Assembly (NCBI GenBank): GCA_905221605.1
Contig: CAJNDS010002374.1
Span: 310,001 to 374,000, forward strand
Reading direction: 5' to 3'
DNA length: 64,000 nt
DNA from: Symbiodinium natans
Taxonomy: Eukaryota > Sar > Dinophyceae > Suessiales > Symbiodiniaceae
Translations under genes and position numbers: made by a program
Notes under the pieces: generated by a model
What the model was told of the DNA's origin: nothing
Databases searched by the model: none
What the model saw: only the letters and a program-made list of their open reading frames with translations
Shown here: in pieces, positions 1 through 64,000 of the stretch
How the letters are laid out: each line of letters begins with the position of its first letter
Numbering within the stretch: position 1 is the stretch's first letter

Positions 1-319
1 AAAATTTGGGGGGAAGGGTTGGGTTAGGGGGAAGGAGGCCCGATCCGGGTCTGCTTGTTCCAGACGCTTCTCGGCAGGAAGCCGAGGCGAATTGGATTTA
101 TGGGATTCATTTTCATTTTTTTTTCATTTTGTTTGTGCCTTCTCCATGCTCTGCTCTGCGGCATGCTCTGCTCTGCCCGGGGAGGCCTCCCGAAAATGGC
201 TGGTCTTGGGGCGGCGCGATGCCATCAGGAGCAGAATGGTGGAGCTCAAATTAGCGGGCAAAGGCAGAGAAGCCTTTTCCCCTCAGCACTTCTCGCTCGG
301 CAGGATGTCGGCCTTGGAA

Positions 320-800
320 GCTTTCCGGTGCGTCGCGCACGAAGACCTCAACTTCCAGAACGAGACGGCTGGGCACCTGAAGAGATGGGAGGTGGTGGGG
401 AGGGGGGGGGTGCGTTGCATTTGCCATGTTCTGTGTGTTTCGTGTGTTTTGTGTGTTTTGTGAGCCCAGGCCTTGCAGGAGACAATCCGCGACGCGGAGG
501 CCCTCGTCTTCGTGGGCCTCCACCAAGGTCCCGTCACGACCTGCGTGGAGCATGGCACCGACGACGTCGATGTGCTGGCTTTGGCGCTCCACGTGCTTCG
601 CGGAAGCCTTGGCTCCCCAGCTCTCGGCGTTTTCTTGCTGATCCTTCCTTTCGCCCTGCTTTCTCCCCGGCTATATGTCATTTGCTTCCAGGCGCCGCGC
701 TGTCGGCCGGCTTGCCCCTGGTCATCGTCACGCGCAGAACGCAGCAGCTCTCGGGCGAGGTACCCATATCATATGTGTAGTCTCTCGCAGAAGAGCTCTC

Positions 801-852
<52 letters not shown>

Positions 853-3800
853 GAGCGTTGAACTTGGGCGGTGCGTCGGTGCGCAGGACCAGGAGCCGGT
901 CCACGCAGGCCTCTGGGGCTTTGCCCGCAGCGCGCGGCTGGAGGAGCGGGAGAAGGGGCAAACCGACATCATTGCAAGGCACCGCGCGGGTAGGCCACAA
1001 AGACACAACAACGGAACACGCACATGGCGCAGGAGCCGGAGAGATTGCGCGTGGCTTGCTTGGATCTGGATTTGGATTCCGAGCCTCTGGAAGCCATCGA
1101 CGTGGCCCTCGCTCAACTGCCAGCGGCCCTAGCGGTTGACTTCAGAGAGCATATGTTGATGCGAAAACAAGCTCAGCTCACGTGTTTTTCTCCATGCGAC
1201 CCGTGCCTCCATTCCCCCCCAAAACCCGCTCCTCCTCCTCTTCCTCCCGAGGTCCAAAGATGCCTCCCGTGAAGAGGACCGGGGCAGTGACGGGGCACAA
1301 GAGTTCCCCGTGTGTTTTTATGCTCTGCACATGCCGGGAGGAGCTGTCTTGGCGGGCTGGAGAGGCCGAGTCTGAGACCGGGAAGGGGCGGGCCAAGGGG
1401 TTTCGTGCCGTGGACCAAAGAAGCACCCATATACGGCCCTTCGACTTTCGAACCAGAGGCCTTGGGGCGTCGACTGGCGCGGAGCGAGCTCCATGCCCGG
1501 ACCCCACTGCGCCTGAACATGCCGGCGCGCGGAGCCCTGCCCGGGGCCCCAGCGTTGTCCAAAGCTGTCGCATACACGGCATGCACAAAAACATTTCAGC
1601 CCGCTCTTCCAGGACGGGGCTGCGCCCCGTGCCTCTCAGCACGAAGCCGCCCCTGCACCTGGGCGCCGCGCTGCTCCGCGTCCGGGCCGTGGGCCTGCGC
1701 CCCGTTCGGATAGGGCCTGGGTGAGGTGCTACTAGCAGGAAGCGCTCTCTCCGCTCTCTCACATCGTTTCTGCTCCCCCGCTCTCTCCTCTCGTCAGTCG
1801 GGCCAGTGCGTTGAACCAGGTCTCAACTTCCGGGATGTCCTCAATGCCAGCGGCCGTGTTGCGTTTGCAGTGGCTTCTTTTTGATGCGAGGGTGTGAGAC
1901 AGAGACAGTGGAAAGCCTGGTGAGGTCATGGGCCTGTATCCAGGAGACCCCCAACCGGGCGATGGGTGTGGGTGTCCGGCCAGCCTTTTTCTGCTAGCAC
2001 GCACATTTTTCCCCCGCTCCTCATGGAATTGGTTGTGGATTTCGGAGTGGTCGCAGCGCTCGGTTCAGTTCGTCTTGATCAGGAGATCCTGGGCCTCCAG
2101 GAGCAGACGTGGGAGGCACCGTGCTGGACCTCGCCGAGCACACGGGGAGCCACCTCAGGCAACGTGCGTGTGTGCGTGAGTGCGTGAATATGTGCGGGCA
2201 TGATTCGTGTTTTTTGGAGGCTCACGGAGGAGGTCTTCGGCGAGGCCCCGGGATGCTTGAGCAGCTACTGCCTGGCGCCCGCGCGGCGCGCTGAGCTTCC
2301 AACACAGAAGTGCACTCTTCAGGGCTCGGAAGTGTAGGGGATAGTGCAGTGGCTGTCAGGATGGGCCGTTTTACTTCGTCTTGCTTGGCCTGCCTTTCAT
2401 GCGGTTGTTCCTATTCATCGTTGCGATCATTACTCTTCAACTCGAACATTCATCATGTTGCCATATTGTCTCTGGTCAAAGAAACTGGATCTTTCCACTT
2501 GTTGTTTTTTGGCCTCCGGGCTGTTCCATGAGGCCGCTACTGGCGCCCAAGCCCCCGAGCTGGTCCTTCGAAGAGGTGATCCCTAATTCTGGACCTCTTC
2601 TCCTCTCTCTTGGTTTAGTGTTGGGAGTCAGCTCTGTCTCCCTCTTCCTGTCCCTTCGGAGAGAGGCCTGCGCCATGCCCGTGATCTTCGTGACCGTGGA
2701 GGAGGCCCTCGGGGACCTGGCGCGGCTGAAGCGCGGCGAGCGGGTCCGGGGGCCCAGAAGGGGAGACAGAAAGGAAGGGAACAAAAGGTGACCAAAAAAA
2801 GAAGGAGAGGCGAGACTTATACATATACGCATAAATGCATATATGTATCAGGGAGACGGGCTAGTTTTTTGTTTGCTTGGTTTTTCTTTGCCGTGAGGTC
2901 CTGATCCATGCCGCTGCCGGCGGCGTGGGCTTGGTCGCGATCCAGTATGCGCAGCATGTGGGGGCAGAGGTCTACGCGACAGCCGGTTCGGAGGTACGAG
3001 TAGGCAAATTTGTTGACAGCCCACCCAATACAGTCCTGCTTCTTTCTGTGCCTGTGTGCCGTGACTTGGGACAGGCGAAGCACGAGTATCTGCGCAGCAT
3101 CGGGGTGAAGCACATCACCAGTAGCCGCAGCGGGGCGCGCTTCGAGGAGGAGATGAGGAGCTTCCTGGACAAGGAGAGGGGCGGGTGCCAGGCTTCAAAT
3201 GGCTTTCAACCGAATTTCAACCAGCTGCGTTTTTGACGCACGGCGTTTCGCAGGAAGGAGTTGACGGGATCGACGTGGTGCTCAACAGCCTCAGTGCTTT
3301 GTTGTCAATCTGTCAAATTGTGTCTCTTCGGGTGCTTGCGATTCGGCTTGTTGGTTGGACTCCGGTACCCCCTTCTCGAGCCTTTGGAGTCTGGAAACAA
3401 TCAACTGACCACACTCCTCATATCATCAGAGCTGAGGCCACGATGACTACATCCCACGCTCGCTGGCGCTCTTGCGGAGCGGCGGCCGCTTCATCGAGAT
3501 CGGGAAGCGGGGCATCTGGTCCCACCAGCTCATCCCTGAGAGCGGCTCCAAGTAATGAACTCAGAAAGCGGGTCCCGGCCGCGTTGGGCCGAGGCAGATG
3601 TGGGAGAGCCGCCCGGATGTGATGTACGAGAAGATTGCCGCAGACACCATGATGGAGAAGGCTCAGCCGTTTTGGGAGAGAGAGATTGCATTCTGTGACT
3701 AGAGAAGTTGACTTCACGCAGTTCTCATAAAATGAGAGTCGACCCCACATGCTCCCGCTCCCCACTCGAACAATTGGCTGCTTGAGCCGCCCTTTGGGCT

Positions 3801-6800
3801 CCGCTGCTCAGGAGCCCTGGAGGCCGGGGGGGGGGGGCTTTGTCTGTTGCTTTGGAGGCTTGGGAGGCTTCGCATAGCTGTGCTCTCTTTGTTCAGCTGC
3901 TGCTTCCACTGCTGAGGATACTCCCAAATCCCAAAGGTGTCCAAAGCTCTCTGAAGGTTCGGGATGAGAGGAGGTATTATAAGCGACACAGGGTAGGACG
4001 AACAACGACAAGACTCATCTCGCATCGGGAGTGGCTGTCAATGTTGGCCAACCTTGAGCACCAGGGGTGGGGAGGCACAAGATGATCACACAGCAACACA
4101 TCGAGTTTCGAGTCCGTTTCGTCGGATCGGCACGCCAAATCTCGGATGCAGACCTCCACAATCAAAGAGCACATGCGAATGCAGAGGGTGGACAGGGCAG
4201 GAGAGCATGTCGGAGCAGAAAGTCCCCGGAAGAGGTACAACTCCTACTTGACGCGCTTGAAAGACCGCGTGGATGCTGGCGGGCTCAAGCCCATCCACAT
4301 GCACGTCTTTGAAGGCCTGGAGGAAGGCGCGGGGCCAAGAGTCCGTCTGAAACAGCAGAAGAGAGCAGCGCAGGGAAGCGGGAGAGTGAGACTAAACGCA
4401 AAGTGCCTCAAAGCATCTCGAATCTCAGAGAGGTGTCCGAGCTCTGCAATTCCTCCAGCGGGCACAGAACATCGGCAAAGTGGTGCTCTCGGAGCGCGGC
4501 ACCCATATGCTCCATCGGTATGTCTCTCGATGAGAGAAAGAGAGACCGCTTTTCCAAAACGAATGCAAAAGCTTGCTTCAAGTCTGGTCGGACGCGAGAA
4601 GCTGAGGCCGAGCAAGCTGCCGGCTGAGGGCACGCACGTCCTCAGTGGTGGCACGGGCGCCTTGGGTGTGGCCAGGGCCTCTGAGTGGCCTTCGCCTTTC
4701 TCTGTGCTGACCTTCAAGGTTGTTTTTTTGGCCTCTCGCTTTTGTTTTTTCTTGCCCTTCTCTCCAGCACATTCTGACAAGTGCCCAATCTTTGTTTCTC
4801 GAGGTGACAGCTCAGTTCCTTGCAGAGGAAGGGGCCAAGTCCCTCTGCCTTTTGTCGCGGGCGGGGCGCCCACCGGAAGAGGCGGGGGGAGGAGCTCAGA
4901 CGGCGAGCTCAGACCAAGCTCAGACTAAGCTCAGTGAGTCGCGGAGAGAGCCCATACTCTCAGATCGCACACTAAAAGAGCAGATTCCCGGAAGGTGCAG
5001 GCACGATGGGACTGGCTGCAGGCAAGACCTTGAGATGCACTTTCCCGTGGGGGGGAGAAGTTGCCTTTGTGTGTTTTGCTCTCCTTTTATCGCACACCCT
5101 GGAGAGGCGAGCACCGTGGACCTGCAAGTCCTTCGCTGCGACGTCTCCGAGGAAGCCTCCGTGAGCTCCGCGAAAGTCCTGAAAGGCCGCGCCGCCCTTC
5201 TTGCGCCCTTCTTGCGCCCACCTGCCAAAGCTGCTCGCGCCGAGGCCCCGTCGCTTCGCTCTTTCACTTGGCCGGAGCATTGGCCGATGCGATGCTGCCT
5301 GCCCTGGACCATGAGATGTTCCGGAAGTGCGGGGCGCAGTGCGCGAAGCAACACGAAGCAACGTGTTCAAGGAAGCCTGTGCAACGCAATGTGCTTGAGA
5401 GCTCCACGGAAGCTTCAGAGGTCGTATGGCCCCAAAGTCCATGGCCTGCGGCACCTGCTACGCCACCTCATCGGGGCCCGCACCCTCGCTCTTCGAGATT
5501 CTTCTCTCTCTCTCTCTCCTTCCTCTCTTTCTTTCTCTTCCTGCGCTCGTTCAAGGACTCGGCGCAGCTGGTGCTCTTCTCCTCCACCAGCTCGCTCTTC
5601 GGCGCTCCAGGCCATGACTTTCCAGCTGAGGCCCAAGAGGCTGTGGCAAGATGGGGGCGCTCGCCAGGCCAGGGCAACTATGCCGCAGCCAACAGCACCC
5701 TCGACGCCTTTGCGGCCTTCGCAGACAGCCCGAGTAGAGGCCGAGGGGTTTAAGCCAGAGACAGCTCAAGTCCGGCTCCTGTCGAAGCATCACGGTTGTC
5801 AGATCCAGTCCTCTGCAGCCTACACGGCCGCCTAGGTAGGAAAAAGCGCACCTCAAGATCTCAAGACAGGCCCAGATACACGAAGTTTTAAAAGGAAACG
5901 CGCTAGGTCACCGGGGCTCCCCTTCCTGATGCCCAGTCCTCCCTTTGGGTGCCAATCTTTAAGTCTTTGTTTGTATCTCTCAATACACTGACCCCCGAAG
6001 TTCGATGAACCTCAAACTCTCCAACCCTAAGCTGGGGGTTTCGTGACGCCATGGCGAGCGAAGCTGTGCAGCCGTTGAAGTCCGACAAGCCCGAGGTGGC
6101 CAGTTTCCCTCGACAGTTTGGGGGGTTCTTTCTTCACCGGTGGAATTTTGTTTCGGCGCCAGTTTCCTCAGCAGTTTTTAGCACGCTTAATCTTGTTTTT
6201 GGGCGTTCATGCCTCGGGTTCTTGGTGTTTTTTTTTGCAAGGCGCACGCCCTGCATGTACTCCAATGGTTTTGGAACGTGGCCTTACATCAACATCAGGA
6301 CGCCCAAAGCATTCCCTTAGCACTTTTGTGTTTCTCTTTCAGGTGGTGGGATGCGACGGTTCATCTGGTTCAGCCGATCACGACTCGGAGGCCTCGCCAC
6401 GGCCAAATTCAGCAAATACATCGCGAAGGAAGTCCAGGTATGATAAGAAGCTCGGCTTTGGATTGTTCTGTGTGGTTTCTGCTTCCTCCTCTATTCCCCC
6501 GGACCTAAACCATCAACTCCATGAACATTCCTGCCTCCCCACTGCCTCCAGCTGCCTCCCATTTGACCCTTAAAGGGTCTCGAAAAGGCTTGAACTTGAG
6601 TGGCGGTAGCAGGGGGAGGGGGGGGGGGGAAGGAGGGGGGGAGGTGGGCTTGCCAAGGACAGTGAGCTGCTGCCAAGAAAGTCTTGACAAGGCATCGCGC
6701 TGCTGCCAGACCCTTCCTCAGTTGATCGCAGCCTCGCTTGGAGCGGTGGTGGTCACCGGTTGCTCCATGCTACCAGGTCTGCTCATGCTTCTTGGCAGGG

Positions 6801-9800
6801 AGCAGGGAAGTAAGAAAGCGCTGCATTTTCGTGGCTTTCAAATTGAATGGGTCTAACAAAAAGTAAGTAAAGAAGGAACAAATGTAGTGTGTACATATAT
6901 GCTCCCCCAATGACATTGGTCCTCAGTCGTGTCGGCAAAAGGCAGGAGGAGGACCATGAGCAGCATTTCTGATTGGGTGGGATTGCTCTTCGAGGAATAG
7001 CGGATATCTGCTCACAGTCTTGTCGGATGTCGATGGTCTCTCTGTGCCGGGCTTGCACCATTCTAGAACTGCACTCCGAGCATGGCCCGGCTTCTGGGTT
7101 GCGCACTGAACGTTCCTGAGCTTACCTATGGAATGGATTTTGACAAGAACCCTGCAGAAGAAGAATGCATAAAGACCGAATAAAACGTTCCGGGCCTCCC
7201 TCCTGCTCATCTGCAGTAAGGGCTTTACGCCACAGACATCGCGTTCTCAAGAATCCTGTTCCAGTGGCTCGCCCCTATTAAAAAGTCATAGCCGTTGTCA
7301 TGCGAAGATGTTTGCTCTCTCAGGACTCAGGACGGTTCTAGAATCCTGTTCCGGCCAATTCCTGCTGCATGAAACAGGTTTTGTTTTTAGGCGGGCAGTT
7401 TGTCAGGAATTCCGGTCTGAGCCTTGGTCCGCATGAAACTTAACAAGGAATGTATCTTGAGGACAATTTCAGGAATCCGGCTCCTAGTTGATGTCTAATT
7501 ACGTCTTAACCAAGCCAACTCAAGTGTTTGCCATCTTTTGTCTGGCTTGGAAAGCCTGGTCATGTTACATGTGCTAGCAGCTGCTAGCAGGATTAATGAC
7601 AGCAATCCCTGTTTAGATGCATTTTGAAAAGCCGCTGGGCCACTGGGCCAACAGAACAGCACACCTGGCAATGCATCTAAAGGACCCCGGTATATTTTTC
7701 ATTTTGTTAACTAGATTTCAACCCAGAACTCCGAGAACCACTGCCAAGAGCCAAGAACGCAGATTCCAGGGAGTCTTGGTTCTTGGTTTTTGGTTCCCTG
7801 GGCCATGGGTTCAATCTTTTTTTTATTCAAATCACAAAAACTTAGCCGAGAGCCGAAAACCAAGAATTAAGACACCCTGTTCTTGGTTTAAACCTGCTCT
7901 TGGTTCCGGGGCCACGCTGAAAAAGTGCCTGAACGAGTTTAAAACATACTCTTCACTCAGGCCCCGGATGCCAAGAATCAGGATGTATGAGTTAAGGGAG
8001 ACGGACAAGCAGTCTAAAGCAAACCAACTATGCGCACAACAAATACGTGTAAGCTTTATAGTCTGCAATCACAAAGCCACATGACATGTTCAAATAACTA
8101 TTGGCGGATTTTTCTCACTATACTCACGCAGCCAACGTACCGGAGCGTGATCCATAGCATGCTGAAAGACGTCACTACGATGGAAGGCCTAGAGTCAAGA
8201 CAGACCAGTCTGGAATGAGCAACGCTTAACTTTTTATGGGAGGAGGAAATGAATATTGGCTAAAAGCAGCTTTATGAACAGAGATTAATTAGACCTCCCG
8301 TGGCCAAGCCGCTGAAGCTCATGATGCCGTTGCGTACGGGCGCATCATGAGCACCATCGTGGCATGTTGGGGGGGTTTGTGAGGAACACACCTTGAGGAG
8401 GAGGCGGGTTGGGGAAGTCTGTTGGCGTGGTGTTCTTTGGGTGGGGGGGTTGGGCGCATACCCGGGCGTGCGCTTGTTCAAGCTGAATCGAGGGTTTGGC
8501 ATGCACTTGCGCCGCGTCAATCTGAAACACTTACAGCAGGGCAGTGATGCTGGTCGAGGGGTGGGAGGGTTTGGGAAGGACATTTAAATTTGGGGGTGGA
8601 GGACGGGATGTTTGCCTTGCTCGTGCCAAGAAAGGACTTCACTGGTACCGACCAAATACGCGCTAAACCGCCGATCGCCATTTAAGTGTTCGAACGTTCG
8701 AGCGTCGCACCCCATCGCTCCTGTGTTGCTCGCTTTGTCATCGGGTGTTTCCCAATGCCTCAATAAAAACGTAGGGCGTGCAAAGCAGATCGCAACAACT
8801 TAGACAACCAGAAGACCCTACGCAAAAGTTCATCTTGAATTGTGGGCTTGGGAGCATCTAAAGGGTTTTTTTCAGAAACGGAAAGCAAAGAGCACACTTG
8901 TCAGAAAAAGGTTGCTGTGGCTCGTGCCGCTCACCATGGTGGTCAAGCCTGGCGGCGTGGAAAAGTACGTTGGTGCCATCAGTGCAGGCTTCATCGTTTT
9001 GGGCATTTTGGCTTCCACCATGGGACTTCAGTTCCCCGTGCTTGCTCTTGAATGGTTGACTATTAATGGAGAGACGTGGGACTTGGGCGACAACAAAAAG
9101 AAGTGGGAACACCGCTTCTTCAAGCAGCCTGACCAATCACGGCAAATAGGCGGCTTCCTCATACTCTTGCGAGCAGTGGCCAACGGAAGCACGTTGGTTT
9201 ATTCAGCATTTATCCTTCCGGAAAGGAACCCGGAGGAAAACTTGAACCTGTCGAAGTACCTCCTGGCCTGGCTGGAAGCTCCACTTGCTGGCTTAGGGGC
9301 CCTGGTCTGTCTCTATTACCTGCTCAAAATCTTCTGCAAGGAAGAGATGGATGCCGGGGACTGTGTCATGTTTGCCAAGTTCGTCCGACGGCTTGCCCGC
9401 TTTTCGGCTTTGTCGAGTTTGCCCTACGCCAACCCGGCTGTGTTGTGGGGCCAGCTCCAAGGCGGCATCGATGATTTTCATCTCCGCCTGCAAAAGCAGC
9501 GTGACATAGGAGATGAGGAATTCAAAGAGAACGGGAACAGGGTCCCTTCCAAGGACCTGTATTGGATCGAAATTCTCGGTCTGGGGTATGTGGTCTTCTC
9601 CCAGATGGCCTACATTGCCCTCTTTGCCTGTGCTGCGATTGGTTCCGTGGTAGTGAAGACATCACAGGTGAACTTCGTTTCTGCAAAAGCTTGGCACGAG
9701 TGGACGCCTGCCGAGCTCATTCAGCTCGCTTCGTTCATCAACGCCTTAAGCGGGCTCGGTCTGGATCCTAACCTGATAGGACTTGTAAAGGTGCTGCGAG

Positions 9801-11256
9801 AGCGGTATCCGGGAGAAGCCAAGAAGTTTGGGAAGTCCAAGGACGACGAGCTGGTGGATTGTTGGCAGGTCGCAGTCACCGATACTTTCATTAACGTCGA
9901 ACGGGCACAAAACGGGCACAACAAATTGCGCAGGTCGGCGATTGTTGTTGCCCTTTCGCTGGACCTCACTGATTGCTGCAACGTAATGAATGAGGGTGAA
10001 GAGGGAGATGAGGAGGCCGCTTGGCATGGTGCGCGTTCGAAGTCCGTGACTGTGAAGAGCCGCAACACGGAGTGAGGAGTGGGACGTGTTCGTACCATCG
10101 TAGGTGCCATTACAGTTTTGCTGGTCTACGTTCATCCGCCGCCTGCACATGCCAAGACGCTTGAGCAGCCCTTCCCTGATGCGCAGGGGGTTGGGATGAT
10201 ATATTTCTGGGACGGGCGGAAAGAAGGGGAAGCGCTGCTTGGGCAGATCTTTGGCACCAGCTGACCAAATTGGCCAGACTTGCATGCCGTTCCATTTTGC
10301 CATGTTTACCTTTCATCCTTGTCCAGAGGTTTTTCCCGCTGATGAGTTTTCCCGACACGCGATGCGTGACTTGGGAATGCCCAGCGTGAACTCGTCAACA
10401 AGAGCCAATACTCGTACCACGAGCACGAGACCACTGCCACTACCATTTATTACCATTGCCACTACCACCACCACCACCACTGCCACCACCACCACCACCA
10501 CCACCACTACTACCACTACGACCACTACGACACCACCACGACACCACCACGACACCACTACGACACCACTGCGACACCACTGCGACACTACACTATGACG
10601 ACTACTGCTGCTTCTACTTGAACTTCTACTTCTGCTTCTGCTTCTGCTTCTGCTTCTGCTTCTACTTCTATTGCTACTGCTACTTCTACTTCTACTTCTA
10701 CTTCTTCTACTACTACCACCACTACCACTACTAAGAAGCGTGGTGGTATTAGATGGGATGGTTTTCTTCATTTGAAACGCTTAAACGCATGTTTTTTGCT
10801 GCTTTGGGCACTTTCGGGGCGGGGTGGGGTCAATTCTCTCTTGTGTTGGAGATGCCAGGATTTTCCAATGCATCTTCTTTCACATGACTTGGCTTACATG
10901 ATACCAGCACATTCACTGCATCCCAGCATTTATTGGTCCCAGTATCCATGGCCGGGCAACGTCCATGTCGAACCGTGACATCCAAAGCTACATGTTGCTG
11001 AAATGACACACACATGCCAGGGTTTGCGACAACATGCAACATTCGAACCCCCCCCCCCCCTCAGGAAAGCATGTCCATGTTGCTGAATTGACACGCGTGG
11101 CAGTGTTTTCGACAACATGCAAAGTTTGATGCCCCCCCTCCTCCCCCCCCCCAGAAAGCATGTGCATGTTGCTGAAGTGACACGCCTGCCAGCGATTTCG
11201 ACCATAGTGATGCACATAAACACACCGTCATACCACCACTGCGCGTACTACTCCTC

Positions 11257-11293
<37 letters not shown>

Positions 11294-14200
11294 GACTACG
11301 ACTACGACGACTACGACTACGACTAGGACTAGGACTAGGACTAGGACTAGGACTACGACTACGACTACGACTACTACGACTACTACGACTACTACGACTA
11401 CGACTATTAGTATTGCTCGTACAATCAATCCCAGCTGAGCGGCAAGCATGACAAGCCAGAAGCCAGTGATGCCTGTCACGTTGGCAAGTACACCACCTCC
11501 CCTATGCACTTGTAGCTTAAAGTGGCTTACATGTGAAGAAGACTCAAGCTGCCAATTCGCTGCTCCGCACAGGTGCAGTGTCGGTGCAGTGGGGGCCATG
11601 GGCATGGCCCCGAGGAAGTTTTTGAGACTTCGAGACTTCCGCTGGAGTCACCATCCCTGTGAGGCCGAGGTAGGTATGGCGGTGCAGAAGGGCACCGTGC
11701 AGAGGGCCAAGGCCAGCGGCATCGGCGCCCTCAGCAACCCACAAGGCCCCTTTGCGTCTGAACAGCGCGCATCACATCGCCCCTCGTTTTTGTTTGTAGA
11801 CACTCTCTCTCTCTCCCTCTCTCTCTCTCTCTCTGCCTTCTCCCAGGTTTGGCAATCCTGGGCAGCGTCCTGCACCAAAGCGCCGGAAACCCATCGAAAC
11901 CCAACAGAACTCCCGATGCTCGGGCTGCCTAAGGTGTTTGCACACTCTGCACATGGGCTAAGGGGCCACGGCACTCGCTGGTGGGCGCAGCCCACGTCCG
12001 CTGGCCCAAGTTCCTGCGCACCGTGTTCAATGCCCGGAGCCCAAAACGCAGTGCCCAGAACGGGCTCCGAGGGCCATTTTGATCATCCCCCCCCAGCCCC
12101 CCGCCCCACCCCTGCGCTTGGCTCTTGCCTCGAGGCTGAGCCGCCGGCCTCCCTGCTGGACATGGCCGCCGAGGCAGCCAAATCCATGGAGACGGGATCC
12201 GCCGATGCAGGCGCCGGTGCCGAGAGATGCCCTTCGAAACCTTCGAAACGTGCCAAGCTATGCCAACTTGTGCCAATTGATGCTCCGTCATCACGTCATG
12301 ACATGGCTTTGCCGACCTTGAGGCAGCTGTCTCGAGGATCATGTTAGGTGTTGAGTTGACGTCTTCAACATTTAAGACAGGTGGTCTGAACCAGCAGACA
12401 ATCGTCTCGAGGATGCTGTCCAGACAATCTAGTAGGCAGTAAAGATAGTGTTCGCATCCGGCTCGCGGCCCTTTCATTCCGATAAATGTTGTCAAGGCAA
12501 ACCAGGCGGATCGGCTGATGTTCACGACAGTGCGAACGTCTGGTTCCGAAAGGGCCCACAACAACATCAACAACGTTTACAGCATCAAGGGTGCGATGAA
12601 AGCGTGTACGCAACATCCTTTCAAGCAGCTTGTATCAACACAGGGACCCACCCCTCCCGCTCCTTCCCCACCCCCCCCCTCTCCCCACAAAAAAAAGGGA
12701 GAAGGGCAAGGGTGGAGTGCGAGGTGTTTTGTATTTACTCTTGCTGTCTTTGAGAGTGCAGGGCTGGCGGTGGAGCTGGCGGCACTGGGCGCTGCCGAGC
12801 GCCAGGAGCGGTTGGAGCTGTTGGTGCGGAAGTTGGCCAGCGACGTCGTGGGCGAAGACCTACCGGGGGACGTGGAACTGCTGGAGCTCCGGGCTCAGAC
12901 CTTTGAGAACATGTCGAGAACATTTGAGTTAACCCCTTTCTCTGAGATTTCTGAGCGCATGCCGGCGCCGAAGCAGAAGAGAGAGTCCAGACTTTTGCGA
13001 AGGTCTGGCATGGACTCCTTGTCTGGTGTGGAATTCAGAAATAGGCTTCAGCAAGAGTGGAAGCCTCGGACTTCCCCGACAACCCACAGCATACGGAGAC
13101 ATGCACAATGCACGTGTTTGCATGCGGTTGGGTAGTTGCGCGATGGGGTTACCTGGGGCGCCTTGCGAACCTTGCAGGCTGGGTGGTGTTCGGCTGCCAA
13201 ATTCCGCGGTCTTTGACTTCCCGACGGCCCCGGGAGCAGTGCCAACACTGCTTTGAAGGGTCTCTGAGTCGCCGTGGGATCCACTGGCCCTTGAAGCGCT
13301 TTGTTTTCTTGCGCAAAAAGTCCGGGTTTCACCTGAGAGGCCAACGCGCTCGCGGGCTTCATTGCGGGCCAGTTGGGGGCGAGGCAAGTGTCCGAGGTGC
13401 CCTTCGCGTTCTGCGTGCTCCTTTGTTCATGCTGTCGGAACACATGCAAGACACGCTTCTTATGAAGTATAGCCGATATAACAGTATGCCAAGTGTTTGT
13501 CTTGCGTGCCTGTTCTCCCGTGGTACGGCCGCCTGCAGCGCAGGCACCACAACAGGCGCCGGCCGGGCAGTCCAAAATTCTGGAGCTGCTGAACACCAGG
13601 ATTCCAGATCAGTGTGTTTGTGCAGTGCGGGGAAGTGTGGGACTGTGTGGGGAGGTGACTTGTTGTAGCCTGCCGCAGCGCCAGGACGACTGGCCGGCCT
13701 CTCTTCCTGGTGCCCGGCGCTGGCCTGCAGGCCGTTCAGTCGCCATGATGTCAAACCTGCCCTCAGATCGAAGCGCGCGTTGATCGAGGCCGCCGGCTTC
13801 CAAGCCTTGGCATCCCTTCTGCCGGTGCCAACCTGGAGCGTCTCCTGGCCCCAAAACCTCCCGAGGGAGAGGCGGGGACGTGGTGAGACAGGGGACAGCG
13901 TGCGCTCCGGGTGACGCCATGTGCCCTCATGTGCCCTCTCTCGCAGCATGTGTGTCACGACTTCTTGTGGACCCCTGTGACCTTATGAGATGCCGTGGAG
14001 TCCATTTAACCTCAAAGCTTTTGGTGCCCAGCATGGGCAGCCCCCGCTGGCAAAAGGTGCTGAGGAGACGGCCATGGCTTCTCTGCAGCACGTGTGTGGC
14101 CCTCGCTGTCAGCGGCAAGGCCTTCACGGCCCAATCCCTCCGTAAGGAGGGCATGGCTTCTCATCCCACGGGCCCCACGGGTTTTGCAGGCCGCCGTGAC

Positions 14201-16918
14201 CTGGAGGTCTCCGTGCTCGCCGAGGCCGAGGGCACGGAGAGCGGTGCGTCTGTGGACGTGGCACTGGCCACTCCCGAGCGGTCCCGGGCCGTTCAAGTCT
14301 GGTCCGTCCTCGGTGTCGCCGCGTACCTGTCCTACGGCGTGAAGAAGGTGGTGCCCATCGTGCACCAGGGCCTCGCCAGCATCACTGCACCGTGGCAGTG
14401 GCTCCTGCTGGTGGCCACGACTCTCAGCCTGCTAATGAGAGCCTTTCTTTTATTGTAGGTGTCACATATAGATATGATGAACATACAAATAGAAATAGAA
14501 ATAGATGCATGAACTTGCACGAGCACAAAGACGCGCGCACAAGGTACAGAATGGTATACTCGTTCGTGAGGCAAAAGCAAAAAAAGACTCAGTCTGACGG
14601 AAGCCGAGGCTGGGGTTCTTTGGCTTCGTGGAGGGCTACCGGGGCTTTCAGCAGGGCTTCTGCCCGCGAGTCGTCAGCCGCGCCTGGGCCGTGTCGGAGA
14701 AGTTCCCAGAGGTCTCAACAAGGACTCCCGGAGACGAAAGCATGAGGGAAGAGTGAGGGAAGTAGGAGGCATTTCCGTTTGCACTTGGCCGTGAGCAGCT
14801 CTGAGCTGATACAGCACGTGTGTAGGCCAGGCACCTCAGTCTCCAAAGCTCTATTGGGCGAAACAGAGTCTTGAACCTGAGCATTCCTTGCAAGGGACCT
14901 GCTGAAGCGGAACGTGGCCCGTCTCATGGGGAAAGACGTGCCTGAAGCTCCAAGAGCCACAGCCACGCTGTTACACAAGCTTTTCGCCCCAGCATTCTGC
15001 ATTGGCTATTTTCATGGCACGCGAAAGCGCGTGATCTCCAGCTGGTGTGTTACCACCACCATCTTCTTCGTGGTCGTCTTTGTGCGCAAGCTGCCCAACC
15101 CCTACCGTGCCATCCTGGATGCCTGGAGCTTAAGCCCGATAGATTCTCCACGGATTCTCTAAAGATTCTCTACGTTTTCTCTATAGATTCACTATATAGA
15201 TGCACTGTAGATGCTTTGCAGGGTTCGTACGGATTCTGAGATTCTGCCAGATTCTTCTTGAGGCCGGCGTCATCGTCGGCCTGCTCTGGGGCACGGTGTC
15301 CGTCCTACTCCTCTTTGCCCGGTCACTCCGCGCGGGCAAGCCTCCCAACTTCGACCCTTGCTTGCCAGCTGACACGCCCTACCACCCTTGAACCTGCTCT
15401 GAGACCTTTAGTTTTATCAATCATATTCATATATTCGCAATATATTGTTATGAATATTGTTGCTGCTCAGAGAAGTTTTTGTTGGGAGCCGGGCAAGAGC
15501 CCGGGCTGCGGCAACCTCACAGACACTTCGCCGGCGAAAACTTGCCGAAGGTCGCGTGGAAAAAGGATAAAGGCTGGGCGTGGCAATCGCACGTGCCCAG
15601 TGCCACCCAGCTCACACGATATACAAGGATGGCATCAACAAGCCCAAGTCAAGGGGCAAAGTGAATGTGTCAGCTGGAAGGTGGCCAGATTCGTTGGAGG
15701 CCCTGGCGCAGTTGCTGCTGGCAGAGGCGCGGCCCAAGATCCGGCATCCTCGCAATGCTCTTTGCAAAAAGAAGTCAGAGCTTCAGTGTGGGGGGGGGGG
15801 GGCGCCTGTCTTGTTTGAGTCGCGAGGTCCGGGCCGTGGAGCCGACGAAGCCGCTGCTGCTGGCCGGGCATTCCTTTGGAGCCACCGTTTGCCTGGAGAT
15901 GGCCAGGCAGGCCGAGGCCTGGTGCGTGACACCCCAAACAAGCACCTCAAGCACTTCAATCTCCAAGCTTCAGGCCAGCAAGCCTCTGAACTCTTTCTTC
16001 AGAGCGACCAATGTGGAAGAAAGCTCCAATATAAAATAAAATAAAAGCAAAGAAAATCTCGAAGCTCCTGACGCTGCAGGGTCACTGACCGGGAACCAAC
16101 CGGCCGCGAAAGCTTATTCTTAACAACAAGACAAACTGTTCGGCAAAAACCCCTAATTTCTGAGCGCCCCTCGCCATGAGATGTGGACTCGGTGTGGATC
16201 TGGTCGTCTCCTGTAGCTCGTAAAGCTCCGTAGCTCGTGTTGGTTTCAGCAGGTCAGTATTTAGAAGAAAATCCTTTCGGAGGCATCGGGCCAAGCCGTG
16301 GCGTTGGTGGCGCTTCTGGACCCCAGGACGCTGCTCCCTTTGGAGGGTGATGCAGGCGCACAAGAAACGAAGCAGGGGATTTGGGAGCCGTCTGAGTCTC
16401 CAAATTCTGGGGCCACGCTGTGATTGTGGACTTAAGAGGCGATGTCTTTGAGAGCGGCCTGCTGGACACCCTGGCGATGCTGTCTCAAAGCGTTGCGGAC
16501 GGGGCGCGCTACGCCGCGGTTGTCGAGGACCATCTCGCACGCCAGGTTCATGCTCTCCTCGAAGGGGTGGGGTCTTTTTTTTGGGGCTGGGTCTTAGAAG
16601 ATGTCACAATTTCTGAGAGGAAGCTTTGGCCTCAACTTCCGACGATCCGGAAGCTTTGCGCCAGCTCCTAGGCCCGCTCACGGAGAGTGCCCGCACATGT
16701 CTGCCCCTTCTGTACAGAGCACTCACAACATGTTTCCCGGAGCAGCGGCAGGCCCCGCAGCCTCTGCGCTGGAGCACGTCCATGAAACTTTTCGGTGGTA
16801 CGCTGGGCTCCTGACCAATGCCCGCCATCGCCCCAGACTTCCCAATCCACTGAGGTTTGGTACAGCCGGGGATGCGGTGTGCGTGTGTGATCAATTAAGC
16901 TCAGTGTCTCTCGCTCTC

Positions 16919-16975
<57 letters not shown>

Positions 16976-18088
16976 TTCTGTAAACTCTGTGTGACCATGC
17001 GCTGCTCTCGCAAATGCCCCAGGGCCGGACGACACGCCTCTGCAAGCCAGGCGACGGCACTTGCTTGAATTGCCCGCTTTTGCCCCCAGCGGCCCACGAA
17101 GCACTTCAGCGCTTCATCACTTCATCCCTTCTCAGACTTCTCATCCCCCTTGCCTGCTTGGCTTCCCTTTTCGCTTCCCTTTTGGCTTCCCTTTTGGCTG
17201 CCCTTTTTTTCTTTGGCAGTTCTGCGCCAGGCTGCTGTGGGTGCGGGCCGCGGAAGCCTGGCGCGACGCCGTCAGCTCCTTTGGCGCCCGGTGCGATGCC
17301 CAGCTCGAGCTGAGTTTGGAGTCTGAGGCAGACACAGACACACCAGCGAAGAAGATCGTGAGCCGTGTGCAGGCTCTGGCAAAATTTCGAAGGTTTGAGT
17401 TTGGAAGCGGGATAGGATACAGGGCTGTAATACAGGGGGATTGCCATGACACGTGAGCCGCAGCGAGTCACGGCGAGTCGATACTGCTTTTTTCGAAGGC
17501 GGCGGTCTTCCAGGAAGATGCCTCCGTGGCTGACCACCTGCGACTGATGGGGGCGAGCGGGGTGGCAGCGGCGGAGGCTCCGCCAAAAGGAGAGGTGAGG
17601 AGAGCGGGAGATTTAGAGATGCGATTTCAAGGGTGAGACTATCATTCTGAAGGAAGGATGTCTTGCAGAGGGGAAAAATGTGGGGGAGGGTAGAGAACTA
17701 GCCTAGCACACCAGGAACTCTATATACTACAGACATGTGGGAGTTCTTTGCCTTTTCTTGGGCGAGCGGAGGCCGCAGTCCCGGCTTCCGGGGACCACTT
17801 CGCGATGCTCCACGAGCCGCACGTCGTGCCGCTGGCGCTGCGGCCGATGCCCCAGCCATTTGTCGTGCAGCAACTTGGTACACTTTAAGATGAGAGAAAC
17901 TAGAGTAATTTACTCTAATTAGAGTAATATTAGCGTAATAGTAGAGTAATATTTCGAGTAATTAGAATCAGAGTGAACTGCAAGAGAAGGCTGGGGCCAG
18001 GCTCTCCCATCTCCTTGTCGTGTGAGGCTCTGCCACGCCATGGTGGAGGCCTCTGAGGTGGTTCAGGACGGGGCATCGCGAGTGTGCA
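320..18088 (+). CDS. Type I polyketide synthase, terminal reducing module (5' incomplete)
   Basis: Many short exons on one strand read, in order, as the structural KR half, enoylreductase, catalytic ketoreductase, acyl carrier protein and thioesterase of a modular PKS. This is the order of a fully reducing, chain-releasing last module. The enzyme would reduce the beta-keto group to a saturated methylene and release the chain by hydrolysis or lactonisation. No KS, AT or DH is visible, so the gene begins left of the window. Several introns can be placed exactly by protein continuity (for example 760-853, 2994-3074, 11602-11663, 11746-11846, 13731-13788, 15727-15826, 17843-18026). Most of these start with GC. 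Two unrelated same-strand genes lie inside its introns. The 3' end is uncertain: reading is good to about 18088, and a further exon near 18203 is possible. Domain identities are sure; exact exon edges are not. Confidence 0.85.
471..1560 (+). CDS. PKS structural (non-catalytic) ketoreductase subdomain exons
   Basis: Exons around 471-600, 695-759, 854-950, 1033-1130 and 1405-1560 read as the truncated Rossmann half that precedes ER in DH-psiKR-ER-KR modules. Visible anchors are [16 protein letters not shown] (compare the family LWLVTRGAQ), [13 protein letters not shown] (family APLWGLGR.LALE) and [11 protein letters not shown] (family LR..LPARGAL), which leads into the ER. The subdomain has no NADPH loop and is expected to play a scaffolding role. 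A (CT)n run at 795-849 directly precedes the 3' splice site at 853/854. The intron 760-853 is one of the few GT-AG introns here. The exon upstream of 471 (about 300-390) is plausible but unsure. Confidence 0.68.
795..849. repeat. (CT)n microsatellite at a 3' splice site
   Basis: A nearly pure CT run that ends three bases before the CAG acceptor at 851-853 of PKS intron 760-853, so it probably serves as the polypyrimidine tract. Confidence 0.85.
1608..4501 (+). CDS. PKS enoylreductase (ER) domain exons
   Basis: The MDR-type ER of a type I PKS, which reduces the enoyl-ACP double bond with NADPH. Pieces in order: [13 protein letters not shown] (about 1660), LNFRDVLN (about 1825) and [10 protein letters not shown] (1928), together matching the family V+[10 protein letters not shown]...G.YPG. 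Next come [12 protein letters not shown] (about 2250), [12 protein letters not shown] (about 2535), the vicinity of IFVTVEEAL (2680), then the cofactor loop [20 protein letters not shown] (2898-2993). These are followed by [21 protein letters not shown] (3256-3298), [14 protein letters not shown] (about 3480) and the C-terminal [16 protein letters not shown] and [12 protein letters not shown] (to about 4501). Intron 2994-3074 is GT-AG. All key ER motifs seem present, so the domain is probably active. Long introns (3.65-4.2 kb) separate the last exons. Confidence 0.88.
4612..11883 (+). CDS. PKS catalytic ketoreductase (KR) domain, split by a 5.8-kb intron
   Basis: A short-chain-dehydrogenase KR that reduces the beta-keto group with NADPH. 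The nucleotide loop [12 protein letters not shown] is at about 4625-4660, followed by [19 protein letters not shown] (about 4813), [15 protein letters not shown] (about 5118), [16 protein letters not shown] (about 5262) and [15 protein letters not shown] (to 5610). The catalytic Tyr is in [17 protein letters not shown] (Tyr codon 5679-5681). The domain resumes far downstream with VSVQWGPW (ending 11601), [19 protein letters not shown] (11664-11745) and [10 protein letters not shown] (from 11847), which are standard KR C-terminal blocks. The segment between about 5730 and 11570 is therefore an intron, and it holds an independent gene at 8840-10075. Introns 11602-11663 and 11746-11846 are GC-AG. 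Post-KR linker exons such as [12 protein letters not shown] lie near 11995. Confidence 0.86.
5611..5667 (+). other. 57-bp in-frame GC-AG mini-intron or KR insertion
   Basis: This segment begins GCCATG, ends CGCCAG, and falls exactly between FGAPG and QGNYAAAN of the KR active site, which are contiguous in homologous KRs. It is a multiple of three and has no stop, so it can be read through as 19 extra residues. Removing it restores the family sequence, so I favour an intron. Confidence 0.6.
5830..8839 (+). other. Left part of the large KR intron; no gene seen
   Basis: No exon of the PKS or of another recognisable family could be read here. Short open frames exist but show no family motif. The stretch is less GC-rich than the exons and has poly-G runs near 6618-6640. 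A few isolated phrases (about 6053-6110, 6342-6440) look codon-like but cannot be joined to anything. Confidence 0.5.
8840..10075 (+). CDS. Intronless 411-residue multi-pass membrane protein of unknown function
   Basis: A single uninterrupted ORF in a region where all other genes are cut into short exons. The product has a basic N-terminus and about four hydrophobic segments at residues 44-70, 103-126, 140-165 and 243-272. A charged stretch rich in R and E follows the third segment, and the C-terminal 130 residues are soluble and acidic. I do not recognise the family. A second in-frame Met (MVVKPGG, codon 8936) could be the true start, since it places the first membrane segment near the N-terminus. 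The ORF lies entirely inside the intron that splits the KR domain of the PKS, on the same strand. Lack of introns suggests an mRNA-derived (retroposed) copy, but I found no convincing spliced-leader relic or poly(A) remnant beside it. Confidence 0.7.
   Translation: MWAWEHLKGFFQKRKAKSTLVRKRLLWLVPLTMVVKPGGVEKYVGAISAGFIVLGILASTMGLQFPVLALEWLTINGETWDLGDNKKKWEHRFFKQPDQSRQIGGFLILLRAVANGSTLVYSAFILPERNPEENLNLSKYLLAWLEAPLAGLGALVCLYYLLKIFCKEEMDAGDCVMFAKFVRRLARFSALSSLPYANPAVLWGQLQGGIDDFHLRLQKQRDIGDEEFKENGNRVPSKDLYWIEILGLGYVVFSQMAYIALFACAAIGSVVVKTSQVNFVSAKAWHEWTPAELIQLASFINALSGLGLDPNLIGLVKVLRERYPGEAKKFGKSKDDELVDCWQVAVTDTFINVERAQNGHNKLRRSAIVVALSLDLTDCCNVMNEGEEGDEEAAWHGARSKSVTVKSRNTE
10442..10735. repeat. 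Mixed trinucleotide repeat (ACC)n, (CGACACCAC)n, (CTTCTG)n
   Basis: Runs of ACC/ATC triplets pass into CGACACCAC units and then CTTCTGCTTCTA units. The reading frames through it give low-complexity peptides and should not be called genes. Confidence 0.85.
10991..11215. repeat. Tandem repeat, about 85-89 bp, 2.7 copies
   Basis: The phrase CATGTTGCTGAA-TGACAC recurs at 10991, 11076 and 11165. The first two copies are followed by CGACAACATGCAA, a poly-C run and AGAAAGCATGT or a similar sequence. Confidence 0.8.
11244..11410. repeat. (CTA)n / (CGACTA)n / (GGACTA)n microsatellite
   Basis: A triplet-based simple repeat, first pure CTA, then interspersed with CGA and GGA triplets. Non-coding by context, as it lies in the KR intron. 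Confidence 0.85.
11803..11834. repeat. (CT)n tract before a 3' splice site
   Basis: The CT run is followed by GCCTTCTCCCAG, and the exon begins at 11847. The intron start (GC at 11746) and end are both fixed by KR protein continuity. Confidence 0.8.
12758..13243 (+). CDS. PKS acyl carrier protein (ACP) exons
   Basis: Three exons give a complete ACP. Helix I (12758-12890) includes [19 protein letters not shown]. The phosphopantetheine site is in [18 protein letters not shown] (Ser codon 13016-13018, in the family DSL motif). The last helix region is [17 protein letters not shown] (about 13190-13243; family LP.TL.FDYPT). The ACP would carry the growing chain on a 4'-phosphopantetheine arm for the preceding ER/KR and hand it to the thioesterase. 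It lies after KR and before TE, as expected. The attachment serine is intact. Confidence 0.86.
13685..18088 (+). CDS. PKS C-terminal thioesterase (TE) domain, split by a nested gene
   Basis: An alpha/beta-hydrolase type I TE that releases the chain. The entry strand [12 protein letters not shown] is at 13695-13730, and [19 protein letters not shown] follows from 13789 after a 58-bp GC-AG intron (13731-13788). The domain resumes with [13 protein letters not shown] (about 15685-15726) and, after GC-AG intron 15727-15826, [17 protein letters not shown]. The nucleophile Ser is at 15872-15874. Further exons near 16293 ([18 protein letters not shown]), 16425, 16633, 17232 and 17504 lead to [20 protein letters not shown], with the catalytic His codon at 17796-17798. 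After GC-AG intron 17843-18026 the chain continues as [14 protein letters not shown] different gene (14033-15391) lies within the intron between about 13850 and 15680. If intron 17843-18026 is not removed, translation stops at TAA 17886-17888. Confidence 0.86.
14033..15391 (+). CDS. Probable plastid-targeted membrane protein nested in the PKS thioesterase
   Basis: The start [14 protein letters not shown] is followed by a hydrophobic stretch ([13 protein letters not shown], residues about 16-28) and KAFTA, resembling a signal peptide plus an F-led transit peptide of dinoflagellate plastid proteins. The mature part has a membrane segment near [15 protein letters not shown] and another at [13 protein letters not shown]. 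Later exons give [16 protein letters not shown] (about 14612-14705), [10 protein letters not shown] (about 14905), [20 protein letters not shown] and, after a GC-AG intron at 15121-15262, [20 protein letters not shown]. The stop is TGA 15389-15391. About four membrane spans are predicted. The family is not recognised. It has its own introns, so it is not a simple retrocopy, yet it sits on the same strand within a TE intron of the PKS. Confidence 0.7.
16905..16972. repeat. (CT)n microsatellite in a TE intron
   Basis: A long CT run between thioesterase exons. Here the nearest acceptor is not immediately adjacent. Confidence 0.85.
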
Positions 18089-18148
18089 CCTGGACGGTCG
18101 GGGTGGCACTCCTTTCGGGTCTCTTCCACATCCCTCCCCCTTGTGAGT

Positions 18149-18178
18149 GCTGGTGTGTGTGTGTGTGTGTGTGTGTGC
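18149..18178. repeat. (GT)n microsatellite
   Basis: A short GT run just after the last sure PKS exon. A possible further exon (VIPLTPQTEPFLLRLFCW) begins after the CGCAG at about 18202, but I cannot tie it to a domain. Confidence 0.8.
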
Positions 18179-18534
18179 GTTTCTTTCGGTCACTCCGCAG
18201 GTCATCCCTCTCACGCCTCAGACCGAGCCTTTCCTGCTGCGCCTGTTTTGCTGGCCGGCCTCAGTCTCCACTTCTTCAACTTGTCCTGGGCCACTGCTTC
18301 GTGTCCGTTTCTTTTTTCTCTCTTTGTTGGTTTTTTGTGTTATATCTTTCTTTCTTTTTCGGGCCTTCAAGCTTCAAGCAGAAGGTGCCGCGGTACACCT
18401 CGGACTGCAGCTACTCCTCCGGGCCTTGTGCACCTGGCCCTGTCCACCATGCGCCGTTTCTGCCCAGTGTTCTCCAGCGTCTTCCTGTGCCCTGTTTGGG
18501 CCACCTCCAGGATTTTCCGTTGCCTGTCTCGGGT

Positions 18535-18820
18535 TGCCAGCAAAGCGAGCTCCAGGCGCAGCGACAAGGCTCAGTCCAAAGGAAGGGGGGCGAATGCCCA
18601 GAGAGACCGAGGTGAACAGCAGCGCCTCGCTTGAGACAGGCGACGGAAAAGCCTGGCCTCATTGCCTTGCAGCACAGGGGTTCGCAGCGAAAAGGCGCAG
18701 TCCAGCCCAGAGGAAGGGGCGAATGCCCAGAGAGTCCGAGTCCGAGTCAGCCACTTCGCCCTTTCCTTTGGACTGAGCCTTTTCGCTGCGACTAGCGCAG
18801 CTCGCTTTGCTGGCTAGCCT
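18535..18820. repeat. Inverted (foldback) repeat with internal duplication
   Basis: The left arm (about 18535-18592) contains CCAGCAAAGCGAGCT, GCAGCGA and AGGCTCAGTCCAAAGGAA. The right arm (about 18763-18820) is its imperfect reverse complement. Between them the phrase AAGGGGCGAATGCCCAGAGAG recurs in the same direction. It could form a hairpin or be a MITE-like element. It carries no transposase. Confidence 0.6.
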
Positions 18821-19429
18821 CAGTCCTTCCCCCTTTCTGTTTGTTCTCCTATTTCCCCCCCCGCCCGCCCACTTCTGGCCCAGACTAGCCGTCTCGGCTC
18901 CACACCCCGCACCTGGCACACTTCTGTTCGTCTCCCAGCAAGCTTGTGCCCACCCTGACCGCAGTCGGGGGAGGTTGATTCTACGGGGCGTGCCCGCGTG
19001 CGTCGGGCCGCCCTCTCGCATAGTGCCTTCGAGCGAATGAGGTTGCTTAGTTGCCCGCTTGGAAGCCCCCTACCCGCGGATGTTAAGTATCCCAGCGGGG
19101 GTGAGAAATTCCGCCAGGAAAGCCTGCAGTCCTGGGCGACCTGCCAGCCTCAGTTCACGCCTCGCAGTGCCCATGTCCGCAGCCTTTGGTTCGCCTTCGT
19201 TTGTCTTTCTCGCTCTCATCCCGCTGTTGGACCCCTGCTGCCATGCGAGTGTTTCGAAACTTCCCTGGCCCTTCGACCTGGTGGCTGCGGCTCCATCTCG
19301 TGCCTTCGTCGAAGTATGCCTGGCTGTGGTCTTTCGCTCCACCGCTTTCGTTAATGCCTCTTGGTTGGCTCCTCTGCCCGCCGCTCTCCGCGTATGGGGA
19401 GTTTACTGCTGTGGTGCCGTCTGTCGCGC

Positions 19430-20142
19430 TTCCTCCCTCCCTCCCTTCCCTCCCTTCCCTCCCTTCCCTCCCTTCCCTCCCTTCCCTCCCTTCCCTCCCT
19501 TCCCTCCCTTCCCTCCCTTCCCTCCCCTCCCTTCCCTCCCTTCCCTCCCTTCCCTCCCTTCCCGCCCTTCCTCCCTTCCCTCCCTCCTTCCCTCCCTTCC
19601 CCTCCCTTCCCTCCCTTCCCGCTCCCTTCCCCCTCCCTTCCCTCTCCCTTCCCTCTCCCTTCCCTTCTCCCTGCCCTCTCCTTCCCTCTCCCTCGCCCTT
19701 CCTCTCCCTTCCCTCCCGTCCCTCCCTTTCCCTCCCTTTCCCCCTCCCTTCCCTCCCGTCCCCCTCCCTTCCCCCTCCCTTCCCCCCTCCCTTCCCTCTC
19801 CCCTTCCCTTCCCCTCCCTTCCCTTCCCCCTTCCCTCCCTCCCTTCCCTCCCTCCCCCTTCCCTTCCCTCCCTCCCTTTCCCTCCCTTCCCTCCCTTCCC
19901 GCCCTTCCCTCCCTCCCCCCTTCCTCTCCCTCCCTCCCGCCCTTGCCCTCCTTCCCTCCCCCCCTCCCTTCCCTCCTTCCCTCCCTCCCTTTCCCTCCTT
20001 CCCCCCTCCCTCCCTTCCCTCCCTTCCCTCCCTTCCCTCCCTTCCCTCCCTTCCCTCCCTTCCCTCCCTTCCCTCCCTTTCCCTCCCTTCCCTCCCTTCC
20101 CTCCCTTCCCTCCCTTCCCTCCCTTCCCTCCCTTCCTCCCTT
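19430..20142. repeat. 0.7-kb homopyrimidine tract, (CCCTT)n/(CCCTTCCCTC)n
   Basis: Almost only C and T on the + strand, with very few G. The unit is mainly CCCTTCCCTC, with degenerate centre and regular ends. All reading frames are open and give Pro/Ser/Leu/Phe low-complexity peptides, which are artefacts. Such tracts can form triplex (H-DNA) structures. Confidence 0.9.
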
Positions 20143-20829
20143 GATGCGGCACTCTACCCAGGGCAGGGCTCCAAGATGTTTTCGCATGCTTTTGTCAATC
20201 CGACTGCAGAGCCCTGCGCAGGACGAAGTTGGGGCGTGAGAGGCTGAGGCGACCTTGGAAGCCAGTTTGATATCAGAAAAAGTGAGAAGAAGTGAAGAAG
20301 TGAGGAGAAGCGAAGTGGATTTTAAGTCGACCTGTCGTTGTTACGTGCCTGAAGACCGGGCTCTCGGCCCGGCTCGGCCGTTCCTCCTCTCCGTTCTCGT
20401 GCTCGCAAGCCGCAAGAAGCTCGTGCCTCGAATCTCGAAATTGCGGCCACCTGAGCCGTAGAGTTGCACAGAGCGCAGACAGTCCTCTGGGCTGCGCTTA
20501 GAAGGCGCTCCCGGAGGAGTCATCCGTTTTCCGTAATTCGAAGATAGGGAGACGTGCTGGCAAGAGATGGACAAAGGGGGGGAGATGGGAGGGCTGCGCG
20601 ATTGGCCTTTCTGAGAATGGAGATGCGACTCAGAACTGACTGCACACTGAGCCGCTTTAGTGACCTGTCGGAGTTTAGAAGCGGACGGTATTGTCGTATT
20701 GTTGTTGCACAATGCCCGGGGAAGTCCCCACTTGCCACTTGCCACGTGCTATATTCACTCCCACATACAGAGCCCTGTATGGGGAGAAGCTCCTTGTAGC
20801 TCTGAGCGCACTGTTTTTGCAGCGGTTCT

Positions 20830-23800
20830 GAGGCCGGCGCCCTTGAGGAGGCCTTGGCGGCTCAGCGCCGGGCGGAGGCGCTGGTGACGGAGCTGCAGAA
20901 CCAGGTGGCCCAGTGGCTGCAAGCCACCAGGCGCCCTCCCTTCAGCGCAGCTGCGGGAAGTGGTTACTTGTGGCACTGCAGAAGCTTACACTGGACATCG
21001 CAGGCAGACGATGGAAGTCGCCCTGCGTGGTTTCACGAAGCTGGCTTCGATCACCGGCCACAAGGTCCGGGCTGAGCACGCGCTGAGCGCCGAAGACCCG
21101 GGTGCCGTCCCAGGTTCCCCAAGCTGAGCTGAAGTTCATGCAGGCCTGGCCGCCACGTTTGGAGAGTTACAGCCACCCCTTTTCAGATCTGCCGCTGTGT
21201 GTTTTGCAAAGGGGCTATCTTGTGGGAGGCCTTCGCCACATCAGAGCCGACACCGGCAGAGGCCACGCCCCCATATGAACTTCAGCAGTCCAATGAGCCA
21301 CATGAGCCACATGAGCGCCCCCCCCATGTCTCTGGTTGAGAGGTGCTCAAAGCCATGAAAGAAGCCTCGCCCAAGTTCGAGGTCCCTCTCTTGACCCTCG
21401 ACTTCTTTCCAAGAGTGCTCTCTCTCTCTCTCTCTCTCTGGCTTTGTTTGTCTTGACGTGCAAAGAAACGCCTTCCGGCCAGGTCTGGGTCAGCGAGGCC
21501 CTGGCCAAGTACGCTAAGGGCTTCGCCAAAGACGGCGCCCCGGCGCCGCCCGCGGAGCCGCCGGCCAAGGCCAAAACAGAGGGAGAAAGAAGGAAAGGGG
21601 GGGAAGGGGGGGAAGGGGGGGAGGGGTAGAGGGGGAATCAGAGGGGGTCTCTCTCCCTGGGGTTTTGTCCTTAGAGTGTTTAGGATCGCACCAAGAACAA
21701 GGGAAGAGCACGAAAGAAGGAGAGGTGTAAAAGAGAGAGAGTTTGGGAGCGACAAGCATATATCCTTCTGGGAGGATGACGAGGCCGCGGTGCAGGAGGC
21801 ACCGAAAGAGGTGGTGTACAAAGGCCCTCTGCAGAGGGGAATCTGCGCAACAGAAGAGCATGCCCCAGTGCACAGATCTTTTAGCATCTGCAGCGCGTCG
21901 GAGGAGATCCCAAGGAGGTCCAGGAGCTGAAGCGGATCACGCAGAAGCAGCAGGCAAACGACGGCAGAGACTCTTTGAGGGGGGGAGCCCACATGGGCCT
22001 GCCCTGTGCCCCTGTTGCGCAGGAGGAGATTTCGAAGCTGCTCCTCACAATCGACGAGCTGCGGAAGCGCATGGAGAACATCAAGGTCCAGCGCTGCATC
22101 AAGGTGTATATAAGTGGTGTATCGCAACGACGTTTCTTCCGGCATGTTCACATACGGCATCCGCCCCTATCGTTAAACCCTGGTTTTCCATACGTACTTG
22201 CTGACCACCGGCGCATCGGCGCAGCAGCTTGGATATCGGAAGTTTGTCTCTTTTTCCGTCCCTTCCAGGTCGTTTCCTTGGATGCTGGCCCCGGTGTAGC
22301 TGGCACGGTTGACAACATCATGGAGAAAGTTGGCCTGAAGGATGGATCGGGTGAGATAGACTCTGATCATGTTCGACAACGGAGAAGCCTAGGGGGAACG
22401 GTGATGGCAGCGAAAGCCAAAATCCAACGTTCCCCAAGTTCTCAGTGTCGTAGCTCCGCAGCGAAGGACATCATGGAAGCAGGGCTGACGCGGAATCCCC
22501 CGGTGTTGAAGGGCGTCTTTGAGCGCCTCTACTCCGATGCCATCCAGCGCATCCAGAGGCCACATGTGGCCACGCCCTTCTTGTGGTTTTTGAAAGTTTG
22601 TCAAAAGGGGGCTTCCTCTGGAGCAGGTACGGGCTAATCCGGCAGCAGATGCTGCTGGCCAACAAAGCCTACGCAGCCGTGGTGGAGGCCGTCGCTTCAG
22701 AGCAGGAGGCTCCCCCCTTGCTGCATTCATCCTCGCATAGGGCCCCCCCCCCCCCCCACGATTTCCACAGAAATTTTCTTGCGACGGAGGATCCCCGCAT
22801 GCCTGACTTTGAGCGACTGAATGACACGACGGATGCCACGATCAGGGGCATGTGGTGCCCTGCGCGCGTTCCGATTTCCGTTCATTTCCGCTTTCGACAC
22901 TTCGATGGGCTAATCAGCAACACCTTGTTCGACACTCCTGCTCAATTTTGCAACTTGCAAATTCTTTGCTTTCAATTGCTATTTGCTTCTTTGTTTGCAT
23001 CTTTGCTTCTTTGCTTCTTTGCTTCTTGCTCCGAATGAGGTACCACACCGAATACCTCTTCCGACGTGCCTGTGAGTATGCCATGTCGCAGGGCGTCGAG
23101 GCCATGCGGTCCAGTGGGTCGGGGTTTGGGTCAGCGGACCTTTGGAGTTAAGAGGCTTCGCTTGTGAAAGCCCAGCAGAGCCTGGTCTCAGAGTTCGAGG
23201 CGCAGGCGCAGAGTGCCGGAAGAGAGCGCCGCTCGAGGAATTGTGCTGCGTACCACTGTAGAGAGTTTGAGTCACCAGTCTCGCAAAATGGGCTTTCAGC
23301 AAGTTCTCAACGCATGTCAGAGTCATGATGATGCACCTGATGATTACGATTACCAGAAACACCTGCAGCCATCGCCAGAGTTATCGCCTCCACAGCATAG
23401 CCACTCGTCTCTAGTTGGATGCTGCCCCCAGCACAAGCGATGATCTTCCTTGAGAAATCTCAGAGTAATCGTGCATGGAAGCTGGAGCACGGCCGGTGTG
23501 GGCATGGGGTGTGGCACCGCTCGGCCGCGGGAATGCGCCTCGTATTGCCGCTTGCAGAGAGCGCTGGGTCCCGCGCGCTCATCGTCGGCCTCCGTGTCCG
23601 AACACACGTGCCGCGAGCGGTGCGCTTAGAGCTGCCTTGGCACCTGCCGGGGGCGCCTGGCTGCTTTGGCTGCTCGCCTCAAAAGAGACCAATTTGTTTT
23701 GTATGTGCTGTGCAGAACGTGCAATGTCAAGAGGATTCTCTTTGGAGAGCCTCTTGCCAAGGGCGACGCTCTCAACACGCCGATTTCAAAAGGTGTGCAG

Positions 23801-24041
23801 GAAGGCGCATCGAGCAAGTCAGCTGTGGAGCGGTCGTAGTAGTGGTCAGGAGCCACCTGAAAGGTCACAAAGCTTGCCTCCCAGAACGTCGCTCGAATCA
23901 GGCTCGTAAAGCGAAAATGCGAAAATGCGTACGTTTTCTTTTCCAGTCTTCTGACCTCTCTGCGCGCTTTGCAGGCTGGAGGGATTGGAGGGCTTCCGGG
24001 AAGATTTCTTTGACGCCTGCACGACGGAAGAGGCTGCCTAG
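20830..24041 (+). CDS. Unrecognised charged/coiled-coil protein, multi-exon
   Basis: Successive exons read as one hydrophilic, helix-rich product: LEEALAAQRRAEALVTELQ (about 20840), MEVALRGFTKLASITGHK (about 21011), VLKAMKEASPKFEVP (about 21342) and VWVSEALAKYAKGFAKDGAP (about 21484). These are followed by FWEDDEAAVQEAPKEVVYK, DPKEVQELKRITQKQQ, EEISKLLLTIDELRKRMENI, VVSLDAGPGVAGTVDNIMEK (22270), KDIMEAGLTRNPPVLKG (22465), RYGLIRQQMLLANKAYAAVV (22626), NFLATEDPRMPDFERLND (22772), RYHTEYLFRRACEYAMSQG (23039) and LVKAQQSLVSEFEAQAQSAG (23160). A later piece, LEGLEGFREDFFDACTTEEA, ends at TAG 24039-24041. I know no family with this series. The boundary with the following oxygenase is uncertain, and the start is not found. 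Localisation is probably soluble, since no membrane span is seen. Confidence 0.5.
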
Positions 24042-24176
24042 GTCAGTGAGTTGTATTCGCTGAGTCCATCGATGTTCGCTGCAGGATTTTTTGTGGAACG
24101 CAGTCAAAGACCCTGTGCAAACGGAGCCCTGCCCTGAGTTTCTGGGATGATGGGCAGGCACCTCCTTGCATGCAAG

Positions 24177-27100
24177 CACATCCGATTGGACGTCAGGAGA
24201 GCCGTCACACGCTCCTTCAAGCTGGTCGTGAAGTGGCTGCCGGAAGAGGTGGGACCTCTGTGAGTGTGCCTTACACGTTGGGGGCCTGCTGAATAGCTCG
24301 TAGACGGTTCCACGGGGAGGTTTAGGGAGTTTGGGGCGTGCGGCGCGTTGGCACAGCGTCGCAGAGGTGCTCCGCTCCGTGCAGCGCCTCTTCGCGGACC
24401 CGGCGGCGCCGCCGGCGCTGCTCCTCTCGGGCCTCCCGCTGGACACGGAGATCCCACCCACCCCGGCGCTGCCCGGCGACTTCCGCCTGCCCGTCGCCGA
24501 GGCGCTGACTCGGAAGCTCCTTTGGGCGTATGCCCGCGGCCAGATGCGGCCGCAACAGACCGAGCTCATCAGCACCATGCCCTGTGCATTGCCCTTCGCA
24601 GAGGCCTGGCTGCTGGGACTGGCGCGCTGCCTCGGACTGCCCTATGGCCTCCTGGGGCCGGAACCCCAAAATTTGCAGAGTCACAACAATTTTTTAACAC
24701 ATCTAACATAAATAGCAATCAGAAAATATACAGAAATAAATATAAAAAGGGAAATATGAATCAATAAAGGATTCACTTTTCTACATAAGCTTTCTCGTTT
24801 TTCTACCTGGCTGGGCTGGTTGGGGTCTCGAGGTTCTACACAGAGAATGCCCGTGGAGGCCTCATCCGGGACCTCGCACCAAAGCCAGGAGACTGGGAGC
24901 TTCTCTCGGTTTTTTCCGGTGTTCAGGGGCAAGGAAGGGTTGAAGCATCCTCGAATGGATGGCGCGCCTGCGATGCAGCGTCGCATGCGAGCAAGTATAG
25001 GAAATTTTCTTGGTGAGAAGCCCCCTCCTCTTTTCTCAGGACTGGGCGGCATCAATCAGCCGCACATCGACCTGGGATTCCACCGGGACGTCCCCAAGCA
25101 GCGGTGCTCAGCTCTGGACAGCACCAAGCACATCAAAGCGCACACCCCTCCTGAGACACATCCCGAGCTTCACCGCTCCCCTCAGCTCGCAAAAGACGTC
25201 CAAAAAGAGGTGCAGTCAAGATCTTGTAAAGATTTGTTTTTTTTTTTGTGTTTGCCGAGGTGTGTCTCGGGGGCCCTCAGTGAGCCGGACGGCTTCATCC
25301 TGCTGGCCGCCCGCGGCGACCCGAAGGCGGGGAAAAGCCGGGAGGTAGCGCAAAAAGCAAATCAGCTTGATGGAGTCTTAAATTACGGCTGGAAGTTTGC
25401 AAAGAAGCAATAGCACGTTCTTTGTCTTTGTGTTCCGCTCGTGTTCCTCTCGTATGTCCCATGCTCAGCACGGGGCGAAGACGCGGATCTGCGGCCACCG
25501 GCGCTTGACCGAGTCTCTGACAGCCGCCGAGCTCGAGGCGCAGAAGCTTTCTGCCAAGAAGCACAAAATTTCCACAGGAAGGAAGACATGCAGCCCCTCT
25601 CTAAGGCGTGTCCAAGAGTTTCTTGTTTTTCATCCTGCTCTTGTACTTCGGATCCTTTCTTCAGGCACTGCGCCGCAGCCCCGTGCGGGCCGAGTGCGTG
25701 AGGCGAGAGAGAGTTTGGGGAGAGAGTCTGTGACGAGGGGGGGCAGGAGCACACTTGTGCTCGTCCGCTGTCACGGTCTCGTCCGCTTCTAGGGGTTTTG
25801 GGCTGTCATGGTCTCGAGTCTCGTCCGCTTCTAGGGGTGTTGGGCTGTCACGGTCTCGTCCGCTTCTAGGGGTGTTGGGCTGTCACGGTCTCGTCCGCTT
25901 CTAGGGGTGTTGGGCTGTCACGGTCTCGTCCGCTTCTAGGGGTGTTGGGCTGTCACGGTCTCGTCCGCTTCTAGGGGTGTTGGGCTGTCACGGTCTCGTC
26001 CGCTTCTAGGGGTGTTGGGCTGTCACGGTCTCGTCCGCTTCTAGGGGTGTTGGGCTGTCACGGTCTCGTCCGCTTCTAGGGGTGTTGGGCTGTCACGGTC
26101 TCGTCCGCTTCTAGGGGTGTTGGGCTGTCACGGTCTCGTCCGCTTCTAGGGGTGTTGGGCTGTCACGGTCTCGTCCGCTTCTAGGGGTGTTGGGCTGTCA
26201 CGGTCTCGTCCGCTTCTAGGGGTGTTGGGCTGTCACGGTCTCGTCCGCTTCTAGGGGTGTTGGGCTGTCACGGTCTCGTCCGCTTCTAGGGGCGTTGGGC
26301 TGTCAGGGTCTCGTCCGCTTCTAGGGGTGTTGGGCTGTCACGGTCTCGTCCGCTTCTAGGGGTGTTGGGCTGTCACGGTCTCGTCCGCTTCTAGGGGCGT
26401 TGGCCTGTCAGGGTCTCGTCCGCTTCTAGGGGTGTTGGGCTGTCACGGTCTCGTCCGCTTCTATAGGGTGTTGGGCTGTCACGGTCTCGTCCGCTTCTAG
26501 GGGTGTTGGGCTGTCACGGTCTCGTCCGCTTCTAGGGGTGTTGGGCTGTCACGGTCTCGTCCGCTTCTAGGGGTGTTGGGCTGTCACGGTCTCGTCCGCT
26601 TCTAGGGGTGTTGGGCTGTCACGGTCTCGTCCGCTTCTAGGGGTGGTGGGCTGTCACGGTCTCGTCCGCTTCTAGGGGTGTTGGGCTGTCACGGTCTCGT
26701 CCGCTTCTAGGGGTGTTGGGCTGTCACGGTCTCGTCCGCTTCTAGGGGTGTTGGGCTGTCACGGTCTCGTCCGCTTCTAGGGGTGTTGGGCTGTCACGGT
26801 CTCGTCCGCTTCTAGGGGTGTTGGGCTGTCACGGTCTCGTCCGCTTCTAGGGGTGTTGGGCTGTCACGGTCTCGTCCGCTTCTAGGGGTGTTGGGCTGTC
26901 ACGGTCTCGTCCGCTTCTAGGGGTGTTGGGCTGTCACGGTCTCGTCCGCTTCTAGGGGTGTTGGGCTGTCACGGTCTCGTCCGCTTCTAGGGGTGTTGGG
27001 CTGTCACGGTCTCGTCCGCTTCTAGGGGTGTTGGGCTGTCACGGTCTCGTCCGCTTCTAGGGGTGTTGGGCTGTCACGGTCTCGTCCGCTTCTAGGGGTG

Positions 27101-30100
27101 TTGGGCTGTCACGGTCTCGTCCGCTTCTAGGGGTGTTGGGCTGTCACGGTCTCGTCCGCTTCTAGGGGCGTTGGGCTGTCAGGGTCTCGTCCGCTTCTAG
27201 GGGTGTTGGGCTGTCACGGTCTCGTCCGCTTCTAGGGGTGTTGGGCTGTCACGGTCTCGTCCGCTTCTAGGGGCGTTGGCCTGTCAGGGTCTCGTCCGCT
27301 TCTAGGGGTGTTGGGCTGTCACGGTCTCGTCCGCTTCTATAGGGTGTTGGGCTGTCACGGTCTCGTCCGCTTCTAGGGGTGTTGGGCTGTCACGGTCTCG
27401 TCCGCTTCTAGGGGTGTTGGGCTGTCACGGTCTCGTCCGCGTCTAGGGGTGTTGGGCTGTCACGGTCTCGTCCGCTTCTAGGGGTGTTGGGCTGTCACGG
27501 TCTCGTCCGCTTCTAGGGGTGTTTTGGCTGCCACGTTCTCGTCCGCTTCTGGGGTGTTGGGCTGTCGAACGGTCTCGTCGCTTCTATGGGTGTTGGCTNN
27601 NNNNNNNNNNNNNNNNNNNNNNNNNNNNNNNNNNNNNNNNNNNNNNNNNNNNNNNNNNNNNNNNNNNNNNNNNNNNNNNNNNNNNNNNNNNNNNNNNNTG
27701 TCACGGTCTCGTCCGCTTGTAGGGGTTTTGGGCTGTCACGGTCTCGTCCGCTTCTCGGGGTTTTGGGCTGTCACGGTCTCGTCCGCTTCTAGGGGTGTTG
27801 GGCTGTCACGGTCTCGTCGTGTTGGGCTGTCACGGTCTCGTCCGCTTCTAGGGGTTTTGGGCTGTCACGGCCTCGTCCGCTTCTAGGGGTGTTGGGCTGT
27901 CACGGTCTCGTCCGCTTCTAGGGGTGTTGGGCTGTCACGGTCTCGTACGCTTCTAGGGGTGTTAGGCTGTCACGGTCTCGTCCGCTTCTAAGGGTGTTGG
28001 GCTTCAGGGGTGTTGGGCTGTCACGGTCTCGTCCGCTTCTAGGGGTGTTGGCTGTCACGGTCTCGGTAAGCTTCTAGGGGTGTTGGGCTGTCACACTAGG
28101 GGGTTGGGCTCACGTCTCGCTTCTAGGGGTGTTGGGCTGTCACGGTCTCGTCCGCTTCTTGGGGGTTTTGGGCTGTCACGGTCTCGAGTCTCGTCCGCTT
28201 TGGGCGCGGTCTCGTCCGCTTCTAGGGGTGTTGGGCTGTCACGGTCTCTTCCGCTTCTAGGGGTTTTGGGCTGTCAGGGTCTCGTCCGCTTCTAGGGGTT
28301 TTGGGCTGTCACGGTCTCGTCCGCTTCTAGGAGTGTTGGGCTGTCACGGTCTCGTCCGCTTCTAGGGGTGTTGGGCTGTCACGGTCTCGTCCGCTTCTAG
28401 GGGTTTTGGGCTGTCACGGTCTCGTCCGCTTCTAGGGGTGTTGGGCTGTCACGGTCTCTTCCGCTTCTATCTGAAGATCCCAAATGCCTCCCGTTCCAAA
28501 GTGTCGGGTAGTGCAACCTCGTGATCCCAGCGCAGATCAACCAAAATTCCTCGTTCTAAATGATCTGTTTTCACCTACTTGTGCTTCTGCGCGCCGCGCG
28601 TAAGCTCAAGTCCACCAAGATTCCTCGTTCTAAATGGTCCGTTTTCACCTACTTGTGCTTCCGCGCGCCGCACGTAAGCGCAAGTCCACCAAGATTCCTC
28701 GTTCTAAATGGTCCGTTTTCACCTACTTGTGCTTCCGCGCGCCGCGCGTCAGCGCAAGTCCACCAAGATTCCTCGTTCTAAATGGTCCGTTTTCACCTAC
28801 TTGTGCTTCCGCGCGCCGCACGTAAGCGCAAGTCCACCAAGATTCCTCGTTCTAAATGGTCCGTTTTCACCTACTTGTGCTTCCGCGCGCCGCGCGTAAG
28901 CGCAAGTCCACCAAGATTCCTCGTTCTAAATGGTCCGTTTTCACCTACTTGTGCTTCCGCGCTCTGCGCGTAAGCGCAAGTCAACCAAAATTCCTCACTG
29001 TAAAGAGTCTGTTTTCAGCCACGTGCCAAATCCTGAATCTGTACTCCAAAGCTCACTTGTGCTACCGCGCGCGGCGCGGAAGCGCAAGTGACCACATCCA
29101 TGGCGCAAGTACAGGTTGCCAAAGCGCGCACTTGTGCTATGGATGGGGTCGCTTGTGCTACCGAGCGCGGCGCGGAAGCGCAAGTGGGATTTGGAGTGCG
29201 GGTTCCCAGTCGATGGAAATCCCATGCACTGTTGCACTGCTTTTAATAAGCCACCCCCCACCCCCCTCCCCCCCCGACCCTACTTAAAGAAATTAGAAGC
29301 ACCCCAATCTAGGGGGGCCATCCTCAAGCCTCAGACCCTTGAGGCCCACAGCGGCCATTCTGCTGTTGCCACAAGCTATTTCCACTTTTCGGTCCAGGAA
29401 AAGTTGATTTGGCTTGTCGTTTTGATATAGTTCTAGTTCTGGAGTGTTGTTCTTGAGTGTTCAGAGCTCAGCAGCATGATCAGTACTTCTGTGTTGACTC
29501 TGCTGTATTGCTGAGAGACCATGCTTTCATCCCTGGAAAACCACAGTGACCCTTCTGCTGTTGCCACAAGCTATTTCTACTTTTCGGTCCAGAAAAGGTT
29601 GATTTGGCTTGTCGTTTTGATGTAGTTCTACTTCTGGAGTGTTGTTCTTGAGTGTTCAGAGCTCAGCAACTCTTGCTGTGTTGCTTACTGAGTAACTGTC
29701 AAGGCTATGTGTTTTTCGAAAGGCCGTATGGTACCCCAGACGGTAGTTCAACTTTGGACTGACAGAGAGTGGAATAACCTTATCAAAACCACTAAGACAA
29801 CGTCCAACGCCACCAAAATATTGTTGTTTTCCATGTGCCACCATCTCGTGAACCCCCCCCCCCCCTTGCCTGCGCCACATGTGGTTTAAACTGTGATTTG
29901 CACAACTACCTTATGTGTGGTTTTCCATGGTTTCCCAATTTGGAACGGGAGGCTTCCCCACGGGAGGCATTTGGGATCTCTATATTCTAGGGGTTTTGGG
30001 CTGTCACGGTCTCGTCCGCTTCTAGGGGTTTTGGGCTGTCACGGTCTCGTTGTTGGGCTGTCGCGGTCTCGTCCGCTTCTAGGGGTGTTGGGCTGTCACG

Positions 30101-31594
30101 GTCTCCTCCGCTTCTAGGGGTTTTGGGCTGTCACGGTCTCGAGTCTCGTCCGCTTTGGGCGCGGTCTCGTCCGCTTCTAGGGGTGTTGTTGGGCTGTCAT
30201 GGCCGCTTCTAGGGGTTTGGGCTGTCACGGTCTCGTCCGCTTCTAGGGGTTTTGGGCTGTCACGGTCTCGAGTCTCGTCCGCTTTGGGGGTTTTGGGCTG
30301 TCGCGGTCTCGTCCGCTTCTAGGGGTGTTCCAGGGGTGTTGGGCTGTCACGGTCTCGAGTCTTGTCCGCTTTGGGGGTTCTGGGGCTGTCGCGGTCTCGT
30401 CCGCTTCTAGGCTGTCACGGTCTCGTCCGCTTCTAGGGGTTTTTGGCTGTCACGGTCTCGTCCGCTTCTAAGGGTGTTGGGCTGTCACGGTCTCGAGTCT
30501 CGTCCGCTTTGGGGGTTTTGGGCTGTCGCGGTCTCGTCCGCTTCTAGGGGTGTTGGGCTGTCACGGTCTCGTCCGCTTCTAGGGGTGTTGGGCTGTCACG
30601 GTCTCGTCCGCTTCTAGGGGTGTTGGGCTGTCACGGTCTCGTCCGCTTTTCTAGGGGTGTTGGGCTGTCACGGTCTCGTCCGCTTCTGGGGGTTTTGGGC
30701 TCTCACACAAAATTGATGCGCTCACGCATGCAGAGTGGCTTTCTTGCAGACTTGGTCAGGCCAGGCGGAGTGTCTCCGTATGGCCAGGCCTTCTACGCCG
30801 TGGCGGGCCCCGAGGCTCGAGGGCAAAGGTCTCAGCGCGTGAAAACAGTCTTGGCTGTGAGACAGGCGGACCCGGAGATCACCTTCTTCTACATTCCCGA
30901 CCACCAGGCATTCGGCAGTAGCGCCTCCCCATGCCTCCACGCATCTCATGCCTCGCCACCATGCGCATGCGCGAGCTCGTAATATTTGAAGGAGTTCTCA
31001 TATCGGATCGTCAGCGAGGATGCCGAGACGGAGGTGGGGACTTCAAGATGCACAAGAGTCATCCGAACCTCAGCCTGTCTAGCTGATCTGAGCCCCCAGG
31101 CCGCGTACCACCGGGCGCTGGCCGCAGCTGGGGAGGCCTGCGACTCCATCGACCTGCAGGCGCGGTTCCCCTGAAAAGAAGAGTGTAAAAAAAGCACATT
31201 CAGAGTGTTGCGCTCGGTTGCGCCTAGCTAGCCAGCTCTAAGGCAGAGCGATAAGCACTTTGCTTGCCATTTTCAAGTCTAGCCGAGCCTCGCCGCGGTC
31301 TTGCTCTCTCTTTTGTTTGCTTTCTGGTTTTTCATGCACCAAAACAAAAAGCCTCAGGCCGGGGACGCGCTGCTCATCGACAACACGCGCTGCAACCACG
31401 CGCGCACGGCCTTCGAAGCGCAGCAGGCGCCGTGGCGTCGGCGGAGAGCGCGGAGAGCGGCGCGCGGGCGGAAGCCAGAGCGCAGAGCACGGAGCAGCGT
31501 GGCTTCATGTTAAACTTATTTGTTGATGGCACATGTCTGTCCGCGCGAGCAGGATGGAACCGACCGGTGGTTGCTGAAGACCTTCGTGTCCAGA
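24177..31594 (+). CDS. TauD/asparagine-oxygenase-like Fe(II)/2-oxoglutarate oxygenase
   Basis: Exons in order match the clavaminate-synthase/AsnO branch of TauD-type oxygenases: KLVVKWLPEE, VLRSVQRLFADP, ALLLSGLPLDTEIPPTP (about 24415), LGLPYGLLGPEP, FYTENARGGLIRDLAPKPGD (about 24836) and IDLGFHRDVP. The iron-binding H-x-D is His 25081-25083 and Asp 25087-25089. Next are EPDGFILLAARGDPKAG (about 25281) and HRRLTESLTAAELEAQKL (about 25498). After a giant satellite-filled intron come FYAVAGPEA (about 30790), VRQADPEITFFYIPDHQ, AAYHRALAAAGEACDSIDLQ (to 31159), AGDALLIDNTRCNHARTAFE (from 31358, distal iron His 31397-31399) and DGTDRWLLKTFVS (from 31553, 2-oxoglutarate-binding Arg at 31565). Introns 31160-31357 and 31427-31552 are GC-AG. 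The iron triad is intact. Family members hydroxylate amino acids or tailor peptides and other natural products; the substrate here is unknown. The N-terminal start is unclear. Confidence 0.82.
25768..28470. repeat. 35-bp satellite array with 876-bp higher-order period
   Basis: The unit contains TGTCACGGTCTCGTCCGCTT, CTAGGGG and TGTTGGGC, repeated every 35 bp for about 77 copies. Variant units (GGCGTTGGGCTGTCAGGG, GGCGTTGGCCTGTC, and CTATAGGG with one extra base) recur together at 26291, 26396 and 26461 and again at 27167, 27272 and 27337. That is exactly 876 bp later, or 25 units plus one base. The right part after the N gap is more degenerate. The array lies inside an intron of the oxygenase gene. 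Confidence 0.95.
27599..27698. other. Assembly gap of 100 N
   Basis: A run of exactly 100 N inside the satellite, typical of a gap of unknown length. The array is probably longer in the genome than shown. Confidence 0.97.
28536..29000. repeat. 74-bp tandem repeat, about 6.5 copies, with a palindromic core
   Basis: Units start at about 28539, 28613, 28687, 28761, 28835 and 28909, with a decayed partial copy at 28983. Each holds CCAAGATTCCTCGTTCTAAA, TGGTCCGTTTTCACCT and a 35-bp near-palindrome beginning ACTTGTGCTTCCGCGCG and ending AAGCGCAAGT. Because 74 is not a multiple of three, an ATG at the same place in each unit opens overlapping 63-residue frames that are repeat artefacts. Confidence 0.93.
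29053..29186. repeat. Two dispersed copies of the palindromic hairpin
   Basis: CACTTGTGCTACCGCGCGCG followed by GCGCGGAAGCGCAAGTG (29053-29090), and a near copy at 29150-29186, repeat the palindromic core of the adjacent 74-bp array without the rest of its unit. Confidence 0.8.
29359..29669. repeat. Direct repeat of about 115 bp, two copies 195 bp apart
   Basis: The sequence from TCTGCTGTTGCCACAAGCTA to GTGTTCAGAGCTCAGCA occurs at 29359-29474 and again at 29554-29669 with few differences. No coding content. Confidence 0.85.
29985..30705. repeat. Second, degenerate block of the 35-bp satellite
   Basis: The 35-bp unit resumes with irregular truncations and fusions such as TCTCGAGTCTCGTCCGCTTT. 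It ends just before the next oxygenase exons, so both blocks and the 74-bp array share one intron. Confidence 0.92.
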
Positions 31595-31599
31595 GGTGC

Positions 31600-32400
31600 G
31601 GGTTGCAGGATGAGCATTCCTTGTGGGATGGCGGAGAGCAGCTTTAACAAGGGAGTTTTAAGAGTGACCTGAAACACCTCCGCCTTGTGTGCTGACTTCA
31701 CTGGGGCCTCACTAGATCCACTGCTAAGTTCAAGAGGTGGCTGGCGGCGATCCGACTCTTCCGCTTCCTTGGAATGGCCCAGCTTCCTGGCAAAGCCGTG
31801 AGAGCGGGAAAAAAGGGCCGCTGGGATCAGCTGCTTGATGTTTGCTCCGTCTGCACCGCTTTTTTGCTCGGCCTGCTGATGCCACAGGCCGACGAGGGCA
31901 TCACGAGCCCTTCCGCCCCGCGCCGGGAGAAGCCGGAACCTTTGAGAGCACAGCGACGTACCGACGTGCACCAGTCAAATACACCGACTGCCAATCCACC
32001 CAAAAGAGAGTGGGAGCAATACTCCAGCAAGCCACACAAAGCCGCAGACACAGACCAGCTTCCATGGCGCGGGCAGGCCATGCTTCGTTGTGTAGAAGAA
32101 TTGGAAGACAGAGGGTGAGACAGGGAGGTCTCATACCTCTGACGCGCAGGCACAGCGCATCGGGGAGGGGGGTGGGGTGAGGGTGCCTGCAAACGAAAGA
32201 AAGGGCTCATTCTCACAGGAGTTGGACCTCTGGCCAGACGCACCCCTTTGGGGTACTATGCTCGTTCTGGCTCGTGTTGTAAGGTGGTTCAGCTGTTGAT
32301 GCTCAAAAAGTGTGTGTCCTGGGGTTCTTAGCGCGTCGGAGCAGCGCAGGGGCCAGAGCACCATAGAGCGCACAAATGCGGCCGGTAAGGACTTCTTTAG
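31600..32400. other. Downstream spacer of the oxygenase; no clear gene
   Basis: The oxygenase frame probably stops shortly after 31594. Beyond it, an open frame at 31774-32118 encodes a basic, low-similarity peptide. I do not support it as a gene. Confidence 0.45.
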
Positions 32401-32412
32401 TGGGGGTCTATG

Positions 32413-32452
<40 letters not shown>
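32413..32452. repeat. (CTG)n trinucleotide repeat
   Basis: About thirteen CTG triplets, followed closely by an (ACC)n run near 32484-32502. Confidence 0.9.
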
Positions 32453-32453
<1 letters not shown>

Positions 32454-32579
32454 ACTATTACTAGTTTTACCACTCGTAACTCCCACCACCACCACCACCA
32501 CCGACTCAGGATCAAAACCTCAATCCTAAACCCGAAGACTTCACAAGCGCAGCTCCACGGCTGCGTGTCATTGAGCAGC

Positions 32580-32945
32580 AGGCGTTTGACACCGAACCCC
32601 CCCCCAACCCTTAAGACTAAACCCCACCCCTCGGTCCTAAAACCCCTGAACCCCCTAAATGCCCCTAAACCCCAACCACCTAAACCCCTAAAACTCGAGT
32701 GGCCTGGCCTGGCGCTGCACTCGAATGGTGTCTAGCGTTATTTTTTCTCCTGAATTTAGGGCTGGTCCTTCTGCCTTTTTTCCTAAAGATATTAGCGAAT
32801 CTTGACGACTATGAACAAATCAACAACACCTGGAAATGTTTATACCATATTGCCAAAGTATTCACAACATCGTGAAAATAGTGAAAAAGATTAGCAGTAT
32901 TTTGATGGTTCTTTTCAATAGAAATAGTGTAAAATATTAGCAAAT
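32580..32945 (+). repeat. AT-rich dispersed element with CCCTAAA-like repeats (left copy)
   Basis: Degenerate CCTAAACCCC repeats (32605-32690) are followed by CTCGAGTGGCCTGGCCTGGC, then TATTTTTTCTCCTGAATT and an AT-rich tail with ATTAGC/ATTCACAA phrases. The reverse complement of the same order of motifs occurs at 36990-37430. Confidence 0.7.
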
Positions 32946-33315
32946 TGTTTCGCAAGGTCCAACCGAGACCGTGCAGACGCTTTGAGCCAGCGCAGTCCGG
33001 AGAAGAAAAGAGAGGGAGAGGAAACGAGACAGAGAAAGAGAGAGAGAGAGAGAGACAGAGCCGGACAGAGCAGCGGGCCAGCGTGGCCGGGGTCCTCTTC
33101 GGGGGGCCTCTTCGCTGGGCAGAAGAAGAAGAGACAGAGCCCCTGGGGGCGGCCTCCCTTCGGGGGGGGTCATGCGTGGGGGAGAGAGAGAGAGAGAGAG
33201 AGACAGAGAGACTTGTACGAGCTCACGTCGGGGGCTGCGACGTTCAAGGGGTTCGGGGTTTTCGGGGAAATGTCCGGTCAGTTTCAGTTGTCAATCTCTG
33301 TCGTTTCTGTGTCAC

Positions 33316-33448
33316 GAAGAGGAAGAGGAAGAGGAAGAGGAAGAGGAAGAGGAAGAGGAAGAGGAAGAGGAAGAGGAAGAGGAAGAGGAAGAGGAAGAGG
33401 AAGAGGAAGAGGAAGAGGAAGAGGAAGAGGAAGAGGAAGAGGAAGAGG
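33316..33448. repeat. (GAAGAG)n hexanucleotide repeat
   Basis: About 22 copies of GAAGAG. The Glu/Arg-rich and Phe/Leu-rich open frames through this and the next tract are low-complexity artefacts. Confidence 0.92.
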
Positions 33449-33469
33449 GGACGCTGGTGCTGCAGCCGT

Positions 33470-33694
33470 TTCTTGGAGGAGCGAGGAGCGAGGGGCGAGG
33501 GGCCAGGAGCGAGGGGCGAGGGGCGAGGGGCGAGGAGCGAGGAGCGAGGGCGAGCGAGAGGAGAGAGGGGAACGCGGAGAGAGAGGAGAGAGAGGAGAGA
33601 GAGGAGAGAGAGGAGAGAGAGGAGAGAGAGGAGAGAGAGGAGAGAGAGGAGAGAGAGGAGAGAGAGGAGAGAGAGGAGAGAGGAGAGAGAAGAG

Positions 33695-33727
<33 letters not shown>

Positions 33728-33738
33728 GAGAGAGATGC

Positions 33739-33772
<34 letters not shown>

Positions 33773-33819
33773 GAGAGAGAGGAGGAGAGAGAGAGGAGAG
33801 AGAGAGGAGAGCGAGAGAG

Positions 33820-33851
<32 letters not shown>

Positions 33852-33932
33852 GAGAGGAGAGAGAGAGAGAGAGGAGAGAGAGAGGAGAGAGAGAGGAGCG
33901 AGAGAGGAGAGAGAGAGGGAGAGAGAGGAGAG

Positions 33933-33965
<33 letters not shown>

Positions 33966-34153
33966 GAGAGAGGGGAGAGAGAGAGAGGGAGAGAGAGAGG
34001 AGAGAGAGAGGGAGAGAGAGGGGAGAGAGAGGGGAGAGAGAGGGGAGAGAGAGGGGAGAGAAAGGGGAGAGAGAGAGGAGAGAGAGAGGAGAGAGAGGAG
34101 AGAGAGGAGAGAGAGGATAGAGAGGAGAGAGGGGAGAGGGGAGAGGGGAGAGA
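33470..34153. repeat. Homopurine tract, (GAGAGAGGA)n and related
   Basis: About 0.7 kb that is almost pure A and G on the + strand, built from GAGAGAGGA, GAGCGAGG and GGGAGAGA units. It is the purine counterpart of the pyrimidine tract at 19430-20142. Confidence 0.9.
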
Positions 34154-34159
34154 ATGCAT

Positions 34160-34910
34160 ACAGTGCCGATGCCTTTGCGCCTTGCAAGCCGGAGAACTGG
34201 CCAGGACCGCATCTGGGTCTTGGTTGAAAGAATAAACACTTTTTGACAAAACCTTGGGTACAAGTTTGCAAAGTAGTGATTTTTCAAAAACAAGTGCCAA
34301 CAGCAGCAGCTTCCGGAGCAGCCACAGCGGCGACAACGCCTTTCGCTTCCCGGGCTGCGGTGGCGATGGACCAACCCATTGAGCCTGATGTCCGAGGGCC
34401 CGGCACAGGAGGGCGAAACAGCGCGAGCGACAGCGACCGCAACAGAGCGACTTGACGACTGGAGGCTGAGCGTGGAGAACTTCGCCTTCTTTGTCCATGA
34501 GCCCGGGCATCAGAACTGGCCTCACACGCCTTGCCCTGGCTGCCTCAGGATACCGGATTAAAAGCGCCGTGCTGCGCAGGTTTTGTTGCGCTGGAGCACG
34601 AAAGTAAAGGTCGCTTTTTAGTCTTGGAATCTTGGAGTAGAATACGTTCGGAAGCGAACTGGATCAGTTGCGTTGGCTGGGCGCCATCACTGTTTGAGCT
34701 CATGTTTGCACTCTCGCAGTAGCTGCGCAGGCTTGCTTGATTGGATGTTCGATGCAGCGTTTCGCAGAAACATGCTGAAAGAGATCACAACATGTTGCAA
34801 TGGAGAGAAAATCCAGACAATCACACTCAAGCCTCGGCAGACTTAATCCAGCTAAGGGCAGCTGATGAAGGCGCTCTTCTGCGGTTGCGAGCAGCCACTG
34901 CAGCAGCTAC
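34160..34910. other. Spacer between the purine tract and the CAG repeat
   Basis: A codon-like phrase near 34456-34510 (DDWRLSVENFAFFVHEPG) may be an isolated exon, but it cannot be linked to a family or to neighbouring exons. Confidence 0.3.
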
Positions 34911-34916
34911 AGGTAG

Positions 34917-34989
34917 AGCAGCAACAACAGCAACAGCTGCAACAGCAACAGCAGCAACAGCAGCAACAGCAGCAACAGCAGCAACAGTT

Positions 34990-35043
<54 letters not shown>
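34917..35043. repeat. (CAACAG)n and (CAG)n repeat
   Basis: Mixed CAA/CAG triplets that become pure CAG at the right end. In one frame it would encode poly-Gln, but flanking codons give no recognisable protein. Confidence 0.9.
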
Positions 35044-35044
<1 letters not shown>

Positions 35045-35049
35045 CTTCT

Positions 35050-36830
35050 TCCGCAGCGGCGACAGCGCGTGTGGCTTGCCGGGCTGAGATGGCGACGTAC
35101 AAACCCGCTGAGCAACTTGTCGGCAAGTTCGACGTTGCCAAACGTAGCCCCGCTGAGAAGCTTGAGAGAGCAAACATGTTTCAAAGAGGCCGTGTCTTAT
35201 GACAGTAAGGAGAGATGGGTTCAGACAAAAGTCCAACCAACGTGTTAATGCTTGTAAACAGTTCGACAGACCCTTCAAAAGAATATTTCGCCAGCCGAAA
35301 GATGAGAAAAAAGTGAATGAAAGAACTGTACATTTGGCGACATGAGCCATCAGGACGAGAAAGGGCAGCAAAAATGCCGGATTGCAGCCAGAACAGCCAC
35401 AAAAATGCTTGCCAGTTGTCGCTATCACGTGCCCGCACGCAGGCCTGCTCGTCCTGGGAGGAGGAGCCAGGATTCTTTGGCAGCAGCACCCAGGCGCGCA
35501 GGGCAGCGCCGAAGATTGAACACCTTGGTAGGCGATTGCGATTGGCAAGCGCCGCTTCTGATCACAGTTGGATTGAGTGTAAGACCCATCAACACATTGC
35601 GTAACGAAGATGAGGTCGCATTAGCCCCTTCAGATGATCTGTGGCAACATCGCCCTTCATGTTGCTCCCACACCCCGTTCCCGTTCCCCACACCCTGTCC
35701 CATGTTCGTTTTTGCACGTTCGCTATTTGTTGTTCATTGTCGTCATCCTCTGTTTCTTGAAGTTTTGCTTCGGCATGTTTTGGATACATGATTAATCTTG
35801 CACTCGAACTTCACCTAGCACGATTCCTCTCCATTTCACAACAAAGCGAGAAGGATTAAGCAGTGCGTTGCGACAGGCTCTAGACAGGTTTCTCGTAAGA
35901 CCCACCTTCAAGCGATCCAGTCAACTGGGCGGGTGCCACTGTGCTAGCCGCCCGGCCGACAGCTTCCCCTGCGAGGCCCGTGGCAGCGCTTGGTCCGTCG
36001 TTTAATCGAGGCAGCAAGCGCATGCTCCTCGAATGCCTCGCACATTTGTAGTGCATGTCGGACACATTGATTTGTCTTGCGCCGCAGACATGAGACATCT
36101 CTCACATGTGAACCGTGCTCTAAAACCAGACAGCATGCCACTTCCGCACATTCCACGACGGCATGACGCCATGCTTGGGGCTCAGCCGAAGGCTTGGGCC
36201 GAAGGCCTCGTGTCTCCCTATGCAGCCCCCGCACTGCATCGTGCGTGTGCTATCCTACACATCGTTTGCCAAAGATGGGCCAGGCAGGCGCCGCAGCACA
36301 AGAGCCAGCCAAGACAGGCCACTGTGCCAGCTTGTGTTAGGAGGTTTCTCTTGCAGCAAATCGACAAACAAACGCGGGCGGAGTCTGTCATGACACAGCC
36401 TTAGTTTTCCGATTCGGCTCGTTTCCCTGGGCTTGTTTTGTTAAGTCGACCCTAAACCGTAAATTCTAATCTCTCAATCTTCGACTAAGAGCAGATCAGA
36501 TTAACCAGGCAGACGCCCCAAAAGGAACCCTGCAGACTAAGCGGCCAAATGAGCCTTAGCCGCTTCACTTGAGGTAAAAGGCTCCAAAAGGATGGCGCCT
36601 CCGCCAATCCAGGTTGAGAATTCAGGGTTGTTAACGCCCTGGTCAAGTTGTGTTTCATGCGCATGTGACAATGCCTCTGGTGTGCCGAAAAAACACATGG
36701 TTTCAAGTATAAACGCAGCACAGTTCACAAAGACCAGCTCCCAATGCAACCACACTTTCATCAATAATCTGCCTGCATGTTTTCAAGCACTGACCAGAGA
36801 TCAGCGACAAAGTGGGCCGCGTAGCCTTGA
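35050..36830. other. No gene seen
   Basis: Several frames of 60-150 codons are open on both strands. None shows a family motif, and none is bounded by credible splice sites. Confidence 0.45.
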
Positions 36831-36837
36831 ACCAAGA

Positions 36838-36920
36838 CCGATGCAGTTTCGACGCGGTTTCGATGCAGTGTCGATGCAGTTTTGAAACCGATGCAGTTTC
36901 GATGCAGTTTTTCTCAAAGC
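36838..36920. repeat. Short repeats of GATGCAGTTTC
   Basis: The 11-mer and close variants recur about six times, followed by further degenerate copies to about 36985. Confidence 0.8.
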
Positions 36921-36989
36921 GGCATGAATTCGATTCAGTTTCTGTGCATTTTCTTTACAGCCCGAAACGACGTCGAAACTGCATCGGCT

Positions 36990-37430
36990 TCTTCTTATTT
37001 CAGGGTTTTCTTCTTGTTCTTTTTATAAGAACTGTCGATTACCAATACTTAGTTTTTTCGTTTTTTGCGAATAGATTTAAAACATTTTTCAATATGTGCG
37101 AGTCTTTTTTCAAGATTGTCAAGTTTTGTGAATATTTTGGTAATATTTCAAGATGTTGTTAATGTGTTTACAATATTTCCAAGATTTTGCTAATACTTTT
37201 TGGAAAAATCACAAGGACCGGCCACAATTCAGGAGAAAAAATAGCGCCATCGGGCACCGCCAGGCCAGGCTACTCGAGACCACCACCCTTTGAGTGGTTC
37301 AGGTGTTTAAGAGTTGTGGGCATACGTGTTTAAGGGCTTTGGGGGATTGGGAGATAGGGCTTTCCAGGTTTTAGTCTTAGAGGTTTAGGTGGATGGGTGT
37401 GAAGGGTCTGAGGTCATTTAGTGGAGGGTG
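36990..37430 (-). repeat. AT-rich dispersed element with CCCTAAA-like repeats (right, inverted copy)
   Basis: Read on the - strand, this has the same order as 32580-32945: degenerate CCTAAA repeats, CTCGAGTAGCCTGGCCTGGC, then TATTTTTTCTCCTGAATTGT and an AT-rich ATTAGC/ATTCACAA tail. The two copies thus form a long inverted pair about 4 kb apart. Confidence 0.68.
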
Positions 37431-38134
37431 CGGGCAGAGGGGGCCAAGTATGCGAGGTCTTCAGCTGACTTCATTCCATGTAAGCCAGGCAAGCCAGTAG
37501 TTGCCAGAAGCAGCCCCAGACTTTTCGCGCACAAATCTTGTATCGCAATTGCAAAGCCGATTTTGTTGCCAGAGTTCAGAGTTCCGCGGCATTTTTTGGT
37601 TTCATTCCTGAAAGTGGGGGTTTGTCTGCGGAGGGCACCTCGCAGCCAGTCCCAAAGCGTACCAATCAAGGGGCTTCCCGACCACACCCCGATGGAACTT
37701 GCCCGTAAATTTGTGAAGCGAATTTTGGTTTCTCCCTATCCCCAGCCCAACCTTTGCATTTTAGCAGTTCCCAAAGGCCAGAGCCCCTTTTTTCATCACA
37801 GCCCACAGGCGACAAAAAATCGAAAGTACGAGGGCTGGCTTGTAAAGCGTTTTGCTGAAACAGAAATCAGTACCCCCTCCGCTTGCACAAGCATGGATTT
37901 CACAACGCAAATCCGGAATTGATCTCGAGAAAGGTTAGTTACAACCAAAATCGGGAATGATTGCTCTTGGATCTCTCGGCTCTTCCATTTTCAGAATGCC
38001 AGCTTGGGAAACGCACATATGGGCAGAGAAAGTGAGTGCGAACTCGGAAGAGGCAGAGACAGACGGAGAGAAAGAGACAGGAAGAGAAGGGCGTCGGCAA
38101 AAAACAAGAGATGCCAGAGAGAAAAAAATTAAGG

Positions 38135-38850
38135 AGTGGAAATAACCAAGGGCAGGCGCGCAACAATAACAGATGTCATGAGGGAGATAATGACCGAAAC
38201 TGCTTGGAACAGTGGCAAACGATCGTCGGCTGCAGCCAGCGCAGCAGCCCGTAAAGTTCAAGCGGATGGCACGCCAAGCAAAGGTGTGAGAGGACACTCT
38301 TGCAATCCGCTCTCTCCGCTCCAAGGCGGCAACGGCCGCTACGAGGAGGCGAATTGTTGCACATCTTTGTGAACGGTGATGGCATTAGCCATGCCAGGGG
38401 GGGTGGGGCTCCAGGCACGAAGGATGAAGCTAGCAGAGCTGGCAGAGAGCTTCCGGCCAAGCGAAGGCCGGACGAGCCGACACCCTTCATGCCACTGGAC
38501 GGCAAGTTGGGAGTATGAGGGCGTGCTGCTGATTCCGGCGTACATCCACACATACCAAGGTCCTACATGTCCGCATTGCGAGAGGCGCATGGGTTGCTGT
38601 GTGCTGTGTCGTTCTGTGCCCTGAGCACGACTTACGACTTGTGTTAGGTACAAGGGCAGCTGGCCAAGGAGGTGGTCCACAGCATGGACAAAGACAAGCC
38701 ACCGCCGACGCCTGAGGGGCACAGGAGACTTGTGTAAGAGAGGGCGGCCTGCAGTTACAGAATCCAGAAGGCGGCCCAACCGCAACATGGACGAGTTCCG
38801 AACCCTGAAAGACGCTTGCGACAGGCATCGAATTGTGGTGCCTTTGCAAG
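38135..38850 (+). CDS. Possible exons of an unknown gene
   Basis: Phrases that look coding but are not identified include QLAKEVVHSMDKDKPPPTP (about 38650-38720), followed by either a stop (TAA at about 38738) or a GT donor (GTAAGA), and NMDEFRTLKDACDRHRIVV (about 38780-38840). Their spacing and frame would fit adjacent exons separated by a GT-AG intron. No domain is recognised, and the stretch before 38640 has no certain exon. Confidence 0.28.
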
Positions 38851-39644
38851 GAAACTCAGACCATATGTAATGTGGTGATTCGCCTCTTTCCAGAGGCAGG
38901 GGCAGCCCTTGGCGACCAGCCGCAGCCTGCCGGCTTTGCCTAAGGGCCGCAACCTCCTGCAGGGTGTCCAGGAGCCGACGTCACCACATGAGAGCTGAGC
39001 AGCCTCATAAAGCAGTCGCAGCAGTAGCTCAGGAGCGAAAGCACACGCGTCCGAGACTGCTTGTTGAGATTCTCAGGAGCCTGACGCTGTGCCCAGCCCG
39101 CTCACGAAGGCCATCGGAATTCTGCTGGCATGACCCGAATGACCCGCGATATGTTCTGTCGCGGATGCGAGAGAGGCCAAGATGCTTGCAACGATGACCT
39201 GAGACAGCTGAGAGCCGCTGCGCAGCGACTGCAGAGCAGCCGGAAGTTTGGTCAACCAGGTCTCCAAGAGTGTTTATGCACGTGATTAAGCCACGTAGCT
39301 AGCTGCGACAGCTCAGCGGCACCGGTCGGAGTCTCGGCACGCAGAACGTTTCACTTCGTTTCACCCAGAGGTTCCTCAAGCGCTTTCGGGCTGTCGAGTC
39401 AGTGTTTGTGCTGTGCTTGGCAGCTTTTTCGCCTTCTCTCCCAAGGAGAGGTGATGTCGGAGAGCCGAGGGAACAACTTGGTGATGCCCTGCAGCTTGCA
39501 ACGCTGTTCGTTCTTGCCGCTCTCTTTGCAGCAGGCCTCCCTCTTTAACTTCAACTCAGATCAGATTCTCGGCGATCTCTCAGCGGCTCCAAGATACAGA
39601 GGGCCGACTAAAGGGTGCCACAGGGGGTGCTCAAGCTAAGCGCC

Positions 39645-42037
39645 ATGGCGAGCGGACGCAGGCCACGGCATGCCCGCGTGTGAGAACTTAACAGCAGCTC
39701 TTAAGGAGAGCACTTCGAAGAACCTTCAAGGAAGCGGACCGTTAGAGTGACTTGAGGGCGAGGAGCCTGCTGGCAGCATTGGTTCTGCTGGTCGCTGCGC
39801 CAGGACCCTAATCGGTTCAAGTTTCTTTTTCCTTGACAGAGCTGTCGGTGAGTCAGCTCTTGCTGGAAATTGGTGCGAGCCCAAAACGCCCTTGGAGAAG
39901 CTGAAAGAGCGCTCCCAAGTCTCTTTCCCAAGGGCCTGCCTCTGGAGATGGACGTTTGCTGATGCATTCGTCGCTCCCCAGATCGGCAGCCGAGCCCCCC
40001 GCGGCACCTTGCCAGCAGAGAGACATGCGCGATGTGGAAAAAACGACGTGCAGTTCGCCTGCGCGGCAAATGCAGATGCATATGGAAGCCTTTCTAAGGT
40101 CCTGTCCGCACGGCCCGCTTCGCCAGTGACAGCGGAGCCGAGGCGCGCCACATCCGCAACACGCATTTTGTTGCCACGTAAAATGAAGCGAGATGGGACA
40201 AAGAGACCGTCAAGTCCAGGACTCAGTCGAAATCTCGGGCTTCTCCGGCTTTGTGGTGGGCCTTGCGTTCCTGCCGTACACCTGCTACGCACTCCTGACG
40301 GCCGTCAACATCGTGAGGCTGGGACCGGACGCAGCTGCAAGCTTCTGCGACTCAACTCTACTTTTAAACTCTACTTAAAGTTCCAATTTCCTTCTACATC
40401 TTGCAAACTGTGTCCTTCAGAGCGGGTCCTTTCTCGGATCGTGTTTTTGTAACTCGCGCTCTCAAGGGGGGAGAGCGTCCCAACCTTCGGCTTCGAGCTG
40501 CTCTCCGGTGTGGTGTCCCTTGGTCACAACCTCAGAGCCTTTCAGAGCCTCCGACGGGAGATGTTGAGACAGTTGACAAGCACATGCAAAAAAATGTGAA
40601 AAACAAAGCAAAACAACAACCATATGGGTTGCGAATTTGTTGTGCCATTCAGGCCTGGTGGCCTGGTCGCTGGGCAGCTTTCTCCAGCGTGGCCGAGGAC
40701 AAAAACGGGAGACAGACACTGATAAGACGGAGGAAGACGTTCTCTTGCAGAGAGGGTGTCGCTGTGTCGCCAGGCCTGCCGGCTGGGCCCCTGGGATTGC
40801 TGGGCCTGTCGGAGGGCCTCTCCTACCTGGCCGCGCCTCGCTCTGTGAGATCAAGTGTGCTTGGTCCTGTGATCGTGACGGGATGGGGGCGGGCAGTTCC
40901 GTGCTCTTTCCTAGCGAACGAAGCTCAGAACATTTCAGAACTGTTGGAACGTTTCGTGTCCGTGTATGTGTGTGGGTGGCTGAGCATTGGTGCAAGTTCA
41001 CATAAAGGTGGCAGCATGCAGCAGCGCAACAATATGCATACTTGTACAGTACTTATACATATTCATTATTTTCCCATGAACCAGGCGCTGGGCCTTCTCT
41101 TAGCCACGGCCGCGGCCGGGCTGCGTTCAGGCAGAAGTTTGAGCCGCGATGGTGTGAAGTTTGTGCCGCCTGCAAAGCCTTCAGGACCTTCGCTGCCCAA
41201 GATCAGCATGCCCAATGTCGAGATACCCAAAGTCAGCCTGCCTGCAGCGCCGTCACTTCCGAAGGTACAGAGAAGTGTTGCTCGTGGTGTCGCATGTGAA
41301 AGACACATTCAATGAAGTGTTTTGTTCAGGGAGTGGAGATGCCTTCCTTGAAGGTGCGGCTTCTTTTTTTTTTTTTTTTTTTGGGGGGGGGGGTCATATG
41401 TTGGGGCTGACTTTGTGTGGGTTTTGCCTCTCGGATGGTCTCTTCCGTGCGCGTCTTCAGTGCACAAGAATCAGCAGGAGACGCACCCCCCAAAAGGTGC
41501 CTGACATGAAGCTGGGGGACCTCAAGTCCAAGCTGCCGGACATCAAGGTCCCGGACATCAAGGTCCCGGACATCAAGGTGCCAGACATCAAGGTCCCAGA
41601 CGTGAAGGTGCCAGACGTGAAGCTGCCAGAGGCTGGGAGATCTCTAGGCCAAAGATCAGAGTGCACCATACAGCGCTTCCACGCGAAGAGAGGTGAAAGT
41701 TCCAGAAGTAAGCCTCCCGAAGACAGAGGCAAAGAAGGAGACAAAGAAGGCGGCACTTCGGGTTCCGAACCGTTTCTTTTCCGAGAAGTGTCTCAGTGGG
41801 ATCCCATCGTTGCAATTAAGTCACAAGGTTTTCGGCACAGAAGTCCTTGCCATCAGCAATTGATCTTCGTGGGGAGCACCCGCCCCACCCCCAACGCTCG
41901 TGCCTTCACATGTCAGGAGGCCCCGCCTCCTCCGCCTCCTGCGCCCAAGAAAGCCGAGGCAGCTCCTACGGGTCAAAATCTGGCAAGTTGGCCTTCTCAT
42001 CCTCTCACCCCCTCCTTCTCTGCGATTCTTGCTTTGC

Positions 42038-42073
<36 letters not shown>

Positions 42074-42078
42074 GCCCG

Positions 42079-42133
<55 letters not shown>

Positions 42134-42175
42134 GAGGCCAAGTCATCGTCGGATATGGCAGATCTCTTTGCCTGA
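39645..42175 (+). CDS. Probable plastid membrane protein with K-V-P-D-I/V repeat tail
   Basis: ATG 39645 (MASGRRPRHARV) is followed in a later exon by the signal-peptide-like core RSLLAALVLLVAAP (about 39760), and then by ADAFVAPQIGSRAPRG (about 39960). The FVAP motif is typical of dinoflagellate plastid transit peptides. Membrane-like exons follow: GFSGFVVGLAFLPYTCYALL (about 40235), GLPAGPLGLLGLSEGLSYLA (about 40778) and ALGLLLATAAAGL (about 41085). The tail begins PSLPKISMPNVEIPKVSLP. It continues as a tandem pentapeptide series of KVPDI or KVPDV units (41494-41630), then KVPEVSLPKTEAKKETKKAA, a Pro-rich exon (APPPPPPAPKKAEAAPTG, about 41920) and KSSSDMADLFA with stop TGA 42173-42175. Function is unknown. 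The repeat tail resembles the DIKVP-type repeats of AHNAK proteins in pattern only. Exon joins are inferred. Confidence 0.68.
42046..42132. repeat. (CT)n tract before the last exon
   Basis: A CT run broken by a short CGCCCG segment. It ends in TTTCGAG directly before the final exon at about 42136, so it is a polypyrimidine tract made of microsatellite. Confidence 0.85.
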
Positions 42176-42414
42176 GGGCCTGGTCTCATGTCATCAGTTT
42201 CTCAATTTTACTATTCGGAGAGTCAAGTCAGGAACAGCTGGAACAGCGTGAGTGGAGAACGGGGAAGAGCATGGGAGAGCACTGAACTGTTGGTAGGGAT
42301 GTCGGCAGCTGATTCTGTGCAAATCTTGTGCATGTGCGCAAAACGTAGTGCTCAAGTTCAGCGGGAAAGCCCACCCGCTTTTCACACACGGCGACGTGGA
42401 GAGCTTCGTGATGA

Positions 42415-42872
42415 ATGGCTTGGCTCTGGTGGCTGCTGTGGTTGGCTCTGGCTCAGGGCCAAGATTCAATAGACTGCGATGAGCTGGAACCCGAGGCTCC
42501 AAGAAAAGGATGAGTGCTGAACAAGGGCCTCCCCCCCATGAGATTTGCCGCATGTTGGGAATGTGGGGAGGCCCTGGAGTTGTCCCTGCTCCAACTGGGG
42601 CAGCGCCTGGGCCGCGTGGCAACGGCAGGTAGGGGGGGCGGGGGGGAGGTAGGGGGGGACCTACGCACATTGCACACACATCGTCACATCTGAGTACAAT
42701 GTCCCTCGAGGAGCAGTTGAGCCTGTGCATCCACAACAGGAGCCCAAGGCGGGGAAGATGAACTGGGTAAAGCTTTTGAACAGTTCATCCAAGTTTCAAT
42801 TCATGTGAACATGGGAACGTGCACGCCCATTTATTCTCTTTTTGTGTTGGGGGAGCACGGTTTCGAGATTTC

Positions 42873-42907
<35 letters not shown>

Positions 42908-44310
42908 AGAAGAAAAGGGAGGAAGGAAGGGAGAGGGAGAGGGAGAGAGACTTGCGCGCTCTCCCAAAAAGCTGCTTTGACTGAGTCGCCCTCTCGAGTT
43001 CTTTGTAAGTGAGCCTCTCGCACACTTCAGATCAGGACACCTCCTGCACCGGCGCCTTCCATGTCTGCACGTTGGCAGAGACCCTCGGGATGCAACTAAG
43101 AGAATGAACAACAGAAGGACAGAAGCAGAGACAGATCGGCAGATCAATGCTCTCCTCTTCTTTTTGCTTCATAGAGAGGTCTCTTCAGATCATTATGTTG
43201 GCCTTTTGCAGATCTGTATTTCTGAAGAGTTGTTTGGAAGTCTCCGTCCTTCTTGTCGGCCTTTCGAGGCGCCACACTTGTGCGTACATCCCGGGCTGCC
43301 ACTGGCACCGCGAGACCGCCTACGGAGGCCGTGTGCTCTTTGTGTTCTGGTTGGGCGGAGTGTCGCGTGTTATGCGCCTCCGTCCCACGAGGCTGGTGCA
43401 CGGAGAATGGTGCGAAGGCCAGCGAGGGCTCCAAGGAAGCCAAGGAAGCCAAGGGCGCCAAGAGCGCCAAGAGCGCCAAGGGCGCCAAGGGCGCCAAGGC
43501 CAAGTCCCCTCACTGCGCCACCATGGACGGCCCCCGCTGCGCCGCCGAGCCCGCCTGTCGTTGGGAGAAGAGCTGGATCGATGCCGGCTGTCGAGGAGAT
43601 GGGAGCCGCTGGCAGAACCCAGGCGCCAGAATCCATCATGCTGTTGCCTGGAGTATTTCTAAAGCTGCTGAAGTGTATGCTGGCGAGCTGCTTCCGCTGT
43701 GTTTTGGGGTTTGGACTTCGGGTTCGACGGTCAGGCTGCAGCTTCACCAACGATGCCGAGGCACGGCGAACAAGGGTCGTGACTGATTGGATCCCGAATT
43801 CTGGATGTTCCCCACTCTGTCCCACTCCCAGCGCGGCCGGCCTGACATGTAAGGATGCTGTCTGTTTCGCAGGGGGGCATGGCACGCGGCGCAACAAAGA
43901 TTGCTCAGAAGGGGAGTGACAGGAAGCCCCTATTAGCAGAAAGAAGTCAGAGCGTGACTTGAGACAAGCTGCGTAGACAACAGACAACACTTGGTTGCAA
44001 TCTTGTGTTCTGTTCGAACAGCCAACGCGGTCTGGTAACAGAGTCTGCACAAGTGCCAAACTAGTGCACTGCGTGGCGTGACATATCAAACTTCGCCAAT
44101 GTGGGACCATGCAGATGACGTAGCGTAAGGGCTTGCTGCAACCCTGAGGCATGCATGTTCATGCCGGGATGCAACTGGAGGGGCCGCAGCTCCTACGGTG
44201 GCTGGTGCTCCAGCAAAGGTGACTCTAACGAGGCAGGCAAAGCCTGTGCTTTTGAGACGACGCAGAGTGCTTGCACACAGCACGGCTGCATCTGGACGGT
44301 GTCAGCATGA
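42415..44310 (+). CDS. Secreted cysteine-rich protein with Lys/Ala/Gly-rich linker
   Basis: The start MAWLWWLLWLALAQGQ is a strong signal peptide, with mature sequence DSIDCDELEPEAP. Later exons hold cysteine pairs spaced with aromatic residues: TSCTGAFHVCTLAET (about 43040), HTCAYIPGCHWHRETAYGG (about 43273), SPHCATMDGPRCAAEPACRW (about 43505) and GCNWRGRSSYGGWCSSKGD (about 44168). The end is SACTQHGCIWTVSA and TGA 44308-44310. A tandem KEAKGAKSAK-type linker lies between the second and third groups. The recurring C-x(3-8)-C-x-W pattern suggests small disulfide-bonded modules, perhaps binding a surface ligand. I do not recognise the family. A different ATG at 42411 gives a poor signal peptide in another frame, so 42415 is preferred. 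Confidence 0.62.
42874..42956. repeat. (GA)n-rich tract inside an intron
   Basis: GA and GGA units in the first intron region of the cysteine-rich gene. Purine-rich on the sense strand, so not a polypyrimidine tract. Confidence 0.8.
43433..43503 (+). repeat. Coding 12-bp tandem repeat (Lys-Gly/Ser-Ala-Lys linker)
   Basis: AAGGGCGCCAAG/AAGAGCGCCAAG units within an exon of the cysteine-rich protein, encoding K-G-A-K and K-S-A-K steps. It is expected to be length-variable between strains. Confidence 0.8.
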
Positions 44311-44537
44311 GAGACTGAGAGCAAGTCGCAGAAGGACAACAAGGGCATAAAAGTCTGGCAAGATCTTGTAAGCAGAGGGGCCGGGCCTGCTTATGCCTGC
44401 TTGGAAAAATGATGTTGTCGCGGGATCTCCAGCTGCGAGCGTCCTTCGTGAAGCTTGGTGTGATTGCTGCAGCACCTGTAGGCTCGAAAGAGGAACTCGA
44501 AACACCATCCTTTTGCTTTTGCTAAACGGAACAACCC

Positions 44538-45309
44538 ATGGCCTATGCGCGATGGCTTGCTGGCCGGATTGCACGGGGCGGCTGGGGCAGCTCGGGCGGC
44601 TCTGCGCGCAGCCTCGTGGGACCCCTAGCATTGTGCAGAGACGCCAAGCCGAAGCCAGCAACTTCCCCCGAGCTGCCAGGCCCGACTGCGCCCTCGCTGG
44701 CATGCCCGCGCATGCGCCGCAGCTCTCCCTCCGGCCATCCTTGCCTGCCAGTGCCCTTGGTGGCAGCTTGTTGGCTCGTGTTGTTGGCGTAAGGCCATAA
44801 ATCTCGCTTGAAGTGCGTTCCCGGTGCGTGTCTCGTAGACAGGTACCTAGACAGACGCTGGTCCTCCTGCGAGACCAGCGCCAGGGTGCCGAGATTTGCT
44901 GTGAGAGGGAGCCGAGCCTTTTACCACTCTTTAGCCTTTCAGATGAGTGATGCTGGGCCCAGGCTGGTGCGGGCTCCGGCAGTTCTAGCTCCAGCATCAT
45001 CCGCTTTCGGGTGGACGTGGACCGACCCGGCCTCCTTAGCGAGGCCGTGGGATTGCATGTCGCTAAAAACTGTTGAGCCATTGTCGTGTTCAGTGAATAT
45101 CTGGACTGCGCTCGGCAGCTTTCTCTGAGGGGTTGTTGGGGGGTGCTCCCTCGCAGGCAACGGAAGTCTTGAAGAAGCAGGAAGTCAACATCCGCGATGC
45201 CCGGATTTCCACGAAGCAGGGCACCAAGGCGACACACATCTACCTCGTCGAGGACCGAAATGGCGGGGGCCTCTCGGAAGATCGCCTCGCCCAGGCCGGG
45301 GGGGTTTAA
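44538..45309 (+). CDS. Small ACT-domain protein
   Basis: The C-terminal half reads as an ACT regulatory fold. The first strand and turn are SSSIIRFRVDVDRPGLLSE (to 45043), with the family signature DRPGLL-E at the ligand-binding loop. After GC-AG intron 45044-45156 the next piece is ATEVLKKQEVNIRDARIST, then THIYLVEDRNGGGLSE and stop TAA 45307-45309. ACT domains sense amino acids or join subunits. The DRNG after the last strand is common in uridylyltransferase/ACR-type and plant stand-alone ACT proteins. The upstream frame from ATG 44538 (MAYARWLAGRIARGG) is Ala/Arg/Ser-rich and could be an organelle-targeting leader, but its splice to the ACT exon is not proven. No catalytic domain is seen. 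Confidence 0.7.
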
Positions 45310-45383
45310 GTGGGTGGCACGCTGACACTTCATAGCATGCCAACTCACTTATGTCACTATAAGCATTTGAAGAATGCTTAGAA

Positions 45384-48300
45384 GTGTGTGCTTTGTTGAG
45401 TTGGGGGCGGGGGGGGTTCTCATGGGTTCTCCGTACCCCGGCCCCTGGAGACTGCAGTTCGCCTGAGGTCCGCGGGGCCTTGGGGCAGCTGGCCGAGGGC
45501 TCCTGCGAGGCGGCGCCTTGGCCAAGGTATTCCTCAGAGGAGGTGCTGAAGCACCAGACGGCGGAGAATGGGATCTGGGTCAGCTACAAGGACCCGGCTT
45601 TTAAGAATCACATGAAAGACACCAGACCAGCGCTCACGCCTACTTGCACTGACCTACACTTACTTACACTTACTTACACTTACTTACACTTACTTACACT
45701 TGCGTATACTTGCGTACACTTACTTGCACTTTCTTGCACTTACGTACACTTACTTGCACTGACCTGCGCTTACTTACACTTTCTTACTTACACTTACTTA
45801 CTCTGACTTACACTTACTTGTTGTCCGCACTGACCGCTCTGCCAGAGGTAGTTCTTGCAAGCAAGCACAGCCGGCAGTGCGGCATCGGCGTGGCTTCTTT
45901 TGCAAGCCCGCGCATGAAGGACGGTGTCTACGACATCACGGACTTTGTGCAGAATCACCCTGGTGGCAAGGACAAGATCATGCTTGCCGCCGGAAAGGCC
46001 ATCGACCCGTTTTGGCCGCCAGCTGAGCGCTGGCACTGGGCGCCCCTACGTACACATTTCTGTAGGTAAAAAGGTGCTCCGGGGCTTCGCGTTCAATGCT
46101 GGGCCACTCCAAGTCGGTCGGAAATCTGCGGCAGCTTGCCTGGCCCTAAGGCGTATCTACCAGCAGCACACTGGGCGAGGCACCTTGGAAGCAAAGGACC
46201 GCAAGGCAAGAACATGCCAGAACTCTAGAGGCAACAGCTTGGTCTTCAAGTGCTATTCTGTGCTTTTGGGTAGGAGGGAGTGTTGCGACATCGGGTGCTC
46301 CGATAAGGTAATGCCTTGGAGCTCCTGGAGAGCATGCGCATCGGGGATCTTTCCGATCCGCCCGCCGCCAGGTCACTACGTTTCTTTGAGTCCCCGAAAG
46401 TTTTCTTACTTTTTCTTTGCAAACACATGTGTCCCCACGAATGCGTTCGCGCCATCGTTTGAGGGCCTGCTTGCCTCAGGGCTTCCTGCGATTGCCCCTA
46501 CGACAGTGACCCGGAACGCCACCCGGGCTTGATCTTCCACAACAACAAGCCCTGCAACGCGCCGTCCGACGCGCTTACTCACGGCGCCTTTTCGGGGCGC
46601 CCTTATAGTGATTGCACTTCCATCAGACAGCACGCAGAGAGCAGTGCACGGCATCCGTGCATGGCATCCGTGCATGGCATCCGTGCATCGCCTCCTTTGG
46701 GTACGTGCCAGGCAGAACTGCCCTCGGAGCTGATGATGGACTCCTGGCTGACGCCCAACCCCGTGTGGTTACGCGGCAATGCGGCTTCTTTCGGTTTGCA
46801 GAGTGCAGACGTCGAGAGTCCTGCTCTTTTGTCATGTTGTATGCAGATAAAGCATATTAAAGCATGCAAAGAAGGTTCATTCGCCACCATCATCCAGTGC
46901 CGGTGATGGACCCTGAAGACTACCGACTTTGCATCGAAGGACTGCCGTGGTGAGGGGGTCAACTGGTGTTCTGTATGTTTCATGTGCAATATGTTCATAC
47001 AACATGGGAATGTGGTTTGCCGTACTTTGTGCTTCATGTTTTGTGCACCTTGCCAGCCGTTCTCATCCCTCACGCTTCCTCTCTGCAAGGCGTTGGAACC
47101 AAGGCCGTCACCTTGTGCCTGGAGGATTTGAAGAAGCGGTTCCTGAAACGTGAGGCGAAAGAGCTGCGCATGTTGTCATGTTGTCTCCGTCTTCCTCGCG
47201 AGTTGCGATCGATTCCTGAAGTGTTTCCGAAGGTGTGCGCAACTCTTCAATGTGGAGGGAACCGGAGATCTGAACTGGACCAGATTGAGAAGACCTCCGG
47301 CATTCCATGGGGCTTCGGCGCCATGTCGACGGCTTCTTGGCGTAGCGAACTGTGCAACCTTGTGCAACCTTGCATCCAGCACTTGTGGAACCCGGGGGCA
47401 GAGCTGAAAGGTGGGGAGGGGGGGAACGGCGGGAGGGGGCTCTGGGGGTGCACCTACAATTCTCGTGCAAAGCAACGTCAACAGCTGGAGCTTCCAACGT
47501 CGGACGGGTAAAACTTCTCAGACCCTCTGAGACCGCCTGCAGACTCGAGGCACCTCTGCGTTCAGAAATAGTCAGAAATGTACATTCTCAGGCAAGCTCA
47601 GGAACTTCAAACCCGGAAAGGAGACATCCAGGAAAGCCTAATCCGTAGCAAATCACCCGGGACGCCCGACTGGACGGAGATGGGGGAGTGGGAAGCCCCA
47701 GCTGCGCCTCAAGGCCGTTTTGAGGGAGAGACGCGGAGTGGCCAACGGGAACTGAAGCTGGAAAACCCTATACGGATCCAAAGTGGGGCCCGGGAAACAG
47801 TTCTCCAGAAAAGGAAAAGGGGCTCTGACCCCAAGCTTACACATGTTGGCTCGAAGCTCCAAAACTTGCGTGGGTGCGGTGGCCGTTCTTTTGTCGGGAT
47901 GAAGTTGAAAAACGCTTGCAGGCGTGGGTTCAGATTAGTTCTGTTTTTCAGGGGCGAGGGCCTGCAGCATACAAGTACAAGACTTGTAAAGCAAGGTGCA
48001 ACACAAGCCTGTGGCAAAAGAAGCCGCCGCCACTTCCTTGTCCTTTCACTGTTCCTTCCTTCTTCTTGTGAGGCTCGCTGGGGCGGCGTCTACCTGCGCG
48101 AGGCCGGGACCGGAGAGAGATGCTTCTGCTAAGCCTTCGGCTTTAGGTGGGTCTTTGTCAATGCCTCATGTTCAGTTGCGTTCCTTTCAGTTTGTGTTGT
48201 TTGAGGTGCTGCAGCACTGCGCTGGCCTTAGCCACGAGAACGTCGAGGCCTTCGATGTGAAGCATGTGATCTTCAAGGGCATGGACGGCATGGAGGCGTC

Positions 48301-50368
48301 CACCCGAGAGATCTCACATCCAGTGCCCAGTGCAGCTCATATGTCCCTGCTGCCGCGATCTCCAGTGATCTCTGCAGGCCTCCATTCCCATTGAGAAGGC
48401 CCTGAGCCCTTACGGCGACGTGCTGCTGGCCTACGAGATGAACGGGGAAGCGCTGCCCAGCGAGCACGGGGCGCCCGTGCGCGTCATTGCCGTGGCCCCA
48501 ATCAAATCGCAAGCCCTCCCAGGGCGGGGAAAGGGAAGGGAGTCGCTGAACATTGGCGAACCATGAGCGGGGATCACTTGGGGTCCTGTATATCATACTG
48601 TATATCATAGATGCCATTGATGTGTCTGACTGCGGCCTCTCTGTATCTCTCTGCGAAGTGAAGTGAGCAGTTTCCTCGTCTCAGAGAGGTGCCGGGCGTG
48701 GTCGGCGTGCGCAACGTGAAGTGGGTCGGCCGCGTGGTGGCTTCCACGGAGGAAGCCGAGGGGCCCTGGCAGAGGGGCCTCGCCTACAAGGGCTTCTCCC
48801 CGATGGTCAAGGCGGGTTAACAAGGGGGGGGGGGAAGGCCGGAGAGGCCCTATGGGCCGGACTTCCTTCAATTCCCCCTTCAAAAGGGCCCCTCGACTTG
48901 ATGTTTTGTGGGTGCCGAAGCTTTGGACTCTCTGGACAGGAGCTGCAGGGCATTGACGTGGTGCCCTACTGAGTTGAGAGCTCTTCTTTTCCGACTTGTC
49001 AACTTCGACTTGTTTCAGTGACTCGAGCCTGAGGAGAAGATCCCGTCGATGCACGAGCTGCCGGTGCAGTCTGCCATTGTGAGCCCCAAGGCGGGCAGCA
49101 TAATCGAGCTCGACGATGTGGAGGTGCCTGGTCGGAAGTACTCGTGGTGTGGTGTGAACGTAAGACCGTAAGATGTTCAAGAAGAAGGCGTGGGAAATAT
49201 CGCAACGGTGTATAAAATGGTTTGTTAGAGCTGTTAAAGCCTTTGATTGAATTGATTGAGTTTTGCGATTCGAGGTCAAAGGCTTCGCCTGGAGTGGCGG
49301 AGGGCGCGGCATCGTCCGCGTGGACGTCTCCATCGACGAGGGCAAGACCTGGGTCACCGCGGAGCTGACCAACGGCAAGGCCGGCTCTCATATCTTTTGA
49401 GAACTCTGAGGGCCCTTTCTGAGAGCGGAGCCTTTGCATGAGAGCTCCCTGACGCATCCGTTCAAGAACTATGTAGACACAGCGCACTGCTAAGACTAAC
49501 ACTAATAATTAATGCACATTCTTCTCAATTGATACCGACACAAATGCATATACATGTAAATATTTAGAAGTACACACACACATATATATATCCATCTATC
49601 TATGTATATATATATATATAATATACATGGAGAGAAAGAGAGGGAGAGTTTCTTGTAAGACGCGAACGGCCAGAGGATCAGGACTACAACCGAGCCTGGG
49701 CCTGGACCTTCTGGGAGGCCTCGGCCGGGCTCCCAGCCGGGAGCGAGAGGGGGCACTAAGACACCCGAAATCCGAAACCCTAAAGGCCTAAGCCCTTCGG
49801 AGTGGAGGCACAGAAAACAAAAGCATGAAAAAACAGCCCTCGGATCTTCTCATGTTTAGATGTCCGATGTGTGTGGAAGAGCTCCCCGATTTGATGCTCT
49901 CAGACCGGTTGGCACGCCTGACAGAGCGCAACGCACTCTTCCTCCCGCCCTCCCCCCCGTTTTGCCTTTTGCTTTGCTGAGGTTCCCGTGCCCGAAGAGC
50001 TGCAGGGCAAGGAGTTCACAGTCCTCTGCCGGGCCGTGGATGCTGCTTACAGCTCCCCGTCGAAAGGGAGTCGAAAGAGTCGAGGCGGTGCTCTAAACCC
50101 TACAGCCTAAACCCTAAACCCTCAACCCTAAACCCAAAAGGCCCTAAACCCTAGTGGTGACGATGATTGGGGGTGGTGAAAAGCTGAGGCACGCAGCCGG
50201 AGAGGCCAGAACCCCTCTGGCGGCTCAGCTTCAAATTCACTTGTCAACCGAGGTTCTTGCCTAGTTACCTAGTTCTTGCCTAGTTCTGCCTTCTGCCGAG
50301 TGCCTAGGAATCTGCGTGGCCTGAACTGCAACTGCTGGCACCGAGTGCCGATCCGACACCAGGAGTGA
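45384..50368 (+). CDS. SUOX: Sulfite oxidase (cytochrome b5 + molybdopterin + dimerisation domains)
   Basis: Oxidises sulfite to sulfate using a molybdenum cofactor. The cytochrome b5 domain reads [19 protein letters not shown] (about 45517) and [19 protein letters not shown] (heme-ligand His 45956-45958). The linker is [14 protein letters not shown] (about 46320). The Mo domain reads [20 protein letters not shown] (46507), [33 protein letters not shown] (46881) and [20 protein letters not shown], with the Mo-ligand Cys at 47251-47253. It continues [11 protein letters not shown] (48072), [20 protein letters not shown] (48382) and [18 protein letters not shown]. The dimerisation domain reads [20 protein letters not shown] (49040), [20 protein letters not shown] (49282), [24 protein letters not shown] (50191-50219) and [13 protein letters not shown], with stop TGA 50366-50368. 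The last two introns (50052-50188, 50220-50307) are GC-AG. The start ATG 45384 is the in-frame choice, but the targeting leader is not clear. All cofactor ligands seen are intact. Confidence 0.88.
45640..45825. repeat. (CTTACA/CTTACT)n minisatellite in a sulfite oxidase intron
   Basis: Irregular repeats of ACTTACTTACACTTAC between the two cytochrome b5 exons. Homology to the b5 domain requires its removal. Confidence 0.85.
49571..49625. repeat. (AC)n/(AT)n and CTAT-type microsatellite
   Basis: A CA run, then ATATATAT, CATCTATCTATG and TATATATATA inside a late intron of sulfite oxidase. Confidence 0.8.
50091..50155. repeat. CCCTAAA telomere-like repeats inside a sulfite oxidase intron
   Basis: About seven copies or near copies of the plant-type telomere unit. 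They lie in the intron 50052-50188 bounded by exons ending AVDAAY and starting TQPERPEP. Short interstitial tracts like this can mark old break repair. Confidence 0.88.
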
Positions 50369-51355
50369 GTTTGAAGTCGTTTGAAGTCGTCTGAATGCCT
50401 TGAAGAGCAGGGCAAACGCGACTGATGGTGTTTGGAAGTTCTCCTGTTTAGCTCAAGTTCATGCACTTGTTCGAGTTCTCTCTGAGCCGCCGACAAGCCA
50501 TTGGGACAATGCCTTGGGCTCTCCAGCACCAGCAAGGGCTGCGATGTACAGGACACGGCTGGACACTGCCCAAGTCGGATTCCCCGGATGCTTGCGAAGT
50601 CAAACAGGGCTGTGCACAAGAAACCGTTGTCAATTTCCGAGAGTCCAGACTGATAGTTGTTTTTTTCTTCAATCTGTCAACGCCGCCGTTCATTGCGCCT
50701 GTTTTCGTCGATCTAGTCCTCACGAGTTGAGAATGACCGCACCGTGGCTGAATTTCCACATGCCAACAGCAGAAGCACGCATGTTTTTTCTTGATCATGG
50801 TGCAACATTTCCAACAGAAGCGAGGGAGGGCCGTCGCAATGGAGCTCGAGTCGCTGGACTCGTTTCTCGAGCCACCTGCCTTTGCTTGCTGCGCGCTTGA
50901 GTCACTGGAAAGTTTTTTGGCTCCTGTCTGGAGCCCAGCAGCCACGACAAGAAGGCATGTTCGTTCATGATTGTTCGTGATCTCGCCTCACAGGTGCAGT
51001 CCTTGGAGGATTTCCTCTCTGCAGAGGTGTGGAATTTCGTGGTATGTGAAGCTGCTCCTGCTTGCTCGGCGCTTCTGACGTGGCAGGTTCCACCTTGGAA
51101 GCAAGATCCTTCCGACCTGTGCGCATACTTGGATGCCTACATGATGGCGGAGCGGCCGGTGCCTTGCTGTGAGCAGCCCCGTTTGAGCGGCCTAGGACGG
51201 GTGTCTTGAAGGCAGGCAACGACTGACTGTTTGATCCGTCGCGTGCATTGCGTGATGCAGGTGCAGCCCTTAGAGGATTTCTTGTCCAATAACGAGGCAC
51301 CGAGAAAGCAGCCCGAACACGACTTTGAAGCCATTCATTCCTTTCCCCTTGACAG
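50369..51355. other. Spacer, or 5' exons of the peptidase gene
   Basis: Two codon-like phrases follow CAG acceptors, VQSLEDFLSAEVWNFV (about 50996) and VPPWKQDPSDLCAYLDAYMM (about 51088). A third, VQPLEDFLS (about 51260), resembles the first and hints at a duplicated exon. They may be the N-terminal part of the next gene; this is not certain. Confidence 0.35.
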
Positions 51356-52752
51356 GGACACTTCCCGGTCTACCTCTGGATCTACGACCTGTCTAGAGGA
51401 TTCGCATCTCACTGGGCGGAGACGCTTGTGGGAATCAAGCTCGAGGCACCCGTTACGGGGCACATCTGCGCCAAGGTTTCAGCTAAGAGGGGACATCGTG
51501 GGAGTTCACGTGACAAAGCGCCGGAGGACCATTTTTTATCATGCTCTCGTGCTTGCAGCTGTCGATGTCGCTTCCGTGTTCCGCTAAATGGAAATCTTGC
51601 AGAAGCTCCTGGCGAGTGTGAAAACAAATCGCAAAACCAGCAGTGTGCAGTTGCTCCACTGATGGAAGACCACGGGCTTTTGATGGGAATGTTGTGATGT
51701 GATAAAGGCGGCTGCTTGCAAGGCAACTTCAGTGGCTATAGTGGGCCGGCGAAGGCAACATGGCATGAAGCATGCCAAATTTGAGCAAGCGAAGCCGCAG
51801 TTGAAGCGAGACAGCTCTTCGAAAAAACATGCGGACGAAATGGCGCCTGAATCTGAAGCTTGCCATACCCGGAATGGTCAACAGGTGTAAGAGGAAGATC
51901 TGGTGAAGCACACGAGTCAACACGACAGTCAGCAAGTGGAGCGTGGGGTTCTCCACATCTCCTACACACGAGGCGGTCCGCCTTAAGTCGGCAGTGGGTT
52001 CAACGCTGTGTGGAAGCAGCCAGCCTCGCGTGACTCGCGTGGCCAGGGCATCTGGCACACGTCAGTCGTGGTGGAGTGGCCTCAGCGGTCGAGTCAGAAG
52101 CCCAATGCGTTCAAAAAGTAGGCAGCACGTTGCTGCGCACGAGTGGCAAGCTTGATTGCTCTTCCTGCCGCACGTGTGAGGCGAGTTCTCGTTTGGAGGG
52201 CAAATTTGCGAATGCAAGCCCGGGTGTGCCACTTAGGTTTTTTAGTCGCGGTGGCTGGTCACAGAGGTCACACGCTGCACGGCTTCCCCAAGTTACCGGC
52301 TGTGAGGACGACGCCGTATGGGCAGCCGCTGGAAAAAAGGTCAGCCAGTCAGACAACCTTGACGGTGAATCAACGAACACAGTTCCTGTTTCGAGATGTT
52401 CCGGTGATGTTACATGCAGTATGCGCTGGGTTTCAGGTTTCTTGGCTACACTGCCAAGACACGGCTGCAGGTCCGCAAGTTCTTCATACGGTGCCCCCCT
52501 CACTGTCGGGGCCACTCGGCCCCGCACCTGACGTGTCGTCTGGGTTTGTTTGTGGTTGGTGGGTGAGGCTGTGCCTTGCCACCGACGATTATGATGGTCG
52601 ACATTATGACCTTCTGTCCTAGCCTTGTCGTTGCAGCCATGTTTTCCGAAAATGCTGGCTCTGTCCGACTGTTGAGAGATCGGAGGTGCAACAATTGCAA
52701 CCACTTCACGCACAAGTTGCTCCAGCATTTGTTCCACGAGCTTCTCGCATGA
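51356..52752 (+). CDS. PPPDE/DeSI-type thiol peptidase (deSUMOylase/deubiquitinase-like)
   Basis: The first sure exon (51356-51445) is GHFPVYLWIYDLSRG...GIKLE, which matches the family V-Y-L-x-V-Y-D-L-S start. After the 601-bp GC-AG intron 51446-52046 comes GIWHTSVVV, holding the conserved catalytic His (family IWHTSVVV). Further pieces are HTLHGFPKLP and VRTTPYGQPLEKR (about 52262-52330; family P-G-T-T-P-L-G) and DYDGRHYDLLS (about 52583-52617). The final exon from 52686 is CNNCNHFTHKLLQHLFHELL with stop TGA 52750-52752. The family has Y-x-L-L-x-H-N-C-N-x-F; here the nucleophile is one of the two Cys in CNNCNHF. Such enzymes remove SUMO or ubiquitin from targets in cytosol or nucleus. N-terminal exons may lie upstream from about 50990. 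Confidence 0.78.
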
Positions 52753-53628
52753 CATGCAGCGAGAAGGCCACTGTCTTTTCCTCAAAATCCTGAGCCAAGG
52801 AACCTTCCTGGAAAGATGCCTGACGTGCTTGACCAGCCTTCCGTGGTTCGGGACACAGCATGGCATCCAATCCGTTCTGCTTTGGGGCCCGTGTGTCCAT
52901 CGCATAGTTTTGTTGGTGCCGAGGTGGGTCAAAGCCTTCGAGGCCAAGCGCTCCTTTGGTTGCTGGCCAGGTTCCACTAGGCCGGAAGACATGTCCCATG
53001 CCCACTACATCAGACTCTATCTGCTTGTCATAAGCGATATGTGCTCCGTCACACAGGCGCGCCTTGCAGAGCGGAACCAGGATGGCGTGGCCCAGGGTCA
53101 GGCATGTAGTGGCTGGCAAGCCGGGCAAGCCGTTGCAAACTTGTCTGCCTCAAACTTGGCGACGGATTCTGGCAGGCTGCTGGTGACCGCCCGCGGGATG
53201 CAGCGATTGGGTGACACCTGGCCAGAGGCCAGAAAGACCTCGACTTCTCGGCAGGCCCTAGCACGTTGCATCTCCAGGCTGCGACCGGATCCCAGACCAT
53301 GCCAGGCCATGCCATCTGAGACAGAGAGAGTGCAGAGAGAGCGTGCCCTTTAATGGCCTCTCAGGGCCCGACTCGGCCGAGGTGGTGCCGGCACGGCCAT
53401 TGGAGGCAGAGCTCTTGATGCTGGCCGAGAGGGGGGAGAAGGCGTGCGCATGGCCATCGGGAGCACCCTGTGACGCCATTGTGGCCTTTTGTGTTGTTTG
53501 CCAAAGGTCCAGTGCAGGGTCGGCGAGGACTCGCTGCCCTGCCGCTGGCAGCGTTTGCTGCATGCAGTGGTGCGGACACCTGTCTGAGCCCCAACTCTTG
53601 AAGCACTTGCACCTTTGCATGGAAGCAG
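52753..53628. other. No gene seen
   Basis: Frames of 60-200 codons are open on both strands without family motifs. Probably spacer. Confidence 0.45.
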
Positions 53629-54063
53629 ATGGGCACCAAAGGCGACTTGGTTGCCCTGGTTCACGAGGAAGCCGGTGCGCGGAACATGTCTGAGGACCGA
53701 ACGAAGCGTATCGGGCTCAAAAACGCAGACTTCTCGCAACTTTTTGCTCAGGCAAGCCTTGGCTGTTGGGTTGTGGAGCTGGCGCTCCAGCCCCCTGCCG
53801 AGGCTTGGAATGGAAGAAGGGCTTCGAAGAGCATTTTCTCACATGGAAAGAGCCTTGCATTGCGATGCGAGGACCGTGAGGATGCCTCAGCTTTGGCATG
53901 GAGCATCTCTGAGCATCCCTCGCCTCTCAGATTGAGCTTAGTCATGCAGTCATGCCCGTCTTGCTTGTGGGTCAGTTGTGTAGAAGGGCAACTTAGCAAG
54001 TTGTCGAGTACTGGGGTCCTTCATCTCAAAGGAAAATGCAAGTCTATATACATGTCCATCTAA
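53629..54063 (+). CDS. Possible small protein, unknown
   Basis: A 144-codon frame beginning MGTKGDLVALVHEEAGARNM. The first 55 codons (to SQLFAQASLGCWVVELAL) have exon-like composition, while the rest looks random. There is no recognised domain, and it may be one exon of a longer gene or nothing at all. Confidence 0.22.
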   Translation: MGTKGDLVALVHEEAGARNMSEDRTKRIGLKNADFSQLFAQASLGCWVVELALQPPAEAWNGRRASKSIFSHGKSLALRCEDREDASALAWSISEHPSPLRLSLVMQSCPSCLWVSCVEGQLSKLSSTGVLHLKGKCKSIYMSI

Positions 54064-54324
54064 ATATGCGTCGTGCGCTGCTCGCGTGCTGCAATCTCAG
54101 GCAGTATATATTCCGCATGGCATAGCGAGCGATAAATATCGGCATGTGGACTTGTCCTGGGCATATCCGCTGGATGGAAATATGAGAGGTCCACTTAGAT
54201 GCTTTGGGTTCCGGGGCTGTCTGACTTTGAACTGAAATGCATGTGCTTTGGGTATCTGCGAGTGTTTGCAGGCCGTTGACAAGCTCAACCGATCGCGAAT
54301 CGCTCTGGAGGCCGTTCCGAGCTC

Positions 54325-55150
54325 CGGGCTTGCGGTCCAAGCCGCCTGCAAGAACCTTCGTAAACGTCCGCTAGGCCTGACAATGACAGATTTCTTGCAA
54401 CCATCTCAGAGTCAGACCAGGGCAAAGTCTTTCCACCATCTGTCGGGCTGTCCAACCTGCGCGAAGTGGCTGGGGGCCTCAGTGCAACGCAACGTTCCTC
54501 AGCTGTTTTGGCAGTGGCACTCAGGTCCCGCGCCAGGCGAGGCTTGGCCCGGGCGACAGCTTGGCGGCGACGGCGCGTTCTCCGTCAAAATCCAGGTGGC
54601 TTAGCACTCTGTACGCGCTCCCTGGCATGCCGTAGCAAGCCTGTTGCGAGGACGCGAGGAGTCCGGCGAGGAGGACGTTCTCGTGAACCTAGGTCCCAGG
54701 CTATGCATCCCCCTGCCCAACGGTGGTGGGCAAGCTGGCGAAGCACGGCAGCTTGTCGTGTCCACTGCAAAGGCTAGAACAATCAGCGGATGGTCAAACA
54801 CAGTGCGTCCGTTTTTTGGATGGATCCAGCATCGAGTCCATCTCCATGTCTGCTACGTGTGTGTGTGTGTGTGTGTGCGTTCATACTCAACTACTTGCTC
54901 AACTTGAATGTTCTTTTGCAGTCGGGCAGTCAGGAATCCATCAGGCCCATGGGTCGCGTGCCGCACACTTCTTCGGTCGGTCCATTGTGAAGCATCGCGC
55001 GTTCGGGCTCTGCATCTTTACAGCCGCTGCCCGCGCGTAGTGAACCCAGAGCGCCGCTCATTGACCCGCGCCGCACTTGCGGTCCAAGCCGCCTGCAAGA
55101 GCCTTAGATTTCTTGCAAGTCTCAGATCTCAGACCATCTCAGAGACAGAG
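54325..55150. repeat. Dispersed direct repeat, two copies about 750 bp apart
   Basis: CTTGCGGTCCAAGCCGCCTG followed by CAAGA occurs at about 54328 and 55077. In both places a region with GATTTCTTGCAA and CTCAGA...CAGACCA follows about 35-70 bases later. This suggests a local duplication. A (GT)n run lies between them at 54859-54878. Confidence 0.7.
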
Positions 55151-55877
55151 CAGACTCAGCAGTTTATCATCTTCGCAACTGGAGTCATTGTTGCAGTAGC
55201 GAGTGCAGTCATGACGGCTCGCGTAACAAGTGAGCTTTGCGGACTGCAGTGCGGAGTTTTTTCACCGTTGAAAAAGAGCCAAGGAATGTGTTGAAATGAT
55301 ACCTTACATGCAATGTCATGCTGCTGTTTCTGCATAGCATATACCGCCGCTCGAATCATGCACCTCCGTACATCCTACTCAGAGTTCAAAGCTTCAAACG
55401 CTGAACCACTTTGTGTTATGGCTTTCGGGGAGTCAAGAGTCTCCCAAGCCCCAAATCCCTCATCCCCAAGCCGTTGCTTCGAGGCAGCTGCCCCGGCCAG
55501 CCACTTCAACTCACGACCGGCAAAGTGGCATCAGCAAAAGCTTGCGGGATGTTTTCACGGCGAGGTTCATGGTGTGCACACATTGGATCCGAACACACAC
55601 CCCTAGAGCCTACAGCGCTTTCTAGGACAGCGTCCAGGCTCAGAAGAGGCCTTGAGTCAACTTCATGCAGCTGAGCGCTCGAGACTTCTGTGCTTCTGTG
55701 GGACCAGCTGTCCGAACATTCCCTTGGAGATCCGTGCTCCCTCGGATCGAATGCAACCATGGCATGATGCAGAAGGAAGCGTCCCCATCGGCTAGTTAGG
55801 CTAGTCGGGGCAGGCGTAGCAGCGTACATGGCAGCTAGAAGATCCAAGCATAAACTTGCTGCTTTCCACTTGGCGCC
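55151..55877. other. No gene seen
   Basis: Only short frames without motifs. A possible transcript start for the next small gene lies near its right end. Confidence 0.4.
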
Positions 55878-56407
55878 ATGAGCAAGATGGACGACCTGGA
55901 GCGGCGAGTGGCGGCACTCGAGAGGCGAGTAGCACAGGCCCGTCGCCTACGAGACGCTGAATTCTTCAGGTTGCCCACGTTTGCCCATGCCACGTGCAGG
56001 CCAAAGCTCTGCAGGACTTCTGCGAGACAAAGGCCTCCAGACCTGCCAGACTCTGCGTGGTTTGAAGGCTTGTGCTTTTAAAGTCGTTTCAAGCTGCAGG
56101 TGGACGATCTCAAGAAGTCTGTTTGGGACTTAGCAGGTGCGCTGTAGAGTTCCAGAGTCCCGCAATGTTTTGGTCCAGGTGGCTTGGTTCTCGCCTGTCA
56201 GCTGGTACCCATACACCCCCTGCGGCTGGCTATCATGGTGCTGCTGCGAGAAGCACCACGAGCAGGAGGAGGAGGTCCACGTGTCAAAGCCTGAGTGATA
56301 GATTCAAGGCATCACGTGAGTCCCATTTCGCTGTCGATCCCGTCGCCGTCGCACCTCAGGCGGTGCTGCTGTTGAAGGGAAGTCTGGGCCCCAACGTGCT
56401 CGCATGA
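55878..56407 (+). CDS. Possible small coiled-coil protein
   Basis: MSKMDDLERRVAALERRVAQ starts a clear heptad pattern that continues RRLRDAEFFRLP. A second exon-like piece is VDDLKKSVWDLAG (about 56100), and a last one is VAVAPQAVLLLKGSLGPNVL with TGA 56405-56407. Splice joins are guessed. No known family. The heptads point to oligomerisation, but function is unknown. Confidence 0.42.
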
Positions 56408-59400
56408 TGTTGCCTTGAGACAATCTCGTGTGCGTGATGCGGCAGTTTGACCGTAATTCTGTATGATGTTGTAGATTTCTGTAAATGTGCTTTTATGAGA
56501 TACAGCTGAACTTCAAGTACGCCCATTCACTTTAGGTTCCTGGCAGGTTGGGAGCGCAGTGCATGTTCTGCAGTTTCAAAGATAAATCAGGCACACCCAC
56601 CAGAGGAGCCATAAAGACAAGGCACAAGTCAACAAGCCGTGAGCAGCATGCTTTGGGAATGGTTTTGCTGCTTTTGAGTTTGTAATGTGCTTAAGCTGTT
56701 TCGCATACGAAGTTGTCAAACATGTGCAGGAGCAGTAAAGAAGGCAGCACGGAGAAACAACAAACACAAGTTAAACAAGGCATGTATTCACGTTTTGCCC
56801 TTTTGCTTTTACCTGCTTCTTGTAGAAGGATATTGTTATGGTTTCGGATTCGAAGTTGGAAGAGCAACCGTGAGAAAAACGAACACGAGCACCGCTCCAA
56901 AGGCCACAACATTTCGAAAGCCAGGAGCAAGCATAAACAGCCGTGAGTTTTTGGCTCGTTTCATGTTGTTGCGAAGTTTGCACGGGAACTAGCTGAGCTT
57001 TTGTTGCTTTCAAAAACAGTTCAGCAAGTTGACGTGAGCCACTTGTGTTGCGAAACCATGGACAGACCTTGCATCTTTGCAAAGTCGGTCGCTGCCTGCT
57101 CACCAGGGGGTTGCCCAAGTGAAAACCCAGAGGATGCTGAAGATTTCTTGGGTCTTTGCAAGCGTGGAGCTGCCACTACGATCTGCAGTACAGGCGTAGC
57201 CATACCTGGTTGTCGTGTTGAGAATGGGAGGCGCGTAGCCGTAGCAGACATGGAAGGTCCTGGCCGTTGGATGAGGAATGTGATTGGGTTGAGGCGGGCT
57301 GGCCGAGCAAAGTTTGAGCTCGCTGTTTGTCTGCATGCAACGTTAGGTGCCAACCATCCGACGGCTGGACGAGACAGGACTGGCAGCATGACCTGCACAT
57401 TGTGCCAAACTCATGCACTCACCAGTTACGTGAAAGTGATTGTTTGTTGGCACTGTCTGATGTATCGTGGCCGTGCTGCAGCACTCAAGATCCCTGCCGG
57501 ATGCCTGTGTCCAGGCAGCTGGTTCGACGCCTTCCCGCCGAGGCGTCTTCAGTGACAGGGCGATGTCTGTTCTGACAGGCTGCGGCAGTGCAACAACAAA
57601 GTTCAGAGAGTGGCCAGATATCTCAACTTAGGCAGCATTTGGCCGTGCCTGGGCAAAGTTTGCTTGGCATCCGGGCGGATGAGCCGCTTGGACGTATTCT
57701 TGATTCTTGTCCTTCACCGGTTTCACTTGTCAGACATTGGGCGGCGGACGCCTTGGTAACTGTAACTGTAGCCCCATGATGCACTGCTGAACCTGCAAGT
57801 ATCCTGAGACCGCCTGAGACCACAAGACAGGCCACTTCAGCGACGCATCTGCGGCAGCCTCTCGGTTTCAACGGATGCGGATTGCATGCTGGCCGGACGA
57901 GAGCTGACGTCGCTGACATCGGTTGCCTTACATGATCATTGTCAAATCATGTCAAATCAGTGCGCCAATGACCCGTTGAGACTGCGCTCTTCTGTCGACT
58001 CGAGGCACCCGTCCCCACTCCTCCGGCAAAGCCTGGGCTTGCCGTCCAATGGGCCCGCTGCTCAGCATGACTCAGCCTTGCTGAGCTGCAGCTATAGCTG
58101 CTATGGCAAACTAACGTCACACGATGGGATGACACGAGATGCCTGGAAGTCAGCTGCAAAGCTTCACCGATGCCAGGTCGACAGCCTCGACAGCCCCTAG
58201 CCTGGATGGGATACGAATTCAAGTATCTGCAGCTTGTGATGATCCCAGCCAGGCAAGCCACTGTTGTCGTGTCTTGGTCTCCACTTACCAATGCAGCTTC
58301 GCAACTATGTCTTTGTGCTGCGTGTTGTAGACCTCCACAATCATCCGCATAACCGCGCCCAAAGCCCAAAGCCAATTCTCAGCCTGGCGCTGGTGCTGCG
58401 GAGCCAATTTGGCCAAATCGCCAGTGCGAAGTATTCTCAAGCCGTCGCAAAAATGCGAGAGCTTTTTCGGGGAACGCTCGACTCCAAGGAAACCTCTCTC
58501 TCTCTACTTGTACGAGAGTCCAGCAGCCCTGAAAGGCTTGGAGGTGCCATTGGAGAAGGAGATGTCGTAAGGCGTTGTCACACACGTCAATCACACATGC
58601 AGAGTTTCATGTGCCATTCACTTCGAACCATTCGAATCCTTCAGGTGCTGTAGTTCATGCCTGGGCGCCGATACATGAGCAGCCAGCTCAGAGTGAGGCC
58701 CTTTCGAGAGGTTCTTCCGGTTCTTTCCTCGGTGCGCTGGTTAGGCTCTCCTACCATTCCGAGTATGCTTCAGCCTCCGCAGCTGCTTCTCCCGATTCTC
58801 GTCGTGGTCGGCGGCCCCACCATGCAACTGCCATCCAGCAGCGCGTGCACGCCAGAAATGACCGCTGCGGCACTGGCAGGACCGCAGGAGTCGGATCCCT
58901 TTCGCGTGTCGCTGGAGCAGTTTGGTGCCGGGCCGCTAAAGCTGATGTTCTTGAAGGCTTGGAGACCTCAGAGCTTTTGGGGGAGTTTACTCGAGATCAG
59001 GCTCGCCGATCCCTTGCCACTGCAGGATGATGGCTTGCAGACTTCCTAGGGCAGGGAGAACGTGGGCAGCCTGGAGCATCAGCCGCCTTAAGTGCATGGC
59101 ATTGCAGTAGGCGCTCGCATGGTGCCGCGGCATGCCGCGGCATCCGAGCTTGAAAAATTCGATTGCTCCAAGGTCACAATTGTCGCCGTTCTGTTGCCGA
59201 CGCAGATGCCCGAGCAATAGCAGGTAGGATCAGCTGTTTTCTGTCCGTCATGACGATTAGATCCAATGACTCTTTGCACTTGTGCTAGGCACTCAGGCGT
59301 GCCGCATGTTGCACCCCTGGCCCTGGAAAAAGTGCCTGAATCCTATAAGAACTACACAAATTGCATAAGACGCCTTGTGGTGAGAGTCTCGAGGGTGTCA

Positions 59401-59600
59401 ACCAAACAACTGGGAGCTTAGTACGCAGGTTTAGTGACTAATTAGGGTTCAGGGTTGGGGGGTTCATACGCATTTGGAGTTGGGGTTATCCTAGGAGCAG
59501 CCCTACCTTCTTTACAATCTTTATAACCTACTAACTAAGTGCCCTGGGCCTTGAGGCAAGCATGAAACTTCAACAAACGCGGAGCTCAAAACCCTGTAAC
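56408..59600. other. Gene-poor stretch with unassigned open frames
   Basis: A 184-codon frame at 57001-57555 is rich in cysteine (for example SHLCCETMDRPC and CTLCQTHA), and a 130-codon frame occupies 58657-59049. Exon-like phrases occur near 58290 (LRNYVFVLRVVDLH) and 58398 (SQFGQIASAKYSQAVAKMRE). None matches a family that I know, and no splice framework supports a gene. Confidence 0.35.
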
Positions 59601-59605
59601 CCCCA

Positions 59606-59678
59606 AATTACCCTAAACCCTCCCTAACCCTAAACCCTAAACCCCAAACCCCAAACCCCAAACCCTAAACCCCGCACT
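59606..59678. repeat. CCCTAAA telomere-like repeats
   Basis: Several perfect and near-perfect CCCTAAA/CCCCAAA units in a row within ordinary spacer. A degenerate GGGTTTAGGG-like phrase lies shortly upstream (about 59444-59456). Confidence 0.88.
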
Positions 59679-59679
59679 G

Positions 59680-61590
59680 CAAAGCCCCTCAAAAGTCCGC
59701 CAGATGGCTGCAGCTCCCCAAGCTCCCCGAGCTCCACGGAGCCCGGGCCGATGCCAGGCGAGGGACCCACAGAATTTCTTGTTGTTTCTATTTTACATAT
59801 TTGCTTTTTTTGGGGGGGGGCGAAGGGGGGGGGGGGTTATCTATCTTCTGCTTCAAGGGGCCCTAGAGGGCTTCTCAGGGGTTTTCTAGGCAGGCTTTAT
59901 AGGTCTGGGGTCTCGGTAACTGGGTGAGATTATGGGATCAAGGGGTTCAGGCGGCGGCAGGTTGAGATGCAGGGCTTAAGAAGCTCTGGGCCAGAGGCGC
60001 CTAGCCTTCAACCCAATAAACAAACAGAAGCGCAAGGGTATCTTTAAGGTTTCAGGGCTTCGGCGGCTCCGGCAGGCACCTAGGATCGGGACTAACTGAG
60101 AACAGATCATGCTCGCGTGAAGAGAGGAGCCCTGCAGCCTGCAGACCTACGTATGACTAGGGCTGCACCTGCTGACGCAAGAACTTCGATACTTGCCGAG
60201 AAGCTCACTGTAGTTGGACAAACATGCTGCATCGGATTTTCGAATGCACTTTGTATCTTGACACCGTGTTTCCTGAGTTTCCGAGGTTCCTCCTGCCATG
60301 GAACTTTATCAAGCTTTTCGTGTGGGGTGAAGTTCCGCTGCTTGCCATTGACGTGATGCATGACGGTCGTTAATTGAACCCCTCCGCGGATCCCAAGCAT
60401 ACCAGAAATCCATGGAATGAGCATATCGGCTCGGATCAGTAGGTGTTGCAGTGTTGCAAGCTTCGAAGCCCCCGTCTCGCCATGGCTACTGACATGGAAC
60501 TGTTACTGGAGGCCCGCTGCTTCTCACGTGTGGGTAGGACGGGTAGGACAGCAGACAAAGTCACCGGGTCAAACAACGCCCACTCCCAAAGCAATTTGGA
60601 AAGCTTGGTTTGAGTGTCAATCCTAAGCTTAAGAAGCAAACTTTCCAAGATGACACCGCTCCACTACAGCGCAGCATCAGTCACTTCACCAGCACGTCGC
60701 GATGGATTACATGCACCTTTTGCTCCAGGACTCTGTTCCATGCCCACACTGTGGCGACCGGGTGCTGCAGGATCGCCTCGAGGCAGGGACCACCTTGGTT
60801 CGTTACACGGGGGTAAATGGATGAGATGGATTAATCATCTCGGCTTTTCGTGTGTCTGGATCTGAGCTCATGTCTTTCTCCGTCTCAAGATGTGCTTTCG
60901 GAGCGGAAAGATGAACGACGCAGCAAAGAGATGGAAGAAGATAGTTGCAGCATGATCAGATGGTCTCTTGCTATCTCCGGCAGCAGAATGGGGAGATAGC
61001 AAAGAAAAGAGACACAAACAAAGAAGCCTTAGAATACAAGGTTACATATTATGTAAATGTAGAAACAAAATGTGCAAAAGGTAACAACATTGTGCGGATC
61101 CAATACCGGATGTTGATTGGAGTTTGCTTCATCACGTCTTTTGAGTGCAGACGATTATCACAACGGACAGACGGCACAGTCTTCAACAAGGAATTTTGGC
61201 AGTTGAGGTTCGAGCCATAATGTCGAGCACAAGTAGTTGGTCCCAACAAGTAGTTGTGACTTCGGGCAACAGGTTTCCAGAAACTTCAACTTTGGCGAAG
61301 GACACCGGCCTTACAGTTTGTGCAATCGAAACTGTTGACCCGACTCTTTGACGTGCTCCAATACCTGACCTTTAAACCTCCAAAACCAACACTGTCCGCT
61401 GTTGCGCCCCGTCGCTGACAACAAACACATGCTTTTCTCGCCGCAGGTTCACCTGACCAGGTGGTGTCCATCCCTGCCATCCCTGCCATCCCTGGGTGAG
61501 GATTCTTCTGACGACGATGTGTCCAGATTTGAAGCGCAATAGTAAGAATGGAGCTGCAGCAGTGCCAGCCGTAGTTGTCGTTTAGAAGTA
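59680..61590. other. Spacer with poly-G tracts; no gene seen
   Basis: Contains G runs at 59812-59837 and short frames only. Nothing here could be tied to a family. Confidence 0.45.
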
Positions 61591-61594
61591 GTAG

Positions 61595-61706
61595 GAGAAG
61601 CAGTAGCAGTAGCAGCAGCAGCAGCAGCAGTAGCAGTAGCAGTAGCAGTAGCAGTAGCAGTAGCAGTAGCAGTAGCAGTAGCAGTAGCAGTAGCAGTAGC
61701 AGTAGC

Positions 61707-61791
<85 letters not shown>

Positions 61792-61794
61792 ATT
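61595..61794. repeat. (GTAGCA)n then (GTA)n microsatellite
   Basis: GCA triplets, then GTAGCA hexamers, then about 28 pure GTA triplets, ending in ATTAATAG. Poly-Ser and poly-Thr/Tyr frames through it are artefacts. Confidence 0.93.
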
Positions 61795-61799
61795 AATAG

Positions 61800-62480
61800 T
61801 AAGTAGAAAATTGTGAGCAATGCTGTTGTTTTTTCTGAGCACAGGTCTGCTCCCGCAAGCTTGCAGCCTTAAACTAAAGTCTGCTGCCTCCGCGAGCTTC
61901 AGCTCAAGGGCTTGAAAACATTGAATCGTGGCCTTGCAACGTGGCCTTGTTTTGCAAAATGTGAAGCTCGAACACTACGTATCCTGTGTACCCGAAAAGA
62001 GGTATACCTTTTGCTGCACACACAATTTCCATAACGTGAGAAACACGAGATGTACACAGAAGTTACCAGGTGGCTGGTATTCAATGCACGCGACATGGCA
62101 TGAAGTGCACTGCGCAACGGATACGACTGTCATAGCAACCGGCAGCCTGCCGGTGCCGGAGGAATGCGCGGCTGCGCCGCCAAACTTCCCTTTGCTCCCT
62201 GCATCCTTGAGGTATCTCTTCGCCGCCCTTTGCGGACAGCTGTTCTGGCAGCCTCTGTTGCTCGGCTCAGCTGTAGTGTTCGGGACCTTGAACTCTAGAT
62301 TCTTGGGGCCCTATCAAGATAATACCTTGCAACGGGGTGGCTTATTCAAGGACATGTGTTAATGCTTGTTTGAACCCACACACATCCACGTAACTTTTAT
62401 CTCTTGTAAAAGGAGGGTAGAGAACTGGAGCTTCACCGCTGGGAGGTACAACTTCCTATGGGCTTCCACGTGGATGCTGT
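61800..62480. other. No clear gene
   Basis: A 144-codon frame at 61928-62362 includes a hydrophobic piece (LRYLFAALCGQLFWQPLLLG), but there is no recognisable family and its initiation is doubtful. Confidence 0.35.
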
Positions 62481-62639
62481 TTGCATGGCATATGTGGGGT
62501 GGTTAGAGGTTTGCGGGTTGAAGTTGAACAACGCTTGTGGGGGCACGAAGTTGCCGAGCAGGCCAAGCAGGCAGACGTGGTCCAGAAAGGAACGCATCGG
62601 AATCTTTACGCTGTCCAAAGCCTATTGATCAGAGCCTCC

Positions 62640-63349
62640 CACAACCTGTATCACTGTATTTTCGAAGTTTGGCAATTGAAAGATGAAGAGGCGCAGCAGG
62701 AACTGCAGCAAAGCCGCGCTGCTGGAGAGCACTGGCAGGCAGAGCTTCAGCGTGAGGAGATTAACCCCTAAGCCTTTCTTCTCAGAAATCAGGAATACAA
62801 ACCAAATGGTTCCAAAGCTGAACAAATACCTCACAGGGTCCGTTTGATGTCAGGAGCTACTTCGAGCGCAAGCTGATGCATCACGCTTCCGCGACGAGCT
62901 GCGAGCCATGACGGAGCTTGCGCTGCAGCGCGAGGAGGTCGTCGCGGGACGTTTTTGTTTTGCTAGTCTTTGTGAGCTGTGCTTCATGATGATAGGGGGG
63001 TTCTTGCTGAAAGCTTCGGCTTTGGGTTTGGGAGCGCGTGTCTTCGGGTTGTAGATTGATTTGGGGTGTTAAGTTCTCAGAGGCCGGCATGTGAAGACAT
63101 ATGTTGCTCGTGCCGCCTCGGCAGTCGGGGGTGCAGCTCCCAGAGGGGACACACTGCAGGTAGAACGTTCTTTTTGACAGGGCCATGCATGCCATGAGCC
63201 TGAATTCCCACATCAAGACCTGGGGCCAAAACTTCCAAAATATCGTCTCCGCGTTTCAGATTTTTTTTGCAGAGGAGGCTGCTGATGCTGCATGGCGCGA
63301 GCAAATAGAGGAGCTTCCCGCGCGACAATTGTTTGAGAGCTGTGTTTGA
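62640..63349 (+). CDS. Coiled-coil protein fragment, multi-exon
   Basis: Helical, charged exon phrases follow one another: DEEAQQELQQSRAAGEHWQA (about 62680-62745), QADASRFRDELRAMTELALQ (about 62866-62927) and AMHAMSLNSHIKTWGQNFQN (about 63185). EEAADAAWREQIEELPARQL ends with TGA 63347-63349. Residue pattern and charge suggest a long coiled coil, perhaps cytoskeletal. The start is not found and the gene may extend further left. No family assigned. Confidence 0.45.
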
Positions 63350-64000
63350 AGATCAAGTGCGGGGGTTGCAGACTTGATTTGCAGGAGAGAGTGGGCGCGA
63401 TGGAAGGAAGTGGAAGCTGCTGCTTGTTCAGTCTTCCATTTTTTGGCAAGTGATCAGTGATCGGATTTGATTGAGTAGCTTTCGTGGTGATTCATGGAGC
63501 AGACTCACTCTTTGCATTGTGGATGTACAGCCATTTGGATCATGCTTGCCGTCTCGCTCGTGTTATCAAAGTTCCCGTGCGAGCATGGCGTGTGAAGCTT
63601 TCGGGACGACCTGTGTGCGGTCATAAAAGATCCCATCCCCAAAGCGCATGTGACACCCTCTCCGCCTCAGTGTCATGTCAGTAGCACAATGGAAACCAAT
63701 GGAAACCACATTGTCGAAGTTGTCATGCTCCTTTCCACTATTCGTGGCAAGAAATCATCCATGTTCTTGTCCGGCAAGCATGGGGGCACATGCAGACCGT
63801 GCCAGTTTCCTCCAACAGAAGATGTATAACATGCATAAGATGTATACTGTCGTCTTAGAAGATGTATCATATGCCGGTGACTATTCTGGTGTCCATTGTG
63901 CAGGTCAGCTTTGCTGCTCCGGGAGTCGGCCGTGTGAAGGCATCGAGTTCAGAGGGCCTTGTCCCTACAATCCACAGAGTATCTCTTAGAGATAGATTCA
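63350..64000. other. Right edge; no sure gene
   Basis: A CAG-ended pyrimidine-poor junction near 63903 followed by a codon-like phrase could be an exon cut by the window edge, but it is too short to identify. Confidence 0.3.

Follow-up and report, generated by a model that had tools for sequence, protein, structure and literature searches.

Genes nested in the introns of other genes are already known in dinoflagellates, and DinoSL-tagged retrogenes were reportedly described in these organisms by Slamovits and Keeling in 2008. For two isolates of Polarella glacialis, 4898 (8.4%) and 3359 (6.5%) nested intronic genes are given with full-length transcript support (PMC7245778). Retrogenes number 6544 in 37 of 43 dinoflagellate species according to section 3.1 of PMC12014239, and PMC11453091 cites Roy et al. 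2023 for introner-derived introns of dinoflagellates.

We analyzed a 64-kb stretch of DNA, referred to here as the window, in which a complete single-exon gene appears to lie on the same strand within an intron of a PKS gene. In this respect it resembles the P. glacialis cases of PMC7245778, where a gene also sits within an intron of a longer gene. It differs in its host, the ketoreductase (KR) domain of a PKS, in the nested family, and in being known from sequence alone. The gene combiner of that report required introns of 10 kb, and the 5.8-kb intron here falls below that size. Like the retrogenes in section 3.1 of PMC12014239, the nested gene is an intronless copy with intron-bearing relatives, but the relic leader that defines those retrogenes there is absent. 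Its relatives carry separate introns, one of them with AG before each border, as in the introner-derived introns of Roy et al. 2023 (cited in PMC11453091); unlike in that account, no introner element was identified, and one relative's intron was read in DNA while those of other genomes come from proteins. A literature search that used one wording for the PKS host found no paper on a nested single-exon gene in a dinoflagellate PKS intron. The locus is thus a good example of a known phenomenon and not a new one. Its value lies in being a clean, testable case of same-strand nesting in a genome that uses trans-splicing: the acceptor candidate is sharp, one paralogue in that genome has an intron, and distant paralogues are unbroken. 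Two questions can be approached with it, namely how the messages of nested genes are set free and whether dinoflagellate genes that lack introns arose as retrocopies or never gained introns.

Results

Judged by homology, the host on the + strand is a type I PKS gene with several exons and the domain order enoylreductase, KR, carrier, and thioesterase. A Pfam search of the window placed the enoylreductase piece before the KR halves and the carrier and thioesterase pieces after them, all on the + strand. Three of the five Pfam matches fell under the curated cut-off. The enoylreductase piece (ADH_zinc_N, PF00107; 2922..3002) just missed it (E = 5.8e-07, 30 bits; cut-off 31.8), an upstream KR exon (4804..4887, the 3' limit being that of the match) reached positions 15-42 of PF08659 with E = 3.8e-04 and 20.9 bits (cut-off 22.6), and a probable acyl-carrier piece (12995..13069) matched PF00550 weakly (E = 0.044, 14.5 bits; cut-off 20.8). 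Above the cut-off were the thioesterase piece (15824..15934; PF00975, E = 7.8e-07, 30 bits; cut-off 26.4) and the KR exon at 5668..5739, which matched PF08659 positions 142-162 (E = 2e-07, 31.5 bits; cut-off 22.6). That exon contains the active-site block NYAAAN (5676-5693) and also matched PKS chains in the PDB (best E = 0.002). The KR profile, the YAAAN block, and the PDB matches together identify a type I PKS ketoreductase. The N-terminal KR block, GGTGALG, was read from the sequence at 4633..4670, where its exon ends at a GC donor (4671).

The sequence-only reading had located the active-site block at about 5676 and a WGPW block ending at 11601 and had treated them as parts of one domain, split by an intron that houses a gene of the same strand. 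Both blocks were found (WGPW at 11590-11601), and the spacing of KR residues, the domain order, and the splice borders agree with that view. The separating stretch, given as 5730..11573, keeps its size, and comparison with KR spacing in the PKS structure 3slk refines the predicted intron to 5740..11572 on the + strand (5833 nt, GC-AG, AGAG|GCCGAG ... CACAG|GTGCAG). Splicing at these borders would leave 21 residues from NYAAAN to WGPW, the same number as in solved PKS modules (3slk). Among the PDB sequences listed, 36 of 42 show no net difference in length across the two motifs and the other six differ by 1-6 residues, while alternative donors at 5737 or 5743 would give 20 or 22 residues. Joining 5706 with 11539 also yields 21 residues, but this splice was rejected because the conserved DAFA is lost.

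Beyond the intron, a 29-nt exon (11573..11601, +) carries the block ending in WGPW with the spacing of 3slk. It is followed by a 62-nt GC-AG intron (11602..11663) and a C-terminal KR exon (11664..11756, 3' limit approximate; +) that starts with AEVGMA, where 3slk has AEHGMA after WGPW; this short piece alone had no match in the PDB. All four introns that could be placed by KR spacing (4671-4803, 5611-5667, 5740-11572, and 11602-11663, all +) are GC-AG, and GC/GA donors are put at 25-74% in Symbiodiniaceae (PMC11453091). On the evidence of spacing, conserved residues, and domain order, the flanking exons can be assigned to a single gene, and the locus is one KR domain whose coding sequence is split by the intron around the same-strand gene. 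No second nested gene or transposon was found when 10 stop-free frames of the intron were compared with Pfam (best E = 0.051 and 0.076). At E <= 1e-3 the intron had no repeats in common with the rest of the window, its matches lying only within itself, and neither Rfam (at gathering score) nor a tRNA scan found anything in the window.

The nested gene lies in a stop-free frame of 423 codons (8804-10075). None of 300 dinucleotide-shuffled versions of 5740-11572 had a + strand frame as long as this (longest frame: mean, 156; maximum, 358), and the frame has homologues, so it is not a chance occurrence. The complete 411-codon ORF described earlier at 8840-10075 is thus a real gene, backed by 12 homologues (whole proteins or fragments), a paralogue within its own genome, and six more paralogues that are distant, but its start does not hold: position 8840 reads TTG, and the first in-frame ATG, at 8936, gives a gene of 379 codons (8936..10075, +). 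The gene is intronless, as had been stated. Its product is probably a membrane protein, a description that comes from hydropathy, which shows about four hydrophobic stretches. The 411-aa version matched no Pfam family at E <= 1; NCBIfam returned a sub-threshold match for the nested protein (12.2 bits; cut-off 45), and a PDB profile search gave three matches at chance level (E = 0.85-0.98). A structure model had a mean pLDDT of 45.6, too poor for a fold search. No second copy was found in the 64-kb window, where other matches had E values of 0.21 or worse.

Twelve further database proteins or fragments match the nested protein at 35-62% identity, and none was confirmed in viral contigs or in bacterial and archaeal genomes searched with peptide patterns. 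Searching the gene's own genome with the window's protein listed nine places, among them a paralogue (L010, on C1852) and six distant paralogues; a P0002-like place was not among the nine. The earlier suggestion to look for an intron-bearing relative was borne out by L010, which is 60-68% identical to the nested gene and, as its reading frame indicates, has one 77-nt GC-AG intron (CAG|GC...GAG|GT, with AG preceding each border). Its two exons correspond to the database proteins P0012 (100% identity) and P0013 (99.5%). The distant paralogues have open frames of 299-496 aa, and five of the six run unbroken through the place of the L010 intron.

Relatives in other genomes seem to have an intron at a different place, GLVK|V, to judge from predicted proteins and not from DNA. 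The corresponding AAG GTG is uninterrupted in the window (9788..9793, +), and L010 is also unbroken there. P0003-P0006 leave the family at this point, P0004-P0006 ending at GLVKVR, and P0009-P0011 start at KVLRERY or slightly ahead of it, which is the same place. P0007 has lost the frame by the time this place is reached; P0008 is unbroken, but on a 1426-base contig that is possibly cDNA. Two of the six distant paralogues (L004 and L009) run through GLVK|V, three lose alignment shortly after, and L006 ends before it, a pattern that fits either order of events at that place. Because five of six distant paralogues are unbroken at the L010 place and the other-genome relatives are split elsewhere, gain in the relatives fits better than loss, and the introns look to have been gained there. 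At the L010 place itself, a gain in L010 is likelier than a loss in the nested copy.

The genome (759 Mb) contains 205 exact copies of the 21-nt DinoSL sequence and none of a reversed control, which identifies the source as a dinoflagellate and agrees with the trans-splicing organism presumed at the outset. A T7-CAG motif at 8866..8875 (+) is a candidate spliced-leader acceptor for the nested gene, and the mRNA body would start at 8876. The motif lies 60 nt before the ATG and is the only match in the window on either strand, for a pattern chosen after the sequence had been seen. Relaxing the pattern to 10 Y, 0-3 N, and CAG gives 31 positions on the + strand, and T7-CAG is not one of them.

Discussion

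We favor, at a probability of about 0.7, a multi-exon PKS gene whose KR intron holds a complete single-exon gene on the same strand, with a leader added at T7-CAG and a family that was originally unbroken, so that retroposition is not needed. The alternative offered by the sequence-only reading, a retroposed cDNA, would have the spliced mRNA of an intron-bearing parent reverse-transcribed into the PKS intron and its leader relic and A-tail later lost. The numerous retrogenes of dinoflagellates, the intronless state of the nested copy, the intron-bearing paralogue, and the apparent splits in relatives elsewhere would all suit it. We consider it unlikely, however. The full leader is absent from the window, and its 15-nt core, with <=3 mismatches, has one match there (50443), where 3.0 are expected. 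The relic that was to be sought upstream of the nested ORF was not found: the best core match is 10/15 in 5740-8936 and 8/15 in 8400-8936. Nor is there an A-tail remnant: runs of six or more A are absent from 8000-8936 and 10076-11572, and only two A5 runs lie upstream. L010 shares no more than 60-68% identity with the nested gene, and five of six distant paralogues have no break where the L010 intron lies. For this family, an intronless gene that never gained introns looks likelier than a retrocopy, and the nested copy is most likely intronless because the family was originally unbroken where relatives now carry introns.

Less probable again is that the KR halves come from two different PKS genes, or from a dead one, and that they merely flank the ORF as an ordinary neighboring gene. 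Dinoflagellates commonly have single-domain PKS genes, and the single pieces score weakly, yet KR spacing and conserved residues run on across the GC-AG borders and, at AEVGMA, past the next short intron. An assembly artefact, in which an unrelated piece of lower GC was joined into the PKS gene, seems very improbable. Outside the ORF, the intron has a GC content of 0.508 versus 0.584 in the PKS flanks, as a foreign insertion or a contig chimera would also explain, and microsatellites occur in the intron at 10.4-10.7 and 11.2-11.4 kb, sequences at which assemblies often break. The edges of the stretch nevertheless coincide with splice borders across which the frame and spacing of the KR are preserved.

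Under the favored nested-gene reading, how the two messages are separated, a question raised earlier, may have an ordinary answer in the candidate T7-CAG acceptor. Cis-splicing from 5739 to 11573 would take the nested gene out of the PKS message, and the nested message would gain its leader on either the PKS pre-mRNA or a separate transcript. The first of these routes is doubtful because, according to a review (PMC5029490), dinoflagellates now seem to make limited use of polycistronic transcription. We regard as quite improbable a built-in switch, in which the nested acceptor would compete with the PKS splice on one pre-mRNA, leader addition at 8876 would cut the PKS transcript, and each primary transcript would yield either PKS or membrane protein. 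At the start of the nested coding region, the window reads GTG CCG CTC ACC ATG, whereas P0012 begins MPLTM and P0002 MTPLVM, so the relatives begin 4-5 codons earlier.

Structure of the interrupted ketoreductase

The plus strand of the window (C2062:310001-374000 in the 759-Mb assembly of 2,543 contigs) bears parts of a type I polyketide synthase (PKS). In a Pfam profile search, two matches exceeded their cut-offs: one to ketoreductase (KR), at 5.66-5.72 kb, and one to thioesterase, around 15.8 kb. Those to enoylreductase (ADH_zinc_N, near 2.9 kb), to another KR part (4.8 kb) and, weakly, to a carrier domain (around 13.0 kb) fell below theirs.

We compared the spacing of the KR motifs NYAAAN (5676-5693, plus strand) and WGPW (11590-11601, plus strand) with that in solved structures, which were retrieved with a generic KR motif as the query. 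Both motifs are spanned with zero net length change in 36 of 42 PDB sequences, and the other 6 are off by 1 to 6 residues; alignments were inspected for the best 5 of the 42. In the PKS structure 3slk, 21 residues separate the motifs, followed by AEHGMA. The window offers 33 in-frame, stop-free donor/acceptor pairs, whose linkers range from 4 to 35 residues. Because eight of these give 20 to 22 residues and two exactly 21, spacing on its own does not prove the predicted splice 5740/11573. This pair retains LDAFA, a match to PKS chains in the PDB; the alternative 21-residue splice, 5706/11539, loses it. Taken together, spacing and conserved residues favor the splice AGAG/GC...CACAG/GT. As the next exon, from 11664, opens with AEVGMA, the KR C-terminal block would occupy a 29-nt exon (11573-11601) between predicted introns of 5,833 and 62 nt. 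Such an exon is very short for coding sequence. All four introns that could be placed by KR spacing have GC-AG borders; a review of Symbiodiniaceae gives 25-74% GC/GA donors and describes active introners (PMC11453091).

The nested gene

The sequence-only reading of one KR domain with a gene inside its intron held up, since spacing and conserved residues continue across the 5,833 nt, and at the level of sequence the nested arrangement is well supported. The open frame (8804-10075, 423 codons) exceeds the longest in 300 shuffles (358); the start proposed earlier, 8840, is a TTG and gave way to the first Met, at 8936 (379 codons), where the database entry for this protein (P0001) also begins. 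Two related entries, P0002 and P0012, begin 4 to 5 codons upstream, where the window reads GTG CCG CTC ACC ATG. GC at third codon positions is 0.65, compared with 0.508 for the intron around the gene. About four hydrophobic stretches are seen in the protein; it matched no Pfam family, its sole NCBIfam match stayed below the threshold, and the PDB yielded no convincing relative. Gene-in-intron nesting is already known: two Polarella glacialis isolates are reported to have 4,898 (8.4%) and 3,359 (6.5%) genes inside introns of others, with full-length transcript support (PMC7245778).

Sixty nucleotides upstream of the nested ATG lies a candidate spliced-leader acceptor for the nested message, T7-CAG (8866-8875). 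It is the sole such match in the window on either strand, a uniqueness that overstates its weight because the pattern was picked after sight of the site. A looser pyrimidine pattern misses this site and has 31 overlapping plus-strand positions elsewhere. The same-genome paralogue L010 carries TTTTGCTCTTTAG, also acceptor-like, about 36 nt upstream of its ATG. An exon from 8876 joined in cis to 5739 would put the nested ORF in the wrong frame (phase 1 versus 0), making a PKS-nested fusion product unlikely. The nested message may derive from the PKS transcript or from one of its own; according to one review, polycistronic transcription now appears limited in dinoflagellates (PMC5029490).

Relatives and the origin of the intronless copy

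Three database searches returned 12 related proteins besides the window's own, all gene predictions. P0012 and P0013 are the two exons of L010 (100 and 99.5% identity), on contig C1852, which match the window query at 60 and 68% in the own-genome search. They are parted by a 77-nt GC-AG intron (CAG/GCCGCT...ACTGAG/GTCTTG), so an intron-bearing relative exists in this genome. Six distant paralogues from the same search (L004-L009; 27-40% identity over 100-200 residues, open frames of 299-496 aa) point to a larger family, whose member in the window has no Pfam name. Five (L004, L005, L007, L008, and L009) cross the L010 intron place unbroken, though with a shorter loop, and L006 ends near it; the intron therefore looks like a gain in L010.

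Relatives absent from the own-genome search seem to be intron-split elsewhere, at GLVK/V (AAG GTG, 9788-9793). P0004, P0005, and P0006 end at GLVKVR, P0003 drops out of alignment at this place, and P0009, P0010, and P0011 start at or just before KVLRERY; P0007 is already out of frame ahead of it. P0002 and P0008 continue unbroken, and the 1,426-base contig of P0008 may be cDNA. Trees of two core regions, which left out P0009-P0011, placed the split copies in one clade (ultrafast bootstrap 99 for P0003-P0007 and 98 for P0003-P0006), with P0008 inside it in the latter. Among the distant paralogues, L004 and L009 continue past GLVK/V into recognizable C-terminal parts, three lose alignment shortly beyond, and L006 stops before.

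Dinoflagellate retrogenes are described as widespread (PMC12014239, section 3.1), and a retroposed cDNA had been proposed here. Of the two origins considered, this is the less well supported. No break at GLVK/V is present in the window copy, in L010, or in P0002, and the L010 intron looks gained, so the intronless state needs no retroposition. Direct marks of retroposition, which age could have erased, were not found: the 15-nt leader core (up to 3 mismatches) is absent near the ORF and has a single match in the window (position 50443), versus 3.0 expected by chance; the window has no full leader, and the searched ORF flanks no A6 run. Genome-wide, the 21-nt dinoflagellate spliced leader has 205 exact copies (104 forward, 101 reverse; reversed control, 0).

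Other features of the window

Within the PKS intron, TCAAGAATCCTGTTCC-like sequence occurs in three short copies (7247-7484), and imperfect direct repeats with C-runs, spaced 83-89 bases apart, lie shortly upstream of its end (10991-11202). Long simple-sequence tracts at 19041-20340 and 32928-34663 lack stop codons in many reading frames of both strands; these ORFs are not genes. On the plus strand at 40368-42285, frames in which a VPDIKVPDIKVPDVKLP motif recurs, with a LPKISMPNVEIPKVSLP stretch upstream, are possibly exons of one repeat-rich protein.
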